Below are positions 1-64,000 of a DNA stretch of 64,000 bases, one piece after another. The translations under genes and the position numbers were made by a program. The DNA is from Friedmanniella luteola (GTDB taxonomy: Bacteria; Actinomycetota; Actinomycetes; Propionibacteriales; Propionibacteriaceae): assembly GCF_900105065.1 (NCBI RefSeq), contig NZ_LT629749.1:1798001-1862000 (forward strand), given 5' to 3'. Within the stretch, counting starts at the first letter, position 1. Each line of letters opens with the position of its first letter. The notes beneath the pieces were generated by a model. The model had not been told where the DNA came from and made no database searches. It was given only the letters and a program-made list of their open reading frames with translations.

Positions 1-294
1 CGGCTGATGCGCTCGCGGTACGCCGCCTACGCCCTCGGCCGGCTGGACCACGTGCTGCGCACCTGGCACCCGCGGACCCGGCCGCACGAGCTGGGCGACG
101 TGCCGGGGCTGACCTGGACCGGGCTCACGGTGCTGGCTGCGGAGGGCGGGCAGCCGGGTGACGACGAGGGCGTGGTGGAGTTCCTGGCCGCCTACCGGAC
201 GGCGGACGGGCCGGGCGCGCAGCACGAGCGCAGCCGGTTCCGCCGGCGCGCGGGCCGCTGGTTCTACCTCGACGGCGAGCCCGACGGCCACTAG
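1..294 (+). CDS. YchJ-like / NTF2-fold protein, 5'-truncated
   Basis: Only the C-terminal 97 codons are in the window; the frame is open to base 1, so the start lies upstream. The visible part begins RLMRSRYAAYALG and continues RTWHPRTRP, the signature of the central NTF2-like domain of the YchJ/UPF0225 family, in which SEC-C metal-binding motifs usually flank this domain. No C-terminal SEC-C cysteine cluster is seen before the stop, so this may be the shorter actinobacterial form. No biochemical role can be assigned. It converges on the ceoC stop codon, with no spacing between the two genes. Confidence 0.7.
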   Translation, partial: RLMRSRYAAYALGRLDHVLRTWHPRTRPHELGDVPGLTWTGLTVLAAEGGQPGDDEGVVEFLAAYRTADGPGAQHERSRFRRRAGRWFYLDGEPDGH

Positions 295-1011
295 TCAGAT
301 GGTGCCGACCCGCGGCGTCCCGGTGGCCAGGTTGGCCACGGCGATGCCGCCGCGGCGCGGGGAGAGCATGTCGGCGAGCTGCCGCTCGTAGTCCTGGGCG
401 GTGACGAACAGCAGCTCGTCGCCGGTCTCCAGGGTGCCGTCGGTGTCGGGCGCCTGCGCGTGGCCGTCGCGGATGATCGCCACCAGCACCACGTCGCCCG
501 GCCAGTCGAGGTCGCCGATCCGCAGCCCCACGCAGGGGCTGTCGCCGGGCAGCGTCATCTCGACGAGGTTCGCCGCGCCCTCGTGGAACGTCAGCAGCCG
601 GACCAGGTCGCCGACGGTCACCGCCTCCTCGACCAGGGCCGACATCAGCCGGGGGGTGGAGACGGCGACGTCGACGCCCCAGACCTCGTTGAACAGCCAC
701 TCGTTCTTCGGGTGGTTCACCCGGCCGACGGTCCGCGGCACCCCGAACTCGGTCTTGCACAGCAGCGACATGACGAGGTTCGCCTTGTCGTCCCCGGTCG
801 CGGCGATCGCGACGTCGCAGCTGTCGATGCCGGCCTCCTCCAGGGAGGAGAGCTCGCAGGCGTCGGCCAGCAGCCACTCGGCCTGCGGGAGGGTGTCGGA
901 CTTGATGGCCCGGGGGTTCTTGTCGATGAGGAGCACCTCGTGCCCGTTCTCCACGAGCTCGGCGGCGATGGAACGGCCGACGTTGCCGGCTCCGGCGATG
1001 GCCACCCGCAT
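295..1011 (-). CDS. ceoC: TrkA-type potassium-uptake regulatory subunit CeoC
   Basis: The 238-residue protein has an N-terminal Rossmann fold (MRVAIAGAGNVGRSIAAEL, GxGxxG) with an acidic residue ending the second strand (LLIDKNP), which is the RCK_N/TrkA_N nucleotide-binding domain. A C-terminal RCK_C domain (about 150-225) contains ETGDELLFVTA. The family gates Trk/Ktr-type potassium channels in response to nucleotides or c-di-AMP on the cytoplasmic face. It follows ceoB on the same strand after 57 bases, so the two are probably co-transcribed. No TrkH/TrkG membrane subunit is in the window; the only potassium-type permease nearby is the divergent KimA homologue. Confidence 0.88.
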   Translation of the reverse strand: MRVAIAGAGNVGRSIAAELVENGHEVLLIDKNPRAIKSDTLPQAEWLLADACELSSLEEAGIDSCDVAIAATGDDKANLVMSLLCKTEFGVPRTVGRVNHPKNEWLFNEVWGVDVAVSTPRLMSALVEEAVTVGDLVRLLTFHEGAANLVEMTLPGDSPCVGLRIGDLDWPGDVVLVAIIRDGHAQAPDTDGTLETGDELLFVTAQDYERQLADMLSPRRGGIAVANLATGTPRVGTI

Positions 1012-1068
1012 GGTCAGTCCTCTCGGGTCGGGGGTGCGTGGTCGGTCGGCGGTGCGGCCGGGGCCACG

Positions 1069-1737
1069 TCAGCCGGCCCTGGTCACGGGAGGGGACCCGA
1101 GGACGGTCTCGACCGTCGCCAGCCGCGCGTCCTCGACCGCGGCGTAGGCGAGGTCACCGTCCTGGAAGACGGTGCGGCTCTTGGGCACGATGCCGGTGCC
1201 GAGCCGGAACAGGAAGGGGATCCGGGCGCCGGTCGCCTCCTCGAGCTGCTCGACGGTGCGGCCCACCCAGGCGCGGTCGACGTGCACCTCCATCAGCCGG
1301 ACCGAGCCCGACGGGTCCCGCCAGTGCGGCTCGGAGCCGGCGGGCAGCAGCCGGCGCAGCACCTGGTCGGCCGTCCAGCGGACGGTGGCGACGGTGGGGA
1401 TGCCGAGCCGCTCGTAGACCTCGGCGCGTCCCGGGTCGTAGATCCGGGCCACGACGTTGGAGACGTTGAAGGTCTCGCGGACCACCCGGGCGCTGAGGAT
1501 GTTGGAGTTGTCACCGCTGGACACCGCGGCGAAGCCGTCGGCTCCCTCGATGCCCGCCTCCAGCAGCACCTCGCGGTCGAACCCCACGCCCTTGACGGTG
1601 CGGCCCGCGAAGTCGGGGCCCAGCCGGCGGAACGCATCCACGTCGATGTCGACGACGGCGACGGTGTGCCCCCGCTTCTCCAGGCTCCGGGCCAGGCTCG
1701 AGCCGACCCGGCCGCAGCCCATGATCACGATGTGCAC
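1069..1737 (-). CDS. ceoB: TrkA-type potassium-uptake regulatory subunit CeoB
   Basis: This 222-residue RCK protein starts VHIVIMGCGRVGSSLARSL, a GxGxxG nucleotide-binding motif followed by the acidic VVDID turn, and ends with an RCK_C domain (FQDGDLAYAAVE). The open frame runs 62 codons further upstream, but that extension is Arg/Pro-rich with no similarity to the family. GTG at 1737 begins exactly at the fold and has a TAGACT box 7 bases before it, so a leaderless mRNA is likely. It forms a pair with ceoC downstream and is divergent from the KimA-like permease across 100 bases. Confidence 0.88.
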   Translation of the reverse strand: MHIVIMGCGRVGSSLARSLEKRGHTVAVVDIDVDAFRRLGPDFAGRTVKGVGFDREVLLEAGIEGADGFAAVSSGDNSNILSARVVRETFNVSNVVARIYDPGRAEVYERLGIPTVATVRWTADQVLRRLLPAGSEPHWRDPSGSVRLMEVHVDRAWVGRTVEQLEEATGARIPFLFRLGTGIVPKSRTVFQDGDLAYAAVEDARLATVETVLGSPPVTRAG

Positions 1738-1744
1738 CCTCGGG

Positions 1745-1750
1745 AGTCTA
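1745..1750 (-). promoter_or_regulatory. -10 box of ceoBC
   Basis: TAGACT on the minus strand fits TANNNT and ends 7 bases before the ceoB GTG, so transcription should begin at the start codon. Confidence 0.5.
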
Positions 1751-1823
1751 GGAGCACGACGCCCCGTCCGTGCCCCCGGGCGGGGCGCGCCCCGCCTGCG
1801 CGTCCGAGCGGCCCCGGAGCGAT

Positions 1824-1829
1824 TAGGCT
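1824..1829 (+). promoter_or_regulatory. -10 box of the KimA-like permease
   Basis: TAGGCT fits TANNNT and lies 8 bases before GTG 1838. Together with the ceoB box it makes a compact divergent promoter. Confidence 0.5.
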
Positions 1830-1837
1830 CCTCAGAC

Positions 1838-3847
1838 GTGGCCACCCTGTCCGACATCAGCAAGCGGCTGCTGGTCGGGCGGAAGCTCCGCAGCAGCCAG
1901 ATGGGCGAGACCCTGCTGCCCAAGCGGATCGCCCTGCCCGTCTTCGCGTCCGACGCGCTCTCCTCGGTCGCCTACGCGCCCGACGAGATCCTGCTGACCC
2001 TGTCGCTGGCGGGGCTGGCGGCCTACGCCTTCTCCTGGAAGATCGCCATCGCGGTCGCCGTGGTCATGCTCGTGGTCGTCGCGTCCTACCGCCAGAACGT
2101 GCACGCCTACCCCTCCGGCGGCGGGGACTACGAGGTGGCCACGGTCAACCTGGGGCCCAACGCCGGCCTGACCGTCGGCAGCGCCCTGATGGTCGACTAC
2201 GTCCTCACGGTGGCGGTGTCCATCTCCTCGGGGGTGCAGAACGCCAAGTCGGTGCCGCTGCTGCACTTCCTCGACGGCCACGAGGCCCTGGCGGCCTCGA
2301 TCGCCGTCATCGTGCTGATGGCGCTCAACCTGCGCGGGGTGCGCGAGTCCGGCGGCGTCTTCGCGGTCCCCACCTACTGCTTCATGGTCGGCGTGCTCGT
2401 GATGGTCGGCTACGGCCTGTTCCGGATCCTCGTGCTCGGCGAGCCGCTGCAGGCGGAGAGCGCGAAGTTCGGCATCGAGCCCGACCCCCAGTACGCCGCC
2501 TTCACCGGCTTCGCCATGGTGGCCCTGCTGGCCCGCACCTTCTCCTCCGGCTGCGCGGCGCTGACCGGCGTCGAGGCGATCTCCAACGGCGTGCCGGCGT
2601 TCCGCCAGCCCAAGAGCAAGAACGCGGCCACCACCCTGCTGCTGCTGGGGACGGTGGCGGTCACGATGCTCGTCGGCGTCGTGGTGCTCGCCCGGCTGAC
2701 CGGGGTGAAGCTCATCGACGCCGGTCGCTCGTACTACACCCTCGACGGCCAGCGGGTCGAGGTGATCGAGAAGACCGGCATCGCCCAGCTGGCCGACGTG
2801 GTGTTCTCCGACTTCCGGCCGGGCTTCTACTTCGTCATCGCCGCGACGTTCATCATCTTGTTCCTGGCCGCGAACACCGCCTTCAACGGCTTCCCGGTGC
2901 TGGGCTCGATCCTGGCCAAGGACGGCTACCTGCCCCGCCAGCTGCACACCCGCGGCGACCGGCTGGCCTACAGCAACGGCATCGTCGTCCTGGCCTTCAT
3001 GGCCGTCGTGCTGATCGTGGCGTTCGACGCCGACGTGACCGCACTCATCCAGCTCTACGTGGTGGGGGTGTTCGTCTCCTTCACCGTCAGCCAGCTGGGC
3101 ATGCTGCGGCACTGGACGCGGCTGCTGAAGGACGAGGTCGACCCCGCCGCCCGCGCGAGGATGCGCCGCTCGCGGGTCATCAACGCCGTCGGCCTGACCA
3201 TGACCGGCACCGTGCTCGTGATCGTGCTGCTGAGCAAGTTCACCCAGGGCGCCTACATCGCCATCATCGCCATGGCCGCGATCTTTCTGCTCATGAAGGG
3301 CATCCGCCGGCACTACCAGCGGGTGTCGGAGGAGACCGCGCTCGTCGAGGGCGAGGACCGGACGCTCCCCAGCCGGGTCCGCGCCATCGTCCTGGTCTCC
3401 AAGCTGCACAAGCCGACGCTGCGGGCGCTCGCCTTCGCCAAGGCCGCCCGGCCCAGCACGCTGGAAGCGCTCACCGTCGACGTCGACGAGGAGGAGACGT
3501 CCCGGCTGGTGAACGCGTGGGAGGAGGCCGGGATCAAGACCCCGCTCAAGGTCATCGCCTCGCCCTACCGGGAGGTGACCAACCCGATCCTCGACTACGT
3601 GCGCAACGTGCGCTCGGAGAGCCCGCGCGACGTCGTCACGGTCTACATCCCCGAGTACGTCGTCGGCCACTGGTGGGAGCAGATCCTGCACAACCAGAGC
3701 GCCCTGCGGCTCAAGGGCCGGCTGCTGTTCACCCCCGGCGTCATGGTCACCTCGGTGCCGTACCTGCTGGAGTCCTCCGGCAAGGCCAAGGAGCGGCTGG
3801 AGCGGGAGACGCTGAACGACAACGCCCGCCGGTCGCTGCGCGGGTGA
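1838..3847 (+). CDS. KimA-like potassium/proton symporter (APC superfamily)
   Basis: The 669-residue polytopic protein has about a dozen hydrophobic segments (residues ~30-490) and a soluble C-terminal domain (~513-640). The N-terminal RLLVGRKLRSSQ and FASDALSSVAYAPDEIL match the hallmark start of the KimA (YdaO) family, high-affinity potassium importers controlled by c-di-AMP through the cytoplasmic tail. The tail has a universal-stress-like fold (RAIVLVSKLHKPTLRALAFA). Many databases call such genes simply amino acid permease; family membership rests on motif recall, and substrate is inferred. GTG 1838 is preferred over upstream starts because homology begins there. Its stop overlaps the next start (GTGA), so it is translationally coupled to the methyltransferase. 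Confidence 0.8.
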   Translation: MATLSDISKRLLVGRKLRSSQMGETLLPKRIALPVFASDALSSVAYAPDEILLTLSLAGLAAYAFSWKIAIAVAVVMLVVVASYRQNVHAYPSGGGDYEVATVNLGPNAGLTVGSALMVDYVLTVAVSISSGVQNAKSVPLLHFLDGHEALAASIAVIVLMALNLRGVRESGGVFAVPTYCFMVGVLVMVGYGLFRILVLGEPLQAESAKFGIEPDPQYAAFTGFAMVALLARTFSSGCAALTGVEAISNGVPAFRQPKSKNAATTLLLLGTVAVTMLVGVVVLARLTGVKLIDAGRSYYTLDGQRVEVIEKTGIAQLADVVFSDFRPGFYFVIAATFIILFLAANTAFNGFPVLGSILAKDGYLPRQLHTRGDRLAYSNGIVVLAFMAVVLIVAFDADVTALIQLYVVGVFVSFTVSQLGMLRHWTRLLKDEVDPAARARMRRSRVINAVGLTMTGTVLVIVLLSKFTQGAYIAIIAMAAIFLLMKGIRRHYQRVSEETALVEGEDRTLPSRVRAIVLVSKLHKPTLRALAFAKAARPSTLEALTVDVDEEETSRLVNAWEEAGIKTPLKVIASPYREVTNPILDYVRNVRSESPRDVVTVYIPEYVVGHWWEQILHNQSALRLKGRLLFTPGVMVTSVPYLLESSGKAKERLERETLNDNARRSLRG

Positions 3848-5064
3848 GCACCACCGTGACCCCGGGCGCCCTGCTGGGACCCGTCGAGGTGGGGCCGGTG
3901 GCGCACGGCGGCCACTGCGTCGCGCGCCTCCCGCTGGAGGGCGAGCCGGAGGGCTCCGGCGGGGGTCGGGTGGTGTTCGTCCGGCACACCCTGCCGGGGG
4001 AGCGGGTGATGGTCCGGGTCACCGACGACAGCCACGCCTCGTTCTGGCGCGCCGACGCCGTCCAGGTGCTGGAGGCCAGCCCGGACCGCGTGGTCCCGCC
4101 GTGCCCGGTGGCCCGCCCCGGGCTGTGCGGTGGCTGCGACTTCCAGCACGTCGACCTGCCCGCCCAGCGGCGGCTGAAGACGGCCGTGGTCGCCGAGCAG
4201 CTGCAGCGACTGGCCGGGGTCGACTGGGACGGCGAGGTGGTCGGCGTCGACACCCCCGAGACCGCCGACGGGCTGCACTGGCGGACCCGGATGCGCTACC
4301 AGGTCGACGACGACGGCCGGGCCGGGCTGCGCGCCCACCGCTCGCACGAGGTCGTGCCGCTGCCCGACGGCGGCTGCCCCATCGCCTCCCGCGCCACCCC
4401 GGCCGTCACCGGGACCCGCTGGTCACCCGGGGCGGAGCTGGTGGCCGTGGCCGCCGCCGACGGCCCGGCGCTGCTGGTCGACGGCCAGGTCCGCCAGGGC
4501 GGCACCGAGGTCGTCGAGGCGGCGGCCGGGCGCCGCTTCGAGGTCGCCACCGACGGCTTCTGGCAGGTGCACCCGGCCGCCGCCGCCACCCTGATGGACG
4601 CCGTGCTCGACGGGCTGGCGCCGCAGCCGGGCGAGCGGGCCTTCGACCTCTACTGCGGCGTCGGGCTCTTCGCCGGCGCGCTCGCCGCGGCGGGCTGCCG
4701 GGTCTGGGGCCTCGAGGCCGGGCACGGCGCCGTCCTGGCCGCCCGGCGCAACCTCGAGGAGTTCGGCGACCGGGTGCGGCTGCGCGCCGACCGCGTCGAG
4801 CGCGGGCTGACCAAGCTGCCCGGACGCGCCGACCTCGTCGTTCTCGACCCACCCCGCAGCGGCGCCGGCAAGCAGGTGGTGGCGGGTGTCCTGGCCCGCC
4901 GTCCGCGCGCGGTGGCCTACGTCGCCTGCGACCCGGCCGCCCTCGCCCGCGACCTCGCCACCGCCGTGCGGCACGGCTACGCGCCGACCAGCATCCGCGG
5001 CTTCGACCTGTTCCCCATGACCCAGCACGTCGAGTGCGTCGCCGTCCTGCAACCCGCCGGATAG
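3844..5064 (+). CDS. TRAM-domain RNA (uracil-5-)-methyltransferase, TrmA/RlmD family
   Basis: The 406-residue protein has an N-terminal TRAM domain (~8-75), then cysteines C87, C98, C101 and C178 in the pattern that holds a 4Fe-4S cluster in RlmD/RumA enzymes. The SAM-binding motif is FDLYCGVGLF (~267) and the catalytic segment YVACDPAALARD has C362 as nucleophile. Such enzymes make m5U in rRNA or tRNA using SAM; which RNA is modified cannot be told from sequence. The start GTG overlaps the permease stop by four bases. The pairing of this gene with a KimA-like permease and ceoBC is recalled from other actinobacteria. Confidence 0.85.
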   Translation: MSTTVTPGALLGPVEVGPVAHGGHCVARLPLEGEPEGSGGGRVVFVRHTLPGERVMVRVTDDSHASFWRADAVQVLEASPDRVVPPCPVARPGLCGGCDFQHVDLPAQRRLKTAVVAEQLQRLAGVDWDGEVVGVDTPETADGLHWRTRMRYQVDDDGRAGLRAHRSHEVVPLPDGGCPIASRATPAVTGTRWSPGAELVAVAAADGPALLVDGQVRQGGTEVVEAAAGRRFEVATDGFWQVHPAAAATLMDAVLDGLAPQPGERAFDLYCGVGLFAGALAAAGCRVWGLEAGHGAVLAARRNLEEFGDRVRLRADRVERGLTKLPGRADLVVLDPPRSGAGKQVVAGVLARRPRAVAYVACDPAALARDLATAVRHGYAPTSIRGFDLFPMTQHVECVAVLQPAG

Positions 5065-5157
5065 GGGTTTCGGGCGGCGGCTAGCCTTGACCCGGTCGTC
5101 GCGAGCGCGGGGACGACGGAGGGCAGTCGCCCCCGTCGAGCAGCGCGAGGAGCGTCG

Positions 5158-5583
5158 ATGGTGTCCAGGTCGCGGATCCCGCGCTCACTCGGAGTCGGTC
5201 TCGCGACCGCCTTCCTCGCCTCCGGGGTGGTCACCGCCTGCGCGAGCGAGCAGGAGACCTACACCGAGGACGTCTACTGCGCCACCGAGGACGGCACGAT
5301 CATCGACGAGAAGTACTGCGACGACGAGCGCTCGGGGGGCTTCGGCGGCGGCTTCATCTGGATCGGCGGCTTCGGCGGCGGCTGGGGTCCCGGCTACCGG
5401 CTCCCGGCCAGCCAGCGCACGGCCAGCATGCCCTACAACGACGCGGCGGCCCGGCAGCGTGCCGGCCTGCCGGCCACCGGCCGGGTGACCGGCAGCGGCG
5501 GGCTGGGCGGGAAGGTCACCAAGACGCGGGCCTCGAAGGGTGGCGGCTTCGGCGGCTCGTCCCGGGGCGGGAGCGGCAGCTGA
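5158..5583 (+). CDS. DUF1190/YgiB-like lipoprotein
   Basis: The 141-residue precursor has a signal peptide (MVSRSRIPRS, then a hydrophobic stretch) ending in the lipobox VTAC, so Cys28 should be lipidated and the protein anchored outside the membrane. The mature part has two more cysteines (VYCATED, EKYCDD) and a Gly-rich second half ending KGGGFGGSSRGGSGS. This resembles the YgiB/YjfM (DUF1190) family, whose members also end in a Gly/Ser-rich GGFG tail. A GAGGAG ribosome site precedes ATG 5158. Its stop overlaps the ligase start by one base (TGATG). The family link rests mainly on architecture and neighbours. Confidence 0.68.
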   Translation: MVSRSRIPRSLGVGLATAFLASGVVTACASEQETYTEDVYCATEDGTIIDEKYCDDERSGGFGGGFIWIGGFGGGWGPGYRLPASQRTASMPYNDAAARQRAGLPATGRVTGSGGLGGKVTKTRASKGGGFGGSSRGGSGS

Positions 5584-6962
5584 TGGAGCGTCGTCCGAGC
5601 GGCGTCGTCCGCGAGAACTGGCCGGAGATCGTCACCGAGCAGGGGCTCACCTACTGGCAGACCCTGCTGCCCGACGGCAGCACGCGGTCGTACTGGAGCG
5701 AGAGCGCCCACTACGCGTTCAGCGCCGCCGAGGTCGAGCAGATGCACGCCGACCTCGAGACGCTGCTCGACATGTTCGTCACGGCCGGGGACTTCATGCT
5801 GGCCCACCCCGAGCTGATGGACCGGATGGGCATCCCGGGCTTCGCGCGGCTGGAGATCGCCCGCAGCTGGGACCGCCGCGACGCCCAGGGCGAGCCGGTC
5901 GACTGGGGCAGCGTCTACGGCCGGATCGACGCCGTCTACGGCGGCAACCGCTTCCTCGACCTGCAGACCACCGACGCCCAGGACAAGTTCGACGACGCGC
6001 TGGGCCGCATCCGGCTGTACGAGTTCAACGCCGACACCCCGACCTCGCTGCTCGAGACCGCGATCGTCCAGTGGAGCTGGTTCGAGGCGACGAAGCAGGG
6101 CGAGGACCAGTGGAACGGCGTCTTCGAGATGCTGGTCGACGCGTGGAAGCGCAACCTGGCCCACGCCGAGCGCGAGCTGGGCCGCAAGCCCGTCGTCTAC
6201 TTCGCCTGCACCTGGTACGACAACCTGCTGCCGGAGTTCGTCGAGGCCGTCCCGGCGGAGCAGCGGGCCGAGATCCGCGTCGAGGACTGCTCCTACGAGG
6301 ACCTGCAGAACCTGCGGGTGATGCAGGAGACCTGCCGGCAGGCGGGCTATGAGACGGAGTGGCTCTACGTCGAGCAGATCCACCTGGGTGCGGACGGCCG
6401 CTTCTACGACGGCCGCTTCCCCGACGGCGAGCAGCGGCACCTCGACGTGGTGTTCAAGCTGCACGCCTGGGAGCACATCTGCGCGGAGCCGTTCGGCGAG
6501 GCCGTGTTCGCCGACATGGCCAAGCCCGGCGGGACGATCTGGATCGAGCCGCCCTACAAGATGCTCTGGTCGAACAAGGGCCTGCTGCCGGTGCTCTGGC
6601 AGCTCTTCGGCCGCGACGCCGAGCGGAGCAAGCTGCTGATCCCCGCCTGGTTCGACGGCGACCAGCCCGAGGGGCTGGCCAGCTACGTGCGCAAGCCGCT
6701 GCTGGGGCGCGAGGGCGCCAACGTCACCGTGGTCGTCGACGGCGAGACCGTGCTGAGCACCCCCGGTCCCTACGGGGACCAGGCGTGCGTGGTGCAGGCG
6801 TACGCGCCGCCGCCCGACTTCGTCGGCTTCGAGGGCGACAACTACCCGACCCTGGGCCTCTGGTACGTCGACGGCGAGCCGGCCGGGCTGGACCTCCGGG
6901 AGAGCCCGGGCGTCGTCGTCGACAACCTCAGCGTCTTCGTGCCGCACGTCATCCGGGGCTGA
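5583..6962 (+). CDS. Glutathionylspermidine synthase-like ATP-grasp ligase (YgiC/YjfC family)
   Basis: This 459-residue protein aligns by eye with the ATP-grasp half of glutathionylspermidine synthase (RENWPEIVTEQGLTYWQ; RLYEFNADTPTSLLET; GGTIWIEPPYKMLWSNKGLLP; FVGFEGDNYPTLGLWYVDG). The family joins a carboxylate to an amine via an acyl phosphate. Stand-alone YgiC-type members lack the amidase half of the E. coli bifunctional enzyme. Actinobacteria normally use mycothiol rather than glutathione, so glutathionylspermidine is an unlikely product; an amide bond on a peptide or on the partner lipoprotein is possible (inference). It is translationally coupled to the DUF1190 gene upstream, with DUF350 28 bases downstream. 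Confidence 0.82.
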   Translation: MERRPSGVVRENWPEIVTEQGLTYWQTLLPDGSTRSYWSESAHYAFSAAEVEQMHADLETLLDMFVTAGDFMLAHPELMDRMGIPGFARLEIARSWDRRDAQGEPVDWGSVYGRIDAVYGGNRFLDLQTTDAQDKFDDALGRIRLYEFNADTPTSLLETAIVQWSWFEATKQGEDQWNGVFEMLVDAWKRNLAHAERELGRKPVVYFACTWYDNLLPEFVEAVPAEQRAEIRVEDCSYEDLQNLRVMQETCRQAGYETEWLYVEQIHLGADGRFYDGRFPDGEQRHLDVVFKLHAWEHICAEPFGEAVFADMAKPGGTIWIEPPYKMLWSNKGLLPVLWQLFGRDAERSKLLIPAWFDGDQPEGLASYVRKPLLGREGANVTVVVDGETVLSTPGPYGDQACVVQAYAPPPDFVGFEGDNYPTLGLWYVDGEPAGLDLRESPGVVVDNLSVFVPHVIRG

Positions 6963-6990
6963 GCGCCCTCCCCACCACCGAGGAGGACCC

Positions 6991-7866
6991 GTGCTCGACT
7001 ACCTGCGCGCCACCCTGGAGAACGCGCCGCCCGCGGCGGCCAGCCTGCTGCTGACCCTGGTCGCGGGCGGCCTGCTGTGGTTCGTCCACAACCGGCTGAC
7101 CCGGTTCGACGACCACCAGGTGCTGTTCCGCGACGGCAACGCCGCCTACCTCGTGCAGCGCGCCGCCCTGGTGCTCGGGTTCGGGGTCGCCGCGCTGCCG
7201 CCGACCACCCGGACGGCCGACGACCTGCCCTGGTCCAGCCTGATCGGCCAGGCCTACGAGCTGGCCTGGGTGGTGGTCGCCTTCGTCGCGGTCCGCTACG
7301 TCGTCGACCTCGTGCTGCTGCGCCGGGTCGCCAACGACGAGGAGCTGCTCCGCGGCAACGTCGCCCTCGGGGTGGTGGAGGCCGGCTTCTACCTCGGCTT
7401 CGGCTTCATCCTCAACGGCTCGCTGACCGGCGCGTCGCCGACGGTGACCCAGGGCCTGGCCAGCACCGTCGTCTTCGGCTGCCTCGGGCTGGCCCTCGTG
7501 GTGGCCGTGTTCTGGCTGCACGAGGCCGTCACCCCGTGGAGCATCCGCGAGGAGCTGCGGGTCGGCGGCCTGACCGCGGCCTTCGAGGCGGCCGGCGTCC
7601 TGGTCGCGGTCGGCGTCGTCGTCCGCGAGGGGGTGGCGGGCGACTTCACCGGCTGGGTCGTCGGCTTCGAGGCGTTCACGGTGACCGCCGTCGTCGCCGT
7701 GCTCACGCTCTACCTGTTCCGCTGGGTCGCCAACCGGCTGCTGCTGCGCGGACTCACCCTCGCCACCATCCAGCGTGAGCACCGGGTCGTCGCCTCGGCC
7801 TTCTCCGCCGTCGTCACGGTGGTCGTCGCCGTGCTGGTCGCCGCGGTGGTCCGCACCCAGCTCTGA
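6991..7866 (+). CDS. DUF350 membrane protein (YjfL-like, duplicated)
   Basis: The 291-residue protein is almost entirely hydrophobic with about eight membrane segments. It seems to consist of two DUF350 repeats: both halves show a polar N-terminal loop followed by three or four helices, and its length is about twice that of single-repeat YjfL. No catalytic motif is visible. GTG 6991 has an excellent ribosome site (GAGGAGG) eight bases upstream. It is the last gene of the operon with the ligase and DUF1190 lipoprotein, which suggests a membrane platform or transporter for the ligase product (inference). Confidence 0.75.
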   Translation: MLDYLRATLENAPPAAASLLLTLVAGGLLWFVHNRLTRFDDHQVLFRDGNAAYLVQRAALVLGFGVAALPPTTRTADDLPWSSLIGQAYELAWVVVAFVAVRYVVDLVLLRRVANDEELLRGNVALGVVEAGFYLGFGFILNGSLTGASPTVTQGLASTVVFGCLGLALVVAVFWLHEAVTPWSIREELRVGGLTAAFEAAGVLVAVGVVVREGVAGDFTGWVVGFEAFTVTAVVAVLTLYLFRWVANRLLLRGLTLATIQREHRVVASAFSAVVTVVVAVLVAAVVRTQL

Positions 7867-7935
7867 GGTCGGCCCGGCGCCGACGTGTCAGACGTGAGGT
7901 GACCAGGGGTCGACCCAGTTCTGTCAACTCGGTCC

Positions 7936-9930
7936 TCAACCGGACGTCGGCAGGTAGCGGTCCCACCAGTCGAGGATCGCGTCGAAGCGCTGCAGCCGGT
8001 GCCGCGGCCGTCCGGAGCGGCTCAGCTCGTGGTCCTCGCCGGGGAAGACCAGCAGCTCGGTCGGCACGCCGGCCTCGACGAGCCCCAGGTGGTAGCGCTG
8101 GGCCTGGGACAGCGGGCAGCGCAGGTCGTCCTCGGAGTGGACGACCAGCGTCGGGGTGCGGACCTGGCCCACGACCGCCTGCGGGCTCTGCCGGCGGCGC
8201 TGCTCCGGGTCGGCGCCGGTGTACTGCTGGGCGAAGTAGGTGCCGATGTCGGAGGTGCCGAGGAACAGCTCCGGGTCGAGGAAGCCGCGCTCCACGACCG
8301 CGCCGGCGAAGCGGTGGTCGTGGGCGGTGGTCCAGGCCGTGAGGTAGCCGCCGTACGAGCCGCCCATGACCCCCACCCGGCCCGCGTCCAGGGTCGGGTG
8401 CGTCGCCACGGCGCCGTCGAGCAGGTCGAGCACGTCGGTCAGGTCGACCGTGCCCATCCGGCCGCGGATGCTGCGGCCGAACGCCTGGCCGTAGCCGGCG
8501 GCGCCGCGCGGGTTGCCCATCACCACGCCGTAGCCGGCGGCGGCGTAGACCTGCGCCTCGTCGAACAGCGAGCCCGTGTACTGGGCGTAGGGGCCGCCGT
8601 GGATGAGCAGCAGCGTCGGGTGCGGCCCCGGGCCGGGCGGCACCAGCACCCAGCCGTGCACCTGGCCGCCGTCCCGGGTCGCGACGACGACCTCCTCGGC
8701 GTCGACCACACCCGCCTCGCGCAGCGGCGCGGACAGGTCGGTGAGACGGCGGAGCCCCGCCGGCTCCAGCACCGCCACGTCGCCCGACGAGCGGGGGTCG
8801 GCCAGGCTGACCGCGAGGACGCCGGCGGCGACCGCGACGCCCTCGACCTCGACGGAACCCTCGGTCAGCCGCCGGACCTGCCCGTCCAGCGTGACCCGCA
8901 GCAGCTGGACGGTGCCGCGGGTGGTGTCGGTGACGAGCAGGGCGGCACCGTCCACGACGAGCGGCGACGCGGTCAGGTCGACGGTCTCGGGGTCGGTCAG
9001 GCGCCGCGGCCGCCCGCCGTCGACCAGCACGTGCAGGGCGGGGTTGGTGCCGACGAACTCGACCTCGTCGGGGCCCAGCTCCTGCGCCAGCACGACGGAG
9101 GTGCCGTCGGCGGTCTCGCGACCGTCGAGGACGTGCAGGCCGTCGGCGTGGCCGGTGAGGGTGGTCACCTCGGCGACCCCGCCGTCGGCGTCGAGCACGA
9201 GCCGGCGCAGCGACTGCCGGAGCCGGGGGCTGACGCCGTCGTGCTCGGGCACGACCACGGTGACGGTGCGGGCGTCCCGGCCGAAGCGGGGGTGCGCGTG
9301 GTCGGCGTCCTCGGTGGTGAGCTGCACGGCGGTGGGGACGCCGGCGTCGGGCTCGGGGTGCGGGTCGTCCGCCGAGGGTGCGGCCGGGACCGGCGGCTCG
9401 GCGGTCACGTCGGGCACGTCGACGAGGAACACCTGGGCGCGACGGTCGGTCACCCAGCCGACGCCGTTGGCCAGGTAGCGGGTGGTGGTGATCCGCCGGG
9501 CCGGCTCGGCCGCGGGCGGGAGGCCGTCGACGGTCCCGTAGCGGCCTGGTTCGGGCACCCGGGCCAGGAACACCAGGCGCGCACCGTCGGGCGACCAGTC
9601 GAACGCGGTCACGCCCAGCGGCTGGTCGGTGACGGGGACCGGCTCGCCGCCGGTGGAGCGGACGACGTGCAGCTGCCCCGGGGTGCCGGGAGCCGCGCGC
9701 AGGAACGCGAGCAGGCGGCCGTCGGGGGAGAGCTGCGGGGCGGTGTCGTGGCTCCCGCGGGTCAACCGCTCGGCCGGCGCCGAGCCGTCGGTGGGCACCT
9801 GCCAGAGCTGGCCCACGGAGGCGTCGGCCGCGAGGTCGGGCCGCGTCACGGCGAACACGGCGCGCGAACCGTCCGGCGCCAGGGTGGGCGGGGAGACGGT
9901 GCACAGCAGGGGCAGGTCGCTCGGCTTCAC
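7936..9930 (-). CDS. S9 family peptidase (prolyl oligopeptidase / acylaminoacyl-peptidase type)
   Basis: The 664-residue protein has a seven-blade propeller-like N-terminal part with TolB/WD40-type repeats (LSPDGRLLAFLRA, FDWSPDGARLVFLA) up to about residue 400 and a C-terminal alpha/beta hydrolase domain. Catalytic residues are visible: Ser525 in GGSYGGY, the Asp in HSEDDLRCP and the His in GEDHELS. There is no signal peptide, so it acts in the cytoplasm on short peptides, perhaps acyl-peptides. GTG 9930 lies 6 bases after a TAGGCT box, predicting a leaderless, single-gene transcript. Confidence 0.88.
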   Translation of the reverse strand: MKPSDLPLLCTVSPPTLAPDGSRAVFAVTRPDLAADASVGQLWQVPTDGSAPAERLTRGSHDTAPQLSPDGRLLAFLRAAPGTPGQLHVVRSTGGEPVPVTDQPLGVTAFDWSPDGARLVFLARVPEPGRYGTVDGLPPAAEPARRITTTRYLANGVGWVTDRRAQVFLVDVPDVTAEPPVPAAPSADDPHPEPDAGVPTAVQLTTEDADHAHPRFGRDARTVTVVVPEHDGVSPRLRQSLRRLVLDADGGVAEVTTLTGHADGLHVLDGRETADGTSVVLAQELGPDEVEFVGTNPALHVLVDGGRPRRLTDPETVDLTASPLVVDGAALLVTDTTRGTVQLLRVTLDGQVRRLTEGSVEVEGVAVAAGVLAVSLADPRSSGDVAVLEPAGLRRLTDLSAPLREAGVVDAEEVVVATRDGGQVHGWVLVPPGPGPHPTLLLIHGGPYAQYTGSLFDEAQVYAAAGYGVVMGNPRGAAGYGQAFGRSIRGRMGTVDLTDVLDLLDGAVATHPTLDAGRVGVMGGSYGGYLTAWTTAHDHRFAGAVVERGFLDPELFLGTSDIGTYFAQQYTGADPEQRRRQSPQAVVGQVRTPTLVVHSEDDLRCPLSQAQRYHLGLVEAGVPTELLVFPGEDHELSRSGRPRHRLQRFDAILDWWDRYLPTSG

Positions 9931-9936
9931 CGGACG

Positions 9937-9942
9937 AGCCTA
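9937..9942 (-). promoter_or_regulatory. -10 box of the S9 peptidase gene
   Basis: TAGGCT (minus strand) ends 6 bases before GTG 9930, matching the leaderless pattern seen repeatedly here. Confidence 0.5.
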
Positions 9943-10079
9943 GGCAGCGGGGCCCGGCGAGCTCGGCGGGGTCCTGGTTAGGCGACCCTGTCGTGGCGCG
10001 GATCGGCGCGATGGGAGAGGCTACGGAGGAGCGCCCCGGGCCGTGCGCCGTTCCTGGCGGTCCGCCGAGGGTGCGCTAG

Positions 10080-10101
10080 AGTATCTTGACGTCAAGATAC
10101 T
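10080..10101. promoter_or_regulatory. 22-bp perfect palindrome upstream of aconitase (candidate operator)
   Basis: The element has two perfect 11-base half-sites, AGTATCTTGAC and its complement, 21 bases before the aconitase ATG. TAGAGT at 10077-10082 could serve as a -10 box overlapped by the palindrome, the geometry of a repressor site. Aconitase genes of corynebacteria and mycobacteria are repressed by TetR-type AcnR proteins, but no acnR is in the window and I cannot match the site to a known consensus. Confidence 0.6.
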
Positions 10102-10122
10102 TCGAACCTCAGGAGACAGCGG

Positions 10123-12951
<2,829 letters not shown>

Positions 12952-13009
12952 GCACCCGGCGGGAGCCGCCGCCTGAGCCAGTCGTCGTCGCCTGAGCCTG
13001 TCGTCGTCG

Positions 13010-13044
13010 CCTGAGCCTGTCGAAGGCCCTTCGACAGGCTCAGG
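13010..13044. repeat. REP-like palindrome (perfect copy), possible acnA terminator
   Basis: The arms CCTGAGCCTGTCGAAGG and its exact complement are separated by one base, so the RNA would form a 17-bp hairpin 58 bases after the acnA stop. The same core occurs degenerately at 13082, 30818, 39588 and 57658. Confidence 0.75.
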
Positions 13045-13081
13045 GCGCGGTGGGTCGGCTGCCGCCTGCCGTCGGCCGTTG

Positions 13082-13116
13082 CCTGAGCTGGTCGAAGGCC
13101 CTTCGACTGGCTCAGG
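13082..13116. repeat. REP-like palindrome (second copy)
   Basis: The arms CCTGAGCTGGTCGAAGG and CCTTCGACTGGCTCAGG pair throughout if two G-U wobbles are allowed, so base changes have kept an RNA hairpin on one strand. Confidence 0.65.
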
Positions 13117-13118
13117 GC

Positions 13119-13220
13119 GCGGTGGGGTCGGCTCGGGGTGCGGTGGGGTCGGCTCGGGGTGCGGTGGGGTCGGCTCGGGGCGCGGCGGGTCGGTTCGGGG
13201 GCGCGGTGGGTCGGCTCCGG
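13119..13220. repeat. 21-bp tandem repeat, about five units
   Basis: GCGGTGGGGTCGGCTCGGGG plus one base recurs at 13119, 13140 and 13161 almost exactly, then decays in a shortened fourth and a partial fifth copy. Confidence 0.75.
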
Positions 13221-13269
13221 ACGCGGGGCTCCCGGGTTGACGCCCGTGGGGCACGGGTACCCCGACCAC

Positions 13270-14247
13270 GTGGACGAGACCAGCCAGCCCTCTGCGACCC
13301 TGACCGAGCCCGCCGACCTCGGGGCGTCCGAGGGGGAGGTCGAGCGGCCGCCCACCGCGGTCGAGATCCCAGCCGTCGACGGCCAGCGCGGGGCCGAGAC
13401 CGTGCTGCTGCCGAACCCCGAGCAGGAGACCTGGCGGCAGGACTACCCGTACCAGTCCAAGATGACCGAGAAGGAGTACCAGGCGGCCAAGCGGTCGCTG
13501 CAGATCGAGCTGCTCAAGATGCAGAGCTGGGTACGAGCGACCCAGTCCAAGGTCGCGTGCGTGTTCGAGGGCCGGGACGCGGCGGGCAAGGGCGGCACCA
13601 TCAAGCGGTTCACCGAGAACCTGAACCCGCGCGGCGCCCGGGTGGTGGCGCTGGAGAAGCCGACCGAGCGCGAGGCCACCCAGTGGTACTTCCAGCGCTA
13701 CATCTCCGTGCTGCCCAGCGGCGGCGAGATCGTGCTCTTCGACCGCTCCTGGTACAACCGGGCGGGCGTCGAGCGGGTGATGGCTTTCTGCTCGCCGGTC
13801 GAGTACCTGGAGTTCATGCGGCAGGCGCCCGACCTGGAGCGGATGCTGGTCCGCAGCGGGCTGCACCTGGTCAAGTTCTGGTTCTCGGTCTCCCGCGACG
13901 AGCAGCGCCGCCGGTTCGCGCAGCGCCACGCCGACCCGGTCCGCCGGTGGAAGCTCAGCCCGATGGACCTGCAGTCGCTGGACAAGTGGGAGGACTACAC
14001 CGCGGCCAAGGAGGCGATGTTCTTCTACACCGACACCGCCGACGCCCCGTGGACCGTGGTCAAGAGCAACGACAAGAAGCGTGCCCGCATCGAGGCGTTG
14101 CGCCACGTCCTGTCGGTGCTCGACTACACCGACAAGGACCGCGACGTGGTCGGCACCCCCGACCCGCTGATCGTCGGCACGGGTCCGTCGGCGCGGATGC
14201 TGGACGAGGCCGACGAGGACTCCCACCGGGTCTTCCCGCACCTCTGA
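13270..14247 (+). CDS. ppk2: Polyphosphate kinase 2 (PPK2 family)
   Basis: The 325-residue protein has the PPK2 core: Walker A EGRDAAGKGGTIKRF (~100-114), PTEREATQWYFQRY, lid/Walker B region LFDRSWYNRAGVERVM and KFWFSVSRDEQ. PPK2 enzymes transfer phosphate between polyphosphate and nucleoside diphosphates. The motif set resembles the class that phosphorylates GDP/ADP. GTG 13270 is chosen because upstream codons (from 13138) read through the tandem repeats; GTG 13246 is an alternative, and neither has a clear ribosome site. A second, distinct PPK2 is at 51930. Confidence 0.85.
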   Translation: MDETSQPSATLTEPADLGASEGEVERPPTAVEIPAVDGQRGAETVLLPNPEQETWRQDYPYQSKMTEKEYQAAKRSLQIELLKMQSWVRATQSKVACVFEGRDAAGKGGTIKRFTENLNPRGARVVALEKPTEREATQWYFQRYISVLPSGGEIVLFDRSWYNRAGVERVMAFCSPVEYLEFMRQAPDLERMLVRSGLHLVKFWFSVSRDEQRRRFAQRHADPVRRWKLSPMDLQSLDKWEDYTAAKEAMFFYTDTADAPWTVVKSNDKKRARIEALRHVLSVLDYTDKDRDVVGTPDPLIVGTGPSARMLDEADEDSHRVFPHL

Positions 14248-14335
14248 GCCCGCCGGTCCTGCCGCGGAGTCCGCACGTCCGAGCCCGCTTCCCACGTCCC
14301 CGTGGCACGGCGGCGGCCCTGGCTTCGCCGTGCGC

Positions 14336-14356
14336 TACTCTGGTTTAAGTTTCAAC
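14336..14356 (+). promoter_or_regulatory. Promoter and candidate operator of the FMN reductase
   Basis: TACTCT (14336-14341) fits a -10 box. Overlapping the predicted transcription start is the imperfect palindrome GTTTAAGTTTCAAC (14343-14356, ten of fourteen bases symmetric), A/T-rich against a very G/C-rich background. A MarR- or TetR-type regulator is possible; none is encoded nearby. Confidence 0.4.
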
Positions 14357-14375
14357 AACCCGACCAGGAGAGTTC

Positions 14376-14957
14376 ATGACGCGCATCGCCATCATCGTCG
14401 GCAGCACCCGGCCCGGCCGCAACGGCACCGCCGTCGCGGAGTGGGTCCACGCCTACGCCAAGACCCGGACCGACGCCGAGTACGAGCTGGTCGACATCGA
14501 GCAGTTCCACCTGCCGCTGCTCGACGAGCCGGTGCCCGCGTCCATGGGCTTGTACTCCAAGGACCACACCAAGACCTGGGCCGCCACGGTCGCGTCCTTC
14601 GACGGCTTCGTCTTCGTCACCCCGGAGTACAACCACAGCCCCTCCGGCGCGCTGAAGAACGCCATCGACTTCGTCTACGGCGAGTGGAACAACAAGGCCG
14701 CCGGCTTCGTCGGCTACGGCTCGGTGGGTGCGGTCCGCGCCGTCGAGCAGCTGCGGCTGATCGCCTCCGAGCTCCAGGTGGCCACGGTCCGGGCGCAGGT
14801 CGCCCTCAACCTGGCCACCGACTTCGAGAACTACTCGGTCTTCACGCCGGGCGACCACCACCAGGCCAACCTGACGACGCTGTTCGACCAGCTCGTCGCC
14901 TGGACCCAGGCCCTCGAGGGCGTCCGGGCCGACGCGCAGGACGCCGTCGCCGCCTGA
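14376..14957 (+). CDS. NAD(P)H-dependent FMN reductase / quinone reductase
   Basis: This 193-residue flavodoxin-fold protein starts MTRIAIIVGSTRPGRNG, the FMN phosphate-binding loop of the FMN_red family, and has TPEYNHSPSGALKNAIDF, the second flavin-contacting loop. Family members reduce FMN, azo dyes, quinones or metals with NAD(P)H in the cytoplasm. A clear ribosome site (AGGAGA) precedes ATG 14376. It is a single-gene unit followed by a strong hairpin. The exact substrate cannot be read from sequence. Confidence 0.88.
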   Translation: MTRIAIIVGSTRPGRNGTAVAEWVHAYAKTRTDAEYELVDIEQFHLPLLDEPVPASMGLYSKDHTKTWAATVASFDGFVFVTPEYNHSPSGALKNAIDFVYGEWNNKAAGFVGYGSVGAVRAVEQLRLIASELQVATVRAQVALNLATDFENYSVFTPGDHHQANLTTLFDQLVAWTQALEGVRADAQDAVAA

Positions 14958-14986
14958 GCACCCGCACCACCCAGCACCTGCACCCG

Positions 14987-15020
14987 GGACCGCCCGGACC
15001 CCTCGGGGTCCGGGCGGTCC
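14987..15020. terminator. Bidirectional hairpin terminator
   Basis: A perfect inverted repeat with 16-base arms (GGACCGCCCGGACCCC and its complement) separated by two bases lies between the convergent FMN reductase and glycosyltransferase genes, directly abutting the latter's stop codon at 15021. Confidence 0.8.
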
Positions 15021-16070
15021 TCAGCGTCCAGCGGGCGTCAGCGTGGTCAGCGGCGTCTGCGGCGCTGCCTCGCGGGTGACCCGGCGGGCCAGCCGTCGAC
15101 GCAGCGCAGCGGTGCTGTGGGCGGCGGTGACCAGCCGTCGACCCGCGTACGGCATCCCGCCGCTCACGCGCCGGCCCACGGCCAGCCACACGCAGACGGC
15201 GCGCTCGGCGATCCAGAGCGGGGCGAAGAGGGGGGTGTCGGCGGGGAACACGGCCCGCCCACCGGCCCGCCGCCGGCCCACCTCCGCCAGCGCCACGGGC
15301 AGCAGCGCCTCGGCCGCCAGACCGCGGCGGCTCCACCGGCGCAGCCGGGGTGAGCACGCCCGGCAGCCGCCGACGAGCAGCGCCGCGGCCGGGAGCAGCG
15401 ACGCCTCGGTCGCCAGCCGGGCGGGCTGGCCGAAGTCGTCGTAGGCCTGCCGCACCCGCTGGCCCCAGAAGTGGCCCGCCTCGGGCGGGACGCGCCGGAC
15501 CAGCAGGTCGGGGGCGGTCACCTCCGTCCCGCCCGCGGCGCGCACCGTCCGCGACAGCTCCAGGTTCTCGAACAGGACGTCGCCGTCGTAGCCGCCCATA
15601 ACGAGGAAGGTGCTCCGGCGCAGCGCGTAGGTGCCGGGGTGGTCGGCGCCGAGGGCACGGTTCACCAAGGTGCGGGCGGTGTCCCAGCGGGCGTGCCAGG
15701 GCAGCGGGTGGAAGTAGTTCTGCGGTCGGACCAGGTCCGCGCCGACCAGCAGGTCCGCCGCGCGGGCCAGCTGCGCGGCGGTCCACCGGACGTCGTCGTC
15801 GGCGATCACGACGAGCTCATGACGCGCCAGCCGGACGCCGGTGACCACCCCGGCCACCTTCCCGTTCCGGCCCGGCCACGCGCCGACCGGCACGTGCCGC
15901 ACCCAGTCCGCCCACAGCGCGTGGTGCCGCTCCCAGACCTCGGGCGCGCTGCCGTCGACGACGGTGACGTCGACGTCGCGGCTCAACCGCTGCAGGTAGC
16001 CCGTCAGCTCGCCCGCGTCCGTCCCCGGACCCCAGCGCAGCGGCACCACGTACTCCAGCCGCAGCCGCAC
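15021..16070 (-). CDS. Glycosyltransferase family 2 protein
   Basis: The 349-residue protein has a GT-A fold start (EYVVPLRWG), the nucleotide-sugar motif VVIADDDVRWT, where DDD is the metal-binding motif, and GALRGADHP-like plus YDGDVLFENLELSR acceptor-side segments. The C-terminal third has hydrophobic stretches (LLPAAALLVGG, PLWIAERAVCVWLAVG) suggesting membrane association. Donor and acceptor are unknown. GTG 16070 follows the stop of the iron enzyme gene by two bases, so the two are one operon. A possible role is decorating a metabolite or lipid made by its operon partner (inference). Confidence 0.75.
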   Translation of the reverse strand: MRLRLEYVVPLRWGPGTDAGELTGYLQRLSRDVDVTVVDGSAPEVWERHHALWADWVRHVPVGAWPGRNGKVAGVVTGVRLARHELVVIADDDVRWTAAQLARAADLLVGADLVRPQNYFHPLPWHARWDTARTLVNRALGADHPGTYALRRSTFLVMGGYDGDVLFENLELSRTVRAAGGTEVTAPDLLVRRVPPEAGHFWGQRVRQAYDDFGQPARLATEASLLPAAALLVGGCRACSPRLRRWSRRGLAAEALLPVALAEVGRRRAGGRAVFPADTPLFAPLWIAERAVCVWLAVGRRVSGGMPYAGRRLVTAAHSTAALRRRLARRVTREAAPQTPLTTLTPAGR

Positions 16071-16072
16071 GG

Positions 16073-17191
16073 TTACCCCTTTGTCTCCTGCCGCAGCGCG
16101 GCAGCGGCGGAGACGACCCCCGCCGCGTTCTCCGGGATCGGTCGCAACGACGACCGCCCCGCCGCCCAGCTGTCCAGCACATGGGTCGTGACGGCGGCGT
16201 CGATGGCCAGGGCCACCGCGGCCCCGAAGAGGATGTCCTCGACCAGGGCGGGCCGGTCGAGCGCCAGCTGCCCGGCGACGTCGTGCGCCGCGATCTGCTC
16301 GTGCACCGCGTCCGCCTCGATGTGCTCGTCGAAGAACCGGGTCGTGGGCTCGTCGAAACCGAGCCGGCGCAGGCCGTTGCCGTAGCGGCGCATCGGCAGC
16401 GACGACGACATCTCCAGGGCGGCCAGGTGGCCGATCGCCGCCCCCAGCAGCCGCCGGTGCAGTCCGAAGAGGGTCATCGTGTTGGCCCAGGCGAGCGTGA
16501 TCGCCGGGACGTCGTTCAGGTGGTGCCCGTAGCTGTCGTCCAGCCCGAGGCCGCGCATCGTGTCACCGTAGAGCGTCGCATGCATCCACTCGGCGCGGCC
16601 GGCCCCGTACTCGTCGGCCTGGATCTCCACCAGCGCGGCCTTCGCCCGCCCCGCCAGCCGCGGGATGGCCCAGGTGTGCGGGTCGGCCTCCTTCAGGTGG
16701 TAGATCGAGCGGTGCACCAGGTGCTCGCGGTACTCGGTCACCGTCCCCGTCCGCGCGAGGTAGCGCGACATCGACGGCCCGTCGTCGCCCTGCACCAGCT
16801 CGGCCAGCGCTGTCGGCACGTCCCGGGGTGCGGGGGCGTCGGGCAGCCGGTCCGCCACGAGCGCGCGCAGCCCGGCCTCCGTCGCGTCCTCCAGCACGGC
16901 GGCCAGCCCGACGAGGTCGGGGTGCCACTCCCACCGGTCGTCGACCCCGGGCCAGCCGCGGTGGTGCAGCTCGTGCAGGACCAGCAGGGACAGCTGGACG
17001 TCGTCGTCGCGGAGGACGTCGGCGGTGCTGCCGACCAGGTCGAGCGCCTGCGTCCGCAGCTGGGGCACCGGCTGGGGCTCCTCGGTCAGCACCCAGAGCA
17101 GCTGCGCGCTCAGGGTCCCGCGGGCCAGCAGCGGAGCCCGTCCGCAGCCCCGGTCGAAGGCGAGCGCAGTCGGGTACGGGCTTCGTCGCAT
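16073..17191 (-). CDS. Iron-containing redox enzyme family protein (haem-oxygenase-like fold)
   Basis: The 372-residue protein matches the family annotated as iron-containing redox enzyme (haem-oxygenase-like diiron oxidase/oxygenase). Candidate metal ligands in the expected helices include Glu/His in EIQADEYGAGRAEWMHATLY, and FFDEHIEADAVHE with the ExxxDxxHE pattern. Related enzymes cleave or oxidise fatty acids, amino acids or nucleotides; no substrate can be assigned. The open frame runs further upstream, but ATG 17191 has the ribosome site GTAGGAGA and begins the conserved part. It is divergent from the CDGSH gene and co-transcribed with the glycosyltransferase. Confidence 0.72.
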   Translation of the reverse strand: MRRSPYPTALAFDRGCGRAPLLARGTLSAQLLWVLTEEPQPVPQLRTQALDLVGSTADVLRDDDVQLSLLVLHELHHRGWPGVDDRWEWHPDLVGLAAVLEDATEAGLRALVADRLPDAPAPRDVPTALAELVQGDDGPSMSRYLARTGTVTEYREHLVHRSIYHLKEADPHTWAIPRLAGRAKAALVEIQADEYGAGRAEWMHATLYGDTMRGLGLDDSYGHHLNDVPAITLAWANTMTLFGLHRRLLGAAIGHLAALEMSSSLPMRRYGNGLRRLGFDEPTTRFFDEHIEADAVHEQIAAHDVAGQLALDRPALVEDILFGAAVALAIDAAVTTHVLDSWAAGRSSLRPIPENAAGVVSAAAALRQETKG

Positions 17192-17300
17192 GGGAGTTCT
17201 CCTACCCTCGTCGGAGCGGGAGAAACCCCGGCGGCCGACGTGGGGTCGCGACCGCCGGCCCGCGCAGTTATGGGCCATCAGGGCTGGGTACTCAACCGCC

Positions 17301-17561
17301 GTGGCTCCTTCTCCTTCCGACCCGGGCCCGGCCCGGGATGCGCAGATCACGATCTACCCCGACGGCCCCATGCTGCTGCGGGGCGACGTGGAGATCGTGG
17401 GGGCCGACGGCGCCCCGCTGCCGCGACGGCGCAAGACCATCGCCCTCTGCCGCTGCGGGTCGAGCGCGTTGATGCCGCTCTGCGACGGCACCCACAAGCT
17501 GGTCTGGAAGCCCGGCCGTGACAACGCCCGCCGGCGCGCGGTCGCGGCCGACGAGGACTGA
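17301..17561 (+). CDS. CDGSH iron-sulfur domain protein
   Basis: The 86-residue protein carries the CDGSH 2Fe-2S motif as CRCGSSALMPLCDGTHK: three Cys and one His coordinate the cluster (C-x-C then C-D-G-T-H). Family members are small redox or cluster-transfer proteins. The N-terminal part (ITIYPDGPMLLRGDVEIVG) is typical of the prokaryotic one-domain type. GTG 17301 gives the family-sized product. The gene is divergent from the iron-containing redox enzyme, with 109 bases between starts, suggesting a shared function such as electron delivery (inference). Confidence 0.85.
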   Translation: MAPSPSDPGPARDAQITIYPDGPMLLRGDVEIVGADGAPLPRRRKTIALCRCGSSALMPLCDGTHKLVWKPGRDNARRRAVAADED

Positions 17562-17606
17562 GTCCCCGGTCCGCCGGACCCGTCGAGGGTGCACCGCGTC
17601 GTGGGA

Positions 17607-17612
17607 TAGGTT
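17607..17612 (+). promoter_or_regulatory. -10 box of the thiamine-transport operon
   Basis: TAGGTT fits TANNNT and would start transcription about 7 bases on, at the first bases of the TPP riboswitch. Confidence 0.45.
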
Positions 17613-17620
17613 GGTCGGCG

Positions 17621-17711
17621 AACACGGGAGTCCGGTGGAGCCGGGCTGAGAGGAAGGTTCTCCAACCTTCGACCGTCGAACCTGATCTGGGTCATGCCAG
17701 CGCAGGGAGGC
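17621..17711 (+). ncRNA. TPP riboswitch (THI element)
   Basis: The conserved TPP aptamer blocks are present in order: GGGCTGAGAGG (17643-17653), a variable hairpin, GAACCTGATCTGGGTCATGC (17678-17697), then CAGCGCAGGGAGG (17699-17711). It lies 45 bases upstream of the ATG of the ECF S component, so thiamine pyrophosphate should shut off the downstream operon, at translation or transcription. Confidence 0.95.
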
Positions 17712-17755
17712 CTCTTGTCACGTCCCCGTGTCCCTCTGACCGAGAGGTGCACACC

Positions 17756-18385
17756 ATGCAGCACACCACCGTCCCGTCCACCCAGGGCCAGGCGCGCGCC
17801 GTCCCCGACCGTCGCTGGCGGGTGGTCGACATCGTCGTCGCCAGTGTCGTCGGCGTCGCGCTCGGCGTCGTCTTCCTCGTCTGGGGCGCCGCCTACGAGG
17901 GTCTGTCGGCCCCGGTCAAGGCGCTGCTGCCGGGCGCCCAGTCCTTCGTCGAGGCGCCGTTCCTGCTCGGCGCCGTCCTCGGCGGCCTGCTGATCCGCAA
18001 GCCCGGCGCGGCGGTCTACGTCGAGCTGCTGGCCGCCGTGGTGTCCGCCCTGCTGGGCAGCCAGTGGGGGCTGCTGACCCTCGTCTCCGGCCTGGTCCAG
18101 GGGCTGGGCGCCGAGATCGTCTTCGCCGTCTTCCTCTACAGGGTCTGGCGGCTGCCCGTGGCCTGGCTGGCGGGGGCCGGCGCGGGCGTCGGGCTGGCCG
18201 TCTTCGAGCTGGTCGTCTACTACCCCGGCAGCGGCGCCCTCTTCGCCACCGTCTTCGTGGTCGGCGCCGTCCTCGGCGGCGCGCTCATCGCCGGGACCCT
18301 GTCCTGGCTGGCCGTGCGGGCGCTGGCCCGGACCGGGGCGCTGCACCGCTTCGCCGCCGGCCGGGACACCACCGAGCTGGTCTGA
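17756..18385 (+). CDS. ykoE: ECF transporter substrate-binding (S) component, YkoE family
   Basis: The 209-residue integral membrane protein has about six hydrophobic segments (VVDIVVASVVGVALGVVFLV, FLLGAVLGGLLI, VYVELLAAVVSALLG and later ones) and matches YkoE, the substrate-capture subunit of a thiamine/hydroxymethylpyrimidine importer. ATG 17756 is chosen since GAGAGG lies eight bases before it; GTG 17747 would add three residues. It is first in a three-gene operon behind the TPP riboswitch, which supports a thiamine-precursor substrate. YkoF, present in Bacillus ykoFEDC, is absent. Confidence 0.88.
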   Translation: MQHTTVPSTQGQARAVPDRRWRVVDIVVASVVGVALGVVFLVWGAAYEGLSAPVKALLPGAQSFVEAPFLLGAVLGGLLIRKPGAAVYVELLAAVVSALLGSQWGLLTLVSGLVQGLGAEIVFAVFLYRVWRLPVAWLAGAGAGVGLAVFELVVYYPGSGALFATVFVVGAVLGGALIAGTLSWLAVRALARTGALHRFAAGRDTTELV

Positions 18386-18388
18386 GCG

Positions 18389-19903
18389 GTGCCGACCGTC
18401 CCCGCCCACCGCACGGTCGGTGCGGCCGCGTCCCCGACCGTGCCGGCCCGGCTGGAGGCGCAGGGCTGGGGCTGGCGGCACGCCGGCCGGCGGGCGTGGG
18501 CGCTGCGCGGGCTCGACCTCGTCGTCGAACCGGGGGAGCGGGTGCTCCTGCTGGGCGCGTCGGGCGCCGGCAAGTCGACGTTGCTGCACGCGCTCGCCGG
18601 GGTGCTCGGCGACGCCGAGGCGGGTGAGGAGGAGGGCCGGCTGCGGCTCGACGGCCGCGCCCCGCGGGACGCCCGGGGCCGGGCCGGGCTGGTGCTCCAG
18701 GACCCGGAGACGCAGGTGATCCTCGCCCGCGTCGGTGACGACGTGGCCTTCGGCTGCGAGAACCTCGGCGTCCCCCGCGACGCCATCTGGCCACGGGTCG
18801 CCGCGGCGCTGGAGGCCGTCGGCCTCGACGTGGCCCTCGACCACCCCACGGAACGGCTCTCCGGCGGCCAGCAGCAGCGGCTCGCCCTGGCGGGGGTGCT
18901 GGCCATGCGACCGGGCCTGCTGCTGCTCGACGAGCCGACGGCGAACCTCGACCCGGAGGGGGTGCTCGAGGTCCGGGACGCGGTGGGCCGGGTGCTCGAC
19001 GCGACCGGCGCCACGTTCGTCGTGGTGGAGCACCGGGTCGCCACGTGGCTGCCGGTGGTGGACCGCGTCGTCGTCCTCGGAGCGGACGGCGTGCTGGCCG
19101 ACGGAAGGCCCGCCGACGTGCTCGCCCGGACCGGACCGGCGCTGGCCGCCGCCGGCATCTGGGTCCCGGACCACCCGCCCCGCGTCGCCGCCCGACCGCG
19201 GCCGGTCCCGGGCCGCCCGCTGCTGGGTGCCGAGGGCCTGGCCGTCGGGCGGGGCGGCCGGCTGGTCCGCGACGGCGTCGACCTCGAGCTGCGGGCGGGC
19301 GCGTCGGTGGCCCTGACCGGCCGCAACGGCTCGGGCAAGTCGACCCTGGCGCTCACCCTGGCCGGCCTGCTGGCCCCGCTCGGCGGCCGGGTCCGGGCCC
19401 ACCCGGCGCTGGCCCGCGGAGCCGGTGACCGGCCGCACGCCTGGCGCTCGCGCGACCTCGTCGCCCGGGTCGGCGTGGTGTTCCAGGAGCCCGAGCACCA
19501 GTTCCTCACCGGGACCGTCGCCGAGGAGCTCGAGGTGGGCCTGCGGGCCACCCGCCGGCTCGACGGGGCCGGCCGCGCCCGGGTCGCCGAGCTGCTGGGG
19601 CGGCTGCGCCTGGAGGGCCTGGCGCGGGCCAACCCGTTCACGCTCTCGGGCGGGGAGAAGCGTCGGCTGTCGGTGGCGACCGTGCTGGTCACCTCCCCGG
19701 ACCTGCTGGTGCTGGACGAGCCGACCTTCGGCCAGGACGCCCTCACCTGGGCCGGCCTGGTCGACCTGCTCGGCGCACTGCTGGCCGAGGGCCGGACGGT
19801 GCTCTCGGTGACCCACGACCGTGCGTTCGTCGAGGCCCTGGCCGGCACCGAGGTGGTCTTGGGCGACGGGCCCGGCGTGCAGGTCCGGACGGTGGCGCCG
19901 TGA
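18389..19903 (+). CDS. ykoD: ECF transporter ATPase with two fused ATP-binding domains (YkoD-like)
   Basis: This 504-residue protein contains two complete ABC ATPase domains. The first has Walker A GASGAGKST, signature LSGGQQQR and Walker B LLLLDEPTANLD; the second (from ~270) has GRNGSGKST, LSGGEKRR and LLVLDEPTFGQD. Both halves appear catalytically intact. It energises the YkoE/YkoC membrane pair. GTG 18389 lies three bases after the YkoE stop, and its own stop overlaps the EcfT start (GTGA). Confidence 0.92.
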   Translation: MPTVPAHRTVGAAASPTVPARLEAQGWGWRHAGRRAWALRGLDLVVEPGERVLLLGASGAGKSTLLHALAGVLGDAEAGEEEGRLRLDGRAPRDARGRAGLVLQDPETQVILARVGDDVAFGCENLGVPRDAIWPRVAAALEAVGLDVALDHPTERLSGGQQQRLALAGVLAMRPGLLLLDEPTANLDPEGVLEVRDAVGRVLDATGATFVVVEHRVATWLPVVDRVVVLGADGVLADGRPADVLARTGPALAAAGIWVPDHPPRVAARPRPVPGRPLLGAEGLAVGRGGRLVRDGVDLELRAGASVALTGRNGSGKSTLALTLAGLLAPLGGRVRAHPALARGAGDRPHAWRSRDLVARVGVVFQEPEHQFLTGTVAEELEVGLRATRRLDGAGRARVAELLGRLRLEGLARANPFTLSGGEKRRLSVATVLVTSPDLLVLDEPTFGQDALTWAGLVDLLGALLAEGRTVLSVTHDRAFVEALAGTEVVLGDGPGVQVRTVAP

Positions 19904-20682
19904 GCCTGCTGGCCCCCGACCGGGCCGGGCCCCGTGTCCTGACGGTCAACCCGGTCGCCAAGATCGCCGCGCTGCTGCCGCTCACGCTGTGCCTGCTGCT
20001 GACGCTGGACTGGGTCTCGGCCACCGTCGCCGTGGTCGGCGAGCTGGTGCTGTTCCTGGCCGTGGGGCTGCGCAGCGGCCGGATCTGGCTGCGCGCCGTC
20101 CCGCTGCTGGTCGCGGCCCCGCTGGCCGGGCTCACCATGGTCCTCTACGGCCAGGCGTCGGGGGACACCTACCTCCAGCTGGGGCTGGTGCACGTCACGG
20201 AGGGCTCGGTCGCCATCGGGCTGGCCACCACCGCCCGGCTCGTCGCCATCGCCCTGCCGGCCGTCGTGCTGTTCGCCACCATCGACCCCACCGACCTCGC
20301 CGACGGGCTGGCCCAGCGCTGGCGGTTGCCCAGCCGCTTCGTCCTCGGCGCGCTCGCCGGGCTGCGGCTCGTGGGGCTGTTCCTGCAGGACTGGCGCTCG
20401 CTGGAGCTGGCCCGGCGGGCCCGCGGGGTGGCCGACGCCGGGCGGCTGCGCCGGCTGGTGGGCCAGGCGCTCGCCCTGCTGGTGCTGGCGGTCCGGCGGG
20501 GCAGCCGGCTGGCCACGGCGATGGAGGCACGCGGCTTCGACGGCCCCGCGAAGCGCACCTGGGCCCGGCCCTCGCCCGTCGGCCGGGCCGAGGTGGTCAC
20601 GGTCGGGTGCGGCGTCGTGCTCGGAGCCGTCTGCGTCGCGGCCGCCGTCGCCGCGGGCACCTGGAACTTCATCCTGACGTAG
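19900..20682 (+). CDS. ykoC: ECF transporter transmembrane (T) component, YkoC-like
   Basis: The 260-residue EcfT protein has five or six membrane segments and the cytoplasmic coupling region with two Ala-Arg-Gly-type motifs (ELARRARGVAD and AMEARGFDG) that contact the ATPase grooves. It joins the S component to the ATPases. The four-base overlap with the ATPase gene ensures coupled translation. It closes the riboswitch-controlled operon. Confidence 0.88.
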   Translation: MSLLAPDRAGPRVLTVNPVAKIAALLPLTLCLLLTLDWVSATVAVVGELVLFLAVGLRSGRIWLRAVPLLVAAPLAGLTMVLYGQASGDTYLQLGLVHVTEGSVAIGLATTARLVAIALPAVVLFATIDPTDLADGLAQRWRLPSRFVLGALAGLRLVGLFLQDWRSLELARRARGVADAGRLRRLVGQALALLVLAVRRGSRLATAMEARGFDGPAKRTWARPSPVGRAEVVTVGCGVVLGAVCVAAAVAAGTWNFILT

Positions 20683-20854
20683 CCGGCTGTCCTCGCTCCG
20701 CCCGGACGCGTCGCGGGCTGCCCGCTCGGGTGCCTGAAGTTGGGCTACACGTGGTACCCCTCGGGCGGTGCCGAAACCCGGCGCGCGGGGTCCGGCCGGC
20801 CCCCCGCTAGTCTCGCCACGCCGCCCGAGCGGCGCCCGTCGCCGAGGAGCCGTC

Positions 20855-21706
20855 GTGCCACCCCTGACCGTCACGCTGACGTCGCTCGCCCGCTACCCGC
20901 TCAAGTCCGGGCGGGCGGAGCCGCTGGCCGAGGCCGTGGTCGAGCCGTGGGGGCTGGCGGGCGACCGGCGCTGGATGGTGGTCGACGACGCGGGCGCGAT
21001 GGTCACGGGGCGTCAGGTCCCCGCACTGGTGCTCGTCGGGGCGCGCGTCCTCGACGGTGCGCTGGAGCTGCGGGCCGAGGGTCACCCGGTGCTGCGGGTG
21101 CCCGCACCCGCGGGGCCCGACCGGGTGCCCGTCGACCTGTGGGGCAGCCGGTTCCTCGCCACGTCGGCCCCGGGCGCGGAGGCCTGGCTGGCCGGGGTCC
21201 TCGGCCGGCCCGCCCGGCTGCTGCACCTGGTCGACCCCCGCGGCCGTCCGGCCGACCCCGCCTACGCCCGGCTCGGCGACACCGTCTCGTTGGCCGACGG
21301 GTTCCCGCTGCTGCTCACCAGCGAGGAGTCGCTGGCGGCGCTCGAGGGCTGGGTGGCCGCCGGTCCGCGGCCGGACGAGGGGCTGCTCGGGATGGGCCGC
21401 TTCCGGCCCAACCTGGTGGTCGCCGGCGCGCCGGCCTGGGAGGAGGACCGGTGGCGACGGGTCCGGGTCGGCGACGTCACCCTGCGGGTCGTCAAGGCCT
21501 GCGAGCGCTGCGCCTTCACCCTCGTCGACCCGGGCACCGCGGTCCGCACCAAGGAGCCGCTGGCCAGCCTCGCCCGGCACCGCCGCCACGACGGGAAGAC
21601 GTGGTTCGGCGTCAACCTCGTGCCCGAGCAGCCGTCCGGTCGGATCCGGGTCGGCGACCTCGTCGAGGTCCTGGAGGCGGCACCGGAGCCGGGACCCCTG
21701 CACTGA
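20855..21706 (+). CDS. MOSC-domain protein (YcbX/mARC-like)
   Basis: The 283-residue protein has an N-terminal MOSC beta-barrel (SLARYPLKSGRAEPL, WGLAGDRRWMVVDDAG) and a C-terminal MOSC domain with the invariant cysteine in VKACERCAFTLVDPGT, where mARC/YcbX enzymes bind molybdenum cofactor. Such proteins reduce N-hydroxylated compounds or deliver sulfur. No flavodoxin or ferredoxin domain follows. GTG 20855 has GAGGAG upstream and a TAGTCT box about 40 bases before; longer starts lack family similarity. It ends 18 bases from the convergent phosphatase. Confidence 0.85.
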   Translation: MPPLTVTLTSLARYPLKSGRAEPLAEAVVEPWGLAGDRRWMVVDDAGAMVTGRQVPALVLVGARVLDGALELRAEGHPVLRVPAPAGPDRVPVDLWGSRFLATSAPGAEAWLAGVLGRPARLLHLVDPRGRPADPAYARLGDTVSLADGFPLLLTSEESLAALEGWVAAGPRPDEGLLGMGRFRPNLVVAGAPAWEEDRWRRVRVGDVTLRVVKACERCAFTLVDPGTAVRTKEPLASLARHRRHDGKTWFGVNLVPEQPSGRIRVGDLVEVLEAAPEPGPLH

Positions 21707-21724
21707 CGCGCCCCGGCGACCGGC

Positions 21725-23638
21725 TCAGGGGGCGGTGACCACCAGCGAGTCGAGCCGGACGGTGACCGGTGCGTTGGTGGCGCCGCTGGACAGGTAGGGG
21801 CTGACCCCGACGGATCCGGCCGTCTGCAGGCCCGCGGTGGTGTCGGTGACCGAGCGCTGCCAGGTGGTGGGCTCGGGGCTGCCGACCTTCCAGACCTTGG
21901 CCCGCACGGTGGTCGGGGCGCTGCCGGCGGCCTGGGTGCGGATGTTGAGCAGGTCGCCGGGCGCGTAGGTCAGCCCGGTGACGACGACCGCCGGCTGCAG
22001 GTTGGTCTCGGTCCCGGTCGCGGTGGTGCGGGTCAGCTCGAGGGTCACCGAGCCCGTGCTGGTCACCCGCGTCTTCGCCAGGTAGGCGCCGGCTCCGGTC
22101 ACCCGCCGGGCGTGCGTGGCGAGGTAGAGGCCGCTGCCGGCCGGCAGCTTGTCCAGCCCCGCGCTCAGCCGGAGGTCGCTGCCCGCCGTCGAGACCCCGT
22201 TGAGCGTGGCCAGCGGTCCGCTGCCCGCGGCCACCTTGACGGTGCCCAGCCCGGCGCCCACGGCGTAGTTGGCGGCGCTGCCGGACACCGTCCACGCCCC
22301 GCCGGTGGGCGCGGAACCCCAGCCGCCGGCGGTCGTGCGCGAGAACTGGTCGTCCACGAGCGCTCCCGCGGCCGGGGCGGTGGGCGCGACGTTGCGGGTG
22401 CTCTGGGCGGTGCCGCCGTCGTCGTCGGTCACGGTCAGGGTCACCGGGTAGCTGCCGGCCGCAGCGTAGGGGTGGGAGACCCGGACGCCGGTGGCCGTCG
22501 TGCCGTCGCCGAACGTCCAGGCGTAGGAGGCGATCGTGCCGTCCGGGTCGGTGGAGGCCCCGGCGTCGACGCTGCACACCAGCCCCGCGCAGCTGCTGGT
22601 GAACGAGGCCACCGGCGGCAGGTCGGCGGGGGCGGCCCCCTTGGTGACGGTGAAGGAGTCGGCCAGGGTCCCGCCGGCGCCCCGGACGAACGAGGCCTGC
22701 AGCACGTCGGCGGTGGCCTGGACGTCGAGGAACCCGTAGGTGGGGTTGACGTTGAGACCGCTCGTCGCCGCCATGTACGGCAGCTCGGGGTCGGTGCTCG
22801 TGACGTCGTAGAGGAGCTGGCCGCCGGTCCCCACGACCATCGCGACGCTCCCCGCACCGGCCGTGAAGCTGCTGTCGGTGTCGGCGACGCAGGCCGCGTC
22901 GTAGCGGGCCGGGGTGAAGGCGGGGCAGCCCGCGCCGAGGGCCAGCTGGTGGCTGCGCTGGTAGGTGTGCTCGTGGCCGCTGAGGATGAGGTCGACCTTC
23001 TTGCTCAGCAGCAGGTTGAACACGTCCGCGCCCGAGTCGCAGCCGTACTTGCCGACGGTCAGGCAGGGCTTGTGCATCCCGACCACCACCCAGGGGACGC
23101 CGGCTGCGCGGGCGCCGTCGATGGCCTGGGCCGTCCACTGGTAGCGGGCGGAGCCGGCCGCGTAGCTCCAGGTGCCGTCCGGGTAGGTCAGGCCGGGGGA
23201 GATCATCACGAAGCGGACCAGCGGGTTGTCGGCGGGGACGTCGACGTAGTACTGGCGGCCGTAGGTGCCCACCGCGCCCGGCAGCTGGTTGGGCAGGCAG
23301 GCGGAGAAGTCGTTGATGTTGCCGTTGAGCCCGTTGGACTCGTGGTTGCCGGAGAGCATCTCGAAGGGGAACGAGGCGCCGACGCGGGCCTTGACGAAGT
23401 CGCACCAGCCCTGCTCGCCGCCGACGGCGCCGTAGGACATGTCGCCGAGGGTGACCGCGGCGTCGCTGCCGGTGGCCGCCAGCTTCTCGAGGACCAGCCC
23501 GGTGTTCGCCGTCTGCGCGAAGTCACCGGCCGCCGTGAAGTGCAGCCGGCCCGGCTGGGGGGCCGCGGACACCTGGGTGCCGAGCAGCACCAGGAAGACG
23601 GCCAGCACCAGGGCCCGGAGCGTCACCCGTCGTCGCAT
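21725..23638 (-). CDS. Secreted metallophosphoesterase with PKD domain
   Basis: The 637-residue protein has a signal peptide (MRRRVTLRALVLAVFLVLLG...VSA, cleavage near residue 25). A calcineurin-like phosphoesterase domain follows with the full metal set GDFAQ, GDMSYG, GNHES, GMHKP and GHEHTY (~35-240). Next come a PKD domain (PPVASFTSSCAG to TVTDDDGG, ~345-425) and a C-terminal beta-rich domain of laminin-G/LamG appearance (~440-635). It is probably an extracellular acid phosphatase or nucleotidase. ATG 23638 is preceded six bases earlier by TACTGT, predicting a leaderless transcript. Confidence 0.85.
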   Translation of the reverse strand: MRRRVTLRALVLAVFLVLLGTQVSAAPQPGRLHFTAAGDFAQTANTGLVLEKLAATGSDAAVTLGDMSYGAVGGEQGWCDFVKARVGASFPFEMLSGNHESNGLNGNINDFSACLPNQLPGAVGTYGRQYYVDVPADNPLVRFVMISPGLTYPDGTWSYAAGSARYQWTAQAIDGARAAGVPWVVVGMHKPCLTVGKYGCDSGADVFNLLLSKKVDLILSGHEHTYQRSHQLALGAGCPAFTPARYDAACVADTDSSFTAGAGSVAMVVGTGGQLLYDVTSTDPELPYMAATSGLNVNPTYGFLDVQATADVLQASFVRGAGGTLADSFTVTKGAAPADLPPVASFTSSCAGLVCSVDAGASTDPDGTIASYAWTFGDGTTATGVRVSHPYAAAGSYPVTLTVTDDDGGTAQSTRNVAPTAPAAGALVDDQFSRTTAGGWGSAPTGGAWTVSGSAANYAVGAGLGTVKVAAGSGPLATLNGVSTAGSDLRLSAGLDKLPAGSGLYLATHARRVTGAGAYLAKTRVTSTGSVTLELTRTTATGTETNLQPAVVVTGLTYAPGDLLNIRTQAAGSAPTTVRAKVWKVGSPEPTTWQRSVTDTTAGLQTAGSVGVSPYLSSGATNAPVTVRLDSLVVTAP

Positions 23639-23644
23639 GGCGGC

Positions 23645-23650
23645 ACAGTA
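23645..23650 (-). promoter_or_regulatory. -10 box of the secreted phosphoesterase
   Basis: TACTGT (minus strand) ends six bases before ATG 23638. Confidence 0.45.
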
Positions 23651-23708
23651 GCCCGGTCGAGCGGGTCCGCGCGGCCGGACGGCCCTTCCGCTCGGGGGCG
23701 GGGACCGC

Positions 23709-24068
23709 TCAGGCGGCGACCGGCTCCACCGCGCGGGCCAGGGCCGTCAGCTCGCGCTCCGTGAACGGCGCCAGGGCCAGCCGCTGGACCGTGACGGGCA
23801 GCAGCGTCAGCCGGCCGGCGACCACGGCGACGGTGAGGTGGGCGAGCGCCCCGTTCGCCCCGGGCTCCACCTCGAGGCACCAGCCCAGCACCGAACCGTC
23901 CGGCAGCCGGGTCAGCCAGCCCGTGGTGGTGCCGGCGGGGGGGACGCGGTAGCGCCACCGCTGGAGGTGGTCGCCCGCCGCTGAGCGGTCGGGCGCGGTC
24001 GCGTGCACCGTCGACGCGTGCCGGACCAGCTGCGCCGGGTCGCAGCGGATGAGCCGGTGACGCGTCAT
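23709..24068 (-). CDS. Hypothetical protein, 119 residues
   Basis: I do not recognise this protein. It reads MTRHRLIRCDPAQLVRHAST, a central Trp-rich beta-like section (LQRWRYRVPP, TGWLTRLPDGSVLGWCLEVEPG) and an Ala/Leu-rich end with TERELTALARAVEPV. There is no signal peptide or membrane segment. ATG 24068 has GGTGGAG just upstream; a longer start at 24146 would add a Pro/Arg-rich leader. Codon use is normal for the window, with G/C at third positions, supporting a real gene. Confidence 0.55.
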   Translation of the reverse strand: MTRHRLIRCDPAQLVRHASTVHATAPDRSAAGDHLQRWRYRVPPAGTTTGWLTRLPDGSVLGWCLEVEPGANGALAHLTVAVVAGRLTLLPVTVQRLALAPFTERELTALARAVEPVAA

Positions 24069-24404
24069 CTCCACCCCCGCTGGATGTCGCCCTGGACGTC
24101 GGGGCGGTCGGCCACCCGGGTACCCGCACCGGGTCACCGGAAACATGGTGCCCTGCGGCAGCGGGAGGCGGGCGGTCCCGCGCCGGCGGTCCCGAGCCCC
24201 GGGCCTGAGGTCCCGCAGAGGCGGGGTCGGGTCGTCCTGAGGTCGCGCTGCGGCGCCGCCGAGGCGCCTGAGAATTCAGTTGAACCTTGCAGCACTCCTG
24301 AGCGGAGGCTGCTCCGGAGCCCGGCTCCGCTGGAGGTCCGCGCCCGATCTTTGACGTGTCGGGCTGAGCGGCCCGGACCGTCCCCCGAAGCAGGAGAAAC
24401 CGCG
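24069..24404. other. 336-base gap with possible structured leader of the glycosyltransferase
   Basis: No gene is seen. The part nearest the glycosyltransferase has arms AGCGGAG (24301-24307) and CTCCGCT (24325-24331) that could pair, and a competing GGAGC/GCTCC stem inside. Less G/C-rich spots at 24271-24285 and 24348-24356 contain TTGAAC and TTGACG, which resemble -35 boxes, but no matching -10 box was found. Confidence 0.35.
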
Positions 24405-25874
24405 ATGACCACGTTCGACCTCGAGCCCACCACCAGCTCCGCCGCCACCGCGCGTCCCGCCGAGGAGGGCCTGGCCTCCTACGTCCGGCAGCTCCACGAG
24501 GAGGTCGACGCGCTGCCGACGTACCGCCCGGTCGTCGCCGCCGTCATCCCCGCCTACAACGAGGGCGACTCCATCGTCGACGTGCTGCGGTCGCTGCTCA
24601 AGCAGACCCGGCTGCCGGACGAGATCCACGTGATCGTCAACAACACCAAGGACGACACCTTCGAGAAGGCCGCCAAGTTCGCCGGCCCGCGCACCGCCAA
24701 GCGGAAGAGCAAGGACGGCAGCCGTCAGCAGACCGAGGTCTACGTCCACGACATCGGGGCCAACCCGGACAAGAAGGTCGGGGCCCTGAACTACGGCTTC
24801 TCCCTCATCGGCCACGCCGACTACCTCCTCGGGGTCGACGGTGACACCACCCTGGCACCCGACGCGGTCGAGAAGCTCGAGGCCGAGATCCTCTCCGACA
24901 CCCGGATCGGCGGCATCTCCGCCATCTACAGCATCGACGACACCCTCGTGAAGGGCCCGATCGCCCGGCTGCTGATCGCCGGCCAGCGGGCCCAGTTCGC
25001 CGCCTTCAACATGCAGAACATGCTCCGCGGCCGCAACATGGCCGTGCTCGGCGGCCAGTGCTCCATCTTCTCGATGCGGGCCCTCCGCGCGGTGATGGCG
25101 GAGAACCACCAGCAGACCCCGTGGGTCAACGACTCCGAGGTGGAGGACTCCCTGCTCAGCCTGCAGATCAAGTCCGCCGGCTACCTGACGAAGATCTCGG
25201 CGCAGGCCCGCGCCGACGTCGGCGGCATGACCACCGTCCGCTCGCTCGACGGCCAGCAGGTCAAGTGGAACTACGGCGCCATCGACCTGATGTGGCCCGG
25301 TCAGCGCGGTGACACCAAGGGCCAGCCGCTGCACCCGAACCTGCGGCTGCGCTGGGCGGAGAACTTCGGGATGCTCACCAACATCTTCACCCGCATCGCG
25401 TTCGTCCTGCTGCTCGCCGCGTCGCTGTCCATCGGGGCGTTCGTCTTCTCCCCGATCTGGCTGATCCCGCCGGCCGTCGCGATCCTGCTCAACGTCCGGA
25501 TCGCCTGGTCGATGAAGGGCCGCACCTGGCGCGACGTCGCCTTCGCCGCCGCGGGGATCCCCGCCGAGCTCTACATGTGGCTGCGCGCCGGCCACTTCCT
25601 GCGGGCCTGGGCGAAGTTCCTCTCCAAGGTCAAGGTCGACAACTGGGCCGAGCAGGCCAAGGCCGAGCGCGGCTCGGGCAACGCCTTCCTCACCCCGCTG
25701 ATCATCCTGGCGGTCACCTTCCTCGTCCTCGGCTACACGTGGTTCCAGCTGCCCGTCCTCATCCAGTCCTCCATCCTGTGGCTCGGCTGGCCCGTCCTCT
25801 ACGTCGTCACCATCGCCCAGACCGTCGTCATGACCGGCAAGCTGTTCCGCCGCCAGCGTGGCTACAAGGTCTGA
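24405..25874 (+). CDS. Membrane glycosyltransferase family 2 (poly-sugar synthase type)
   Basis: The 489-residue protein has an N-terminal GT2 domain ([73 protein letters not shown]) and at least four C-terminal membrane helices (~335-390, 440-480). This is the architecture of processive synthases such as poly-N-acetylglucosamine or hyaluronan synthase. The QxxRW-like segment is RLRWAENF, so it is not a clean match. Product unknown. AGGAGA lies nine bases before ATG 24405. It stands alone, without deacetylase or export partners, and ends in a strong hairpin. Confidence 0.82.
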   Translation: MTTFDLEPTTSSAATARPAEEGLASYVRQLHEEVDALPTYRPVVAAVIPAYNEGDSIVDVLRSLLKQTRLPDEIHVIVNNTKDDTFEKAAKFAGPRTAKRKSKDGSRQQTEVYVHDIGANPDKKVGALNYGFSLIGHADYLLGVDGDTTLAPDAVEKLEAEILSDTRIGGISAIYSIDDTLVKGPIARLLIAGQRAQFAAFNMQNMLRGRNMAVLGGQCSIFSMRALRAVMAENHQQTPWVNDSEVEDSLLSLQIKSAGYLTKISAQARADVGGMTTVRSLDGQQVKWNYGAIDLMWPGQRGDTKGQPLHPNLRLRWAENFGMLTNIFTRIAFVLLLAASLSIGAFVFSPIWLIPPAVAILLNVRIAWSMKGRTWRDVAFAAAGIPAELYMWLRAGHFLRAWAKFLSKVKVDNWAEQAKAERGSGNAFLTPLIILAVTFLVLGYTWFQLPVLIQSSILWLGWPVLYVVTIAQTVVMTGKLFRRQRGYKV

Positions 25875-25923
25875 GCCCCTGATCGGGAGCGGTCCTGACG
25901 TCGGGGGACACAGGACCCTCCTC

Positions 25924-25960
25924 CCGCACCCACCCCTCGGCCACCGGCCGGGGGGTGCGG
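25924..25960 (+). terminator. Hairpin terminator after the glycosyltransferase
   Basis: The arms CCGCACCC (25924-25931) and GGGTGCGG (25953-25960) pair, with further internal GGCC pairing, about 50 bases after the glycosyltransferase stop. Confidence 0.6.
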
Positions 25961-26042
25961 TGCTGTCCGGGCCCGGATCACCGGTCCCGCCGCCGGGCCC
26001 AGGTCACCCGTCCAAACGGCCACGCGGACGCCGCCGCGCCGG

Positions 26043-26048
26043 TACCGT
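26043..26048 (+). promoter_or_regulatory. -10 box of the small kinase gene
   Basis: TACCGT ends seven bases before GTG 26056. Confidence 0.45.
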
Positions 26049-26055
26049 TCCCGCC

Positions 26056-26568
26056 GTGCTGATCGCGACGGCCGGGCTGCCCGGTGCCGGCAAGAGCTCG
26101 GTCGCCGACGCCCTCGCCCGGCGGACCGGCTGGCCCGTGCTGTCGGTGGACCCGGTGGAGGCCGCCCTGCTGCGCGCCGGCGTCGGCGCCGACCAGCCGA
26201 CCGGGCTGGCCGCGTACCTGGCCGTCGAGGCGGTCGCCGAGCACCAGCTGCGGCTGGGGCAGACGGTCCTGGTGGACGCGGTGAACGCGGCGCCGGAGGC
26301 CCGCGCGCAGTGGGAGGACCTGGCCCTGCGCACCGGCACCACCGTGGCCTTCGTCGAGGTCATCTGCTCCGACCCGGAGCTGCACCGCCAGCGGCTGGAG
26401 AGCCGGCGCCGCGACCTGGGAGAGTTCCCGGAACCGCACTGGGACAGCCTCGGCCAGCGGCGCGAACAGCTCGCCGGGTGGACGGGGCCGCGGCTGGTGG
26501 TGGACACCGTCGGTGACGTCGACGACCTCGCGGACGCCCTGGTGACGGAGCTGACCGGCCGGTCCTGA
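26056..26568 (+). CDS. P-loop kinase / AAA_33-type ATPase
   Basis: This 170-residue P-loop protein begins VLIATAGLPGAGKSSVADALA (Walker A GLPGAGKSS), followed by LSVDPVEAALL and TVLVDAVNAAPEARAQW (second-strand Asp) and the lid-like RLESRRRDLGEFPEP. It resembles small ATP-dependent kinases of the zeta-toxin/AAA_33 type, whose substrates are often unknown. There is no antitoxin-like neighbour, and zeta-type catalytic motifs are not obvious, so a toxin role is not supported. A probable leaderless transcript, convergent with the HIT gene. Confidence 0.7.
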   Translation: MLIATAGLPGAGKSSVADALARRTGWPVLSVDPVEAALLRAGVGADQPTGLAAYLAVEAVAEHQLRLGQTVLVDAVNAAPEARAQWEDLALRTGTTVAFVEVICSDPELHRQRLESRRRDLGEFPEPHWDSLGQRREQLAGWTGPRLVVDTVGDVDDLADALVTELTGRS

Positions 26569-26591
26569 CCGCTGGCCGGGCGTGGACGGGC

Positions 26592-27008
26592 TCAGCGCTG
26601 CTGGTCGAGCGCCTCGCGGATCAGCCGGCCGTACGCGGCCTGCTCGCCGTCGGCGTAGCGGACCCGCGGCCAGAAGAACCCGCGCAAGCCGTCCCCCCGG
26701 GTCCGCGGCACGACGTGCACGTGCAGGTGGGGGACCGACTGGCTGACGACGTTGTTGTTCGCCACGAAGGTGCCCTGCGCGCCCAGGGCGTCGCCGAGGG
26801 CGCGGGCCACCCGCTGCGCCACGGTCAGCAGGGGGACCATCAGCCCTTCCGGCAGCTCCAGCAGCGTGTCGACGTGCGCGACGGGGCAGACCAGCACATG
26901 GCCCTTGAACACGGGCCGGTGGTCGAGGAAGGCGACCACGTCGGCGTCCCGGTGCACCACCTCCGCCTCGGTCTCGCCCCGGACGACCTGGCAGACGACG
27001 TCGCTCAC
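26592..27008 (-). CDS. HIT family protein (histidine triad nucleotide hydrolase)
   Basis: The 138-residue protein has the histidine triad HLHVHVVPR (HxHxH) preceded by NNNVVSQSVPH, and an N-terminal core FLDHRPVFKGHVLVCPVAHVDTL. HIT enzymes hydrolyse nucleoside phosphoramidates or dinucleoside polyphosphates in the cytoplasm. The C-terminal extension (RGFFWPRVRYADGEQAAYGRLI) is usual for the actinobacterial branch. GTG 27008 is six bases after TAGTCT, so the mRNA is probably leaderless. It is divergent from the mini-ORF and hypothetical gene at 27062. Confidence 0.9.
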   Translation of the reverse strand: MSDVVCQVVRGETEAEVVHRDADVVAFLDHRPVFKGHVLVCPVAHVDTLLELPEGLMVPLLTVAQRVARALGDALGAQGTFVANNNVVSQSVPHLHVHVVPRTRGDGLRGFFWPRVRYADGEQAAYGRLIREALDQQR

Positions 27009-27014
27009 CGCACG

Positions 27015-27020
27015 AGACTA
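27015..27020 (-). promoter_or_regulatory. -10 box of the HIT gene
   Basis: TAGTCT (minus strand) lies six bases before GTG 27008. Confidence 0.5.
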
Positions 27021-27024
27021 GCCC

Positions 27025-27054
27025 TCGACAACCGGCGGCCCTGCTGCCTAGAAT
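27025..27054 (+). promoter_or_regulatory. Promoter of the mini-ORF and 27085 gene
   Basis: TCGACA (27025-27030, five of six to TTGACA), an 18-base spacer and TAGAAT (27049-27054) make a good housekeeping promoter. The -10 box ends seven bases before ATG 27062. Confidence 0.6.
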
Positions 27055-27061
27055 CGAACGC

Positions 27062-27088
27062 ATGTACGAATACGGGATGACGACGTGA
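27062..27088 (+). CDS. Leaderless 8-residue mini-ORF (MYEYGMTT)
   Basis: ATG 27062 sits at the predicted transcription start and opens a frame of eight codons whose TGA stop overlaps the GTG start of the next gene by four bases (GTGA). A ribosome loading at the leaderless ATG would finish exactly at the downstream start, which lacks a Shine-Dalgarno sequence. The peptide has no known homologue that I can name; it may serve only to deliver ribosomes. Confidence 0.5.
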
Positions 27089-27453
27089 CCGCCTTCCGCC
27101 CGCCGGGGTGGCCGGACACCGTCCGTCCGCCCGGGGCCGAGGGGTGGGAGGAGGGTGCGGTCGCGTTCCTGTTCGACTGCTGCCCGGCGGACTTCCGGGC
27201 CTACCCCGTGCTGCGCCGGCACCCGCTGGTGCTGGCCCGGTTCGCCGCCCACTTCGTCGAGGGCCAGTGCCGCGCCTCGCAGGAGGGGCTCGCCGGGATC
27301 CGGGCGGGCCTGCAGGGCAAGGTGCCGGCCCCGGCGGTGGAGCAGGCGGCCCAGGCCTGGCTGGAGCAGGCGGCGCGGCTCGCGCGCACCAAGCGGGCGG
27401 TGGGCCTGGTCGACGACGCGCTCCAGGGGGAGGTGTTCCACGCGCGCCTCTGA
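27085..27453 (+). CDS. Conserved hypothetical protein, 122 residues
   Basis: I recognise this as a small actinobacterial protein of unknown function. It is mostly helical: [41 protein letters not shown], then [30 protein letters not shown]. Two adjacent cysteines (DCCPADF) stand out. No membrane segment or signal peptide is present. GTG 27085 overlaps the mini-ORF stop. It sits just before dxs, but dxs has its own promoter, so they need not be co-regulated. Confidence 0.75.
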
Positions 27454-27523
27454 GGTCGCGCGAGGCGACCCGACTCACACGCCCCGGGCGGGCGGGGACC
27501 CCGGACGGACGGCGTCGACGACG

Positions 27524-27529
27524 TAAACT
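27524..27529 (+). promoter_or_regulatory. -10 box of dxs
   Basis: TAAACT fits TANNNT and ends seven bases before ATG 27537, with no ribosome site between. Confidence 0.55.
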
Positions 27530-27536
27530 CGGGGCC

Positions 27537-29474
27537 ATGTCACCCGCCTCCGGACTGCTGAGCACCCTGCACAGCCCCCAGGACCTGCGGGCGCTCGCCC
27601 CGGGGCAGATGGAGCAGCTGAGCGCGGAGATCCGCCGCTTCCTGATCGAGAACGTCAGCCAGACCGGCGGCCACCTCGGGCCGAACCTCGGCGTCGTCGA
27701 GCTGACCATCGCGATGCACCGCGTGTTCGAGTCCCCGCGCGACCCCTTCGTGTTCGACACCGGCCACCAGAGCTACGTGCACAAGATCCTCACCGGCCGC
27801 CAGGGGCTGTTCCCGACGCTGCGGCAGCGCGGCGGGCTGGCGGGCTACCCCAGCCGGGCCGAGTCCGAGCACGACTGGGTCGAGAACAGCCACGCCTCCA
27901 CCGCGCTCTCCTACGCGGAGGGGTTGGCCAAGGCCAAGCGGCTGCAGGGGCTGCCCGGCACGGTCGTCGCCTTCGTCGGCGACGGCTCGCTGACCGGTGG
28001 GATGGCCTGGGAGGCGCTGAACAACATCGCGGCCTCCGACGACCTGCCGCTCGTCGTGGTGGTCAACGACAACGGCCGGTCCTACACCCCGACCGTCGGT
28101 GGGCTGGCCAAGCAGCTCGCCGCCCTGCGGACCAACCCGCGCTACGAGCAGGTGCTCGACGTGGTCAAGCGCAGCGTCAGCCGTGCGCCGATCGTCGGGT
28201 CGGCGGCCTACGACATCCTGCACGGCATCAAGAGCGGGTTGAAGGACGTGCTGGCCCCGCAGGGGATGTTCTCCGACCTCGGCCTCAAGTACATCGGCCC
28301 CATCGACGGCCACGACACGGCCGCGGTCGAGCAGGCCCTGCAGCACGCCCGGCAGTACGGCGGCCCGGTCCTGGTGCACGCGCTCACGCACAAGGGCCGG
28401 GGCTACGCGGCGGCGGAGATGCACGAGGAGGACCACTTCCACGCGGTCGGCAAGATCAACGCCAGCACGGGGCAGGCGCTGGTGGCCGCCACCGGGCAGA
28501 CGTGGACCGACATCTTCTCCACCGAGCTGGTGGAGCTCGGCCGCCGGCACGAGAACCTCGTGGCCGTCACCGCGGCGATGACCTACCCGACCGGCCTGCA
28601 CCGGTTCCAGGCCGCCTTCCCCGAACGCACCTTCGACGTCGGCATCGCCGAGCAGCACGCCGTGACCTCCGCGGCCGGGATGGCGATGGGCGGCCTGCAC
28701 CCGGTCATCGCCCTCTACGCGACGTTCCTCAACCGCGCCTTCGACCAGGTCCTGCTGGACGTGGCGATGCACCGCTGCGGTGTGACGTTCGTGCTCGACC
28801 GTGCGGGCGTCACGGGTCCGGACGGCGCCAGCCACCACGGCATGTGGGACATGTCGTTGCTGCAGCTCGTCCCCGGCCTGCACCTCGCCGCCCCGCGGGA
28901 CGGGACCCGGCTGCGGGAGGCGCTCGGCACCGCGGTCACCATCGACGACGCGCCCAGCGTCGTCCGCTACTCCAAGGACGCTGTCCCGGCCGACCTCGAC
29001 GCCGTCGACCAGGTCGACGGGCTCGACGTGCTGGTGCGCACCGAGCAGCCGCGGGTGCTGGTCGTCGGCATCGGTCAGCTGGCGGGCACGGCCGTGGCCG
29101 TCGGCGAGAGGCTCTCCGACCAGGGCATCGGCGTCACCGTGGTCGACCCGGTGTGGGTGCTGCCGGTCAACCCCGCACTGGTCACCCTGGCCGGCCAGCA
29201 CGAGCTGGTGATCACCGTGGAGGACAACGGCGTGGTCGGCGGCTGCGGCGCCCGGCTGGCCCAGGAGCTCCGCCGCGCCGAGGTCGCCACCCCGTTGCGG
29301 GAGTTCGGCATCGCCCAGGAGTTCCTCGAGCACGGCAGCCGTGCCGAGCTGCTGGAGGACCTGGGGCTGACGCCCCAGGCCATCGCCCGCTACGCCGTCG
29401 AGGCCGTGCTCAGCCACGAGCCGCAGCCCGCCGACGCCGTCGGCGACGTCGCCCGCAGCACGCCGCAGGAGTGA
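27537..29474 (+). CDS. dxs: 1-deoxy-D-xylulose-5-phosphate synthase
   Basis: The 645-residue thiamine-diphosphate enzyme condenses pyruvate and glyceraldehyde 3-phosphate in the first step of the MEP isoprenoid pathway. Visible motifs are [14 protein letters not shown], the TPP/metal-binding [16 protein letters not shown], the transketolase pyrimidine domain ([17 protein letters not shown]) and the C-terminal [21 protein letters not shown] 27537 is at a predicted leaderless start; the long upstream extension of the frame is the shadow of the preceding gene. Its stop overlaps the DUF2071 start (GTGA). Confidence 0.96.
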
Positions 29475-30223
29475 CGACCGCCGCCTCCTGGGCCGATCCC
29501 CAGCCCCTCGCGGCCGCCGGGGCCCCGCTGCCGGGCCGGGCCGTGCTCGACCAGGCCTGGACCGATCTCGCCTTCCTGCACTGGCGCGTCGACCCCGAGC
29601 GGGTCGCGCCCCTGCTGCCCGCCGGCACCCGCCCGGACCTGCACGACGGCGCGACCTACGTCGGCCTGATCCCCTTCCGGATGCGCGGCGCCGGGTTCGG
29701 CACCGGCCACCCGCTGCCGTGGTTGGGGACGTTCGCGGAGACCAACGTGCGGTTCTACGCCGTCGACGGGCGTGGTCGGCGCGGGGTCGTGTTCGGCTCG
29801 CTGGAGTGCGAGCGGCTGGCCTTCGTGCTGGGCTCCCGGCTGGCGCTGAACCTGCCCTACACCTGGGCGCGGATGCGTGTGCGGCAGCAGACCGACGTCC
29901 TCACCTACACCAGCCGCCGCCGCTGGCCCGGTCCGCGCGGGGCGGCCAACCGGGTCGTCGTCCGGGTGGGCACCGCCGTCGTCCAGGACGACCCGCTGGC
30001 CGACTTCCTCACCGCCCGCTGGGCCCTGCACACCCGGGCCTGGGGTGCGACGCGCTACCTGCCCAACACCCACCCCCGCTGGCCGCTGCAGCAGGCTGAG
30101 CTGCTGGAGCTCGACGACGACCTGCTCGCCGCCGCCGGGCTGCCGGGGCTGGCCGCCACCCCGCCGGACTCGGTGCTGTTCTCCCGCGGCGTCCGCACGC
30201 AGTTCGGGCTGCCCCTGCCCTGA
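29471..30223 (+). CDS. DUF2071 (YqjF-like) protein
   Basis: The 250-residue protein matches DUF2071 by [57 protein letters not shown] and the closing [17 protein letters not shown]. The fold is related to acetoacetate decarboxylase, but the catalytic Lys of that enzyme is not evident, and function is unknown. GTG 29471 overlaps the dxs stop by four bases, so translation is coupled to dxs. Confidence 0.8.
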
Positions 30224-30288
30224 GCGGTCCCGGTCACCGAGCCGTTCCGCTCCCTGGGCCTGCCGACGGATCGGTCCCGACGCGTGCC

Positions 30289-30294
30289 TACGCT
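30289..30294 (+). promoter_or_regulatory. -10 box of the glutathione-peroxidase-like gene
   Basis: TACGCT ends six bases before GTG 30301. Confidence 0.45.
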
Positions 30295-30300
30295 GGCCGG

Positions 30301-30783
30301 GTGCCGACCCTCTCCGACTTCTCCGCCCGCGCCATCACCGGGACCGAGGTCCCGCTGTCCGACTACGCCGGCCAGGTCGTGCTGGTGGTGAACACCGCCT
30401 CGCAGTGCGGCCTCACCCCCCAGTACGCGGGCCTCGAGCAGCTCTGGACCCGCTACCAGGCCGACGGTCTGACCGTCCTCGGCTTCCCGTGCGACCAGTT
30501 CGGCCACCAGGAGCCGGGCGACGAGGCGGAGATCGCCGACTTCTGCGAGCTGAACTTCGGCGTCACCTTCCCGCTGTTCGCCAAGATCGAGGTCAACGGC
30601 GACGAGGCCCACCCGCTGTACCGCTGGCTGCGCACCGAGCAGCCCGCCGAGTCGGGCGAGGCGGTGGAGTGGAACTTCACCAAGTTCCTCGTCGACCGCG
30701 ACGGCCGCGTCGTGCGCCGCTACGCTCCCGGCACCACCCCCGACGAGATCGCCGGCGACCTCGAAGCCGCCCTCGCGGCCTGA
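30301..30783 (+). CDS. Glutathione peroxidase family, thioredoxin-dependent type
   Basis: The 160-residue enzyme has the peroxidatic Cys in NTASQCGLTPQY, the motif GFPCDQFGHQEPG, the resolving-position Cys in ADFCELNFGVTFPLF, and the active-site Trp in WNFTKFLVD. Three Cys in these positions indicate a thioredoxin-type hydroperoxide peroxidase rather than a glutathione enzyme, which suits an actinobacterium. It is cytoplasmic, with no signal peptide. GTG 30301 is a leaderless start. It converges on fadB across a repeat-bearing gap. Confidence 0.9.
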   Translation: MPTLSDFSARAITGTEVPLSDYAGQVVLVVNTASQCGLTPQYAGLEQLWTRYQADGLTVLGFPCDQFGHQEPGDEAEIADFCELNFGVTFPLFAKIEVNGDEAHPLYRWLRTEQPAESGEAVEWNFTKFLVDRDGRVVRRYAPGTTPDEIAGDLEAALAA

Positions 30784-30817
30784 GCCAGCTCACGCCTCCC
30801 GGGGGCGAGTGCGCGCG

Positions 30818-30851
30818 CTGAGCTGGTCGCGGTGCCTTCGACAGGCTCAGG
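30818..30851. repeat. Degenerate REP-like palindrome and G-rich repeats in gpx-fadB gap
   Basis: CTGAGCTGGTCG (30818) and CCTTCGACAGGCTCAGG (30835-30851) are imperfect arms of the element at 13010. The next ~80 bases repeat (CA)GCGGTGGTCAGGCT-like units. The element sits between convergent genes and may serve as a terminator. Confidence 0.55.
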
Positions 30852-30961
30852 CAGCGGTGGTCAGGCTGGGGACCGGCGGTGGTCAGGCTCGGGCAGCGGT
30901 GGTCGGCTCGGGCCAGCGTCGGTCAGCCAGGCCAGGGCCGGTCGGGCCAGGGCCGCTCGCG

Positions 30962-33091
30962 TCAGGCCGAGGCCACCGAGGCGACGCCGGCCGGCAGGAA
31001 GCGGCGGCCCAGGACCCGCTCGGAGACGCCCTCGCGGTCGAGGTAGGGCGTGATGCCGCCCAGGTGGAACGGCCAGCCGGCGCCGAGGACGAGGCAGAGG
31101 TCGACGTCCATCGGCGCCGCGACGACGCCCTCGGCGAGCATCAGCCCGATCTCCTCGGCGAGCGCGTCCAGGGCCCGGTCCCGCACCTCGTCGCGGCTGC
31201 TCGGCCGGTCGCCCAGCGTGAACAGCGCCGCGGTCTCCTCGCTGACGTAGGGCTTGCCGTCGGCCGTCCAGTCGTACACACCCGGCTTCCCCGACGCCAC
31301 GAGGGCCTGCAGGTTGGGCGAGACCGGGAACCGGTCGCCGAAGGCGGTGTGCAGCGACTCCCCGACGTGCAGCGCGATGGCCGGTCCGACCAGCTGCAGC
31401 AGCGCCATCGGGGACATCGGCAGACCCAGCGGCGCGAGCGCACGGTCGGCCTCGGTCACGGGCGTGCCCTCGTCGACGGCCGCGAACAGCACGCTGGTGA
31501 GGCGGGTGAGCAGCCGGTTGACCACGAACGCGGGAGCGTCCTGCACGAGCACCGCGTTCTTCCGCAGGTCCTTCGCCACCCGCAGGGCCGTCGCGACCGT
31601 GGCGTCGTCGGTCCGCTCGGCCCGGACGACCTCCAGCAGCGGCAGCACGGCGACGGGGTTGAAGAAATGGAACCCGACGACGCGCTCCGGGTGCTCCAGG
31701 CCGGCGGCCATCGCGGTGACCGACAGCGAGGAGGTGTTGGTCGCGAGCACGCAGCCCGGGCCGACGTGCTCCTCCAGCTGGGCGAAGACCTGCTGCTTGA
31801 TCTCCAGCTCCTCGAAGACGGCCTCGACGACGAGGTCGCAGTCGGCGTAGTCGGCCAGGTCGGTGGTGCCGGAGAGCAGGGCGCGCAGCCGGTTCGCCCC
31901 GTCCGGGGAGAGCCGCCGCTTCGCCACGAGCGTGTCGATCTCCCCGCCGATGCGGCCCAGGGCCTGCTCGACCCGGCCGGCGTCGAGGTCGGAGATGACG
32001 ACGGGCACCTCCAGGCGGCGCAGGAACAGCAGCGCCAGCTGGCTGGCCATCAGCCCCGCGCCGACGACGCCGACCTTGCCCACGGACCGCGCCAGCGTCG
32101 CGTCGGGTGCGCCCGCGGGCTTGCGCGCCCGCTTCTGCACCAGGTCGAAGGCGTAGAGGCCGGCCCGGAGCTCGGGGCTCATCAGCAGGTCGGCCAGGCC
32201 CTCGTCCTCGGCGGCGAACGCGGCGGCCCGCTCCGCGGTCTTCGCGGCCGCGATCAGCTCCAGGGCCTTGTAGGGGCCCGGCGCCGCCCCGGCCACCTTG
32301 GCGTCGGCGACGGCGCGACCGCGCGCCACCGCGGCGTCCCAGGCCTCCCCGCGGTCGACGTCCGGCCGCTCCACGGCGGTGGTGCCGGCCAGGATGCGGC
32401 CGGCCCAGTCGAGCGAGCGCTCGAGGAAGTCGGCGCCCTCGAAGAGGGCATCGGCGAGGCCGAGCCGCGCAGCCTGGACACCCGTCAGCATCGTGTTCTG
32501 GTTGAGCGCGTTCTCCACGATCACCTGCACGGCACGGTCCGCACCGACGAGGTTCGGCAGCAGGTAGGCGCCGCCCCAGCCCGGGAACATCCCCAGGAAG
32601 CACTCGGGCAGGCCGATGCCCGCCGCCGCGGCGGAGACGGTGCGGAAGTCGCAGTGCAGCGCGATCTCGAGCCCGCCGCCCAGGGCCAGCCCGTTCACGA
32701 ACGCGAAGGTGGGCTTCGGCGCGCTGTGCAGCTTGTCGAACACGGCGTGCCCGATCCGCGCGATCGCCAGGGCCTGCGCGCGCCGGGTGATCGTGGGCAG
32801 CCCGCTGAGGTCCGCGCCGGCGGCGAGGATGAACGGCTTGCCGGTGACGGCGATCGCGGCCACGTCCGCGCGGGCGGTCGCGGCGTCCAGGGCGGCGGCG
32901 AGCTCGCCGAGGCCGCGCGGCCCGAAGGTGTTGGGCCGGGTGTGGTCCTGCCCGTTGTCCAGGGTGATCAGCACCAGGGTCCGGCCGTCGTGGGGGAGCC
33001 TGATGTCGCGGCTCAGCGCGTGCGTCACCACCTCCCGCTCGCTCACGGCGGACGCCTCGGCGATCAGCCGCTGCAGCTCCTCGGGGCCCAT
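30962..33091 (-). CDS. fadB: Multifunctional fatty-acid oxidation enzyme (enoyl-CoA hydratase / 3-hydroxyacyl-CoA dehydrogenase)
   Basis: This 709-residue protein fuses an N-terminal crotonase domain (FILAAGADLSGLP oxyanion loop, ALGGGLEIALHCDFR, IGLPECFLGMFPGWGGAYLLP) to a 3-hydroxyacyl-CoA dehydrogenase from ~330 (VGKVGVVGAGLMASQLALLFL Rossmann motif, FEELEIKQQVF, HFFNPV catalytic His, NAPAFVVNRLL-type). It carries out the hydration and oxidation steps of beta-oxidation and works with the thiolase. Start ATG 33091 overlaps the thiolase stop by one base; the frame upstream of it is a shadow. The operon order is fadA then fadB. Confidence 0.92.
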   Translation of the reverse strand: MGPEELQRLIAEASAVSEREVVTHALSRDIRLPHDGRTLVLITLDNGQDHTRPNTFGPRGLGELAAALDAATARADVAAIAVTGKPFILAAGADLSGLPTITRRAQALAIARIGHAVFDKLHSAPKPTFAFVNGLALGGGLEIALHCDFRTVSAAAAGIGLPECFLGMFPGWGGAYLLPNLVGADRAVQVIVENALNQNTMLTGVQAARLGLADALFEGADFLERSLDWAGRILAGTTAVERPDVDRGEAWDAAVARGRAVADAKVAGAAPGPYKALELIAAAKTAERAAAFAAEDEGLADLLMSPELRAGLYAFDLVQKRARKPAGAPDATLARSVGKVGVVGAGLMASQLALLFLRRLEVPVVISDLDAGRVEQALGRIGGEIDTLVAKRRLSPDGANRLRALLSGTTDLADYADCDLVVEAVFEELEIKQQVFAQLEEHVGPGCVLATNTSSLSVTAMAAGLEHPERVVGFHFFNPVAVLPLLEVVRAERTDDATVATALRVAKDLRKNAVLVQDAPAFVVNRLLTRLTSVLFAAVDEGTPVTEADRALAPLGLPMSPMALLQLVGPAIALHVGESLHTAFGDRFPVSPNLQALVASGKPGVYDWTADGKPYVSEETAALFTLGDRPSSRDEVRDRALDALAEEIGLMLAEGVVAAPMDVDLCLVLGAGWPFHLGGITPYLDREGVSERVLGRRFLPAGVASVASA

Positions 33092-34293
33092 CACCGCTCC
33101 TCGTCCCCGGCGAAGTGCGGGTTCTCCCAGATGACGGTGCCGCCCATGCCGAGGCCGATGCACATGGTCGTGATCCCGTAGCGGACGTCGGGCCGCTCGC
33201 GGAACTGCCGGGCCAGGTGGATCATCAACCGGACGCCGGAGCTGGCCAGCGGGTGGCCGAGGGCGATGGCGCCGCCGTAGGGGTTGACCCGGGGGTCCTC
33301 GGCGTCGAGGCCGAAGTGGTCGAGGAAGGCCAGCACCTGGACCGCGAACGCCTCGTTGATCTCGAACGCGCCGATGTCGTCGATGGTGAGCCCGGCCCTG
33401 GCCAGCGCCTTCTCGGTGGCCGGGATGGGTCCGACGCCCATCACCTCGGGGTCGACGCCGGCGAAGGCGAAGCCCACCAGGCGCATGGCCACCGGGAGTC
33501 CGAGCTCGGTCGCGACGTCCTCCGCGGCGAGCAGGGCGGCGGCGGCGCCGTCGTTCAGGCCGGCGGCGTTGCCGGCCGTGACCCGGCCGTGCGGCCGGAA
33601 CGGGGTGCGGAGACGCGCCAGCCCCCCGGCGGTCGTCCCCGGGCGCGGTGGCTCGTCCGCGGTGGCCAGGCCCCAGCCCAGCGTGGAGCTGCGGGTGGCG
33701 ACGGTGACCAGCGACTCCTGGATCACGCCGTCGGCGTAGGCCTGGGCGACGCGCTGCTGGCTCAGCACGGCGAACGCGTCGGCGCGCTCCCGGGTGATGC
33801 CGGGGAAGCGGTCGTGCAGGTTCTCCGCCGTCGCGCCCATCACCAGGGCGGACTGGTCGACCAGCTTCTCGGCGACGATCCGCGGGTTGGGGTCGATGCC
33901 CTCGCCCATCGGGTGGCGGCCCATGTGCTCCACGCCGCCGGCGACGACGACGTCGTAGGCGCCGAAGGCGATCCCCGACGCCGTGGTCGTGACCGCGGTC
34001 ATCGCACCGGCGCACATCCGGTCGATGGCGAAGCCGGGCACCGACCTCGGCAGCCCGGCGAGCAGCGCCGCCGTCCGCCCGATGGTCAGGCCCTGGTCGC
34101 CGGTCTGGGTGGTGGCGGCGACGGCCACCTCGTCCACCCGCTCGGGCGGCAGCTCGGGATGGCGGCGCAGCAGCTCGCGGATGCAGTTGACGACGAGGTC
34201 GTCGGCACGGGTCTCGGCGTAGAGCGACCCGGCCTTTCCGAACGGGGTGCGCACGCCGTCGACGAAGACGACCTCACGGGAAGCAGACGGCAT
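33091..34293 (-). CDS. fadA: Acetyl-CoA acyltransferase (3-ketoacyl-CoA thiolase)
   Basis: The 400-residue thiolase shows FVDGVRTPFGKAG at the N-terminus, the acyl-accepting Cys in DRMCAGAMTAVTT, the EINEAFAVQVL block, the PYGGAIALGHPLASSG loop with catalytic His, and the C-terminal TTMCIGLGMGGT Cys. It releases acetyl-CoA in the last step of beta-oxidation. ATG 34293 is favoured over ATG 34302 because a TAATAT box at 34301-34306 overlaps the latter, predicting a leaderless start at 34293. It is co-transcribed with fadB. Confidence 0.92.
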   Translation of the reverse strand: MPSASREVVFVDGVRTPFGKAGSLYAETRADDLVVNCIRELLRRHPELPPERVDEVAVAATTQTGDQGLTIGRTAALLAGLPRSVPGFAIDRMCAGAMTAVTTTASGIAFGAYDVVVAGGVEHMGRHPMGEGIDPNPRIVAEKLVDQSALVMGATAENLHDRFPGITRERADAFAVLSQQRVAQAYADGVIQESLVTVATRSSTLGWGLATADEPPRPGTTAGGLARLRTPFRPHGRVTAGNAAGLNDGAAAALLAAEDVATELGLPVAMRLVGFAFAGVDPEVMGVGPIPATEKALARAGLTIDDIGAFEINEAFAVQVLAFLDHFGLDAEDPRVNPYGGAIALGHPLASSGVRLMIHLARQFRERPDVRYGITTMCIGLGMGGTVIWENPHFAGDEER

Positions 34294-34300
34294 GCGCCAC

Positions 34301-34329
34301 ATATTACTCGTCGGTAACTTAGCCGTCAG
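34301..34329 (-). promoter_or_regulatory. fadAB promoter with embedded operator-like palindrome
   Basis: On the minus strand: CTGACG (-35, 34324-34329), a 17-base spacer and TAATAT (-10, 34301-34306), seven bases before ATG 34293. TTACCGACGAGTAA (34304-34317) has matched TTAC/GTAA ends and covers part of the -10 box, the position expected for a repressor of a fatty-acid regulon, possibly TetR-type (inference). Confidence 0.65.
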
Positions 34330-34353
34330 CCCCGGGCGCGACCGGGTTCAGGC

Positions 34354-35670
34354 TCAGTCGGCGTCCGGCGCCGGCGGCTGCAGCAGCGGGGTGATCAGCG
34401 GCACGGTCAGCTCGCGCTGCCAGGGCCGCGCGCCCGAGGCCGCCAGCGCCGCGTCGACGGACGCCTCCGTCAGGGGCTGCGGCGGGCGCCAGGCCAGCCG
34501 ACGGACGTAGTCCGGGGTCAGCAGGTTCTCCACCGGCAGCTCCAGCTCCGCTGCCTTCGCGCCCAGGGCCTCCCGGACCGCGTTCAGCCGGGCGGCCGCC
34601 TCGGGGTCGCGGGCCGCCCACAGCCGCGGCTGCGGCGGGCCGTCGTTCGGGACGTGCAGCGGCGGCAGGCCGGTCTCCGCCCGCTGCCCGACGGTCTCCA
34701 GGGCGTCCACCCAGGTCGACTCGTAGCGCTTGGCCTGGCGGCGGCTGAACGCCGGGATCTGCCGCATCGAGGCGCGGCCCGGGGTGGTCGCGGCGGCGAT
34801 CTCGCTGATGGCCGCGTCGGGCAGGATCTTGCCGGGGGCCCGGTCCAGCCCGCGCGCGATGTCGTCGCGGGCGTACCAGAGCTCGGCGACGTAGCCGAGG
34901 CCGCGGCGGGTCCGCACCCGGTGGATGCCGGACGTCCGCCGCCACGGGTCGGTGCGCGGTTCGGGGGCGATCCCGGCCCCGGCCACCAGCGCGGCGAACT
35001 CCTGCCGGGCCCAGGTGTCCTTGCCGGTGCGGACCAGCTCGTCGGCCAGCTTGTCGCGCAGCTCCACCAGCAGCTCGACGTCGAGGGCCGCGTAGGTCAG
35101 CCACTCCGGCGGCAGCGGCCGGGTGGACCAGTCCGAGGCCGAGTGCTCCTTCAGCAGCCGGACCCCGAAGAACTCCTCGATCATCGTGCCGAGGGCGACG
35201 CGGGGGTACCCGAGCAGGCGGGCCGCGAGCTCGGTGTCGAAGAGCGTCCGCGGCACCAGGCCGACCTCGAACAGGCAGGGCAGGTCCTGGCTGGCGGCGT
35301 GCACGACCCACTCGGCGTCGGCCAGCGCCTCGCCCAGGGGGGACAGGTCCGCCGGCGTGCCGAAGGCGATGGGGTCCACGAGGTGGGTGCCCGCGCCCGC
35401 GCGGCGCAGCTGGATCAGGTAGGCGCGCTGGCTGTAGCGGAAGCCGTGCGCGCGCTCGGCGTCGACGGCGAGCGGGCCGCTGCCGGCGACCAGGGCCGCG
35501 ATCGTCGCGGCCAGGGCCTCCGGCGTGCTGACGACCTCCGGGACCCCGTCCGCCGGCTGGGTCAGCAGCGGGACCTCGGGCTCGGCGACCTCGTCGAGGG
35601 GTGGCTCGGCGCTACCGGTCACGGGGACGGGGAACGGCTCGGGGGCGGGGCGGGGGTCTGGCGCGGTCAA
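34354..35670 (-). CDS. Ribonuclease D-like 3'-5' exonuclease with HRDC domain
   Basis: The 438-residue protein has a DEDDy exonuclease domain: LAVDAERAHGFRYSQRAYLIQL (Asp/Glu), HAASQDLPCLFEVG (Asp) and YAALDVELLVELR (YxxxD). An HRDC domain follows (~225-305), then a conserved C-terminal part ending near VPLITPLLQPP. It probably trims structured RNAs. The start is uncertain: TTG 35670 overlaps the DUF3000 stop (TTGA) and has GGAG close by; GTG 35622 is the alternative. Confidence 0.85.
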   Translation of the reverse strand: MTAPDPRPAPEPFPVPVTGSAEPPLDEVAEPEVPLLTQPADGVPEVVSTPEALAATIAALVAGSGPLAVDAERAHGFRYSQRAYLIQLRRAGAGTHLVDPIAFGTPADLSPLGEALADAEWVVHAASQDLPCLFEVGLVPRTLFDTELAARLLGYPRVALGTMIEEFFGVRLLKEHSASDWSTRPLPPEWLTYAALDVELLVELRDKLADELVRTGKDTWARQEFAALVAGAGIAPEPRTDPWRRTSGIHRVRTRRGLGYVAELWYARDDIARGLDRAPGKILPDAAISEIAAATTPGRASMRQIPAFSRRQAKRYESTWVDALETVGQRAETGLPPLHVPNDGPPQPRLWAARDPEAAARLNAVREALGAKAAELELPVENLLTPDYVRRLAWRPPQPLTEASVDAALAASGARPWQRELTVPLITPLLQPPAPDAD

Positions 35671-36278
35671 CGTCTCCGTGGGCTTCGGCTCGGGGGTGTG
35701 CGGCGGGACGGCATGGGCACCACCCCGGCAGGCAGCGGGGGCAGGCCTGCCGTCGTACACAGTAGCTCTGACCAGGCGGCGAGGTGCGGGGCGAGTCCCA
35801 CGCCGTCGACCAGCTGGGGCGTCCACGAGGCGCGGACCTCGATCTCGGCCCGGGGCGGCTCCTCGGCCATCCCGCCGAACGACTCGCTGGCCACGGAGGT
35901 GACGGTGCCGCTCGGCGCCTCGAACGCCGCGCCGTGCCCGGCGAGGGCGTCGAGCAGCCAGGACCAGCCCACCTGGGCGAGCAGGGGGTCGGTCACCATC
36001 TCGGGGTCGACGTCGGCGCGGGCGAAGGTGACGCAGCGGAAGGTGCCCTGCCAGGCAGCGTTGCCGGCGGGGTCGTGCAGCAGCACCAGGCGGCCGCTGC
36101 CGACCTCCTCGCCGCCCACCAGGACGTCCGCGGCGACCGCGGCGGAAAAGGGGGCGATGCGCTGCGGGGCGGGCATCTCGTCGACCTCGAGCTCGGGGCG
36201 CCAGGGCGCCGAGAGCAGGTCCTGCACGGCCCGCCGGAAGGCGTCCGGGGCAGGAGCCGTGTCGCTTCTGGCTGCCAC
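35667..36278 (-). CDS. DUF3000 protein
   Basis: This 203-residue actinobacterial protein belongs to DUF3000 (FRRAVQDLLSAPWRPELEVDEMPAPQRIAPFSAAV; GRLVLLHDPAGNAAWQGTFRCVTFARADVD; VGWSWLLDAL). No function is known; it is recalled as a conserved neighbour of RNase D and hemE. GTG 36278 has TACGCT six bases before, predicting a leaderless transcript shared with the overlapping RNase D gene, and is divergent from hemE. Confidence 0.85.
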   Translation of the reverse strand: MAARSDTAPAPDAFRRAVQDLLSAPWRPELEVDEMPAPQRIAPFSAAVAADVLVGGEEVGSGRLVLLHDPAGNAAWQGTFRCVTFARADVDPEMVTDPLLAQVGWSWLLDALAGHGAAFEAPSGTVTSVASESFGGMAEEPPRAEIEVRASWTPQLVDGVGLAPHLAAWSELLCTTAGLPPLPAGVVPMPSRRTPPSRSPRRR

Positions 36279-36284
36279 CCGAGG

Positions 36285-36290
36285 AGCGTA
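36285..36290 (-). promoter_or_regulatory. -10 box of the DUF3000-RNase D operon
   Basis: TACGCT (minus strand) ends six bases before GTG 36278. Confidence 0.45.
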
Positions 36291-36355
36291 TGCCGCGCGG
36301 CTCGGCCGCCTCGCCTGCGACGCGCCGGTTTCCGCGACCGTGAAACGATGGGGCC

Positions 36356-37468
36356 GTGTCCACCCCTGCCGCACCCCTCGCGCCGAAGCCGGCCGACTCG
36401 GTCTTCGTCCACGCCTGCCGGCGCGACCAGCCCGAGGACCGGGTGCCGGTGTGGTTCATGCGGCAGGCCGGGCGCTCGCTGCCGGAGTACAAGCGGGTGC
36501 GCGAGGGCATCCCGATGCTGGAGAGCTGCATGCGGCCCGAGCTGGTCGCCGAGATCACCCTGCAGCCCGTCCGCCGCTACGGCGTCGACGCCGCCATCTT
36601 CTACTCCGACATCATGGTGCCGCTCAAGGCGGTGGGCGTCGACCTCGACATCGTGCCCGGCCGGGGGCCGGTGATGGGCTCGCCCGTCCGCGACGAGGCC
36701 GACCTCGCCGCGCTGCGGCCGCTGCAGCCCGACGACGTCGGCTACGTGACCGAGGCCGTGCAGCTGCTGGTCGCCGAGCTGGGGGCGACACCGCTGATCG
36801 GCTTCGCGGGCGCGCCCTTCACCCTCGCCAGCTACCTCGTCGAGGGCGGGCCCAGCAAGGACTACGCCCGCACCAAGGCGATGATGGTCGGCCGGCCCGA
36901 CCTGTGGGACCGGCTGTGCACCGCTCTCGCCGACATCGCCGGCGCCTTCCTCGAGGTGCAGGTCGGCGCCGGGGCGAGCGCCGTCCAGCTATTCGACTCC
37001 TGGGCCGGCAGCCTGTCCGCGGCCGACTACGCGCGCTACGCCCAGCCGTACTCGGCGCGGGTGCTGCAGCGGGTCGCCGACCGCGGGGTGCCGCGGATCC
37101 ACTTCGGCGTCGGCACGGGTGAGCTGCTCGGCTCGATGGGCGCGGCCGGGGCGGACGTCGTCGGCGTCGACTGGCGGATCCCGCTGGCGGAGGCCAGCCG
37201 CCGGATCGGGCCGGCCTACGCCGTCCAGGGCAACCTCGACCCCGCGCTGCTCGGGGCGCCGTGGCCGGTGCTCGCGGAGCGGGTCCGCGACGTCGTCCGG
37301 TCCGGCGCCGAGGCGCCCGGTCACGTGTTCAACCTCGGGCACGGCGTGCCGCCGGACACCGACCCCGCCGTGCTGGCCCGGGTGGTCGAGCTGGTGCAGG
37401 ACGAGGGCCCCGCGCTCCGCGCCTCGGTGCGGGAGCGGGCCGGCCTGGTAGCGGCCGGGCACCCGTGA
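36356..37468 (+). CDS. hemE: Uroporphyrinogen decarboxylase
   Basis: This 370-residue enzyme converts uroporphyrinogen III to coproporphyrinogen III. Motifs: the N-terminal [20 protein letters not shown], the catalytic-Asp segment [41 protein letters not shown], and [29 protein letters not shown] 36356 begins the family-like sequence. Its stop overlaps the hemY/cgoX start (GTGA), and hemQ overlaps in turn, so three haem genes are translated as one coupled set. Confidence 0.95.
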
Positions 37469-38901
37469 CCTCCGTCGCCGTCGTCGGCGGCGGCATCAGC
37501 GGGCTGGCCGCCGCCCGCCGGCTGCTGCTGGCCGGGCTGGACGTCACCGTGCTGGAGCAGGGCCCGCGGTGGGGCGGCAAGCTCGACCGCACCCTCGTCG
37601 AGGACCTGGCGCTGGACACCGGGGCGGAGTCGGTGCTGGCCCGGCGTCCGGAGGCCCTGGCGCTGATCGAGGACCTGGGGCTGGCGGGGGAGCGGGTGCA
37701 CCCGACCGCGGCGAAGCCCCAGCTGCTGGTGGGCGGCCGGCTGCACGCCATGCCGCCGTCGCTGCAGGGGGTGCCGGTCGACCTCGACGCGCTGGCCGAC
37801 CTGCTGTCGCCGGCGGCCCTGGCCTTCGCGCGGACCGAGCCCGACCGTCCGGGGCCGCCGCTGGCCGGTGACGTCGGCGTCGGCGCCCACGTCGAGGAGC
37901 GGTTCGGCGCCGAGGTGACCGACCGGCTGCTCGAGCCGCTGCTGGGTGGGGTGTACGCCGGCCGTTCCCGCGACCTCTCCTTCGCCGCCGTGATGCCGGA
38001 CCTGTTCGCCCGCGCCCGGACCGGCGGCTCCCTGCTGGGGCACGCCCGGTCCGCCCTGCGCCCCAGCCCGGGCAGCCCGGTGTTCGCCGGCCTGGTCGGC
38101 GGGGTCAGCTCCCTGGTCCGGGCGCTGGTGGCCGACCTGGCCGGCCGGGGCGCCGACCTGCGGACGGGCACCGTGGTCCGGGGGCTCTCCCGCGTCGACC
38201 GCGGCTGGCGGCTGGAGCTCGTCCCCGGCGCGGCGACCCTCGACGTCGACGGCGTCGTGCTCGCCGCACCGGCCGGCCCGTCCGGTCGGCTGGCCGTCGG
38301 CCTGCTGGCCGGCGCGGAGGCGCTCGCCGCCGTCCCCTACGCGTCGGTCGCCGTCGTGACCCTGGTGGTGCGCGGGCTCGACACCGAGCGCTCCGGCCTG
38401 CTGATCCCGCCGGGCGAGCTGCCCACCGTCAAGGCGCTCACCCACTCCTCGGTCAAGTGGGCCTGGGTGCGCGAGCAGGCCGAGCGCACCTGGGGTCCCG
38501 GCGTCGCCGTCGTCCGGGCCAGCGTCGGACGGGCCGGGGAGGCCGAGGTGCTGCAGCTGCCGGACGAGCCCCTGCTGGACCGCACGGTCGCCGAGGTGGG
38601 CACGCTGCCGGGCTGGCACGGTGTGCAGGTCCTGCACCGACGGCTGACCCGCTGGGGCGGCGCGCTGCCGCAGTACCGGGTCGGTCACCGCGACCTGGTC
38701 GCGGACCTGCGCACCCAGCTGGCCGCCGTCCCGGGGCTGGCCCTGGCCGGCGCGGCGCTCGACGGCGTCGGGATCGCCGCCTGCCTGGCCTCCGCCGACA
38801 CCGCCGCGACCAAGATCATCGGTGATCTTGGTCCCGGCGACCATGATCGAGATCGTCACGACCTCAGCACAGCAGCACGACGACAGGAGAGCCAGCGATG
38901 A
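37465..38901 (+). CDS. cgoX: Coproporphyrinogen III / protoporphyrinogen oxidase (CgoX, HemY/HemG type)
   Basis: The 478-residue flavoprotein opens [21 protein letters not shown] (FAD dinucleotide loop) then [12 protein letters not shown] and ends its conserved part with [28 protein letters not shown]. With hemQ downstream, the coproporphyrin-dependent route is implied, so the product is probably coproporphyrin III. The last ~25 residues ([26 protein letters not shown], positions ~453-478) have no counterpart in the family and are encoded by a palindromic sequence. GTG overlaps the hemE stop, and its stop overlaps the hemQ ATG (ATGA). Confidence 0.93.
38808..38848. repeat. Nested palindromes inside the cgoX 3' end
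   Basis: GACCAAGATCA (38808-38818) and TGATCTTGGTC (38823-38833) are perfect 11-base arms around TCGG; the second arm also nearly pairs with GACCATGATC (38839-38848). They code for the non-conserved C-terminal tail, which suggests a palindromic element inserted at the gene end. Confidence 0.6.
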
Positions 38902-39578
38902 AGGCGCGCGAGATCAACGACACCATCCGGTACACGATGTGGTCGGTGTTCCGCCGGACCGGCACGCCGGAGGAGCCGGCGGGCGCCAGCGCCGCCGACG
39001 CGCTGGAGGCGGTGCAGAAGGCGACCGAGGGCACCGACCTCGTGGTCCGCGGCTGGTACGACGTCGCCGGGCTCCGGGCGGACGCCGACCTCATGGTGTG
39101 GTGGCACGCAGCCGACTCCGACACGCTGCAGGAGGCCTACCACGCCCTCCGGCGCTCGACGCTCGGGAAGCACCTGGAGCCGGTCTGGTCGCAGCTCGCG
39201 CTGCACCGCCCGGCGGAGTTCAACAAGGGGCACGTGCCCGCGTTCATGGCCGACGAGGAGCCCTCGGGCTACCTCTGCGTGTACCCGTTCGTCCGCTCCT
39301 ACGAGTGGTACCTGCTGCCGGAGCAGGAGCGGCGGGCGATGCTGGCCGAGCACGGCATGCTGGCCCGGCCGTACCCGGACGTCCGGGCGAACACGGTGTC
39401 GTCGTTCGCCCTGGGCGACTACGAGTGGATCCTCGCCTTCGAGGCCCCGGAGCTGCACCGCATCGTCGACCTGATGCGGGCCCTGCGGGCGGCCGAGGCG
39501 CGGCGGCACACCCGCGAGGAGGTGCCGTTCTACACCGGACGGCGACGGGAGCTGGCGGAGATCGTCGCGTCCTGGTGA
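38898..39578 (+). CDS. hemQ: Coproheme decarboxylase HemQ (ChdC)
   Basis: The 226-residue chlorite-dismutase-fold protein has [20 protein letters not shown], the haem-side [18 protein letters not shown] and the catalytic-Tyr region [21 protein letters not shown]. It oxidatively decarboxylates coprohaem III to haem b using peroxide, the last step of the Gram-positive route. The Arg of true chlorite dismutases is not expected, and genomic context with hemE and cgoX settles the role. It overlaps cgoX by four bases. Ferrochelatase (cpfC/hemH) is not in the window. Confidence 0.94.
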
Positions 39579-39587
39579 GCCCCGTGG

Positions 39588-39616
39588 CCTGAGCCCGTCG
39601 AGCTGACGGGCTCAGG
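39588..39616. terminator. REP-like hairpin between convergent hemQ and msrB
   Basis: CCTGAGCCCGTC and GACGGGCTCAGG are perfect 12-base arms around a five-base loop, ten bases after the hemQ stop and nine before the msrB stop. It is a variant of the element at 13010 and probably ends both transcripts. Confidence 0.65.
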
Positions 39617-39625
39617 GCGCCGGGA

Positions 39626-40066
39626 TCAGCCCTCGGCGGGGGTGAGCCGCATGCTGATCGAGTTGATGCAGTAGCGCTGCCCGGTCGGGGTGCCGTAGCC
39701 GTCGTCGAAGACGTGGCCCAGGTGGGAGTCGCAGGCGGTGCAGCGCACCTCGACCCGCTTCATGCCCAGGGTGGTGTCCTCGATGTAGCGCACCCGACCC
39801 TCCATCGGCGCGTAGAACGACGGCCAGCCGCAGTGCGAGTCGAACTTGGTCTCGCTGCGGAAGAGCTCCGTGCCGCACGCGCGGCAGGAGTAGACGCCCT
39901 CGGTCTTGGTGTCGGTGTACTCGCCCGTGAAGGCGCGCTCCGTGCCCGCCTCGCGGAGCACCTTGTACTCGGCCCGGCTGAGCTGCTGGCGCCACTGGTC
40001 CTCGGACCTGACGATCTTGCCGACCTGGTCGGCGGCGGCGTTGTTGCTGTTGGTCACATCGGTCAT
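39626..40066 (-). CDS. msrB: Peptide-methionine (R)-S-oxide reductase
   Basis: The 146-residue MsrB has two zinc-binding pairs (YSCRACGTELF and VRCTACDSHLGHVF), the substrate-pocket segment SHCGWPSFY, whose Cys is a likely resolving residue, and the catalytic Cys in GQRYCINSISM. It repairs methionine-R-sulfoxide in proteins using thioredoxin. ATG 40066 has GAGGAGG seven bases upstream, and a TAGGTT box lies about 30 bases further, so unlike many neighbours it has a leader. Confidence 0.95.
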   Translation of the reverse strand: MTDVTNSNNAAADQVGKIVRSEDQWRQQLSRAEYKVLREAGTERAFTGEYTDTKTEGVYSCRACGTELFRSETKFDSHCGWPSFYAPMEGRVRYIEDTTLGMKRVEVRCTACDSHLGHVFDDGYGTPTGQRYCINSISMRLTPAEG

Positions 40067-40130
40067 GCGTCCTCCTCGAAGTTCTGCCCCCTCAACCTAG
40101 CCGCGGGCTCCGATGTTCCGGTCCCGTCGC

Positions 40131-40136
40131 TATGCT
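40131..40136 (+). promoter_or_regulatory. -10 box of the LigD-polymerase-like gene
   Basis: TATGCT ends six bases before ATG 40143. Confidence 0.5.
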
Positions 40137-40142
40137 CCGGCC

Positions 40143-41237
40143 ATGGCCGCCAACCCCGCGATCGAGCTGACGGTCGGTGAGCGCACGGTGCGGCTGACCA
40201 GCCCGGACAAGCTGTACTTCCCGGAGGTCGGGCTGACCAAGCGCCAGGTGGTCGAGTACGTGCTGGCCGTGGGCGACGGGATCTTCGCCGCCCTGCGGGA
40301 GCGGCCGGTCACCATGGAGCGCTGGCCGGGCGGCTACCGCCCCGACGTCACCCTCAGCACCCGCACCGGGGCCAACCACGACGCCTTCTACCAGAAGCGT
40401 GCACCGGCCAAGGGCATGCCGGACTGGGTGGAGACGGTCACCGTCACCTTCCCCTCGGGCCGCACCGCCAGCCAGGTCTGCGTGACCGAGCTGGCCACGA
40501 TCGCCTGGATGGCCAACCTGGGGACGCTGCGCTACCACCCGTGGCCGGTGAGCCGGACGAGCCACGACCTGGTCGACCAGCTGCGGATCGACCTGGACCC
40601 CCAACCGGGCACCGACTTCTCCGACGCCGTCCGCGCCGCGCTCGAGCTGCGCCAGGTGCTCGAGGACGCCGGGCTGACCGGGTTCTGCAAGACCAGCGGC
40701 GGCCGTGGGGTGCACGTCTTCGTCCCGGTCCGGCCGGAGCACGACTTCGTGCAGGCCCGGCACGCGGTGATCGCGCTGGGCCGCGAGCTGGCCCGCCGGA
40801 TGCCGGACCACGTGACCATCAACTGGTGGAAGGAGGAGCGGGGGGAGCGGATCTTCGTCGACTTCAACCAGATGGCGCGGGACCGCACCATCGCCTCGGC
40901 CTACTCCATCCGGCCGACGCCGCGGGCGGTCGTCTCGGCGCCGCTCACCTGGGCGGAGCTGCCCGACGTGCAGCCGGAGGACTTCACCATCCCGACGATG
41001 CTCACCCGGTTCGCCGCGGTGGGAGACGCCTGGGCCCCGTTCTACGTCAGTGAGCCGGGCGACCTGGGCGCGGCCCTGGAGATGTACGAGCGCGACGTCC
41101 GCGACCTCGGCACCGGACGCTACGGCGGCGCCGAGATGCCCTACCCGCCGGACTACCCCAAGATGCCCGGCGAGCCGGCCCGGGTGCAGCCCAGCCGGAT
41201 GACGGCCGAGACGCGGGCGAACGAGCAGATGGACTAG
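40143..41237 (+). CDS. Stand-alone LigD-type polymerase (AEP/PrimPol family)
   Basis: The 364-residue protein matches the polymerase domain of the bacterial NHEJ protein LigD: TSPDKLYFPEVGLTKRQVVEYY-type start, QLRIDLDPQPGTDF with the catalytic DxD, KTSGGRGVHVFVPV, and RIFVDFNQMARDRTIASAYSIRPTPRA. Such enzymes add ribonucleotides at breaks or prime damaged DNA. No ligase, nuclease or Ku domain is present here or adjacent, so it may be a PrimPol-like repair polymerase acting alone. A start at 40113 adds residues unlike the family. Confidence 0.9.
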   Translation: MAANPAIELTVGERTVRLTSPDKLYFPEVGLTKRQVVEYVLAVGDGIFAALRERPVTMERWPGGYRPDVTLSTRTGANHDAFYQKRAPAKGMPDWVETVTVTFPSGRTASQVCVTELATIAWMANLGTLRYHPWPVSRTSHDLVDQLRIDLDPQPGTDFSDAVRAALELRQVLEDAGLTGFCKTSGGRGVHVFVPVRPEHDFVQARHAVIALGRELARRMPDHVTINWWKEERGERIFVDFNQMARDRTIASAYSIRPTPRAVVSAPLTWAELPDVQPEDFTIPTMLTRFAAVGDAWAPFYVSEPGDLGAALEMYERDVRDLGTGRYGGAEMPYPPDYPKMPGEPARVQPSRMTAETRANEQMD

Positions 41238-41249
41238 TCGCGGCACCAC

Positions 41250-41284
41250 GACCCGGTGAGCCGGCGCCGGCCGGGGACCGGGTC
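41250..41284. terminator. Bidirectional hairpin between polymerase and DUF2254 genes
   Basis: GACCCGGT (41250-41257) and ACCGGGTC (41277-41284) pair, enclosing a second self-complementary CCGGCGCCGG. The hairpin lies between convergent stops. Confidence 0.55.
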
Positions 41285-41310
41285 ACCAGGCCGGGGGATC
41301 GGCTCCGTGC

Positions 41311-42705
41311 TCACCGCCTGTGCCGGAGGCCAGCCCCCAGGGGACCGTCCAGCCGGTTGCGCCCCGCCTGCACCAGGAGGTCGGGTCCGGAACCGAGGCC
41401 CTGCTGGTCGGCGACCAGCGCGTTGCCGATGTCGCGGTCGCCGGCGAAGGCCTGCTCCACGCCCAGGGTCAGCAGCTCGAGCTGGCGGTCGAGCTCGGGC
41501 TGGCGCTCCGCCGGTGCCACGGTCTTGAGGTCCTCCAGGGCCGCGCGCAGCCGCCGGGCGACCTGGGGGGAGCCGGCTCCGGCGATGTGGAGCTCGTCGA
41601 AGGCGAGGCGGACGTAGCCGGTCCAGTCCAGCGCGGGTGTGACGAGACGCAGGGTCCCCTGCCCGTCGCGATGCTCGCCGGTGGGGATCGTGCGGGTTGC
41701 CAGCTGGCGCAGGGCGTCGTGCAGCCGGTCGACAGCCTGCACCGTCGTGGTGGGGTCGCCGAAGGGGTCGGAGACCCCGCGTTCGGCGATGTCGACGAGC
41801 TGGCGGAACCCGTAGGCCGGGTCCTCCGGGTAGGAGCGCTCGTTGCCCAGGGCCACCAGGCCGGCGACGTGCCGGGCGTCCAGCCGGGTGCCGTCGCCGG
41901 CGTCGACCAGGAGCAGCGGCGCGTTGGCGCAGACGAAGTCACCCATCGCCGGGACCAGCCGCAGCGAGCAGTCGGCGGCCGTGGCCGCCGCGACGAGGTT
42001 CTCGACGTCGATCTGGACGACGACCCCCGGCTCCGGGGCGGGGATCACCTGCGGGTCCGGGTCGGGCTGGGCCGTGGGGTCGGCGGGGTAGATGCGGTTC
42101 AGCTCCTCGTGCAGGTGGTCCCCGACGAGGTCGATGAGTCCGGCGACCCGCAGGGTCTGACCGGCGTGGTGCACGTACAGCACGAGGGCGACGACGCTGG
42201 CCAGCATGAGCAGGTGGGCGAGGAGCATGGTCAGCCCGGGCACGTAGCCCTCGCCGCCGCCGGCGGTGTCGTCCACCTGCGGCAGCGCGAGCAGGGCGTA
42301 GACCAGCGTCGCCGCGAAGAGGCCATGGGTGTACTGGCTGGTGCGGTCGTGCAGCAGGGCACCGACGATCCGGGGGGAGAACTGTCCCATCGCGAGCTGC
42401 ACCGCCACCGTGATGACGGTGAGCACCAGCGTGATCAGCGTGACCAGCGAGGTGACGATGGTGCTGAGCACCGTCTGAGCCGCGCTGGGTGTCCCCGTCA
42501 CCCAGCGCGGGACCAGGTCGTTCCCGGTGGCCCGGTCGACCGCGGCGGCGGCGGCGCAGAGGCCGACGCCAGCCGCCAGGCACAGCAGCGGCACCAGCCA
42601 CAGGCTGTCGCGCACGGCGAGCAGCACCTTCTGCCGGGTCACCGCGGTCGACCCGGTCGCCCCGGACCGCCACCGGGCGGGCGGCTCGAGGCCAGGCCGG
42701 GTCAC
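41311..42705 (-). CDS. DUF2254 membrane protein
   Basis: The 464-residue protein has four membrane helices in its first ~205 residues (SLWLVPLLCLAAGVGLCA; VLSTIVTSLVTLITLVLTVI; GLFAATLVYALLALPQV; LMLASVVALVLYV), with VAVQLAMGQFSPRIVGALLHD between, a DUF2254 signature. A large soluble C-terminal part follows (VQIDVENLVAAATAADCSLRLVPAMGDFVC). Function is unknown. GTG 42705 overlaps the alcohol dehydrogenase stop (GTGA), making it the last gene of a four-gene coupled operon. Confidence 0.8.
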   Translation of the reverse strand: MTRPGLEPPARWRSGATGSTAVTRQKVLLAVRDSLWLVPLLCLAAGVGLCAAAAAVDRATGNDLVPRWVTGTPSAAQTVLSTIVTSLVTLITLVLTVITVAVQLAMGQFSPRIVGALLHDRTSQYTHGLFAATLVYALLALPQVDDTAGGGEGYVPGLTMLLAHLLMLASVVALVLYVHHAGQTLRVAGLIDLVGDHLHEELNRIYPADPTAQPDPDPQVIPAPEPGVVVQIDVENLVAAATAADCSLRLVPAMGDFVCANAPLLLVDAGDGTRLDARHVAGLVALGNERSYPEDPAYGFRQLVDIAERGVSDPFGDPTTTVQAVDRLHDALRQLATRTIPTGEHRDGQGTLRLVTPALDWTGYVRLAFDELHIAGAGSPQVARRLRAALEDLKTVAPAERQPELDRQLELLTLGVEQAFAGDRDIGNALVADQQGLGSGPDLLVQAGRNRLDGPLGAGLRHRR

Positions 42706-43895
42706 GACGGGGAGCCGGTCGTCCCGTGGGGCTGGAAGACCGCGCGCACGCAGCCGTCCTGCTTGTCCTTGAACATCTGGTAGCCCTGGGGGGCCTGGTC
42801 CAGGGGCATCACGTGGGTGGCGAGGTGTTCGGTGCTGAGCTCGCCGTCGGCGATGTGCTGCAGGATCCGGGGGATGTAGCGGTGCCCGTGCTGCTGGGCG
42901 CCGCGGACGGTCATGCCCTTGTTCATGATGGCGCCGAAGGGGAACTTGTCGACGAGCCCGCCGAAGACGCCGAGGGCGAACAGACTGCCGCCTTTGCGGC
43001 AGGCGTAGATGGCCTCGCGCAGGGCGGTGGGCCGGTCGGACTGCAGCCGTAGCTGCTGCTTGAGCTGGTCGTACAGGTACTGGGGGCCGGTGCCGTGCGC
43101 CTCCATCCCGACGGCCTCGATGCAGACGTCGGGGCCGCGGCCGCCGGTGCGTTCCTTCAGCTCGGCCAGGACGCTGTCCTGGGTGTAGTCCAGGGTGTCG
43201 GCGCCGATGTGCTGGCGCACCTGCTGGAGGCGTTCGGGCAACCGGTCGATGACGATCACCTGGTCGGCGCCCATCAGCATCGCGCCGCGGGCCGCCATCT
43301 GCCCGACCCCGCCGGCGCCCCACACCGCGACGGTGTCGCCGGGGGTGATGCCGGCGAGGTCGGCCCCGGTCCAGCCGGTCGGGGCGGCGTCGGAGGCGAA
43401 CAGCGCCGCCAGGTCCGAGACCGCGTCCGGGACGGCGAAGGCGCCCTGGTCGGCGTAGGGGACGCGCACGTACTCGGCGTGGCTGCCGGCGAACCCGCCC
43501 AGGGCGTGGCTGTAGGCGAAGCAGCCGCCGATGGCGCTGCCCCACATCCCTTCGGTGAGGGCCGGGTTGGGGTTGCCGTTGTCGCACAGCGAGAACAGCT
43601 GCTGGGAGCAGTACCAGCACTGCCCGCACGCGATGAACGAGCAGACGGTGACCCGGTCGCCCACCCGGTGGTTGCGGACGGCCTTGCCGACCTCGGCGAC
43701 CTCGCCCATGAACTCGTGGCCGAGCACGTCCCCGGCGCGCATGGTCGGGATGTAGCCGCCGAGCAGGTGCAGGTCGGAGCCGCAGGTCGTGGTCAGCCGC
43801 ACCTTGAGGATGATGTCGCGGTCGTTGAGGATCGTCGGGTCGTCGACGGTCTCGACGGCGGTCTCGTTGACGCCGGTCCAGCACAGAGCCTTCAC
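42702..43895 (-). CDS. Zinc-dependent alcohol dehydrogenase (formaldehyde-dehydrogenase-like MDR)
   Basis: The 397-residue MDR enzyme keeps the catalytic zinc site (TTTCGSDLHLLGG, LGHEFMGEV) and the four structural-zinc cysteines (IACGQCWYCSQQLFSLC), plus the NAD loop VWGAGGVGQMAARGA. Length and the internal insert resemble the glutathione-independent formaldehyde dehydrogenase subgroup. GTG 43895 has GGGAGGGAG upstream and overlaps the stop of the small gene before it. Substrate uncertain; context with a DJ-1 protein suggests aldehyde or carbonyl stress (inference). Confidence 0.85.
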   Translation of the reverse strand: MKALCWTGVNETAVETVDDPTILNDRDIILKVRLTTTCGSDLHLLGGYIPTMRAGDVLGHEFMGEVAEVGKAVRNHRVGDRVTVCSFIACGQCWYCSQQLFSLCDNGNPNPALTEGMWGSAIGGCFAYSHALGGFAGSHAEYVRVPYADQGAFAVPDAVSDLAALFASDAAPTGWTGADLAGITPGDTVAVWGAGGVGQMAARGAMLMGADQVIVIDRLPERLQQVRQHIGADTLDYTQDSVLAELKERTGGRGPDVCIEAVGMEAHGTGPQYLYDQLKQQLRLQSDRPTALREAIYACRKGGSLFALGVFGGLVDKFPFGAIMNKGMTVRGAQQHGHRYIPRILQHIADGELSTEHLATHVMPLDQAPQGYQMFKDKQDGCVRAVFQPHGTTGSPS

Positions 43896-44383
43896 AGCAC
43901 TCCCTCCCCGGCGGCACGCTGCGTGGCGAGCTCGACGAGCTTGCCGGTCGGGGTCGGCGCGCGGTGGCCGTGCGGTGCCGGGTCGACGCGCAGCACCTCG
44001 CCCACCTCGATCAGCTGCTTCGCCTCCCGCAACGCGGCCCGCACCCGCTGCCGGGGGTCGTCGCCCGACAGCCTCGCGGCCGCCGAGGCCGCTCCCTGGG
44101 GCTCGGAGCTGCGGAGCCGGGCCCGGAGCTCGCTGCCTCTCCCGCCTGGCGCAGGACGCACCTCGACCTCGACGAGGTCGCCGAGCTCGTCCAGCGGAGC
44201 GGGAACGCGGTCGTCGGGCATGACGTCCTCCGGGCTCCGGTTGATGGTGACGGCCCGCCACCGCGACCGCGGTTCCGCGGCCTCACCCGCACGTCCTGCC
44301 GCCCGGCGCTGGAGCTCTCGGACCAGCACGGCGGCGCCTCCCGCCAGCCCCAGCGCCGCTGTGCTGACCACGCGCGGAGTCAC
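43892..44383 (-). CDS. Hypothetical protein, 163 residues, with N-terminal membrane segment
   Basis: I recognise no characterised family. The protein has a short hydrophobic N-terminus (VVSTAALGLAGGAAVLV) followed by Arg-rich sequence and WRAVTINRSPEDV, which resembles the opening of SRPBCC/cyclase-dehydrase-associated proteins; the rest (DELGDLVEVEVRPAPGGRGSELRARL, RVRAALREAKQLIEVGEVLRVD) is compatible with a small alpha/beta domain. It overlaps its upstream and downstream genes by four bases each, so it is a genuine member of the operon. Confidence 0.65.
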   Translation of the reverse strand: MTPRVVSTAALGLAGGAAVLVRELQRRAAGRAGEAAEPRSRWRAVTINRSPEDVMPDDRVPAPLDELGDLVEVEVRPAPGGRGSELRARLRSSEPQGAASAAARLSGDDPRQRVRAALREAKQLIEVGEVLRVDPAPHGHRAPTPTGKLVELATQRAAGEGVL

Positions 44384-44949
44384 CGGGCACCACCGGCGAC
44401 GGCACCGGCGCGGGCGAACGTCTGCACGATCGCCTCGCAGAACGCGGGCAGGTCGTCAGGGGACCTGCTGGTGATGAGGTTGCCGTCGGTGGCGACCTCC
44501 TGGTCGACCACGGTGGCACCGGCGTTGCGCAGGTCGGTCCGGATGCTCGGGAACGAGGTCAGGGTCCGGCCGGACACCACGCCGGCTTCCAGCAGCGTCC
44601 ACGGCCCGTGGCAGATCGACGCGACCGGCTTCCCGGACGCCACGAACTCCCGGACGAAGCGCACAGCAGCCTCGTCGACCCGCAGCTTGTCCGGGTTGAC
44701 CGTCCCACCCGGCAGCAGCAACGCGTCGTAGTCCTCCACGGCCGCCGAACGCACCAGCGCGTCGACCTCGAACGTGCCGGCCGCGTCGAGGTCGTTGTTG
44801 CGCGCCTGGATCACCCCGTCGTGCAGCGAGAGCAGCTCGGTGCGTGCGCCCGCCTGGTCCAGCGCCTGCCGGGGCTGCTCCAGCTCCACCCGCTCCACGC
44901 CGTCTGCGGCCAGGATCGCCACCCGCTTGCCGTTCAGTTCGCCTGCCAT
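44380..44949 (-). CDS. DJ-1/PfpI family protein
   Basis: The 189-residue protein has the PfpI-type nucleophile elbow VASICHGPWTLLEAG (Cys with following His) and the conserved early Glu in DGVERVELEQPRQAL. DJ-1/PfpI members act as glyoxalase III, deglycase, chaperone or peptidase; sequence alone does not choose. ATG 44949 has AAGGAGAT upstream. It is first in the coupled operon with the 163-residue protein, zinc alcohol dehydrogenase and DUF2254, a grouping that suggests detoxification of reactive carbonyls. Confidence 0.87.
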   Translation of the reverse strand: MAGELNGKRVAILAADGVERVELEQPRQALDQAGARTELLSLHDGVIQARNNDLDAAGTFEVDALVRSAAVEDYDALLLPGGTVNPDKLRVDEAAVRFVREFVASGKPVASICHGPWTLLEAGVVSGRTLTSFPSIRTDLRNAGATVVDQEVATDGNLITSRSPDDLPAFCEAIVQTFARAGAVAGGAR

Positions 44950-45041
44950 GAGATCTCCTTCACCTGCCGTGACCTCGCCGTTGCGGTCGAGGGGGACGGC
45001 CGCGGTCGGCGCGGCCAGAAGCGGTCGGCGCTGCCGGGGCA

Positions 45042-45073
45042 GCGTGCGGCGGTCAGGTCCGACCGCCGCACGC
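45042..45073 (-). terminator. Hairpin terminator of the formaldehyde-dehydrogenase-like gene
   Basis: GCGTGCGGCGGTC and its exact complement (13-base arms) flank a six-base loop, about 28 bases after the dehydrogenase stop. Confidence 0.65.
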
Positions 45074-45100
45074 GCACCAGCAACGCGTGTCGCCGGCCTG

Positions 45101-46255
45101 TCAGCCCGTGGCCAGGCCCGGCTTGAGCAGGACCTTGGTCCAGCCGTCGTCGCGGGCGTCGAAGTGGGCGTAGGCGTCGGGCCCCTGCTCCAGCGGCAGC
45201 TCGTGGCTGACGATGAAGGAGGGGGTGGCCTTGCCGGCGGCGATGAGGTCGCGCAGCCGCCGGTTGTACTTCTTGACCGGGCACTGCCCCGAGCCCAGCG
45301 TCTGGCCCTTGAACCAGTGCAGGCCGTAGTCGAACGCCACCTGACCCTGCTGGGCCAGCTCGTCCCGGCCGCCCGGGTCCTGCGGGACGTAGACGCCGAC
45401 CGAACCGATGCCCCCGGTGAACCGCACCGACTTGACCAGGTTGTTCAGCGTCATGCTCGGGTCCTCCGAGCCCTGCGGGTCGTGCGCCTGGTACCCCACG
45501 CACTCACAGCCCCGGTCCGCGCCCAGGCCCATCGTCTCCTCCAGCACGGCCTGGACCGGATCGGTCTTGCTGTCGTCGATCGCGATGGCCCCGATGCTCT
45601 CCGCCAGCCGCAGCCGGTCGGGGTGCCGGTCGACCACCATCACCTTGCCGGCGCCCTTGATCGTCGCCGAGTAGGCGGCCATCAGCCCGACCGGGCCCGC
45701 GCCGTAGATCACGACCGAGTCGCCCGGCACGACGCCGGCCAGCTCGGTGGCGTGGTACCCGGTCGGGAAGATGTCGGCCACCATGACGTAGTCGTTCTCC
45801 CGCTCGGCCGCGTCCTCCCCCAGGCGCAGGCAGTTGTGGTCCCCGTAGGGCACCCGCAGCAGCTCGGCCTGCCCGCCCTGGTAGGGCCCCATGTCGGCGA
45901 ACCCGTACGCCGCTCCCGCCAGCTGCGGGTCGGGCTGGGTGGTCAGGCAGTAGTTGGTGAACCCCCGCTCGCAGTTCTTGCAGAACCCGCAGGAGATGTT
46001 GAACGGCAGCACCACGCGCTCGCCGACCTTGACCTTGTCCACTCCGGGGCCCACCTCGACCACCTCGCCGAGGTTCTCGTGGCCGAACCACCGGCCGGTC
46101 TCGAAGTCGGTGCGGCCCTCGTACATGTGCAGGTCCGACCCGCAGATGTTGGTGGTCGTGATCCGCACCAGCACGTCCGTCGGACGCTCGATCCTCGCGT
46201 CGGGGACCTCCTTCACGCTGACCTGCCGCGGCCCCTCGTAAACCAGTGCCTTCAT
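45101..46255 (-). CDS. Glutathione-independent formaldehyde dehydrogenase-like zinc ADH
   Basis: The 384-residue MDR protein carries TTNICGSDLHMYEGRTDFETGRWFGHENLGEV (catalytic zinc Cys/His/Glu), structural zinc cysteines in ISCGFCKNCERGFTNYC, NAD loop IYGAGPVGLMAAYSA and the long insert ending GRDELAQQGQVAFDYGLHWFKGQ typical of FdhA-type dismutating enzymes. Likely role: oxidation of formaldehyde or small alcohols with tightly held NAD. ATG 46255 has AGGAGCAG upstream. It is divergent from a GAF-LuxR regulator, a candidate controller. Confidence 0.88.
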   Translation of the reverse strand: MKALVYEGPRQVSVKEVPDARIERPTDVLVRITTTNICGSDLHMYEGRTDFETGRWFGHENLGEVVEVGPGVDKVKVGERVVLPFNISCGFCKNCERGFTNYCLTTQPDPQLAGAAYGFADMGPYQGGQAELLRVPYGDHNCLRLGEDAAERENDYVMVADIFPTGYHATELAGVVPGDSVVIYGAGPVGLMAAYSATIKGAGKVMVVDRHPDRLRLAESIGAIAIDDSKTDPVQAVLEETMGLGADRGCECVGYQAHDPQGSEDPSMTLNNLVKSVRFTGGIGSVGVYVPQDPGGRDELAQQGQVAFDYGLHWFKGQTLGSGQCPVKKYNRRLRDLIAAGKATPSFIVSHELPLEQGPDAYAHFDARDDGWTKVLLKPGLATG

Positions 46256-46401
46256 CGCTGCTCCTGCCCCGCTCAGTGTCCGGAAGGCTCCCCGGTACCA
46301 TCAACAGGCACCGCGGCCCTCACAGCGTCAGCCAACCCCAGACCCGCACCGCGGCGCATCGGCAGAACGACCGACATGGCCAGCTGGCGCGGCGGCGGTA
46401 G

Positions 46402-47442
46402 ATGTGGCAAGCCATGCACCGATCAGCGGACGTGGGAGACATCGCGGCCCAGGTGTCGCGGATCGCGGCAGCCCCTGACAGCCCGGTCGAACGCGCGACG
46501 GCGCTGCTCGAACCGCTGCAACGCCTGCTGCCGTTCGACGGGGCGTGGCTGGCGCTGCGCGACGAGGACCGACGCGGACACCGCTCGCTCATCAGCACCG
46601 GGTGGGACCGGCGCACCGCCGCCTACCTCAACGGCCCGGTCCTGGTCGACGAGATCGAACGACTCGGGATGACCCGCTCCCACCAACCTCTGCGGGTCGC
46701 CGACTTCCCCTCGCCCGCCAGCGAGCTGCGGTCCTGGGCCGAGTGCCTCCTGCCCGCCGGCTTCCGCGAGGGTCTGGGGATGTGCCTGTTCTCCGCCGAC
46801 GGCCGGCACCTGGGGTTCCTGGGCCTGTTCACCGGGAGCCCGACGGTGCCGTCGGCTGCAGCCCGAGACCTGTTCGCGGCGCTGGGGCCGGCGCTGGGCC
46901 GAGCCGTCGACCCCCTGCTCTCGGTCGCCGCGGCGGCGCGGCTGGTGCACGGGGCGACCGCTGCGGTGATCCTCACCCGGTCAGGCGACGTCCGGGCCCT
47001 GCCCGGGCTGCCCGGCCACGCCGCGCTGCGCGCCGGCTCGCCGGTGCTGGCCGAGGCCTGCGAGATGCTCGACGGCCCCCGGACCTCGTTCCTGGTCGCC
47101 GCACCCGCCGAGCTCGGCCACCACCTGCGGGTGACCGCCCTGGAGCTGCCCGACGACGCCCCGCACCACCTGGTGGCGATCGTCGTGCTCTCCCCGTGCG
47201 GCGACCTGCACGGGCTGTCGCACCGCGAGCTCGAGGTCCTCGGGCTGCTCATCGCCGGGTTCCACAACGCGCCAGCCGCCCATCGCCTCGGCGTCAGCCA
47301 GCGCACCATCGCCAGCCACGTCGAGCACATCCTCACCAAGCTCGACGCCGACACCCGCGCACTCGCCGCCGTCCGAGCCCAACGGCGCGGGCTCTACATC
47401 CCACCCGCACTGCTGACGTCCACGCGCAGCGCGCACTCCTAG
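46402..47442 (+). CDS. LuxR-type regulator with N-terminal GAF domain
   Basis: The 346-residue protein has a GAF-like sensor (~20-160; RLLPFDGAWLALRDEDRRGHRSLISTGW) and a C-terminal LuxR/GerE helix-turn-helix (~270-330; LSHRELEVLGLLIAGFHNAPAAHRLGVSQRTIASHVEHILTKL). There is no receiver domain, so the signal is probably a small ligand or redox state sensed by the GAF domain. Start ATG 46402 or 46414. It is divergent from the formaldehyde-dehydrogenase-like gene, with 146 bases between starts. Confidence 0.85.
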   Translation: MWQAMHRSADVGDIAAQVSRIAAAPDSPVERATALLEPLQRLLPFDGAWLALRDEDRRGHRSLISTGWDRRTAAYLNGPVLVDEIERLGMTRSHQPLRVADFPSPASELRSWAECLLPAGFREGLGMCLFSADGRHLGFLGLFTGSPTVPSAAARDLFAALGPALGRAVDPLLSVAAAARLVHGATAAVILTRSGDVRALPGLPGHAALRAGSPVLAEACEMLDGPRTSFLVAAPAELGHHLRVTALELPDDAPHHLVAIVVLSPCGDLHGLSHRELEVLGLLIAGFHNAPAAHRLGVSQRTIASHVEHILTKLDADTRALAAVRAQRRGLYIPPALLTSTRSAHS

Positions 47443-47646
47443 ACCGGGGGCCCACGGCGCCGCAGGCCCGCGTTCTGACCCAGGGCCGGCCTCCTTCCTG
47501 CGCCCCTGGTCGCCCCGGGGCGGGGGGCGAGCGGTCGTCGTCCCCCCGACCGACGGGCCGCTGGTGCGAGGTCGTCGACGTGGACGTGGGTCGCCCACCG
47601 GCAGCCGGCGTGGCGTCCGCCTCGGGACCCGGCGATCGGCAGGCGG

Positions 47647-48669
47647 TCATACCGGACGGTTGAGCGTGTCCGAGGGACTCTCGCCGAACGCGTCGTGGTA
47701 GGCGGCGGCGAAGCGGCCCCGGTGCAGGATCCCGACGCTGACGGCGATGGCGCCGACCGTCGTCGAGCTCCGTTCGGCCGCCTCGAGCGCCACGCGTGCC
47801 CGGCGCAGCCGGATCCGCCGCAGGTACGTCATCGGCGTCGTGGCGAGGTCCCGCTGGAACCCCTCCTGCAGCCCCCTGACGCTGAGGTGCACCGCCGTGG
47901 CCAGCCGGACGGTGGTCCACGGCTCGCACGGTCGCTCCTCCATCAGCTCGACCGCGCGCCTGACGGCGGGGCCCCACCTGGCGGGCCGTTCCCGGGTCGT
48001 CGCGTCGCTGTGGCTGTGCGGGTGCGCGAGCAGGAGGCCGTCGAGGACGAGCGCTTCGACGTGCCTCGCCACGAGCGGGTTCCCGCCGACGTCCGTCGGG
48101 TGGTCGAGCTCCTCGACGAGAAGGTTCAGCACGGTCCGCCAGCGCCGCCCGAGGGGAGTGCCCAGGTCAGCGGTGAAGTCGAAGGTCAGCCGACCGGTGA
48201 GGGATCGACCGAGCAGGTGCTCGAGCTCGGACTCCAGGCGGTCCCGGGGAACCATCAAGCACAGCTGCTCGCAGTCGGCCGACCAGGACATCTCGGCGGG
48301 CGCGCCAGGTGGGAAGACGAGAGCCTCGCCCCGGGTCGTCGACACCGGCTCGCCGCTCCCGCTCCGGGAGACCGCCCGACCACGCAGGGCGACGTTGACG
48401 TGGAAGTTCTCGGCCTCAGCCGTGCGCACACGTGCCGGTCGCCCGTAGGTCAGCCGGCCGACGGTGAGTGCTCCGAGGTGCAGCCCGGCCACCTCCATGC
48501 CCAGGGCGGCGGAACTTCGGGAGAGGTCGAGGCGGTTCGGTAGGTAGAGGTCGCTGAGGATCCGCTCGGCCTCGTCGCGGTCGTCCGTCCTGCGCCGCGT
48601 GTAGGGCATCCTCCTCGATCGGCTCTCGTCCGTTCCGGGCCGGGCGCCCGCGTCAGGAATGGCGTCCAC
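47647..48669 (-). CDS. AraC family transcriptional regulator
   Basis: The 340-residue regulator has an N-terminal AraC_binding_2-type cupin domain (~50-200; FHVNVALRGRAVSRSGSGEPVSTTRGEALVFPPG) and a C-terminal double helix-turn-helix (~240-338; WTTVRLATAVHLSVRGLQEGFQRDLATTPMTYLRRIRLRRARVAL, then HRGRFAAAYHDAFGESPSDTL). The usual Phe-x-R recognition helix GF..RF is present. GTG 48669 has GGGAGG seven bases before, so it is kept over the internal ATG at 48609. Target genes are unknown; the divergent neighbour is the histidine-kinase-like gene. Confidence 0.88.
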   Translation of the reverse strand: MDAIPDAGARPGTDESRSRRMPYTRRRTDDRDEAERILSDLYLPNRLDLSRSSAALGMEVAGLHLGALTVGRLTYGRPARVRTAEAENFHVNVALRGRAVSRSGSGEPVSTTRGEALVFPPGAPAEMSWSADCEQLCLMVPRDRLESELEHLLGRSLTGRLTFDFTADLGTPLGRRWRTVLNLLVEELDHPTDVGGNPLVARHVEALVLDGLLLAHPHSHSDATTRERPARWGPAVRRAVELMEERPCEPWTTVRLATAVHLSVRGLQEGFQRDLATTPMTYLRRIRLRRARVALEAAERSSTTVGAIAVSVGILHRGRFAAAYHDAFGESPSDTLNRPV

Positions 48670-49049
48670 GCTCGTCCTCCCTGCAGTGTCCAGAGCGAGG
48701 GGGCCGGTCTCGACCGCAGCGCCGTCGGGCAGCTGGCGGGACCCTCGGCTGGCTCGGGTGTCGGCGTCCCAGGCTCTGCGGACACATCCTAGGCGGCTCG
48801 CCCGGGTCCTACGGCGATGAGGTGCGCCCCGCAGCGCGGTCTCTCAGCCAGATCGCGCACGAGGGCGCAGACGACCCCCCGGGGGGATGTCGGCTGCGTC
48901 ATCCTCGAGGCGAGGCCCTCTGACCGAGAGCCCTCGTGGCGCCTTGCTCCTGGCCTCCCCCCGGGCGGCAAGGCGCCCTCCGGCCGGCTCCGAATCCCGG
49001 ATGCACCGGCAGGCGCGGGGGCGGCCCGCGCGAGATCGCAGGAGGCCAG
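48670..49049. other. 380-base divergent gap with an inverted repeat
   Basis: No gene is seen. GGCGCCTTGC (48938-48947) and GCAAGGCGCC (48968-48977) are perfect arms around a 20-base loop, 73 bases before the kinase-like gene, and could be an operator or an mRNA hairpin. The AraC gene's ribosome site lies at the left edge. Confidence 0.5.
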
Positions 49050-49826
49050 GTGTCGAAGAGTCATGTGGGGTCGGGGCCTCCACCGACGTCCGATCGAGCG
49101 GCGACGCCCCCGCGCGGCCCGGTGGCGGTCCACCACGAGCTCCACCGCGGGTTGGTGGGAAGCGTCAACCACCACCTGCGCACGCCCCTCACGGTGGTGC
49201 TGGGTCACGCCGAGCTGTTGACGGACCGGGAGGACGAGCTCCCCCCGGAGGTGCGCCAGTCGCTCGCATGCCTGCTGCGAGCCGCTGAGCGGCTCAACGA
49301 CGTGGTCGTCGAGGTCTGCGCGCTGCTGGACGTGGCGTGCGTGGGACCGGACCCGCACACCCTGGACGTCGTCGACCTCTCCGAGCTGGTCGCCGACGAG
49401 GTGGTGACGTACGGCGACCGCGCAGCTCGACGAGGCGTTCAGCTGGTCGTCAGCGGTGAACCGGCGCAGAGCTGCGTGGCTGACTCCCGCCGCCTCCGCC
49501 TGGCGCTCCGCAGGCTGCTGGACGACGCGCTGGCGCAGGCGGCCGACCAGTCGACGGTCGGGGTCGCCTCGACCACCACCGAGACAGGGACACGGATCGA
49601 GGTGACCCACCAGGGCGCCGACCCCGACGCGGACGAGGATGGCCGACCCGCGCCGCCGTCCGGACGAGACACCCACCGGCCGCGGCCGCCCGACGGCCAG
49701 GGGTTGGGTCTCGCCCTGGCCTCAGCCGTCGCGGCCTGGCACGGCGGCCGCCTCGTGCTCTCCCCGAGACCCGGTCGGGGCGGCCGAGCCTGCCTCGAGC
49801 TCCCGGCCCGCACCCGGGAGACCTGA
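49050..49826 (+). CDS. Orphan histidine-kinase-like protein with degenerate ATPase motifs
   Basis: This 258-residue soluble protein has a HisKA-like helix (SVNHHLRTPLTVVLGHAELL; His41 aligned with the phospho-acceptor) and a C-terminal HATPase-like G2 box (GQGLGLALASAVAAWHGG). The acidic residue that normally follows the acceptor His is His42, and the N-box reads RRLLDDALAQA, lacking both usual asparagines, so ATP binding and kinase activity may be lost. It has no membrane or sensor domain and no response regulator nearby. GTG 49050 has GGAGG upstream; earlier starts read through low-similarity sequence. Confidence 0.7.
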   Translation: MSKSHVGSGPPPTSDRAATPPRGPVAVHHELHRGLVGSVNHHLRTPLTVVLGHAELLTDREDELPPEVRQSLACLLRAAERLNDVVVEVCALLDVACVGPDPHTLDVVDLSELVADEVVTYGDRAARRGVQLVVSGEPAQSCVADSRRLRLALRRLLDDALAQAADQSTVGVASTTTETGTRIEVTHQGADPDADEDGRPAPPSGRDTHRPRPPDGQGLGLALASAVAAWHGGRLVLSPRPGRGGRACLELPARTRET

Positions 49827-49950
49827 GCCGCGCGTCGGGCGGAGGGGCAGACGCCGAGCGTGCCGTCCGGCCGGGCTCGCCTGCGACGCCTGCGTGCACC
49901 ACGCTCAGCAGGCGGGCACCCCGGGGATGCCCGGTGAGCGCCCCGCGCCC

Positions 49951-50304
49951 TCACCGGCTGCGAGACCCGGCGCGGTCGGCCGCGCGGGCGTGCCGGCGCC
50001 GGGGCCGCTCCACCCCCGCGTCCTGGAGCCGCTGGGCGACTTTCACGAGCTTGTAGACGAAGACCGCGGCGGCGGTGACCGCGCCGGCGTCGTCGAGCAG
50101 TCCGATCGGTCCGAGCACCACCTCGGGCAGCACGTCGACCGGGCTGACCAGGTAGACCAGGGCCCCGACCATCGCGACCAGGCCACGCGGCGGGATGGCG
50201 TAGCGCCACATCACGAGACCGACCCCGGCCACCCCCAGCAGGGCGAGCAGGCCGAGCAGCACGAGCACCAGGGTCAGCGGGTCGGACAGGTCCATGGCGT
50301 CCAC
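49951..50304 (-). CDS. DUF1232 (YkvA-like) membrane protein
   Basis: The 117-residue protein has a first membrane helix (LTLVLVLLGLLALLGVAGVGLVMW) and the DUF1232 core AMVGALVYLVSPVDVLPEVVLGPIGLLDDAGAVTAAAVFV, ending in a basic tail. Function is unknown; the family is linked to the inner membrane. GTG 50304 has GAGG four bases before; ATG 50295 would drop three residues. Confidence 0.82.
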   Translation of the reverse strand: MDAMDLSDPLTLVLVLLGLLALLGVAGVGLVMWRYAIPPRGLVAMVGALVYLVSPVDVLPEVVLGPIGLLDDAGAVTAAAVFVYKLVKVAQRLQDAGVERPRRRHARAADRAGSRSR

Positions 50305-50790
50305 TGTGCCTCATCGCCCGGGGACGGCGTGGTGACGGCGGCTGGGTCGCACCGGCGGACCGGGCCCGCGGGAGAGGCCTCGGCCTCGTCGAGGGTCATC
50401 GGCGCGGCACCCGACGCGGGCGGAGGAGGACCAGGGGCCAGCTGGCTGTTCAACCAGCCCTCAGCCTTCAGGTGCGGTGGCGGCTCTGGGCTGTCAACCA
50501 CGACACCTCGCCGCCTCTGTACCCCCGCGGGTGTTCCTGAACCCCCCCGGGAGCCGTGTCCGCTTTAGGACATGGCAACTAGTAGACACGGCGAGGGCTT
50601 CCCCGGAAAGCGCTGCGAAGAGTTGGTGTACTTCCTTCCGGCGGGGTGTTCGACCGCTGCGCAACTGGCGCGGATCGGGGGGTCACGCCAGCGGCGGGAC
50701 GGCCGCGCGGTCGCACGTCGCCGCAGGGATCGTCCACCCGCTGCCCCAGCTCGGGGGTCGGCGGTCACGGTCTTCGAGAGGCACCTGCAC
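50305..50790. other. 486-base gap with a possible switching RNA structure
   Basis: No convincing gene. GCCGTGTC (50553-50560) pairs perfectly with GACACGGC (50585-50592), but its part TGTCC (50557-50561) can instead pair with GGACA (50568-50572), so two stems are mutually exclusive. The local sequence is unusually A/T-rich (TTTAGGACATGGCAACTAG). A frame from ATG 50572 into the next gene uses rare codons (ACT AGT AGA, CTT) and is not accepted as coding. Confidence 0.35.
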
Positions 50791-51045
50791 ATGTTCGACA
50801 CCCCCTGGCTGGTCATCGGCGTCGCGGCCCTGCTGGTCGCCGTCCTGTTCGCCTCGGTCGTGCGGCTGGAGCGCGCCGGCCAGCGCCGCTGGAACCAGGA
50901 GACCTCGCGCCCGGGCTGGTGGGCGCCCGCGGCCGAGCAGGAGCGCCTGCAGCGCATCCTCGCCCGCAACCCCAGCTACGACGAGCGCACCGGTCTGACC
51001 AGCGACCCCGAGCTCGCCCGCTGGCTGCACGACAACCGCCCCTGA
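50791..51045 (+). CDS. Small single-pass membrane protein, 84 residues
   Basis: The protein starts MFDTPWLVIGVAALLVAVLFASVV, one membrane helix near the N-terminus, followed by a soluble tail (RWNQETSRPGWWAPAAEQERLQRILARNPSYDERTGLTSDPELARWLHDNRP). I do not recognise a named family. ATG 50791 has GAGAGG nine bases before it. A longer frame from 50572 exists but covers the structured, A/T-rich leader. Confidence 0.6.
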   Translation: MFDTPWLVIGVAALLVAVLFASVVRLERAGQRRWNQETSRPGWWAPAAEQERLQRILARNPSYDERTGLTSDPELARWLHDNRP

Positions 51046-51058
51046 AGGTCCGGCCAGC

Positions 51059-51856
51059 TCAGGGGAGGGACGGCGCGCCGGCCGTCCGCGCCCGGTAGCT
51101 CGTGAACAGCGTCCCGTCGGCCCCGTGCAGGGCGAACGCGAGCTCGAACGGCAGGGCGCCGTCCAGCGCCGCGCCGCTCGTGGAGCGCAGCCCCTGCCCA
51201 CCCACCACGACCGGCGCGAGCGTCAGGGACAGCTCGTCCACCAGCCCGGCGGCCAGCAGCGCGCGGTGCAGCCCGGGTCCACCCTCGCAGAGCAGCCGCG
51301 GCCAGCCGGCGCCCGCCAGGCGGTCCAGCGCCGCGCCGAGGTCCAGCTCCTCACCCTCCTCGCGCACCTCGATGCCCGCGTCCCGCAGCGGCCCCAGGTC
51401 GGCGTCGGCCTTGCCGCTGGTGGTCAGCACCAGCACCGGGCCGCCGTCGCCCTCGGCTGGGGTCGCCATGGCGGGGTCCAGCCGGGCGCTGGCGGTGACG
51501 ACGACCAGCGCCGGGAACGGGGCCAGGCCCAGGGACGCCCGCAGCTCACGCTGCCAGGGCTGCAGGTCGACGGCGCGGTAGCCCTCGGAGCGGGCCGTGC
51601 TGGCCCCGACGACGACGGCGTCGGCCAGCGCCCGGTGCAGCGCGAAGACGTGCTGGTCGCTCGCGGTCGCGATCCCGCCCGAGCGCCCGTCGGTGCCCTG
51701 GACCGAGCCGTCGAGGGAGGAGATGAAGTTGGTGCGCAGCCGTCGCCGGCCGTCGTCGGGGTAGCGGTACAGCTCCACGAGGGCGGCGTCGTCGAGGTCG
51801 ACCCCGGCCGCCCGGCCGGTCCGGTCGAAGATCAGCTGCAGCGCGGGGCGGGTCAC
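51059..51856 (-). CDS. RibD C-terminal-like pyrimidine reductase (DHFR fold)
   Basis: The 265-residue protein has the RibD_C/DHFR-like fold: RRRLRTNFISSLDGSVQGTDGRSGG, ADAVVVGASTARSEGYRAV and LLCEGGPGLHRALLAAGLVDEL, the NADPH-contacting EGGP loop. The family reduces a riboflavin pathway intermediate or related compounds. No deaminase domain or other rib genes are nearby, so the true substrate is uncertain. GTG 51856. It is divergent from the second ppk2. Confidence 0.82.
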   Translation of the reverse strand: MTRPALQLIFDRTGRAAGVDLDDAALVELYRYPDDGRRRLRTNFISSLDGSVQGTDGRSGGIATASDQHVFALHRALADAVVVGASTARSEGYRAVDLQPWQRELRASLGLAPFPALVVVTASARLDPAMATPAEGDGGPVLVLTTSGKADADLGPLRDAGIEVREEGEELDLGAALDRLAGAGWPRLLCEGGPGLHRALLAAGLVDELSLTLAPVVVGGQGLRSTSGAALDGALPFELAFALHGADGTLFTSYRARTAGAPSLP

Positions 51857-51929
51857 GGCTCACCCTCGCACACCCCGTCCGTGCCTCCGCCGCCCCGGCC
51901 CGGGCGGCCCGTCGGGCACAATCGCCCGC

Positions 51930-52811
51930 ATGGCCAAGAAGAGCAAGCCCCAGGAGCCGGTGCCCGTCACCCAGCCGCTGACCGAGCTGCTGCGGCTGCC
52001 GGCCGGTCCGGTGGACCTCGGCACCCTCGACCCGGCGGCGACGACCGGCTTCGCGGGCAGCAAGGCCGACGCGCCCGCCCTGACCGCCGCGCTCCAGCCC
52101 GAGCTGTCCGACCTGCAGGAGCGGCTGTACGCGACCGGACGGGCCGGGCTGCCCGGCGCCCGGCGGGTGCTGCTGGTCCTGCAGGGCATGGACACCGCGG
52201 GCAAGGGCGGCGTCCTCCGGCACGCCATCGGCATGGTCGACCCGCAGGGGGTGCGGATCAAGGCGTTCAAGGCCCCGACGGCCGAGGAGCGCCGGCACCC
52301 CTACCTGTGGCGGGTCGAGCGCGAGCTCCCGCCGCCCGGGATCATCGGGGTCTTCGACCGCTCGCACTACGAGGACGTGCTCAACGTCCGGGTCAACCGG
52401 CTGGTCGAGGAGGCGGTCTGGAGCACCCGGTACGAGGAGATCAACGCCTGGGAGGCCGACCTCGTCGCCTCCGGGACCGTGCTGGTGAAGTGCTTCCTGC
52501 ACATCTCCTCGGCCACCCAGAAGGAGCGGCTGGCCGCCCGGCTCGACGACCCGACGAAGTACTGGAAGTACAACCCGGGCGACGTGGACGAGCGCGCCAA
52601 GTGGCTCGCCTACGCGGAGGCCTACGAGGCGGTCCTGGAGCGCTGCAGCACCCAGGTCGCGCCCTGGTTCGTCATCCCGTCCGACCGCAAGTGGTTCCGC
52701 AACTGGGCCGTCGCGCAGCTGCTCGTCGAGCACCTGCGCTCCCTCGACCTCCAGTGGCCGCCGGCCGACTTCGACGTCGAGGCCGAGAAGAGACGTCTGG
52801 CACTGACGTAG
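51930..52811 (+). CDS. PPK2 family polyphosphate:nucleotide phosphotransferase (second paralogue)
   Basis: The 293-residue protein has Walker A LLVLQGMDTAGKGGVLRH, FKAPTAEERRHPYLWRVERELP, and FDRSHYEDVLNVRV, the motif set of the shorter PPK2 subgroup that includes AMP/ADP phosphotransferases; it differs clearly from the paralogue at 13270 (SWYNRAGVERVM). It ends KRRLALT after VIPSDRKWFRNWAVAQLLVEHL. ATG 51930 lies seven bases after CACAAT, a weaker -10-like box, with no ribosome site. Confidence 0.85.
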   Translation: MAKKSKPQEPVPVTQPLTELLRLPAGPVDLGTLDPAATTGFAGSKADAPALTAALQPELSDLQERLYATGRAGLPGARRVLLVLQGMDTAGKGGVLRHAIGMVDPQGVRIKAFKAPTAEERRHPYLWRVERELPPPGIIGVFDRSHYEDVLNVRVNRLVEEAVWSTRYEEINAWEADLVASGTVLVKCFLHISSATQKERLAARLDDPTKYWKYNPGDVDERAKWLAYAEAYEAVLERCSTQVAPWFVIPSDRKWFRNWAVAQLLVEHLRSLDLQWPPADFDVEAEKRRLALT

Positions 52812-52962
52812 TCCTGCGGCTCGCGCCCGGCCGGGGCCCTCGGAGACCCGCTCTTCCTTCCTCGCCCGCGGGACGAAGATCGTGTCCCACGGGCTCACTC
52901 GTCCAGAGCGGGCCCGGGCCCCGACCTTGCCGACGCTCGCCGCGCGGCCGCGAGCCGGAGAG

Positions 52963-53796
52963 CTACGCGGAGACGACGGACAGGTGCCGGACCGGCGGCT
53001 CGAGGTCGAGGTCGTCGAACGGCGAGCTGGTCCCGACGTGCTCGGCGGGGGCGTCGAGGTCGACGAGGTCCATGGCGGACACCAGGTAGCGCACCAGCGC
53101 CACCTCGGCGATCTCGGGCTCGGCCCCCATCGGGTCGGACACCGCGACGGCGCCGGCCTCGTAGGCCAGCTCGGCCTGCCGGGTGAAGAGGAGCCCGGGG
53201 GAGAGGAACCAGCTGCCGACGGCGATGTGCCGGCGGCCCTGCGCGCGCAGGGTGCGGATGGCCTCGGCCGTGGTGGGACCGGCCGCCGTGGCGAAGGCGG
53301 TGACGTGCGGCAGCCGGTGGTGGGTGGCCCACTGCCGGGCCCGGCGGGCGACGATCGCGTTGCTGCGGACGTCGCTGCTGCCGGCGGCGGCGAAGACGAG
53401 GCCGTCCAGCTCGCTGACCCGCCGGGAGCGCAGGGCGTCGCGGAGCCGCCGGTCGATGACCGCGAGCAGGGCGGCCTCCGGGCCGATCGGGCGCGACGCC
53501 AGCACCCGGACGTCCGGGTGCTCGGCGCGGACGGCGGCGACGGCGGCCGGCACCTCCACCTGGGCGTGGAACGCGTCGGACAGCAGCAGCGGCACGAGGA
53601 CGACCTCGGTCACCCCGCGGCGGGCCAGCTTGGCCACCACCTGGGGTGCGCTGGGCGCGCAGTGGTCGAGGAACGCGACCTCGACGTGGAGCGACGGGCG
53701 GATCGCGAGCAGCGCGGCCCGGATCTGGGCGCTGACCTGGGCGACACGGGGGTCGTGGCTGCCGTAGCCCAGGAGCACGAGCGCAGGAGCAGTCAT
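52963..53796 (-). CDS. Sirohydrochlorin ferrochelatase/cobaltochelatase, CbiX type
   Basis: The 277-residue two-domain CbiX-type chelatase shows the metal-binding histidines in LLGYGSHDPR and LLSDAFHAQVEVPAAV and a second, degenerate half from ~130 (LVFAAAGSSDVRSN, GSWFLSPGLLF). It inserts Fe2+ into sirohydrochlorin to make the sirohaem needed by SirA. It is 12 bases downstream of cysN at the end of the sulfate operon, which points to iron rather than cobalt. Confidence 0.88.
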   Translation of the reverse strand: MTAPALVLLGYGSHDPRVAQVSAQIRAALLAIRPSLHVEVAFLDHCAPSAPQVVAKLARRGVTEVVLVPLLLSDAFHAQVEVPAAVAAVRAEHPDVRVLASRPIGPEAALLAVIDRRLRDALRSRRVSELDGLVFAAAGSSDVRSNAIVARRARQWATHHRLPHVTAFATAAGPTTAEAIRTLRAQGRRHIAVGSWFLSPGLLFTRQAELAYEAGAVAVSDPMGAEPEIAEVALVRYLVSAMDLVDLDAPAEHVGTSSPFDDLDLEPPVRHLSVVSA

Positions 53797-53808
53797 GGGT
53801 GCTCCTCC

Positions 53809-55242
53809 TTACTTCTGCGGTGTGGTGCCGTCGACCCTGGCGGCGGTGGGGGTGGGAGCCGGCGCGGGCGCCGGTCCCGTCGGGATGGCGGTGCTGCCGG
53901 CCATGCCGGCGCCGAGCGTCCAGCCGTCCGCCTCGTCGACCAGGATGAACGCGCCGGTCGCCCGGTGCTCCTTGTAGGAATCGAGGGGCAGGGGAGTCGC
54001 GAGGGCGATCCGGACCCGGCCGATGTCGTTGAGGCCCAGCTCGGTGGCCGGCTGCCAGTGCGGGGTGCCGCCGGACGCGAACGCGAGGTCCAGCGCGCCG
54101 TCGACGGAACGGACGATGCCCTTGGTGAGCGCGGTGCCGTGCTGGACCAGGACGCGGGCGCCGACGGTCAGCGTCCGTTCGGCCAGCCAGCAGACCGTGC
54201 CGGTCAGCTCGCGGACCGGCACCGGTGGGGCGTCGGTCCCGGCCAGGATGTCGCCGCGGGAGACGTCGATGTCGGTGTCCAGCCGCAGGGTCACCGACTG
54301 GCCGGCCACCGCGGTGTCCAGCGGCCCGTCCGGGGTGTCGACGGCCACCACCTTGGCGTGCGAGCCGCGCGGGAGGACGACGACCTCCTCGCCGACGCGG
54401 ACCCGGCCGGACTCGATCTTGCCGGCGTAGCCGCGGTAGTCGGCGTCGACGGCCGGGGCGGAGGCGGCCCAGGGGGCCAGCGTCGCGCCCTGGGGCCGGA
54501 TCACGTGCTGCACCGGGAAGCGGAGGTCGGCGCCGACGGCGAGCTTGGTGTCGTCGACGGTCTCGAGGTAGCCGAGCACCGTCGGACCCTCGTACCAGGG
54601 CGTCCGCGGCGACCGGGTCACGACGTTGTCGCCCTCGGTGGCCGAGACGGGGATGCAGTGGCTGTCCAGCACCCCGAGGCTGCGGGCCAGCACCGAGAAG
54701 TCGGTGGCGATGCGGGTGAAGACGTCCTGGGCGTAGTCGACCAGGTCGATCTTGTTGACCACGAGGACGACGTGCGGCACCCGCAGCAGGGAGGCGACGG
54801 CCAGGTGGCGGCGGGTCTGCTCCACCACGCCCTTGCGGGCGTCCACCAGCAGCACGATGACGTCGGCGGTGGACGAGCCCGTCACGGTGTTGCGGGTGTA
54901 CTGCACGTGCCCGGGGCAGTCGGCCAGGATGAACTTCCGCGCCGGGGTGTGGAAGTAGCGGTAGGCGACGTCGATGGTGATGCCCTGCTCGCGCTCGGCC
55001 CGCAGCCCGTCGGTGAGCAGCGCGAGGTCGGCGGTCGCCAGGCCCTTGCGCCGGCTGACCTGCTCGACGTGGTCGAGGGTGTCGACGAGCACCGAGTTGG
55101 TGTCGAACAGCAGCCGCCCGACCAGGGTGGACTTGCCGTCGTCGACGGAACCGGCCGTGGCCAGCCGGAGCAGCGTGCGCCGGTGGCCGGCGTCACCGCC
55201 CGGACGGCGGGTCGGCGCGGCGGCGGTGCTGGTGGTGGGCAT
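53809..55242 (-). CDS. cysN: Sulfate adenylyltransferase, GTPase subunit
   Basis: The 477-residue elongation-factor-like GTPase has P-loop ATAGSVDDGKSTLVGRL, effector REQGITIDVAYRYF, DCPGHVQYTRNT and NKIDLVDY. It drives APS synthesis by CysD. The C-terminal tail is Pro/Ala-rich. There is no fused APS kinase; that activity is the separate cysC. ATG 55242 overlaps the cysD stop by one base. Confidence 0.96.
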   Translation of the reverse strand: MPTTSTAAAPTRRPGGDAGHRRTLLRLATAGSVDDGKSTLVGRLLFDTNSVLVDTLDHVEQVSRRKGLATADLALLTDGLRAEREQGITIDVAYRYFHTPARKFILADCPGHVQYTRNTVTGSSTADVIVLLVDARKGVVEQTRRHLAVASLLRVPHVVLVVNKIDLVDYAQDVFTRIATDFSVLARSLGVLDSHCIPVSATEGDNVVTRSPRTPWYEGPTVLGYLETVDDTKLAVGADLRFPVQHVIRPQGATLAPWAASAPAVDADYRGYAGKIESGRVRVGEEVVVLPRGSHAKVVAVDTPDGPLDTAVAGQSVTLRLDTDIDVSRGDILAGTDAPPVPVRELTGTVCWLAERTLTVGARVLVQHGTALTKGIVRSVDGALDLAFASGGTPHWQPATELGLNDIGRVRIALATPLPLDSYKEHRATGAFILVDEADGWTLGAGMAGSTAIPTGPAPAPAPTPTAARVDGTTPQK

Positions 55243-56222
55243 CAGAAGTACCCCTCTCGCTTGCGGTCCTCCATGGCGGCCTCGCTCATCCGGTCGTCGG
55301 CCCGGGTGGCGCCGCGCTCGGTCAGCTGGCTGAGCCCCACCTCGGTGATCACGTCCGCGACGGTCGTCGCCTCCGACAGCACCGCGGCGGTGCAGGACAT
55401 GTCGCCGACGGTGCGGTAGCGCACCGAGCGGCGCTCGACGGCGTCGCCGTCGCGGGCCGGGGTGACCGGGGTCAGCGCGATCCACATGCCGTCGCGCTCC
55501 ACGACCTCGCGCTCGTGCGCGTAGTAGATGGACGGCAGCGCGATGCCCTCGGCCTCGATGTAGTCCCAGACGTCCAGCTCGGTCCAGTTGGACAGCGGGA
55601 ACACCCGGACGTGCTCGCCGGGCAGGTGCCGGCCGTTGTAGAGCGACCACAGCTCGGGCCGCTGGTTGCGCGGCTCCCACTGGCCGAACTCGTCGCGCAT
55701 CGAGTAGACGCGCTCCTTGGCCCGGGCCCGCTCCTCGTCCCGACGGCCGCCGCCGAACACGGCGTCGTGCTTGCCCTCGGTGATGGCGTCGAGCAGCGGG
55801 ACGGTCTGCAGGGGGTTGCGCTGGCCGTCGGGGCGCTCGCGCAGCCGGCCGTCGTCGATGTAGTCCTGCACCGACGCGACCGCCAGGGCGGCTCCGTAGA
55901 AGGTGGTGGCCTCGTCGCGGTACTGCAGCACCTCGGGGAAGTTGTGCCCGGTGTCGACGTGCAGCAGCGAGAACGGGATCGGGGCCGGCCAGAAGGCCTT
56001 CGCCGCCAGGTGCAGCATCACCACCGAGTCCTTGCCGCCGGAGAAGAGCATCACCGGCTTGCGGAAGGTGGCCGCGACCTCGCGGAAGATGTGGATCGAC
56101 TCCGACTCCAGCGCCTGCAGCTCGGTCAGCGGCTGCACGCCCAGCGGCGTGCGACGCGGGACCCGGGTGCTCGGGTTGGTGCTGGGGACGTCCTGCTCGG
56201 TCGAGCTCTGGGTCTGGGTCAT
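55242..56222 (-). CDS. cysD: Sulfate adenylyltransferase, catalytic subunit
   Basis: The 326-residue protein has the PP-loop VMLFSGGKDSVVMLHLA, HVDTGHNFPEVLQYRD and the C-terminal KREGYF. It forms APS from ATP and sulfate, with CysN hydrolysing GTP. The first ~25 residues are a variable, Ser/Thr-rich extension. Its ATG overlaps the cysC stop (ATGA). Confidence 0.96.
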   Translation of the reverse strand: MTQTQSSTEQDVPSTNPSTRVPRRTPLGVQPLTELQALESESIHIFREVAATFRKPVMLFSGGKDSVVMLHLAAKAFWPAPIPFSLLHVDTGHNFPEVLQYRDEATTFYGAALAVASVQDYIDDGRLRERPDGQRNPLQTVPLLDAITEGKHDAVFGGGRRDEERARAKERVYSMRDEFGQWEPRNQRPELWSLYNGRHLPGEHVRVFPLSNWTELDVWDYIEAEGIALPSIYYAHEREVVERDGMWIALTPVTPARDGDAVERRSVRYRTVGDMSCTAAVLSEATTVADVITEVGLSQLTERGATRADDRMSEAAMEDRKREGYF

Positions 56223-56812
56223 GGCTGGTCCTCCCGGATCGCCGTCAGCAGCGCGGAGGCCAGCTCCACGGAGGTCGGGAGGTCGACCTCGGCCGTGTCG
56301 AGCACGAGCTCGGCGCTGCGGGGTTCCTCGTAGGGGTCGTCGACGCCGGTCAGCCCGTTGATCTCGCCCTGGCGGGCCTTGGCGTACAGACCCTTGACGT
56401 CGCGGGACTCCGCGACCGCCAGCGAGGTGGACACGAACACCTCGGCGAACGGCACGTGGGCCTCGGCGTGCGCCTGGCGGACGGACTGCCGGGCGGCCGC
56501 GTAGGGGGCGATGACGGGGACGAGCACCGTCACGCCGTGGCTGGCGAGCAGCTGGGCGACCCAGCCGATCCGGGCGACGTTGGTGTCGCGGTCGGCGCGG
56601 GTGAAGCCGAGCCCCGCGGAGAGGTGCGGGCGCACCTCGTCGCCGTCGAGGACCTGGACGCGCCGGCCCTCGGCCCGCAGCCGGTCGGCCAGCGCGTGCG
56701 CGATGGTGGACTTGCCGGCGGATGGCAGGCCCGTGAACCAGACCGTCGCCCCGACGGCGAGGTCCGGGTCGGCGCCGACCCGGGGGGCGGAAGTCCGCGC
56801 GGTGGCGCTCAC
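56219..56812 (-). CDS. cysC: Adenylylsulfate (APS) kinase
   Basis: The 197-residue kinase has Walker A WFTGLPSAGKSTIAHAL, LDGDEVRPHLSAGLGFTRADRDTNVARIGWVAQLL, and FVSTSLAVAESRDVKGLYAKARQGEI. It makes PAPS from APS. Because CysH here is the APS-using type, CysC may serve sulfation or recycling rather than the main route. GTG 56812 overlaps the cysH stop (GTGA). Confidence 0.94.
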   Translation of the reverse strand: MSATARTSAPRVGADPDLAVGATVWFTGLPSAGKSTIAHALADRLRAEGRRVQVLDGDEVRPHLSAGLGFTRADRDTNVARIGWVAQLLASHGVTVLVPVIAPYAAARQSVRQAHAEAHVPFAEVFVSTSLAVAESRDVKGLYAKARQGEINGLTGVDDPYEEPRSAELVLDTAEVDLPTSVELASALLTAIREDQP

Positions 56813-57498
56813 AGGTGGATCCCGCACTCGGTCTTGGCGCGGCCGGCCCAGCGGCCGCCGCGGGCGTCGTCCCCCGTGCTGCGGACAGTGCAGGGCTCGC
56901 AGCCGATCGAGGCGTAGCCGTCGTCGAGCAGCGGGTTCACCATCAGGCCGTTCCGCTCGATGTAGCCGGCCACGTCGTCGTCGGACCAGGTGGCGATGGG
57001 GGCCACCTTGATGATGTGCCGGCGGGCGTCCCAGGAGACGACCGGGGTCTGCGCGCGGGCCGCGGAGTCGGCGCGGCGGAGGCCGGTCGCCCAGGCCGCG
57101 TAGGGCTCGAGCGCACGGCTGAGCGGGGCGACCTTGCGCATCGCGCAGCAGCGGTCGGGGTCCGTCGCGAACAGGTCCTGGCCGTAGCGGGCGTCCTGCT
57201 CGGCGACGGTCAGGTCGGCCGTCACGTTGATGACGTTGACGGCGTGCACGGCGCTGACGGCGTCGCGCGTGCCGATGGTCTCCACGAAGTGGTAGCCGGT
57301 GTCGAGGAAGACGACGTCGATGCCCGGGGCGACCTGCTCGGCCAGGTGGATCATCACCGTGTCGGCCATCGAGGACGTGACCACGAGGCCGGAGCCGAAG
57401 TGCTCGGCGGCCCAGCCCATGATCTCCAGGGCGGTCGCGCCCTCCAGCTCGGCGTTCGCGTGCAGGGCCAGGTCGGCCAGGTCGAGGGTGGTGCTCAT
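56809..57498 (-). CDS. cysH: APS reductase (assimilatory, 4Fe-4S type)
   Basis: The 229-residue enzyme has the two cysteine pairs DRCCAMRKV and GCEPCTVRS that bind a 4Fe-4S cluster and mark APS rather than PAPS specificity, plus the catalytic Cys in the C-terminal KTECGIHL. It reduces APS to sulfite with thioredoxin. ATG 57498 overlaps the zinc-ribbon stop (ATGA); a longer frame to 57576 lacks similarity. Confidence 0.95.
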   Translation of the reverse strand: MSTTLDLADLALHANAELEGATALEIMGWAAEHFGSGLVVTSSMADTVMIHLAEQVAPGIDVVFLDTGYHFVETIGTRDAVSAVHAVNVINVTADLTVAEQDARYGQDLFATDPDRCCAMRKVAPLSRALEPYAAWATGLRRADSAARAQTPVVSWDARRHIIKVAPIATWSDDDVAGYIERNGLMVNPLLDDGYASIGCEPCTVRSTGDDARGGRWAGRAKTECGIHL

Positions 57499-57686
57499 CG
57501 CTCCTCCTGCGCGTCGCGTCGGCCCGGGACCAGGCCGAGGAACGACACGGAGAACGCCCGCAGGCAGCTGCGGCATTCCCAGCCGCCCTCCTCGCGAGGG
57601 AACAGCGTCTCCTCGGAGCAGTACGGGCAGTACAGGACGGCCTGGCGCGTGCTGTGCCCTGAGCCGGTCGAGGGGGCCCCCGTCAT
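57495..57686 (-). CDS. Small zinc-ribbon protein of the sulfate operon, 63 residues
   Basis: The protein has two CxxC knuckles (LYCPYCSEETLFP and WECRSCLRAFSV) and overlaps the sulfite-reductase stop and the cysH start by four bases each, so it is a true operon member. I recall similar short proteins between sirA and cysH in other actinobacteria but no function; electron transfer or assembly of SirA/CysH is possible. The first ~14 residues (MTGAPSTGSGHSTR) are encoded by a half copy of the REP-like element. Confidence 0.8.
   Translation of the reverse strand: MTGAPSTGSGHSTRQAVLYCPYCSEETLFPREEGGWECRSCLRAFSVSFLGLVPGRRDAQEER
57658..57674. repeat. REP-like half element inside the zinc-ribbon gene
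   Basis: CCTGAGCCGGTCGAGGG is a near match to one arm of the 13010 palindrome, located inside the coding sequence of a short protein. Confidence 0.55.
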
Positions 57687-59404
57687 ACGAGCACCGACTC
57701 GTCCGCCCGGGCCACCCACTGCGCGAAGCGCTCGCCGTCGGCCCGGTCGGCGACGAAGGCGCGGGCGACGCGCTCGACGTAGGGGCCGAGCTCGTCGGCG
57801 GTCACCTTGTGCCCGCGGAGCTTGCGGCCGAAGCCGGCGTCGAGCCCCAGCCCGCCGCCCAGGTGCACCTGGAAGCCCTCGACCTGCTGGCCCGCCGGGC
57901 CGGGGACCAGCTGGCCCTTGAGGCCGATGTCGGCGGTCTGGATGCGCGCGCAGGAGTTGGGGCAGCCGTTGAGGTGCACGGTGATGGGGGAGTCGAGCGC
58001 GCCCAGCCGGGTCTCCAGCTCCTCGATCAGCGTGGCGGCGCGCGCCTTGGTCTCGACGATGGCCAGCTTGCAGAACTCGATGCCGGTGCAGGCCATCACC
58101 GAGCGGCGCCAGGCGTCCGGGCGGGCCGACCAGCCGATCGCCTCGGTGGCCTGCGTGAGGGACTCGAGGCGGTCCTCCTCGACGTCCAGGACCAGCAGCT
58201 TCTGCATCGGCGTGGTGCGGACCCGTGAGGAGCCGTGGGCCTCGACGACGTCGGCCAGCTGCAGCAGCGTGGCGCCGGTGGTGCGCCCGGCGGCGGCGGA
58301 CAGGCCGACGAAGAACCGGCCGTCCTTCTGCCGGTTGACGCCGACGTGGTCGCCGGAGCGGGTGGGCACGGCGGGGGCGGGGCCGTCGGTGAGCCGGCGG
58401 TGCAGGTACTCGTCCTCCATGACCTGGCGGAACTTCTCGACGCCCCAGTCGGCGACGAGGAACTTGATCCGGGCGCGGGTCCGCAGCCGGCGGTAGCCGT
58501 AGTCGCGGAACACGGCGCAGACGGCCGCCCAGACCTCGGCGACGTCCTCGCCCGGCACCCAGGCGCCGACGCGCTGGGCCAGCATCGGGTTGGTCGACAG
58601 GCCGCCGCCGACCCACAGGTCGTAGCCGGGGCCGTGCTCGGGGTGCTCGACGCCGACGAACGCGATGTCGTTGATCTCGGGGACGACGTCCTGCAGCGGG
58701 TGGCCGGTGATGGCGGTCTTGAACTTGCGCGGCAGGTTGGAGTACTGCGGGTCGCCGATGTAGCGCTCGACGATCTCGGCGATGGCGGGCGTGGGGTCGA
58801 TGATCTCGTCGGCGGCGATGCCGGCGACGGGGGAGCCCAGGATGACGCGCGGGCAGTCGCCGCAGGCCTCGGTGGTGCTCAGCCCGACGGCCTCCAGCCG
58901 GCGCCAGATCTCCGGCACGTCCTCGACGCGGATCCAGTGCAGCTGCACGTTCTGCCGGTCGGTGATGTCGGCGGTGCCGCGGGCGAAGTCGACGGAGATC
59001 TGCCCGATCACCCGGAGCTGCTCGGTGGTCAGCGCGCCGCCGTCGATGCGGATGCGGAGCATGAAGTACTCGTCGTCGAGCTCGGACGGGTCGAGGGTGG
59101 CCGTCTTCCCGCCGTCGATGCCCGGCCGGCGCTGCGTGTAGAGGCCGAACCAGCGGAACCGGCCCCGCAGGTCGCCCGGGTCGATCGAGGCGAAACCGCC
59201 GTGCGCGTAGATGTTCTCGATGCGGGCCCGGACGTTGAGCGGGTTGTCGTCCTTCTTGGACTGCTCGTTGGCGTTCAGCGGCTCGCGGTAGCCGAGCGCC
59301 CACTGGCCCTCGCCCTTGGTGCGGCGGGGCTTGGGGGCCGGGCGGGATGCGTCGGGCCGGGTCGCGGCCGCAGGACGCGGGCTGGAGGTGGTCTCGGTGC
59401 TCAT
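57683..59404 (-). CDS. sirA: Ferredoxin-dependent sulfite reductase (SirA/NirA type)
   Basis: The 573-residue protein has the sirohaem/4Fe-4S cysteines in ACTGIEFC and NGCPNSCAR, a NIR_SIR ferredoxin-like half repeat (DEYFMLRIRIDGG), and TTEACGDCPRVILGSPVAG. It reduces sulfite to sulfide by six electrons from ferredoxin. Position at the head of the sulfate operon supports sulfite over nitrite. ATG 59404 has GAGGA upstream; a start at 59431 is possible but lacks a ribosome site. Confidence 0.92.
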   Translation of the reverse strand: MSTETTSSPRPAAATRPDASRPAPKPRRTKGEGQWALGYREPLNANEQSKKDDNPLNVRARIENIYAHGGFASIDPGDLRGRFRWFGLYTQRRPGIDGGKTATLDPSELDDEYFMLRIRIDGGALTTEQLRVIGQISVDFARGTADITDRQNVQLHWIRVEDVPEIWRRLEAVGLSTTEACGDCPRVILGSPVAGIAADEIIDPTPAIAEIVERYIGDPQYSNLPRKFKTAITGHPLQDVVPEINDIAFVGVEHPEHGPGYDLWVGGGLSTNPMLAQRVGAWVPGEDVAEVWAAVCAVFRDYGYRRLRTRARIKFLVADWGVEKFRQVMEDEYLHRRLTDGPAPAVPTRSGDHVGVNRQKDGRFFVGLSAAAGRTTGATLLQLADVVEAHGSSRVRTTPMQKLLVLDVEEDRLESLTQATEAIGWSARPDAWRRSVMACTGIEFCKLAIVETKARAATLIEELETRLGALDSPITVHLNGCPNSCARIQTADIGLKGQLVPGPAGQQVEGFQVHLGGGLGLDAGFGRKLRGHKVTADELGPYVERVARAFVADRADGERFAQWVARADESVLV

Positions 59405-59438
59405 CGGTGTCCTCGATCGGTGGGGCTGCACACGGCGT

Positions 59439-59460
59439 GCGCGCTCCTGACGGAGGGCGC
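59439..59460 (-). terminator. Possible attenuator hairpin between leader ORF and sirA
   Basis: GCGCGCTCC and GGAGGGCGC pair at eight of nine positions around a four-base loop, between the leader ORF stop (59481) and the sirA ATG. Confidence 0.3.
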
Positions 59461-59480
59461 GGGCGCGGCGTGCCGGGGCT

Positions 59481-59621
59481 TCAGCGGCGAGGCCGACGAC
59501 AGATCATCGACCCGGTGCGACCGAGGTCGAGGTAGTGACGCACCGTCAGCCCGGAGGGCCGGGCCGGGCCCTGGCGCGACGGCCGGGGCCGGTCGCGCGG
59601 GTGCTCCGGGGCGATGATCAC
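59481..59621 (-). CDS. Leader peptide ORF upstream of the sulfate operon
   Basis: The frame from GTG 59621 encodes 46 residues ending RHYLDLGRTGSMICRRPRR. The tail matches the pattern RHxDLxRxxSxxCRR that I recall for putative leader peptides ahead of actinobacterial sulfur genes, with a cysteine codon near the end. TTGATC (59651-59656) and GAGGGT (59628-59633), 17 bases apart, place transcription at the GTG, so it would be leaderless, as are the cysteine-responsive leader ORFs reported in mycobacteria. A 20-residue version from GTG 59543 is also possible. Confidence 0.5.
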   Translation of the reverse strand: MIIAPEHPRDRPRPSRQGPARPSGLTVRHYLDLGRTGSMICRRPRR

Positions 59622-59659
59622 GGCTCCACCCTCATCCGTCGATCGCCCACGATCAAATC

Positions 59660-59682
59660 CGATTCTCACTTGTTGAGAATCG
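59660..59682. promoter_or_regulatory. Inverted repeat upstream of the sulfate operon promoter
   Basis: CGATTCTCA (59660-59668) and TGAGAATCG (59674-59682) are perfect nine-base arms around five bases, next to the predicted -35 box of the leader ORF and overlapping the yihY stop. It may be an operator; TGAGAAT also recalls Fur-family boxes, but assignment is open. Confidence 0.5.
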
Positions 59683-60736
59683 TGTCCGTATCCTGGGACG
59701 CTGAGCGTGGGCGCCGGAGCGGTCGGGCGTACCGCTGCCGTCCGGGCCCGCCCGGGGGCGTCACCGGCGTCAGGGTGTCCGGGATCTCGACGGGGTCGTC
59801 GACCGGCGGGTGCGGGATCCCCGAGAGGCGGGGCCACACCTGGTCCAGGGCGGCGTTGAAGGCGGCCCCGATGAGCACGGCGATGGAGATGAGGTAGAGC
59901 CAGACCAGCACGGCGATCGGCGCGGCCAGCGGCCCGTAGATGGAGGTCGAGCCGGTGCTGGCGCTCAGGGCGAGCCGGAGCAGGACGCTGCCGCCCACCC
60001 AGGCCGACAGGGTCAGCGCGGCTCCGGGCAGGTCGGCGCGCCAGCGCGTCCGCACCGGCACCGAGAGGTGGTAGAGCGAGGTCAGGAAGCAGACCGAGCC
60101 GAGCAGCACGACCGGCCAGTACAGGTCGCCCAGCACGTCGAGCCGGCTGGGCAGCAGCCGGTCGACCAGGCCCGGGCCGGCCAGCACCAGCGGGACGAGC
60201 AGTGTCCCGACCAGCAGGAAGACGACGTAGAGGGTGAAGGACAGCGCCCGGGTCCGGACGATCCCGCGCCGCCCGGCCAGGCCGTACATGATCGTGATCG
60301 TGTCGACGAAGACGTTGAGCGCCCGCGAGCCCGACCACAGCGCCAGCACGAAGCCGACCGAGATCACCGAGAAGCGACCGCCGGACAGCACGTCGTCGAG
60401 GGTGGGGGCGATGACGTCGGCGACGGCGTCCTCGGTGAGCACCCGCGAGGACAGGGCGAGGACCTGGTCCTGGAAGCCGGCGATGGTCCGCACGTCGAAG
60501 CGCCGGGCGATGTAGCCGACGGCGCCGGCGAGGCCGAAGATCAGCGGCGGCAGCGACAGGATCGCGAAGAAGGCGGCCTCGGCGGCCAGACCGGTGACCC
60601 GGTGCCGCAGGCACGCGCCGACCGTCTGCACGAGCACCGCCCACACCCGTGACCCGCTGCGGCCGCGCGCCCGGGGGCGGGCCGCCGGCGGGGCGGCGGT
60701 GGCCGCGGCCGGTCCCGTCCTGCGGGGCGTGGTCAC
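59666..60736 (-). CDS. YihY/BrkB family membrane protein
   Basis: The 356-residue protein has the YihY core of six membrane helices (~40-290) with AAEAAFFAILSLPPLIFGLAG, WSGSRALNVFVDTITIMYG and STSIYGPLAAPIAVLVWLYLISIAVLIGAAFNAAL, flanked by Arg-rich termini. Function is unresolved; it was once misannotated as RNase BN. GTG 60736 lies six bases after a TACGCT box, so the mRNA is probably leaderless. The stop lies inside the inverted repeat at 59660. Confidence 0.88.
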   Translation of the reverse strand: MTTPRRTGPAAATAAPPAARPRARGRSGSRVWAVLVQTVGACLRHRVTGLAAEAAFFAILSLPPLIFGLAGAVGYIARRFDVRTIAGFQDQVLALSSRVLTEDAVADVIAPTLDDVLSGGRFSVISVGFVLALWSGSRALNVFVDTITIMYGLAGRRGIVRTRALSFTLYVVFLLVGTLLVPLVLAGPGLVDRLLPSRLDVLGDLYWPVVLLGSVCFLTSLYHLSVPVRTRWRADLPGAALTLSAWVGGSVLLRLALSASTGSTSIYGPLAAPIAVLVWLYLISIAVLIGAAFNAALDQVWPRLSGIPHPPVDDPVEIPDTLTPVTPPGGPGRQRYARPLRRPRSASQDTDTILNK

Positions 60737-60742
60737 CCGGTC

Positions 60743-60748
60743 AGCGTA
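60743..60748 (-). promoter_or_regulatory. -10 box of the yihY-like gene
   Basis: TACGCT (minus strand) ends six bases before GTG 60736. Confidence 0.45.
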
Positions 60749-60763
60749 GGTGACCGGTGGGGG

Positions 60764-61024
60764 TCAGACGGGGACGAGCCCGGGACGGCCGAGCCGGCCG
60801 CGCCAACGCCGTCCGGGCCCCGGGCCGCGGCGGGCGAAGGTGACCTCGTCGTCGACGAGGGAGAAGGTCTCGGCGCCGAGCTGGTCGGCCACCGTGACCA
60901 GGGTGGCGAGCTCGATCCGGACCTCGGCGTGGTAGCGGTCGTCCACGGGGGGCAGGTCGGCGAGCAGCACCGGTGCGCGGTCGTCGTGGGTCCGGGGGAG
61001 AGGCTGCCCGCTGAAGTCGATCAT
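60764..61024 (-). CDS. Hypothetical protein, 86 residues
   Basis: I do not recognise this protein. It contains ADLPPVDDRYHAEVRIELATLVTVADQLGAETFSLVDDEVTFARR, a plausible small alpha/beta domain, and an Arg/Gly-rich C-terminal tail. ATG 61024 has only a weak GGACGGGAA ribosome site. It ends 28 bases before the yihY start on the same strand. Third-position G/C bias supports coding, but it could be spurious. Confidence 0.5.
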   Translation of the reverse strand: MIDFSGQPLPRTHDDRAPVLLADLPPVDDRYHAEVRIELATLVTVADQLGAETFSLVDDEVTFARRGPGPGRRWRGRLGRPGLVPV

Positions 61025-61188
61025 CGTTCCCGTCCTGGACCGACCGACTGGGCCGGAGTCAGCCCCGAGGCTGGTCCTGGTCGCGACGCTGCCCGGTCAC
61101 CGTAGGCAGAGCGGTGCGGCCGGGGCAAGCAGCGGGGCGGTGCGCCGCCGGATCGGTGACCAAGGTCCCGGGTCGAGGGTCCCGGGGG

Positions 61189-63054
61189 TCAGCGGTCGCC
61201 GGTGGTCACCGTGATGGCGGCGTTGAGCAGGGCCAGGTGGCTGAGCCCCTGGGGCAGGTTGCCGAGGAAGGCCCCGGTCCCGGGCTCGACCATCTCGGCC
61301 AGCAGGCCGACGTCGTTCGGCGTGCCCATCAGCTCGTCCATGAGCTCGCGCGCCTCGTCCCCGCGGCCGACCAGCTGCAGGGCCGACACCATCCAGTAGG
61401 AGCAGGCGACGAAGAGGCCCTCCTCCTGCTCGGCCCCGCTGTAGCGGTAGAGGTGCGGTCCGTGCCCCAGCTCGCGACGCAGCGCGTCCAGCGTCGAGGA
61501 CATCCGCTCGCCGCGGTCGAACCCGCTGATCGCGTGCAGCAGGATCGAGGCGTCCAGCTGGTCGCTGCCCGGGTACCAGAGGTAGGCGCCGCGCTCCTCG
61601 GACCAGGCGTTCTCCTCCACCCAGGTGCGGATCAGGTCGGCCTCGCTGGCCCAGCGGTCGGCCGACCCCGGCACCTGGCCGATCTCGGCGAGGTGGGCGG
61701 CCTGGGTCAGGGCGTGCCAGCAGCCCAGCTTCGAGGTCGTGTAGTGCTGCAGCTCGGGCAGCTCCCACATGCCGGAGTCCTGGCTGCGCCACAGGTCGCA
61801 GGCCCGGTCCGCGATCACGGTGAGCTGGCGGCCCGTCGCGTCGTCGAGCACGTTGCCGTGGTCCACGTAGAGCTGGACGATGCTGAAGATGTCGCCGAAG
61901 ACGCCCAGCTGCAGCTGGCCGCTGGCCGCGTTCCCGCTGACGACGGGGCCGACGTGCCGCCAGCCGGGGACGTCGTGGTGCCGCGGCTCCTGGTCCGGGA
62001 ATCCGCCGCTCAGGGTGTAGAACACCTGCGGCTCGTCGACGAAGCGGCGCATGGTGGCCAGCAGCCAGCTCATGGCGCTGTGGGTCTCCTCGCGCACCCC
62101 GAAGCGGAACAGCGCCGTCAGCGAGTAGGCCATGTCGCGGATCCAGGCGTAGCGGTAGTCCCAGTTCTTCCCGCCGGCCAGCGACTCCGGCAGCGACGGG
62201 GTGGCCGCGGCCGCCAGCGCCCCGGTGGGGGCGTAGATGAGCTGCTTCAGCACCAGGGCGCTGCGCTCGACCGCGGACGCCCAGGGCCCGTCCCAGCTGA
62301 AGGTGCCGCTCCAGCGCTGCCAGTTGGCCACCGTCCGGTCGACGCCCTCGTCGAGGTCGGCGGGAGCCGGCAGGTAGAGCGCCTCGTCGGCGGTGGCCAC
62401 CAGGCCCAGCAGGTGCCGCGAGCCCGGGGCGGTGGTGTAGCGCACGGTGACGTCGCGGTCGCCGACCTCCACGCCGTCGTCCTCGAGGGTGCGCGGGGCC
62501 AGGGTCAGGCCGTCCAGCCGCAGCACCTTGCCGTGCACGGTGTCGTGCATCCAGGGTGAGGCGGAGTTGAGGCACGTGCCGGGGACGATGCGGCCGGTGA
62601 GCGTGACGGTGCCCTCGACCCCGTCCAGCCGGCGGGCCAGCTCGGCCCACGGCAGCCGGCCCGCGATGCCGGTGTTGAGCGAGTCGGTGACCCGGACGAC
62701 GCCGCTCGCGGTGCGGAACGTCGTCTCCAGCACGTTGGTGCCCTCGAGGTAGCGCCGGCTGGCCGTGAACTCCTCGTCGGGGCACAGGTCGACGTGGCCA
62801 CCGTTGTCCGCGTCCAGCAGCGCTCCGAAGGCCACCGCGCCGTGCAGGTCGGGCAGCGGCAGCCAGTCGATCCGCCCGTCCCGGGCGACGAGGCCGATGG
62901 TCCGTCCGTCCCCGATGGTGGCGTAGGTCCGCAGGTCGGCGTAGCCGTCGGCGTCGCGCTCGTCGACGACGGCCTGCACGGGCTCCCCGTCCCGCCACGT
63001 CAGCTGGTCGGTGCCGACCCGGGCGGGTGGCGGCGGGCTCGGTGCGGGGCTCAT
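61189..63054 (-). CDS. Glycoside hydrolase family 15 protein (trehalase/glucoamylase type)
   Basis: The 621-residue cytoplasmic protein has the N-terminal beta-sandwich typical of archaeal/actinobacterial GH15 (YATIGDGRTIGLVARDGRIDWLPLPD) and the (alpha/alpha)6 barrel with KNWDYRYAWIRDMAYSLTALFRFG, SGQLQLGVFGDIFSIV and EEGLFVACSYWMVSALQLVGR. Relatives in mycobacteria hydrolyse trehalose. The substrate is inferred, as glucoamylases share the fold. ATG 63054 follows TAGGTT by nine bases. It is not linked to other trehalose genes here. Confidence 0.88.
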   Translation of the reverse strand: MSPAPSPPPPARVGTDQLTWRDGEPVQAVVDERDADGYADLRTYATIGDGRTIGLVARDGRIDWLPLPDLHGAVAFGALLDADNGGHVDLCPDEEFTASRRYLEGTNVLETTFRTASGVVRVTDSLNTGIAGRLPWAELARRLDGVEGTVTLTGRIVPGTCLNSASPWMHDTVHGKVLRLDGLTLAPRTLEDDGVEVGDRDVTVRYTTAPGSRHLLGLVATADEALYLPAPADLDEGVDRTVANWQRWSGTFSWDGPWASAVERSALVLKQLIYAPTGALAAAATPSLPESLAGGKNWDYRYAWIRDMAYSLTALFRFGVREETHSAMSWLLATMRRFVDEPQVFYTLSGGFPDQEPRHHDVPGWRHVGPVVSGNAASGQLQLGVFGDIFSIVQLYVDHGNVLDDATGRQLTVIADRACDLWRSQDSGMWELPELQHYTTSKLGCWHALTQAAHLAEIGQVPGSADRWASEADLIRTWVEENAWSEERGAYLWYPGSDQLDASILLHAISGFDRGERMSSTLDALRRELGHGPHLYRYSGAEQEEGLFVACSYWMVSALQLVGRGDEARELMDELMGTPNDVGLLAEMVEPGTGAFLGNLPQGLSHLALLNAAITVTTGDR

Positions 63055-63066
63055 GGTGTGCCCAAC

Positions 63067-63624
63067 CTACGGAGTGGCCGGCGGGGGCGGCGCCGCCGCA
63101 TCGGGCGGGCCCTCCTCGCCGGTCCCCGCGCCGGCCAGCTCGACCACCACGTCGAGGTGGCCGAGATGGCGGGCGTACTCCTGCACCAGGTGCAGGAGGA
63201 CGCGCTCCAGGGTGGGGGGTGCGCCTCCGTCCCACCGCGGACCGGGGGCACCGACCTCGTCCAGCGCGTGCGCGGCCGCGACCGCCCGGGTCACACCGCC
63301 CTGGGCCTCCAGCCGCTCGAGCAGCGCGCCCGCGTCCGTGCCGGGGGCGACCCGCCACACGCCGTCGCCGTCGGCGTCACCCCACGGCTCGTCCACCGGC
63401 CGCCCCTCGAAGCCCCAGACCAGCCAGCGCCGCTCGACGTGCTCGAGGTGCTGCACGAGCTCGAGCGGGGTCCAGCCGGACGGCAGTCGGCTGACGTGGC
63501 GGTGGTCGGCGGGCAGGGAGCGCACCTTCGCCACCACGGTGGTGCGGAAGAAGTCGAGGTAGCCGGTCAGCACGTCGGTGCGGCTCGCCCGCGGCAGCAG
63601 CGGGGACGGGAACGGGAGGGTCAC
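63067..63624 (-). CDS. DinB-fold protein (DUF664-like)
   Basis: The 185-residue protein matches the DinB/DUF664 four-helix fold: RTDVLTGYLDFFRTTVVAKV, SGWTPLELVQHLEHVERRWLVWGFEG (first metal His), TLERVLLHLVQEYARHLGHLDVVVEL (HLVQEYARHxGHxD with two further His). Relatives are mycothiol- or bacillithiol-dependent S-transferases, fitting an actinobacterium. GTG 63624 is six bases after TAGGCT, a leaderless start. Confidence 0.8.
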   Translation of the reverse strand: MTLPFPSPLLPRASRTDVLTGYLDFFRTTVVAKVRSLPADHRHVSRLPSGWTPLELVQHLEHVERRWLVWGFEGRPVDEPWGDADGDGVWRVAPGTDAGALLERLEAQGGVTRAVAAAHALDEVGAPGPRWDGGAPPTLERVLLHLVQEYARHLGHLDVVVELAGAGTGEEGPPDAAAPPPPATP

Positions 63625-63630
63625 CGGGGG

Positions 63631-63636
63631 AGCCTA
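63631..63636 (-). promoter_or_regulatory. -10 box of the DinB-like gene
   Basis: TAGGCT (minus strand) ends six bases before GTG 63624. Confidence 0.45.
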
Positions 63637-63680
63637 CGGAGGTCTCGACGGGTGCCGGGTACGGGTGGCAGCCTGGCGCC

Positions 63681-64000
63681 ATGACCGCCGAACCTCGTGG
63701 CCCCCGGATCCGTCAGGTGGTGCTGGACACCGACGACGCCCGCTCCCTGGCCGAGTTCTACCGCCGCTTCTTCTTCCTGACCTACCGGGCCGGGGACGAG
63801 CCGCCGCCGCCCGGGGAGGCCGACGAGCGGGGCCGGGACTGGCTGGTGCTGCACGGCGACGACGGCCTCGGGCTGGCGTTCCAGCAGGTCGAGGACGCCC
63901 CGCGCTCGACCTGGCCCGAGCACGGCCAGGCGCAGATGCTGCACCTGGACACGACGGTCGACTCGGCCGCGGAGCTCCTCCGGCAGCGGGACCGCGCCCT
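63681..64000 (+). CDS. VOC-family (glyoxalase/bleomycin-resistance fold) protein, 3'-truncated
   Basis: The open frame from ATG 63681 runs off the end of the window after 106 codons. It starts MTAEPRGPRIRQVVLDTDDARSLAEFYRRFF, the first beta-alpha unit of a VOC domain, and continues DWLVLHGDDGLGLAFQQVEDAPRSTWPE and QMLHLDTTV, the second metal-ligand strand with His. Actinobacteria carry many such proteins of unassigned substrate. It is divergent from the DinB gene with 56 bases between starts. Confidence 0.78.
   Translation, partial: MTAEPRGPRIRQVVLDTDDARSLAEFYRRFFFLTYRAGDEPPPPGEADERGRDWLVLHGDDGLGLAFQQVEDAPRSTWPEHGQAQMLHLDTTVDSAAELLRQRDRA

Follow-up and report, generated by a model that had tools for sequence, protein, structure and literature searches.

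A predicted ATP-grasp ligase and a tailed exported protein in Friedmanniella luteola as a candidate C-terminal capping pair

In the actinobacterium Friedmanniella luteola, the gene for a predicted ATP-grasp ligase lies between genes for a small exported protein with a Gly/Ser-rich end and a membrane protein, which raises the question of what the ligase modifies and whether the exported protein is its substrate. The window analysed is a stretch of 64,000 nucleotides (contig NZ_LT629749.1, positions 1,798,001 to 1,862,000), and the positions below are numbered within it. The reading favoured here, at a probability of roughly 0.6, is that the ligase and its tailed partner form a pair for C-terminal protein capping, to which the membrane protein is accessory.

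The three genes of the locus

A coordinate check confirmed the gene order on the forward strand as exported protein, ligase and DUF350 membrane protein, and the coordinates and layout given by an earlier sequence-only reading of this DNA were right (Table 1). The stop codon of the partner (TGA, 5581–5583) and the start codon of the ligase (ATG at 5583) have one base in common, and 28 bases separate the ligase stop from the membrane protein gene. The surrounding genes encode an amino-acid permease, a TRAM/tRNA U5-methyltransferase, an S9 peptidase on the opposite strand and an aconitase; since these are unrelated, the trio stands alone. No PspA/CesT-type or polyamine genes were identified among the flanking genes, and a scan for promoters and terminators found none. 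A profile search of the genome identified a single PF03738 gene, and a genome search for DUF350 found no copy outside the trio locus.

Table 1. Features of the ligase locus, with positions in the window
Feature	Position	Strand	Basis
Exported, probably lipid-anchored partner, 141 aa, no Pfam family	5158..5583	+	Signal-like N-terminus, relatives in genus
Lipobox-like VTAC, residues 25-28, Cys 28	5230..5241	+	By eye; relative in L015 has LTAC
C-terminal tail KGGGFGGSSRGGSGS, proposed recognition motif and acceptor carboxylate	5536..5580	+	Comparison with relatives
ATP-grasp peptide-amine ligase (predicted), PF03738, 459 aa	5583..6962	+	Pfam, PDB matches, alignment, predicted fold
Membrane protein, two DUF350 (YjfL-type) repeats, 291 aa, GTG start	6991..7866	+	Pfam PF03994

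The first gene product does not match any Pfam family at E <= 1, NCBIfam provided a sub-threshold TrbK match and nothing else, and PHROGs gave nothing useful. The DUF1190 (PF06693) label that it had been given is rejected on this ground; E. coli YgiB, by contrast, reaches 187.4 bits against that family. The lipobox and the GGFG tail noticed at the same time are both present, the GGFG being encoded at 5542–5553 ahead of a Gly-Ser C-terminus, and the protein also carries two Cys residues within an acidic stretch. Among its copies in the genus, that of genome G018 is 93% identical and those of G003, G014 and G004 are more distant.

The second gene product matches PF03738 with 344.9 bits (E 8.1e-103, curated cut-off 29.3) across positions 13–457, and the best matches of a PDB sequence search are YgiC (2.8e-51) and YjfC (2.2e-44). 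Foldseek analysis of the predicted model (pLDDT 83.8, pTM 0.87) places YjfC (7uk6) first with an E of 3.8e-35, followed by YgiC and GspSA, the best matches being 7uk6, 7uk8 and 7uka, and the TM-score against YjfC is 0.87 when normalised by YjfC. In a 30-row alignment with glutathionylspermidine synthase (GspS), ligase residues R114, D116, E147, N149, K332, K371 and R439 correspond to GspS R316, D318, E330, N332, K498, K533 and R598, which we take to be the ATP/Mg sites. The positions of GspS S335, S337, T441 and T446, presumably the glutathione site, are occupied in the same alignment by T, T, L and H. Pfam gives PF03738 only, with no N-terminal amidase domain. By these comparisons the ligase is intact and has an ATP-grasp fold, and it is glutathionylspermidine-synthase-like, as had been called beforehand. 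The loss of catalytic residues, named then as a possible refutation, is not seen on alignment, and nor is any sign of glutathione use.

The third gene product scores 105.1 bits against PF03994 over two stretches, with two separate matches in the genome search, which bears out its description as a double-DUF350 membrane protein. Within the genus, the ligase, the partner and DUF350 are each found in the same five of 20 genomes (G000, G003, G004, G014 and G018), and the other 15 are without them. The trio is all-or-none within the genus, and the co-conservation in relatives whose absence would have told against the system is thus seen. PF03738 as such is patchy, occurring in 15 of 57 relatives.

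The tail on ligase neighbours

The tail came to light in 15 relatives of the ligase locus, in most of which the partner carries GGFG near a Gly/Ser end, and was then sought in new loci. The added loci comprise the best 80 of 586 confirmed related candidates, loci from the phylum sample and loci from the phylum to which G451, a genome with a Chitinophagaceae locus, belongs. They also include 24 stretches of annotated records up to L188, E. coli K-12 among them. In a first pass, 91 of 120 loci satisfied a GG[FYWHL]G rule together with a signal-like start, and the remaining 29 mostly exhibit a variant or have the exact motif lost to the start rule. Removal of 17 of the 188 loci (L121–L137: weak matches, duplicates and loci of other searches) left 171, and a ligase ORF was identified in 170 of these, L120 being the exception. 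The 170 ligase loci span Actinomycetota, Pseudomonadota, Bacteroidota, others and phages, and were split into 144 main-family and 26 remote loci at 350 bits, a line that was set after the scores were known.

The motif was scored in the last 45 residues of the adjacent exported ORF, in classes shaped after tails had been seen, and in the main family RGGFG is present in 95/144, GGFG in 107/144 and [GS]G[FYLIW]G in 128/144. The other ORFs of the same loci, a rough control as many are likely spurious frames, carry the three forms in 2/1998, 12/1998 and 32/1998, and one of the two background RGGFG ORFs is the own partner of L110. RGGFG was expected 0.35 times in shuffled tails, so composition does not explain the motif. 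Among the 128 motif partners, an R precedes the motif in 106 and the C-terminus lies 7–11 residues further on in 110. The final residue is G in 93, S in 34 and A in one, and 125 of the 128 end in [GS][GS] (GG 91, GS 27, SS 7), against a mean of 26.7 and a maximum of 39 in 200 composition shuffles and 57/1998 among background ORFs. Streptomyces is over-represented in the set; when ligases are clustered at 60% identity, 29 of 35 main-family clusters exhibit the motif in more than half of their members.

The bodies of the partners fall by BLASTP into five groups of 103, 14, 8, 2 and 1 members that are mutually without detectable similarity. At the level of sequence, the tail is the element common to the partners, even those that exhibit no other detectable similarity. 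A lipobox-like string is found under a loose rule in 101 of the 128, and others have an N-terminal membrane anchor, from which the tail would be expected to lie outside the cell membrane. Partner ends are like DRGGFGCSGSGGG in Streptomyces, ERGGFGTHLAACGG in Micromonospora and SRGGFGGSATGRSFGG in Rhodobacterales, and phage partners also carry the tail, with ends like IRGGFGRSGFSFGG. The E. coli proteins YgiB and YjfM bear tails of the RGGFG/RGGYG...GG type, and YjfM ends in SRGGYGRSSSARGHWGG. A DNA-pattern scan for other tail proteins in the F. luteola genome gave 5 + 5 places, no excess over the 8 + 4 of a reversed control.

The fixed rule misses 16 of the 144 main-family loci, though a tail of some sort is visible by eye in each. 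L058 and L110 contain the exact RGGFG; RDGFG, RNGFG, REGFG, RQGFG or NAGFG is seen in L073, L080, L082, L090, L113, L138 and L162; RGGFF occurs in L010 and RGGAG in L063; and the tails of L031, L032, L158 and L163 are weak. The sole main-family locus without a visible partner is that of phage DSS3_VP1 (L151), whose linear record has the ligase as its final complete gene; just past it, at the record end, a lipoprotein begins, and a protein with the matching tail, ending in TGGFGRSATASRGGSFGG, is encoded at the record start. Among the remote loci, RGGFG and GGFG are each found in 0/26 and the loose form [GS]G[FYLIW]G in 12/26. No tail partner was seen in remote loci L147, L166, L173, L174, L177, L181 and L184, some of which have flanks of only 1.5 kb. 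The Azospirillum ligase homologue of L147 is changed on alignment at the D318, E330, K498 and K533 positions, and with several catalytic positions changed, it has no tail partner within the stretch examined. The E. coli gss locus, used as a control, has no tail-bearing neighbour.

DUF350 was identified at 52 of the 170 ligase loci, a lower bound as the profile was home-built and the flanks are only 1.5 kb in many loci. DUF350 therefore appears to be accessory, and its proposal as an obligate part is rejected; the earlier view of it as a constant member of the trio does not hold.

A possible capping reaction and competing explanations

The presence of a family ligase beside proteins of which only the C-terminus is widely shared is most simply read with the C-terminus as the acceptor and RGGFG as the handle. 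The cytoplasmic ligase would recognise R/K-G-G-F-G, mostly 7–11 residues before the partner's end, and the C-terminal Gly/Ser carboxylate of the tail would then enter the active site. ATP would phosphorylate this carboxylate to an acyl-phosphate, and attack by an amine would yield an amide, so that the exported protein, once mature, would carry a polyamine or another amine at its end in place of a carboxylate. As the partner is exported, by a lipobox signal or an N-terminal membrane anchor, modification would precede the passage of its end across the membrane. DUF350 is dispensable and may have a part in placing, exporting or sensing the product. We infer from the comparison of loci that the ligase activates the C-terminal carboxylate of the tail and joins an amine to it, and that the tail is a substrate beyond a mere docking site. 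There is a precedent in glutathionylspermidine synthase, for which phosphorylation of a peptide C-terminal carboxylate followed by amine attack is described in the available part of PMC10979984. The sequence-only reading had guessed at modification of the exported protein by the ligase, and for this part the tail motif provides strong comparative support; the identity that it gave the partner was mistaken.

One point against capping is that the ligase is cytoplasmic and the partner is exported, and another is that searches of the genome did not recover the usual spermidine genes. A fold of the tail read through into the ligase (17 rows), a poor geometry in which the tail end is tied to the ligase start, gave the tail a pLDDT of about 25 and no docking signal, a result that weighs neither for nor against binding.

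An explanation that we regard as unlikely, yet the most serious of the alternatives, is that the tail has a docking or regulatory role exerted through RGGFG, with the partner bringing the ligase to the membrane or serving as a sensor and the ligase producing a small peptide-amine metabolite. A motif can serve for docking without being the acceptor, and the annotation of the E. coli relatives as peptide--spermidine ligases indicates that small peptides can be substrates; however, this leaves unexplained why the C-terminus is fixed (two Gly/Ser in 125/128) at so narrow a distance (7–11 residues in 110/128), and a cytoplasmic enzyme would meet an exported partner only briefly. The tail might instead serve sorting, anchoring, assembly or protease resistance, with the ligase acting on a different target and both belonging to one envelope-stress pathway. 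Gly/Ser-rich tails can be structural, and PMC11237479, in its available part, links operons of this kind in other bacteria to PSP envelope stress, but the motif goes beyond composition (RGGFG 95 against 0.35 expected) and the constant companion of the tail is the ligase; DUF350 is far less regular (52/170), and PspA-like genes occur only in some annotated loci. Such a division of labour is accordingly given little weight.

The family name of PF03738 suggests a genuine glutathionylspermidine synthase, or a degenerate version of one, which is very improbable. The protein has no amidase part and has T, T, L and H at the S335, S337, T441 and T446 positions, YgiC is stated to lack GspS activity in the available part of PMC12506659, and the retention of the ATP/Mg positions means that the ligase is not degenerate. 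There remains next to no chance that the Gly-rich end arises only because a ligase ribosome-binding site lies inside the upstream gene. Many partners do overlap or abut the ligase start (105/128 within about 30 nt), but [GS][GS] ends are also found in 16 of 17 partners that end >= 40 nt upstream of the ligase and in 6 of 6 downstream partners, and near partners encode Gly at their two final positions mostly with GGC (133/171 codons, with 12 GGA and 10 GGG). As the sole cause of the Gly-rich end, this artefact is refuted by the distant and downstream partners and by the GGC codons.

If capping by the ligase is accepted, it can be extended, with odds only a little better than even, to the proposal that RGGFG-x(7-11)-Gly-Gly/Ser marks the substrates of a widespread, unrecognised modification in which dedicated bacterial and phage ATP-grasp ligases would cap the C-termini of exported proteins, ahead of their export, with a polyamine or some other amine. 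In a bolder and purely speculative form, the amine could belong to a macromolecule or lipid and the GG-ending tail could be a conjugation tag.

Relation to known systems, amine supply and wider distribution

The ligase family, the E. coli activity (as RefSeq annotation) and the DUF350/DUF1190 operons are already known. RefSeq names both YgiC and YjfC of E. coli as peptide--spermidine ligases. These proteins (PDB 7uk6, 7uk8 and 7uka) are of the same family and fold as the ligase, with 35% identity in the alignment, and likewise adjoin proteins with an RGGFG/RGGYG...GG tail. The ligase here differs from them in being about 70 residues longer, with insertions, and in having a partner of another family; at the level of the locus, DUF350 is doubled and downstream, and spermidine genes were not found in the genome. 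To our knowledge, the natural peptide of the E. coli spermidine-to-peptide ligases is unknown, and the tail on the neighbouring gene is one concrete candidate for the natural substrate. If true, this would give YgiC and YjfC their native substrate, add a new way for bacteria and phages to alter exported proteins, and assign a function to YgiB/YjfM, DUF1190 and an unnamed actinobacterial family. E. coli GspSA (Gss) has in common with the ligase the PF03738-type fold and the aligned ATP/Mg residues, but the ligase lacks its amidase domain and differs at the residues aligned with the glutathione site, and the gss locus has no tail protein.

Operons of ATP-grasp, DUF350 and DUF1190 genes linked to PSP stress have already been described (Ravi et al. 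2024, PMC11237479), and in the available part of that paper they have the same three functional parts as the trio. The trio differs from them in having no adjacent PspA/CesT or polyamine genes and a partner that is not DUF1190; the same part of the paper makes no mention of a C-terminal tail. In view of these operons and of the annotated E. coli relatives, the earlier description of an undescribed system was too strong. The literature searched, which lay largely outside subscription journals, yielded no description of the shared tail, and earlier notice of it is possible. The PEARL peptide aminoacyl-tRNA ligases also convert a peptide C-terminus to an acyl-phosphate and add an amine-bearing unit, and their descent from ATP-grasp enzymes has been proposed; unlike the ligase here, they use aminoacyl-tRNA, act in natural-product pathways and belong to another family (PMC10979984, available part).

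With regard to the amine, profile searches of the F. luteola genome did not find AdoMet decarboxylase (AdoMet_dc) or OKR_DC_1, and the best match to Spermine_synth is 21.4 bits, below the cut-off of 22.9. The usual spermidine genes were thus not found in the source genome, and spermidine would stand as a precedent by analogy with the E. coli homologues.

Beyond the genus, a sample of 396 genomes of the phylum contains 26 with PF03738, 25 of them over the cut-off, and the family was identified in 32 of 395 genomes from the phylum of G451. It is also found in 164 records of a plasmid collection, some of which are chromosome-sized, and in 135 records of a phage collection, some of which are bacterial contigs.

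Tail partners of the actinobacterial ligases

The exported proteins encoded beside the PF03738 ATP-grasp ligase at the actinobacterial loci L018, L028, L034, L037, L050 and L098 did not exhibit a match above the family cut-off in either Pfam or NCBIfam. By eye, many actinobacterial partners share two Cys residues with acidic residues, followed by a WYYGG-like stretch. These actinobacterial partners represent an unnamed family.

Plasmid and phage loci

The partner encoded on the Roseomonas haemaphysalidis plasmid (L146) ends at its C-terminus in SRAGFGATGRSYSSGG. Several catalytic positions are altered in the PF03738 homologue of the Azospirillum argentinense plasmid (L147), and no tail partner was found beside it within the stretch examined; this protein may have a different role. 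Because the homospermidine synthase of Achromobacter phage Motura (L153) is encoded in one row with the tail lipoprotein and the ligase, the phage may supply its ligase with its own polyamine.

Gene content of the compared ligase loci
Source	Locus and position	Genes
Roseomonas haemaphysalidis plasmid	L146:1709-5480	ligase pair in tandem, then DUF350 and DUF1190
Azospirillum argentinense plasmid	L147:2956-4107	PF03738 homologue standing alone
Achromobacter phage Motura	L153:1303-4896	homospermidine synthase, tail lipoprotein, ligase, small gene, DUF350-like membrane protein
Remote Bacteroidota ligase subfamily	L175:90-1475; L183	large tail partner (about 460 aa) downstream of ligase

Variation in gene order

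The Rhodobacterales loci (L185-L188, L141 and L142) have a reversed order, with the tail protein encoded downstream of the ligase. Some loci of the remote Bacteroidota subfamily, such as L183, carry a double DUF350 protein upstream.
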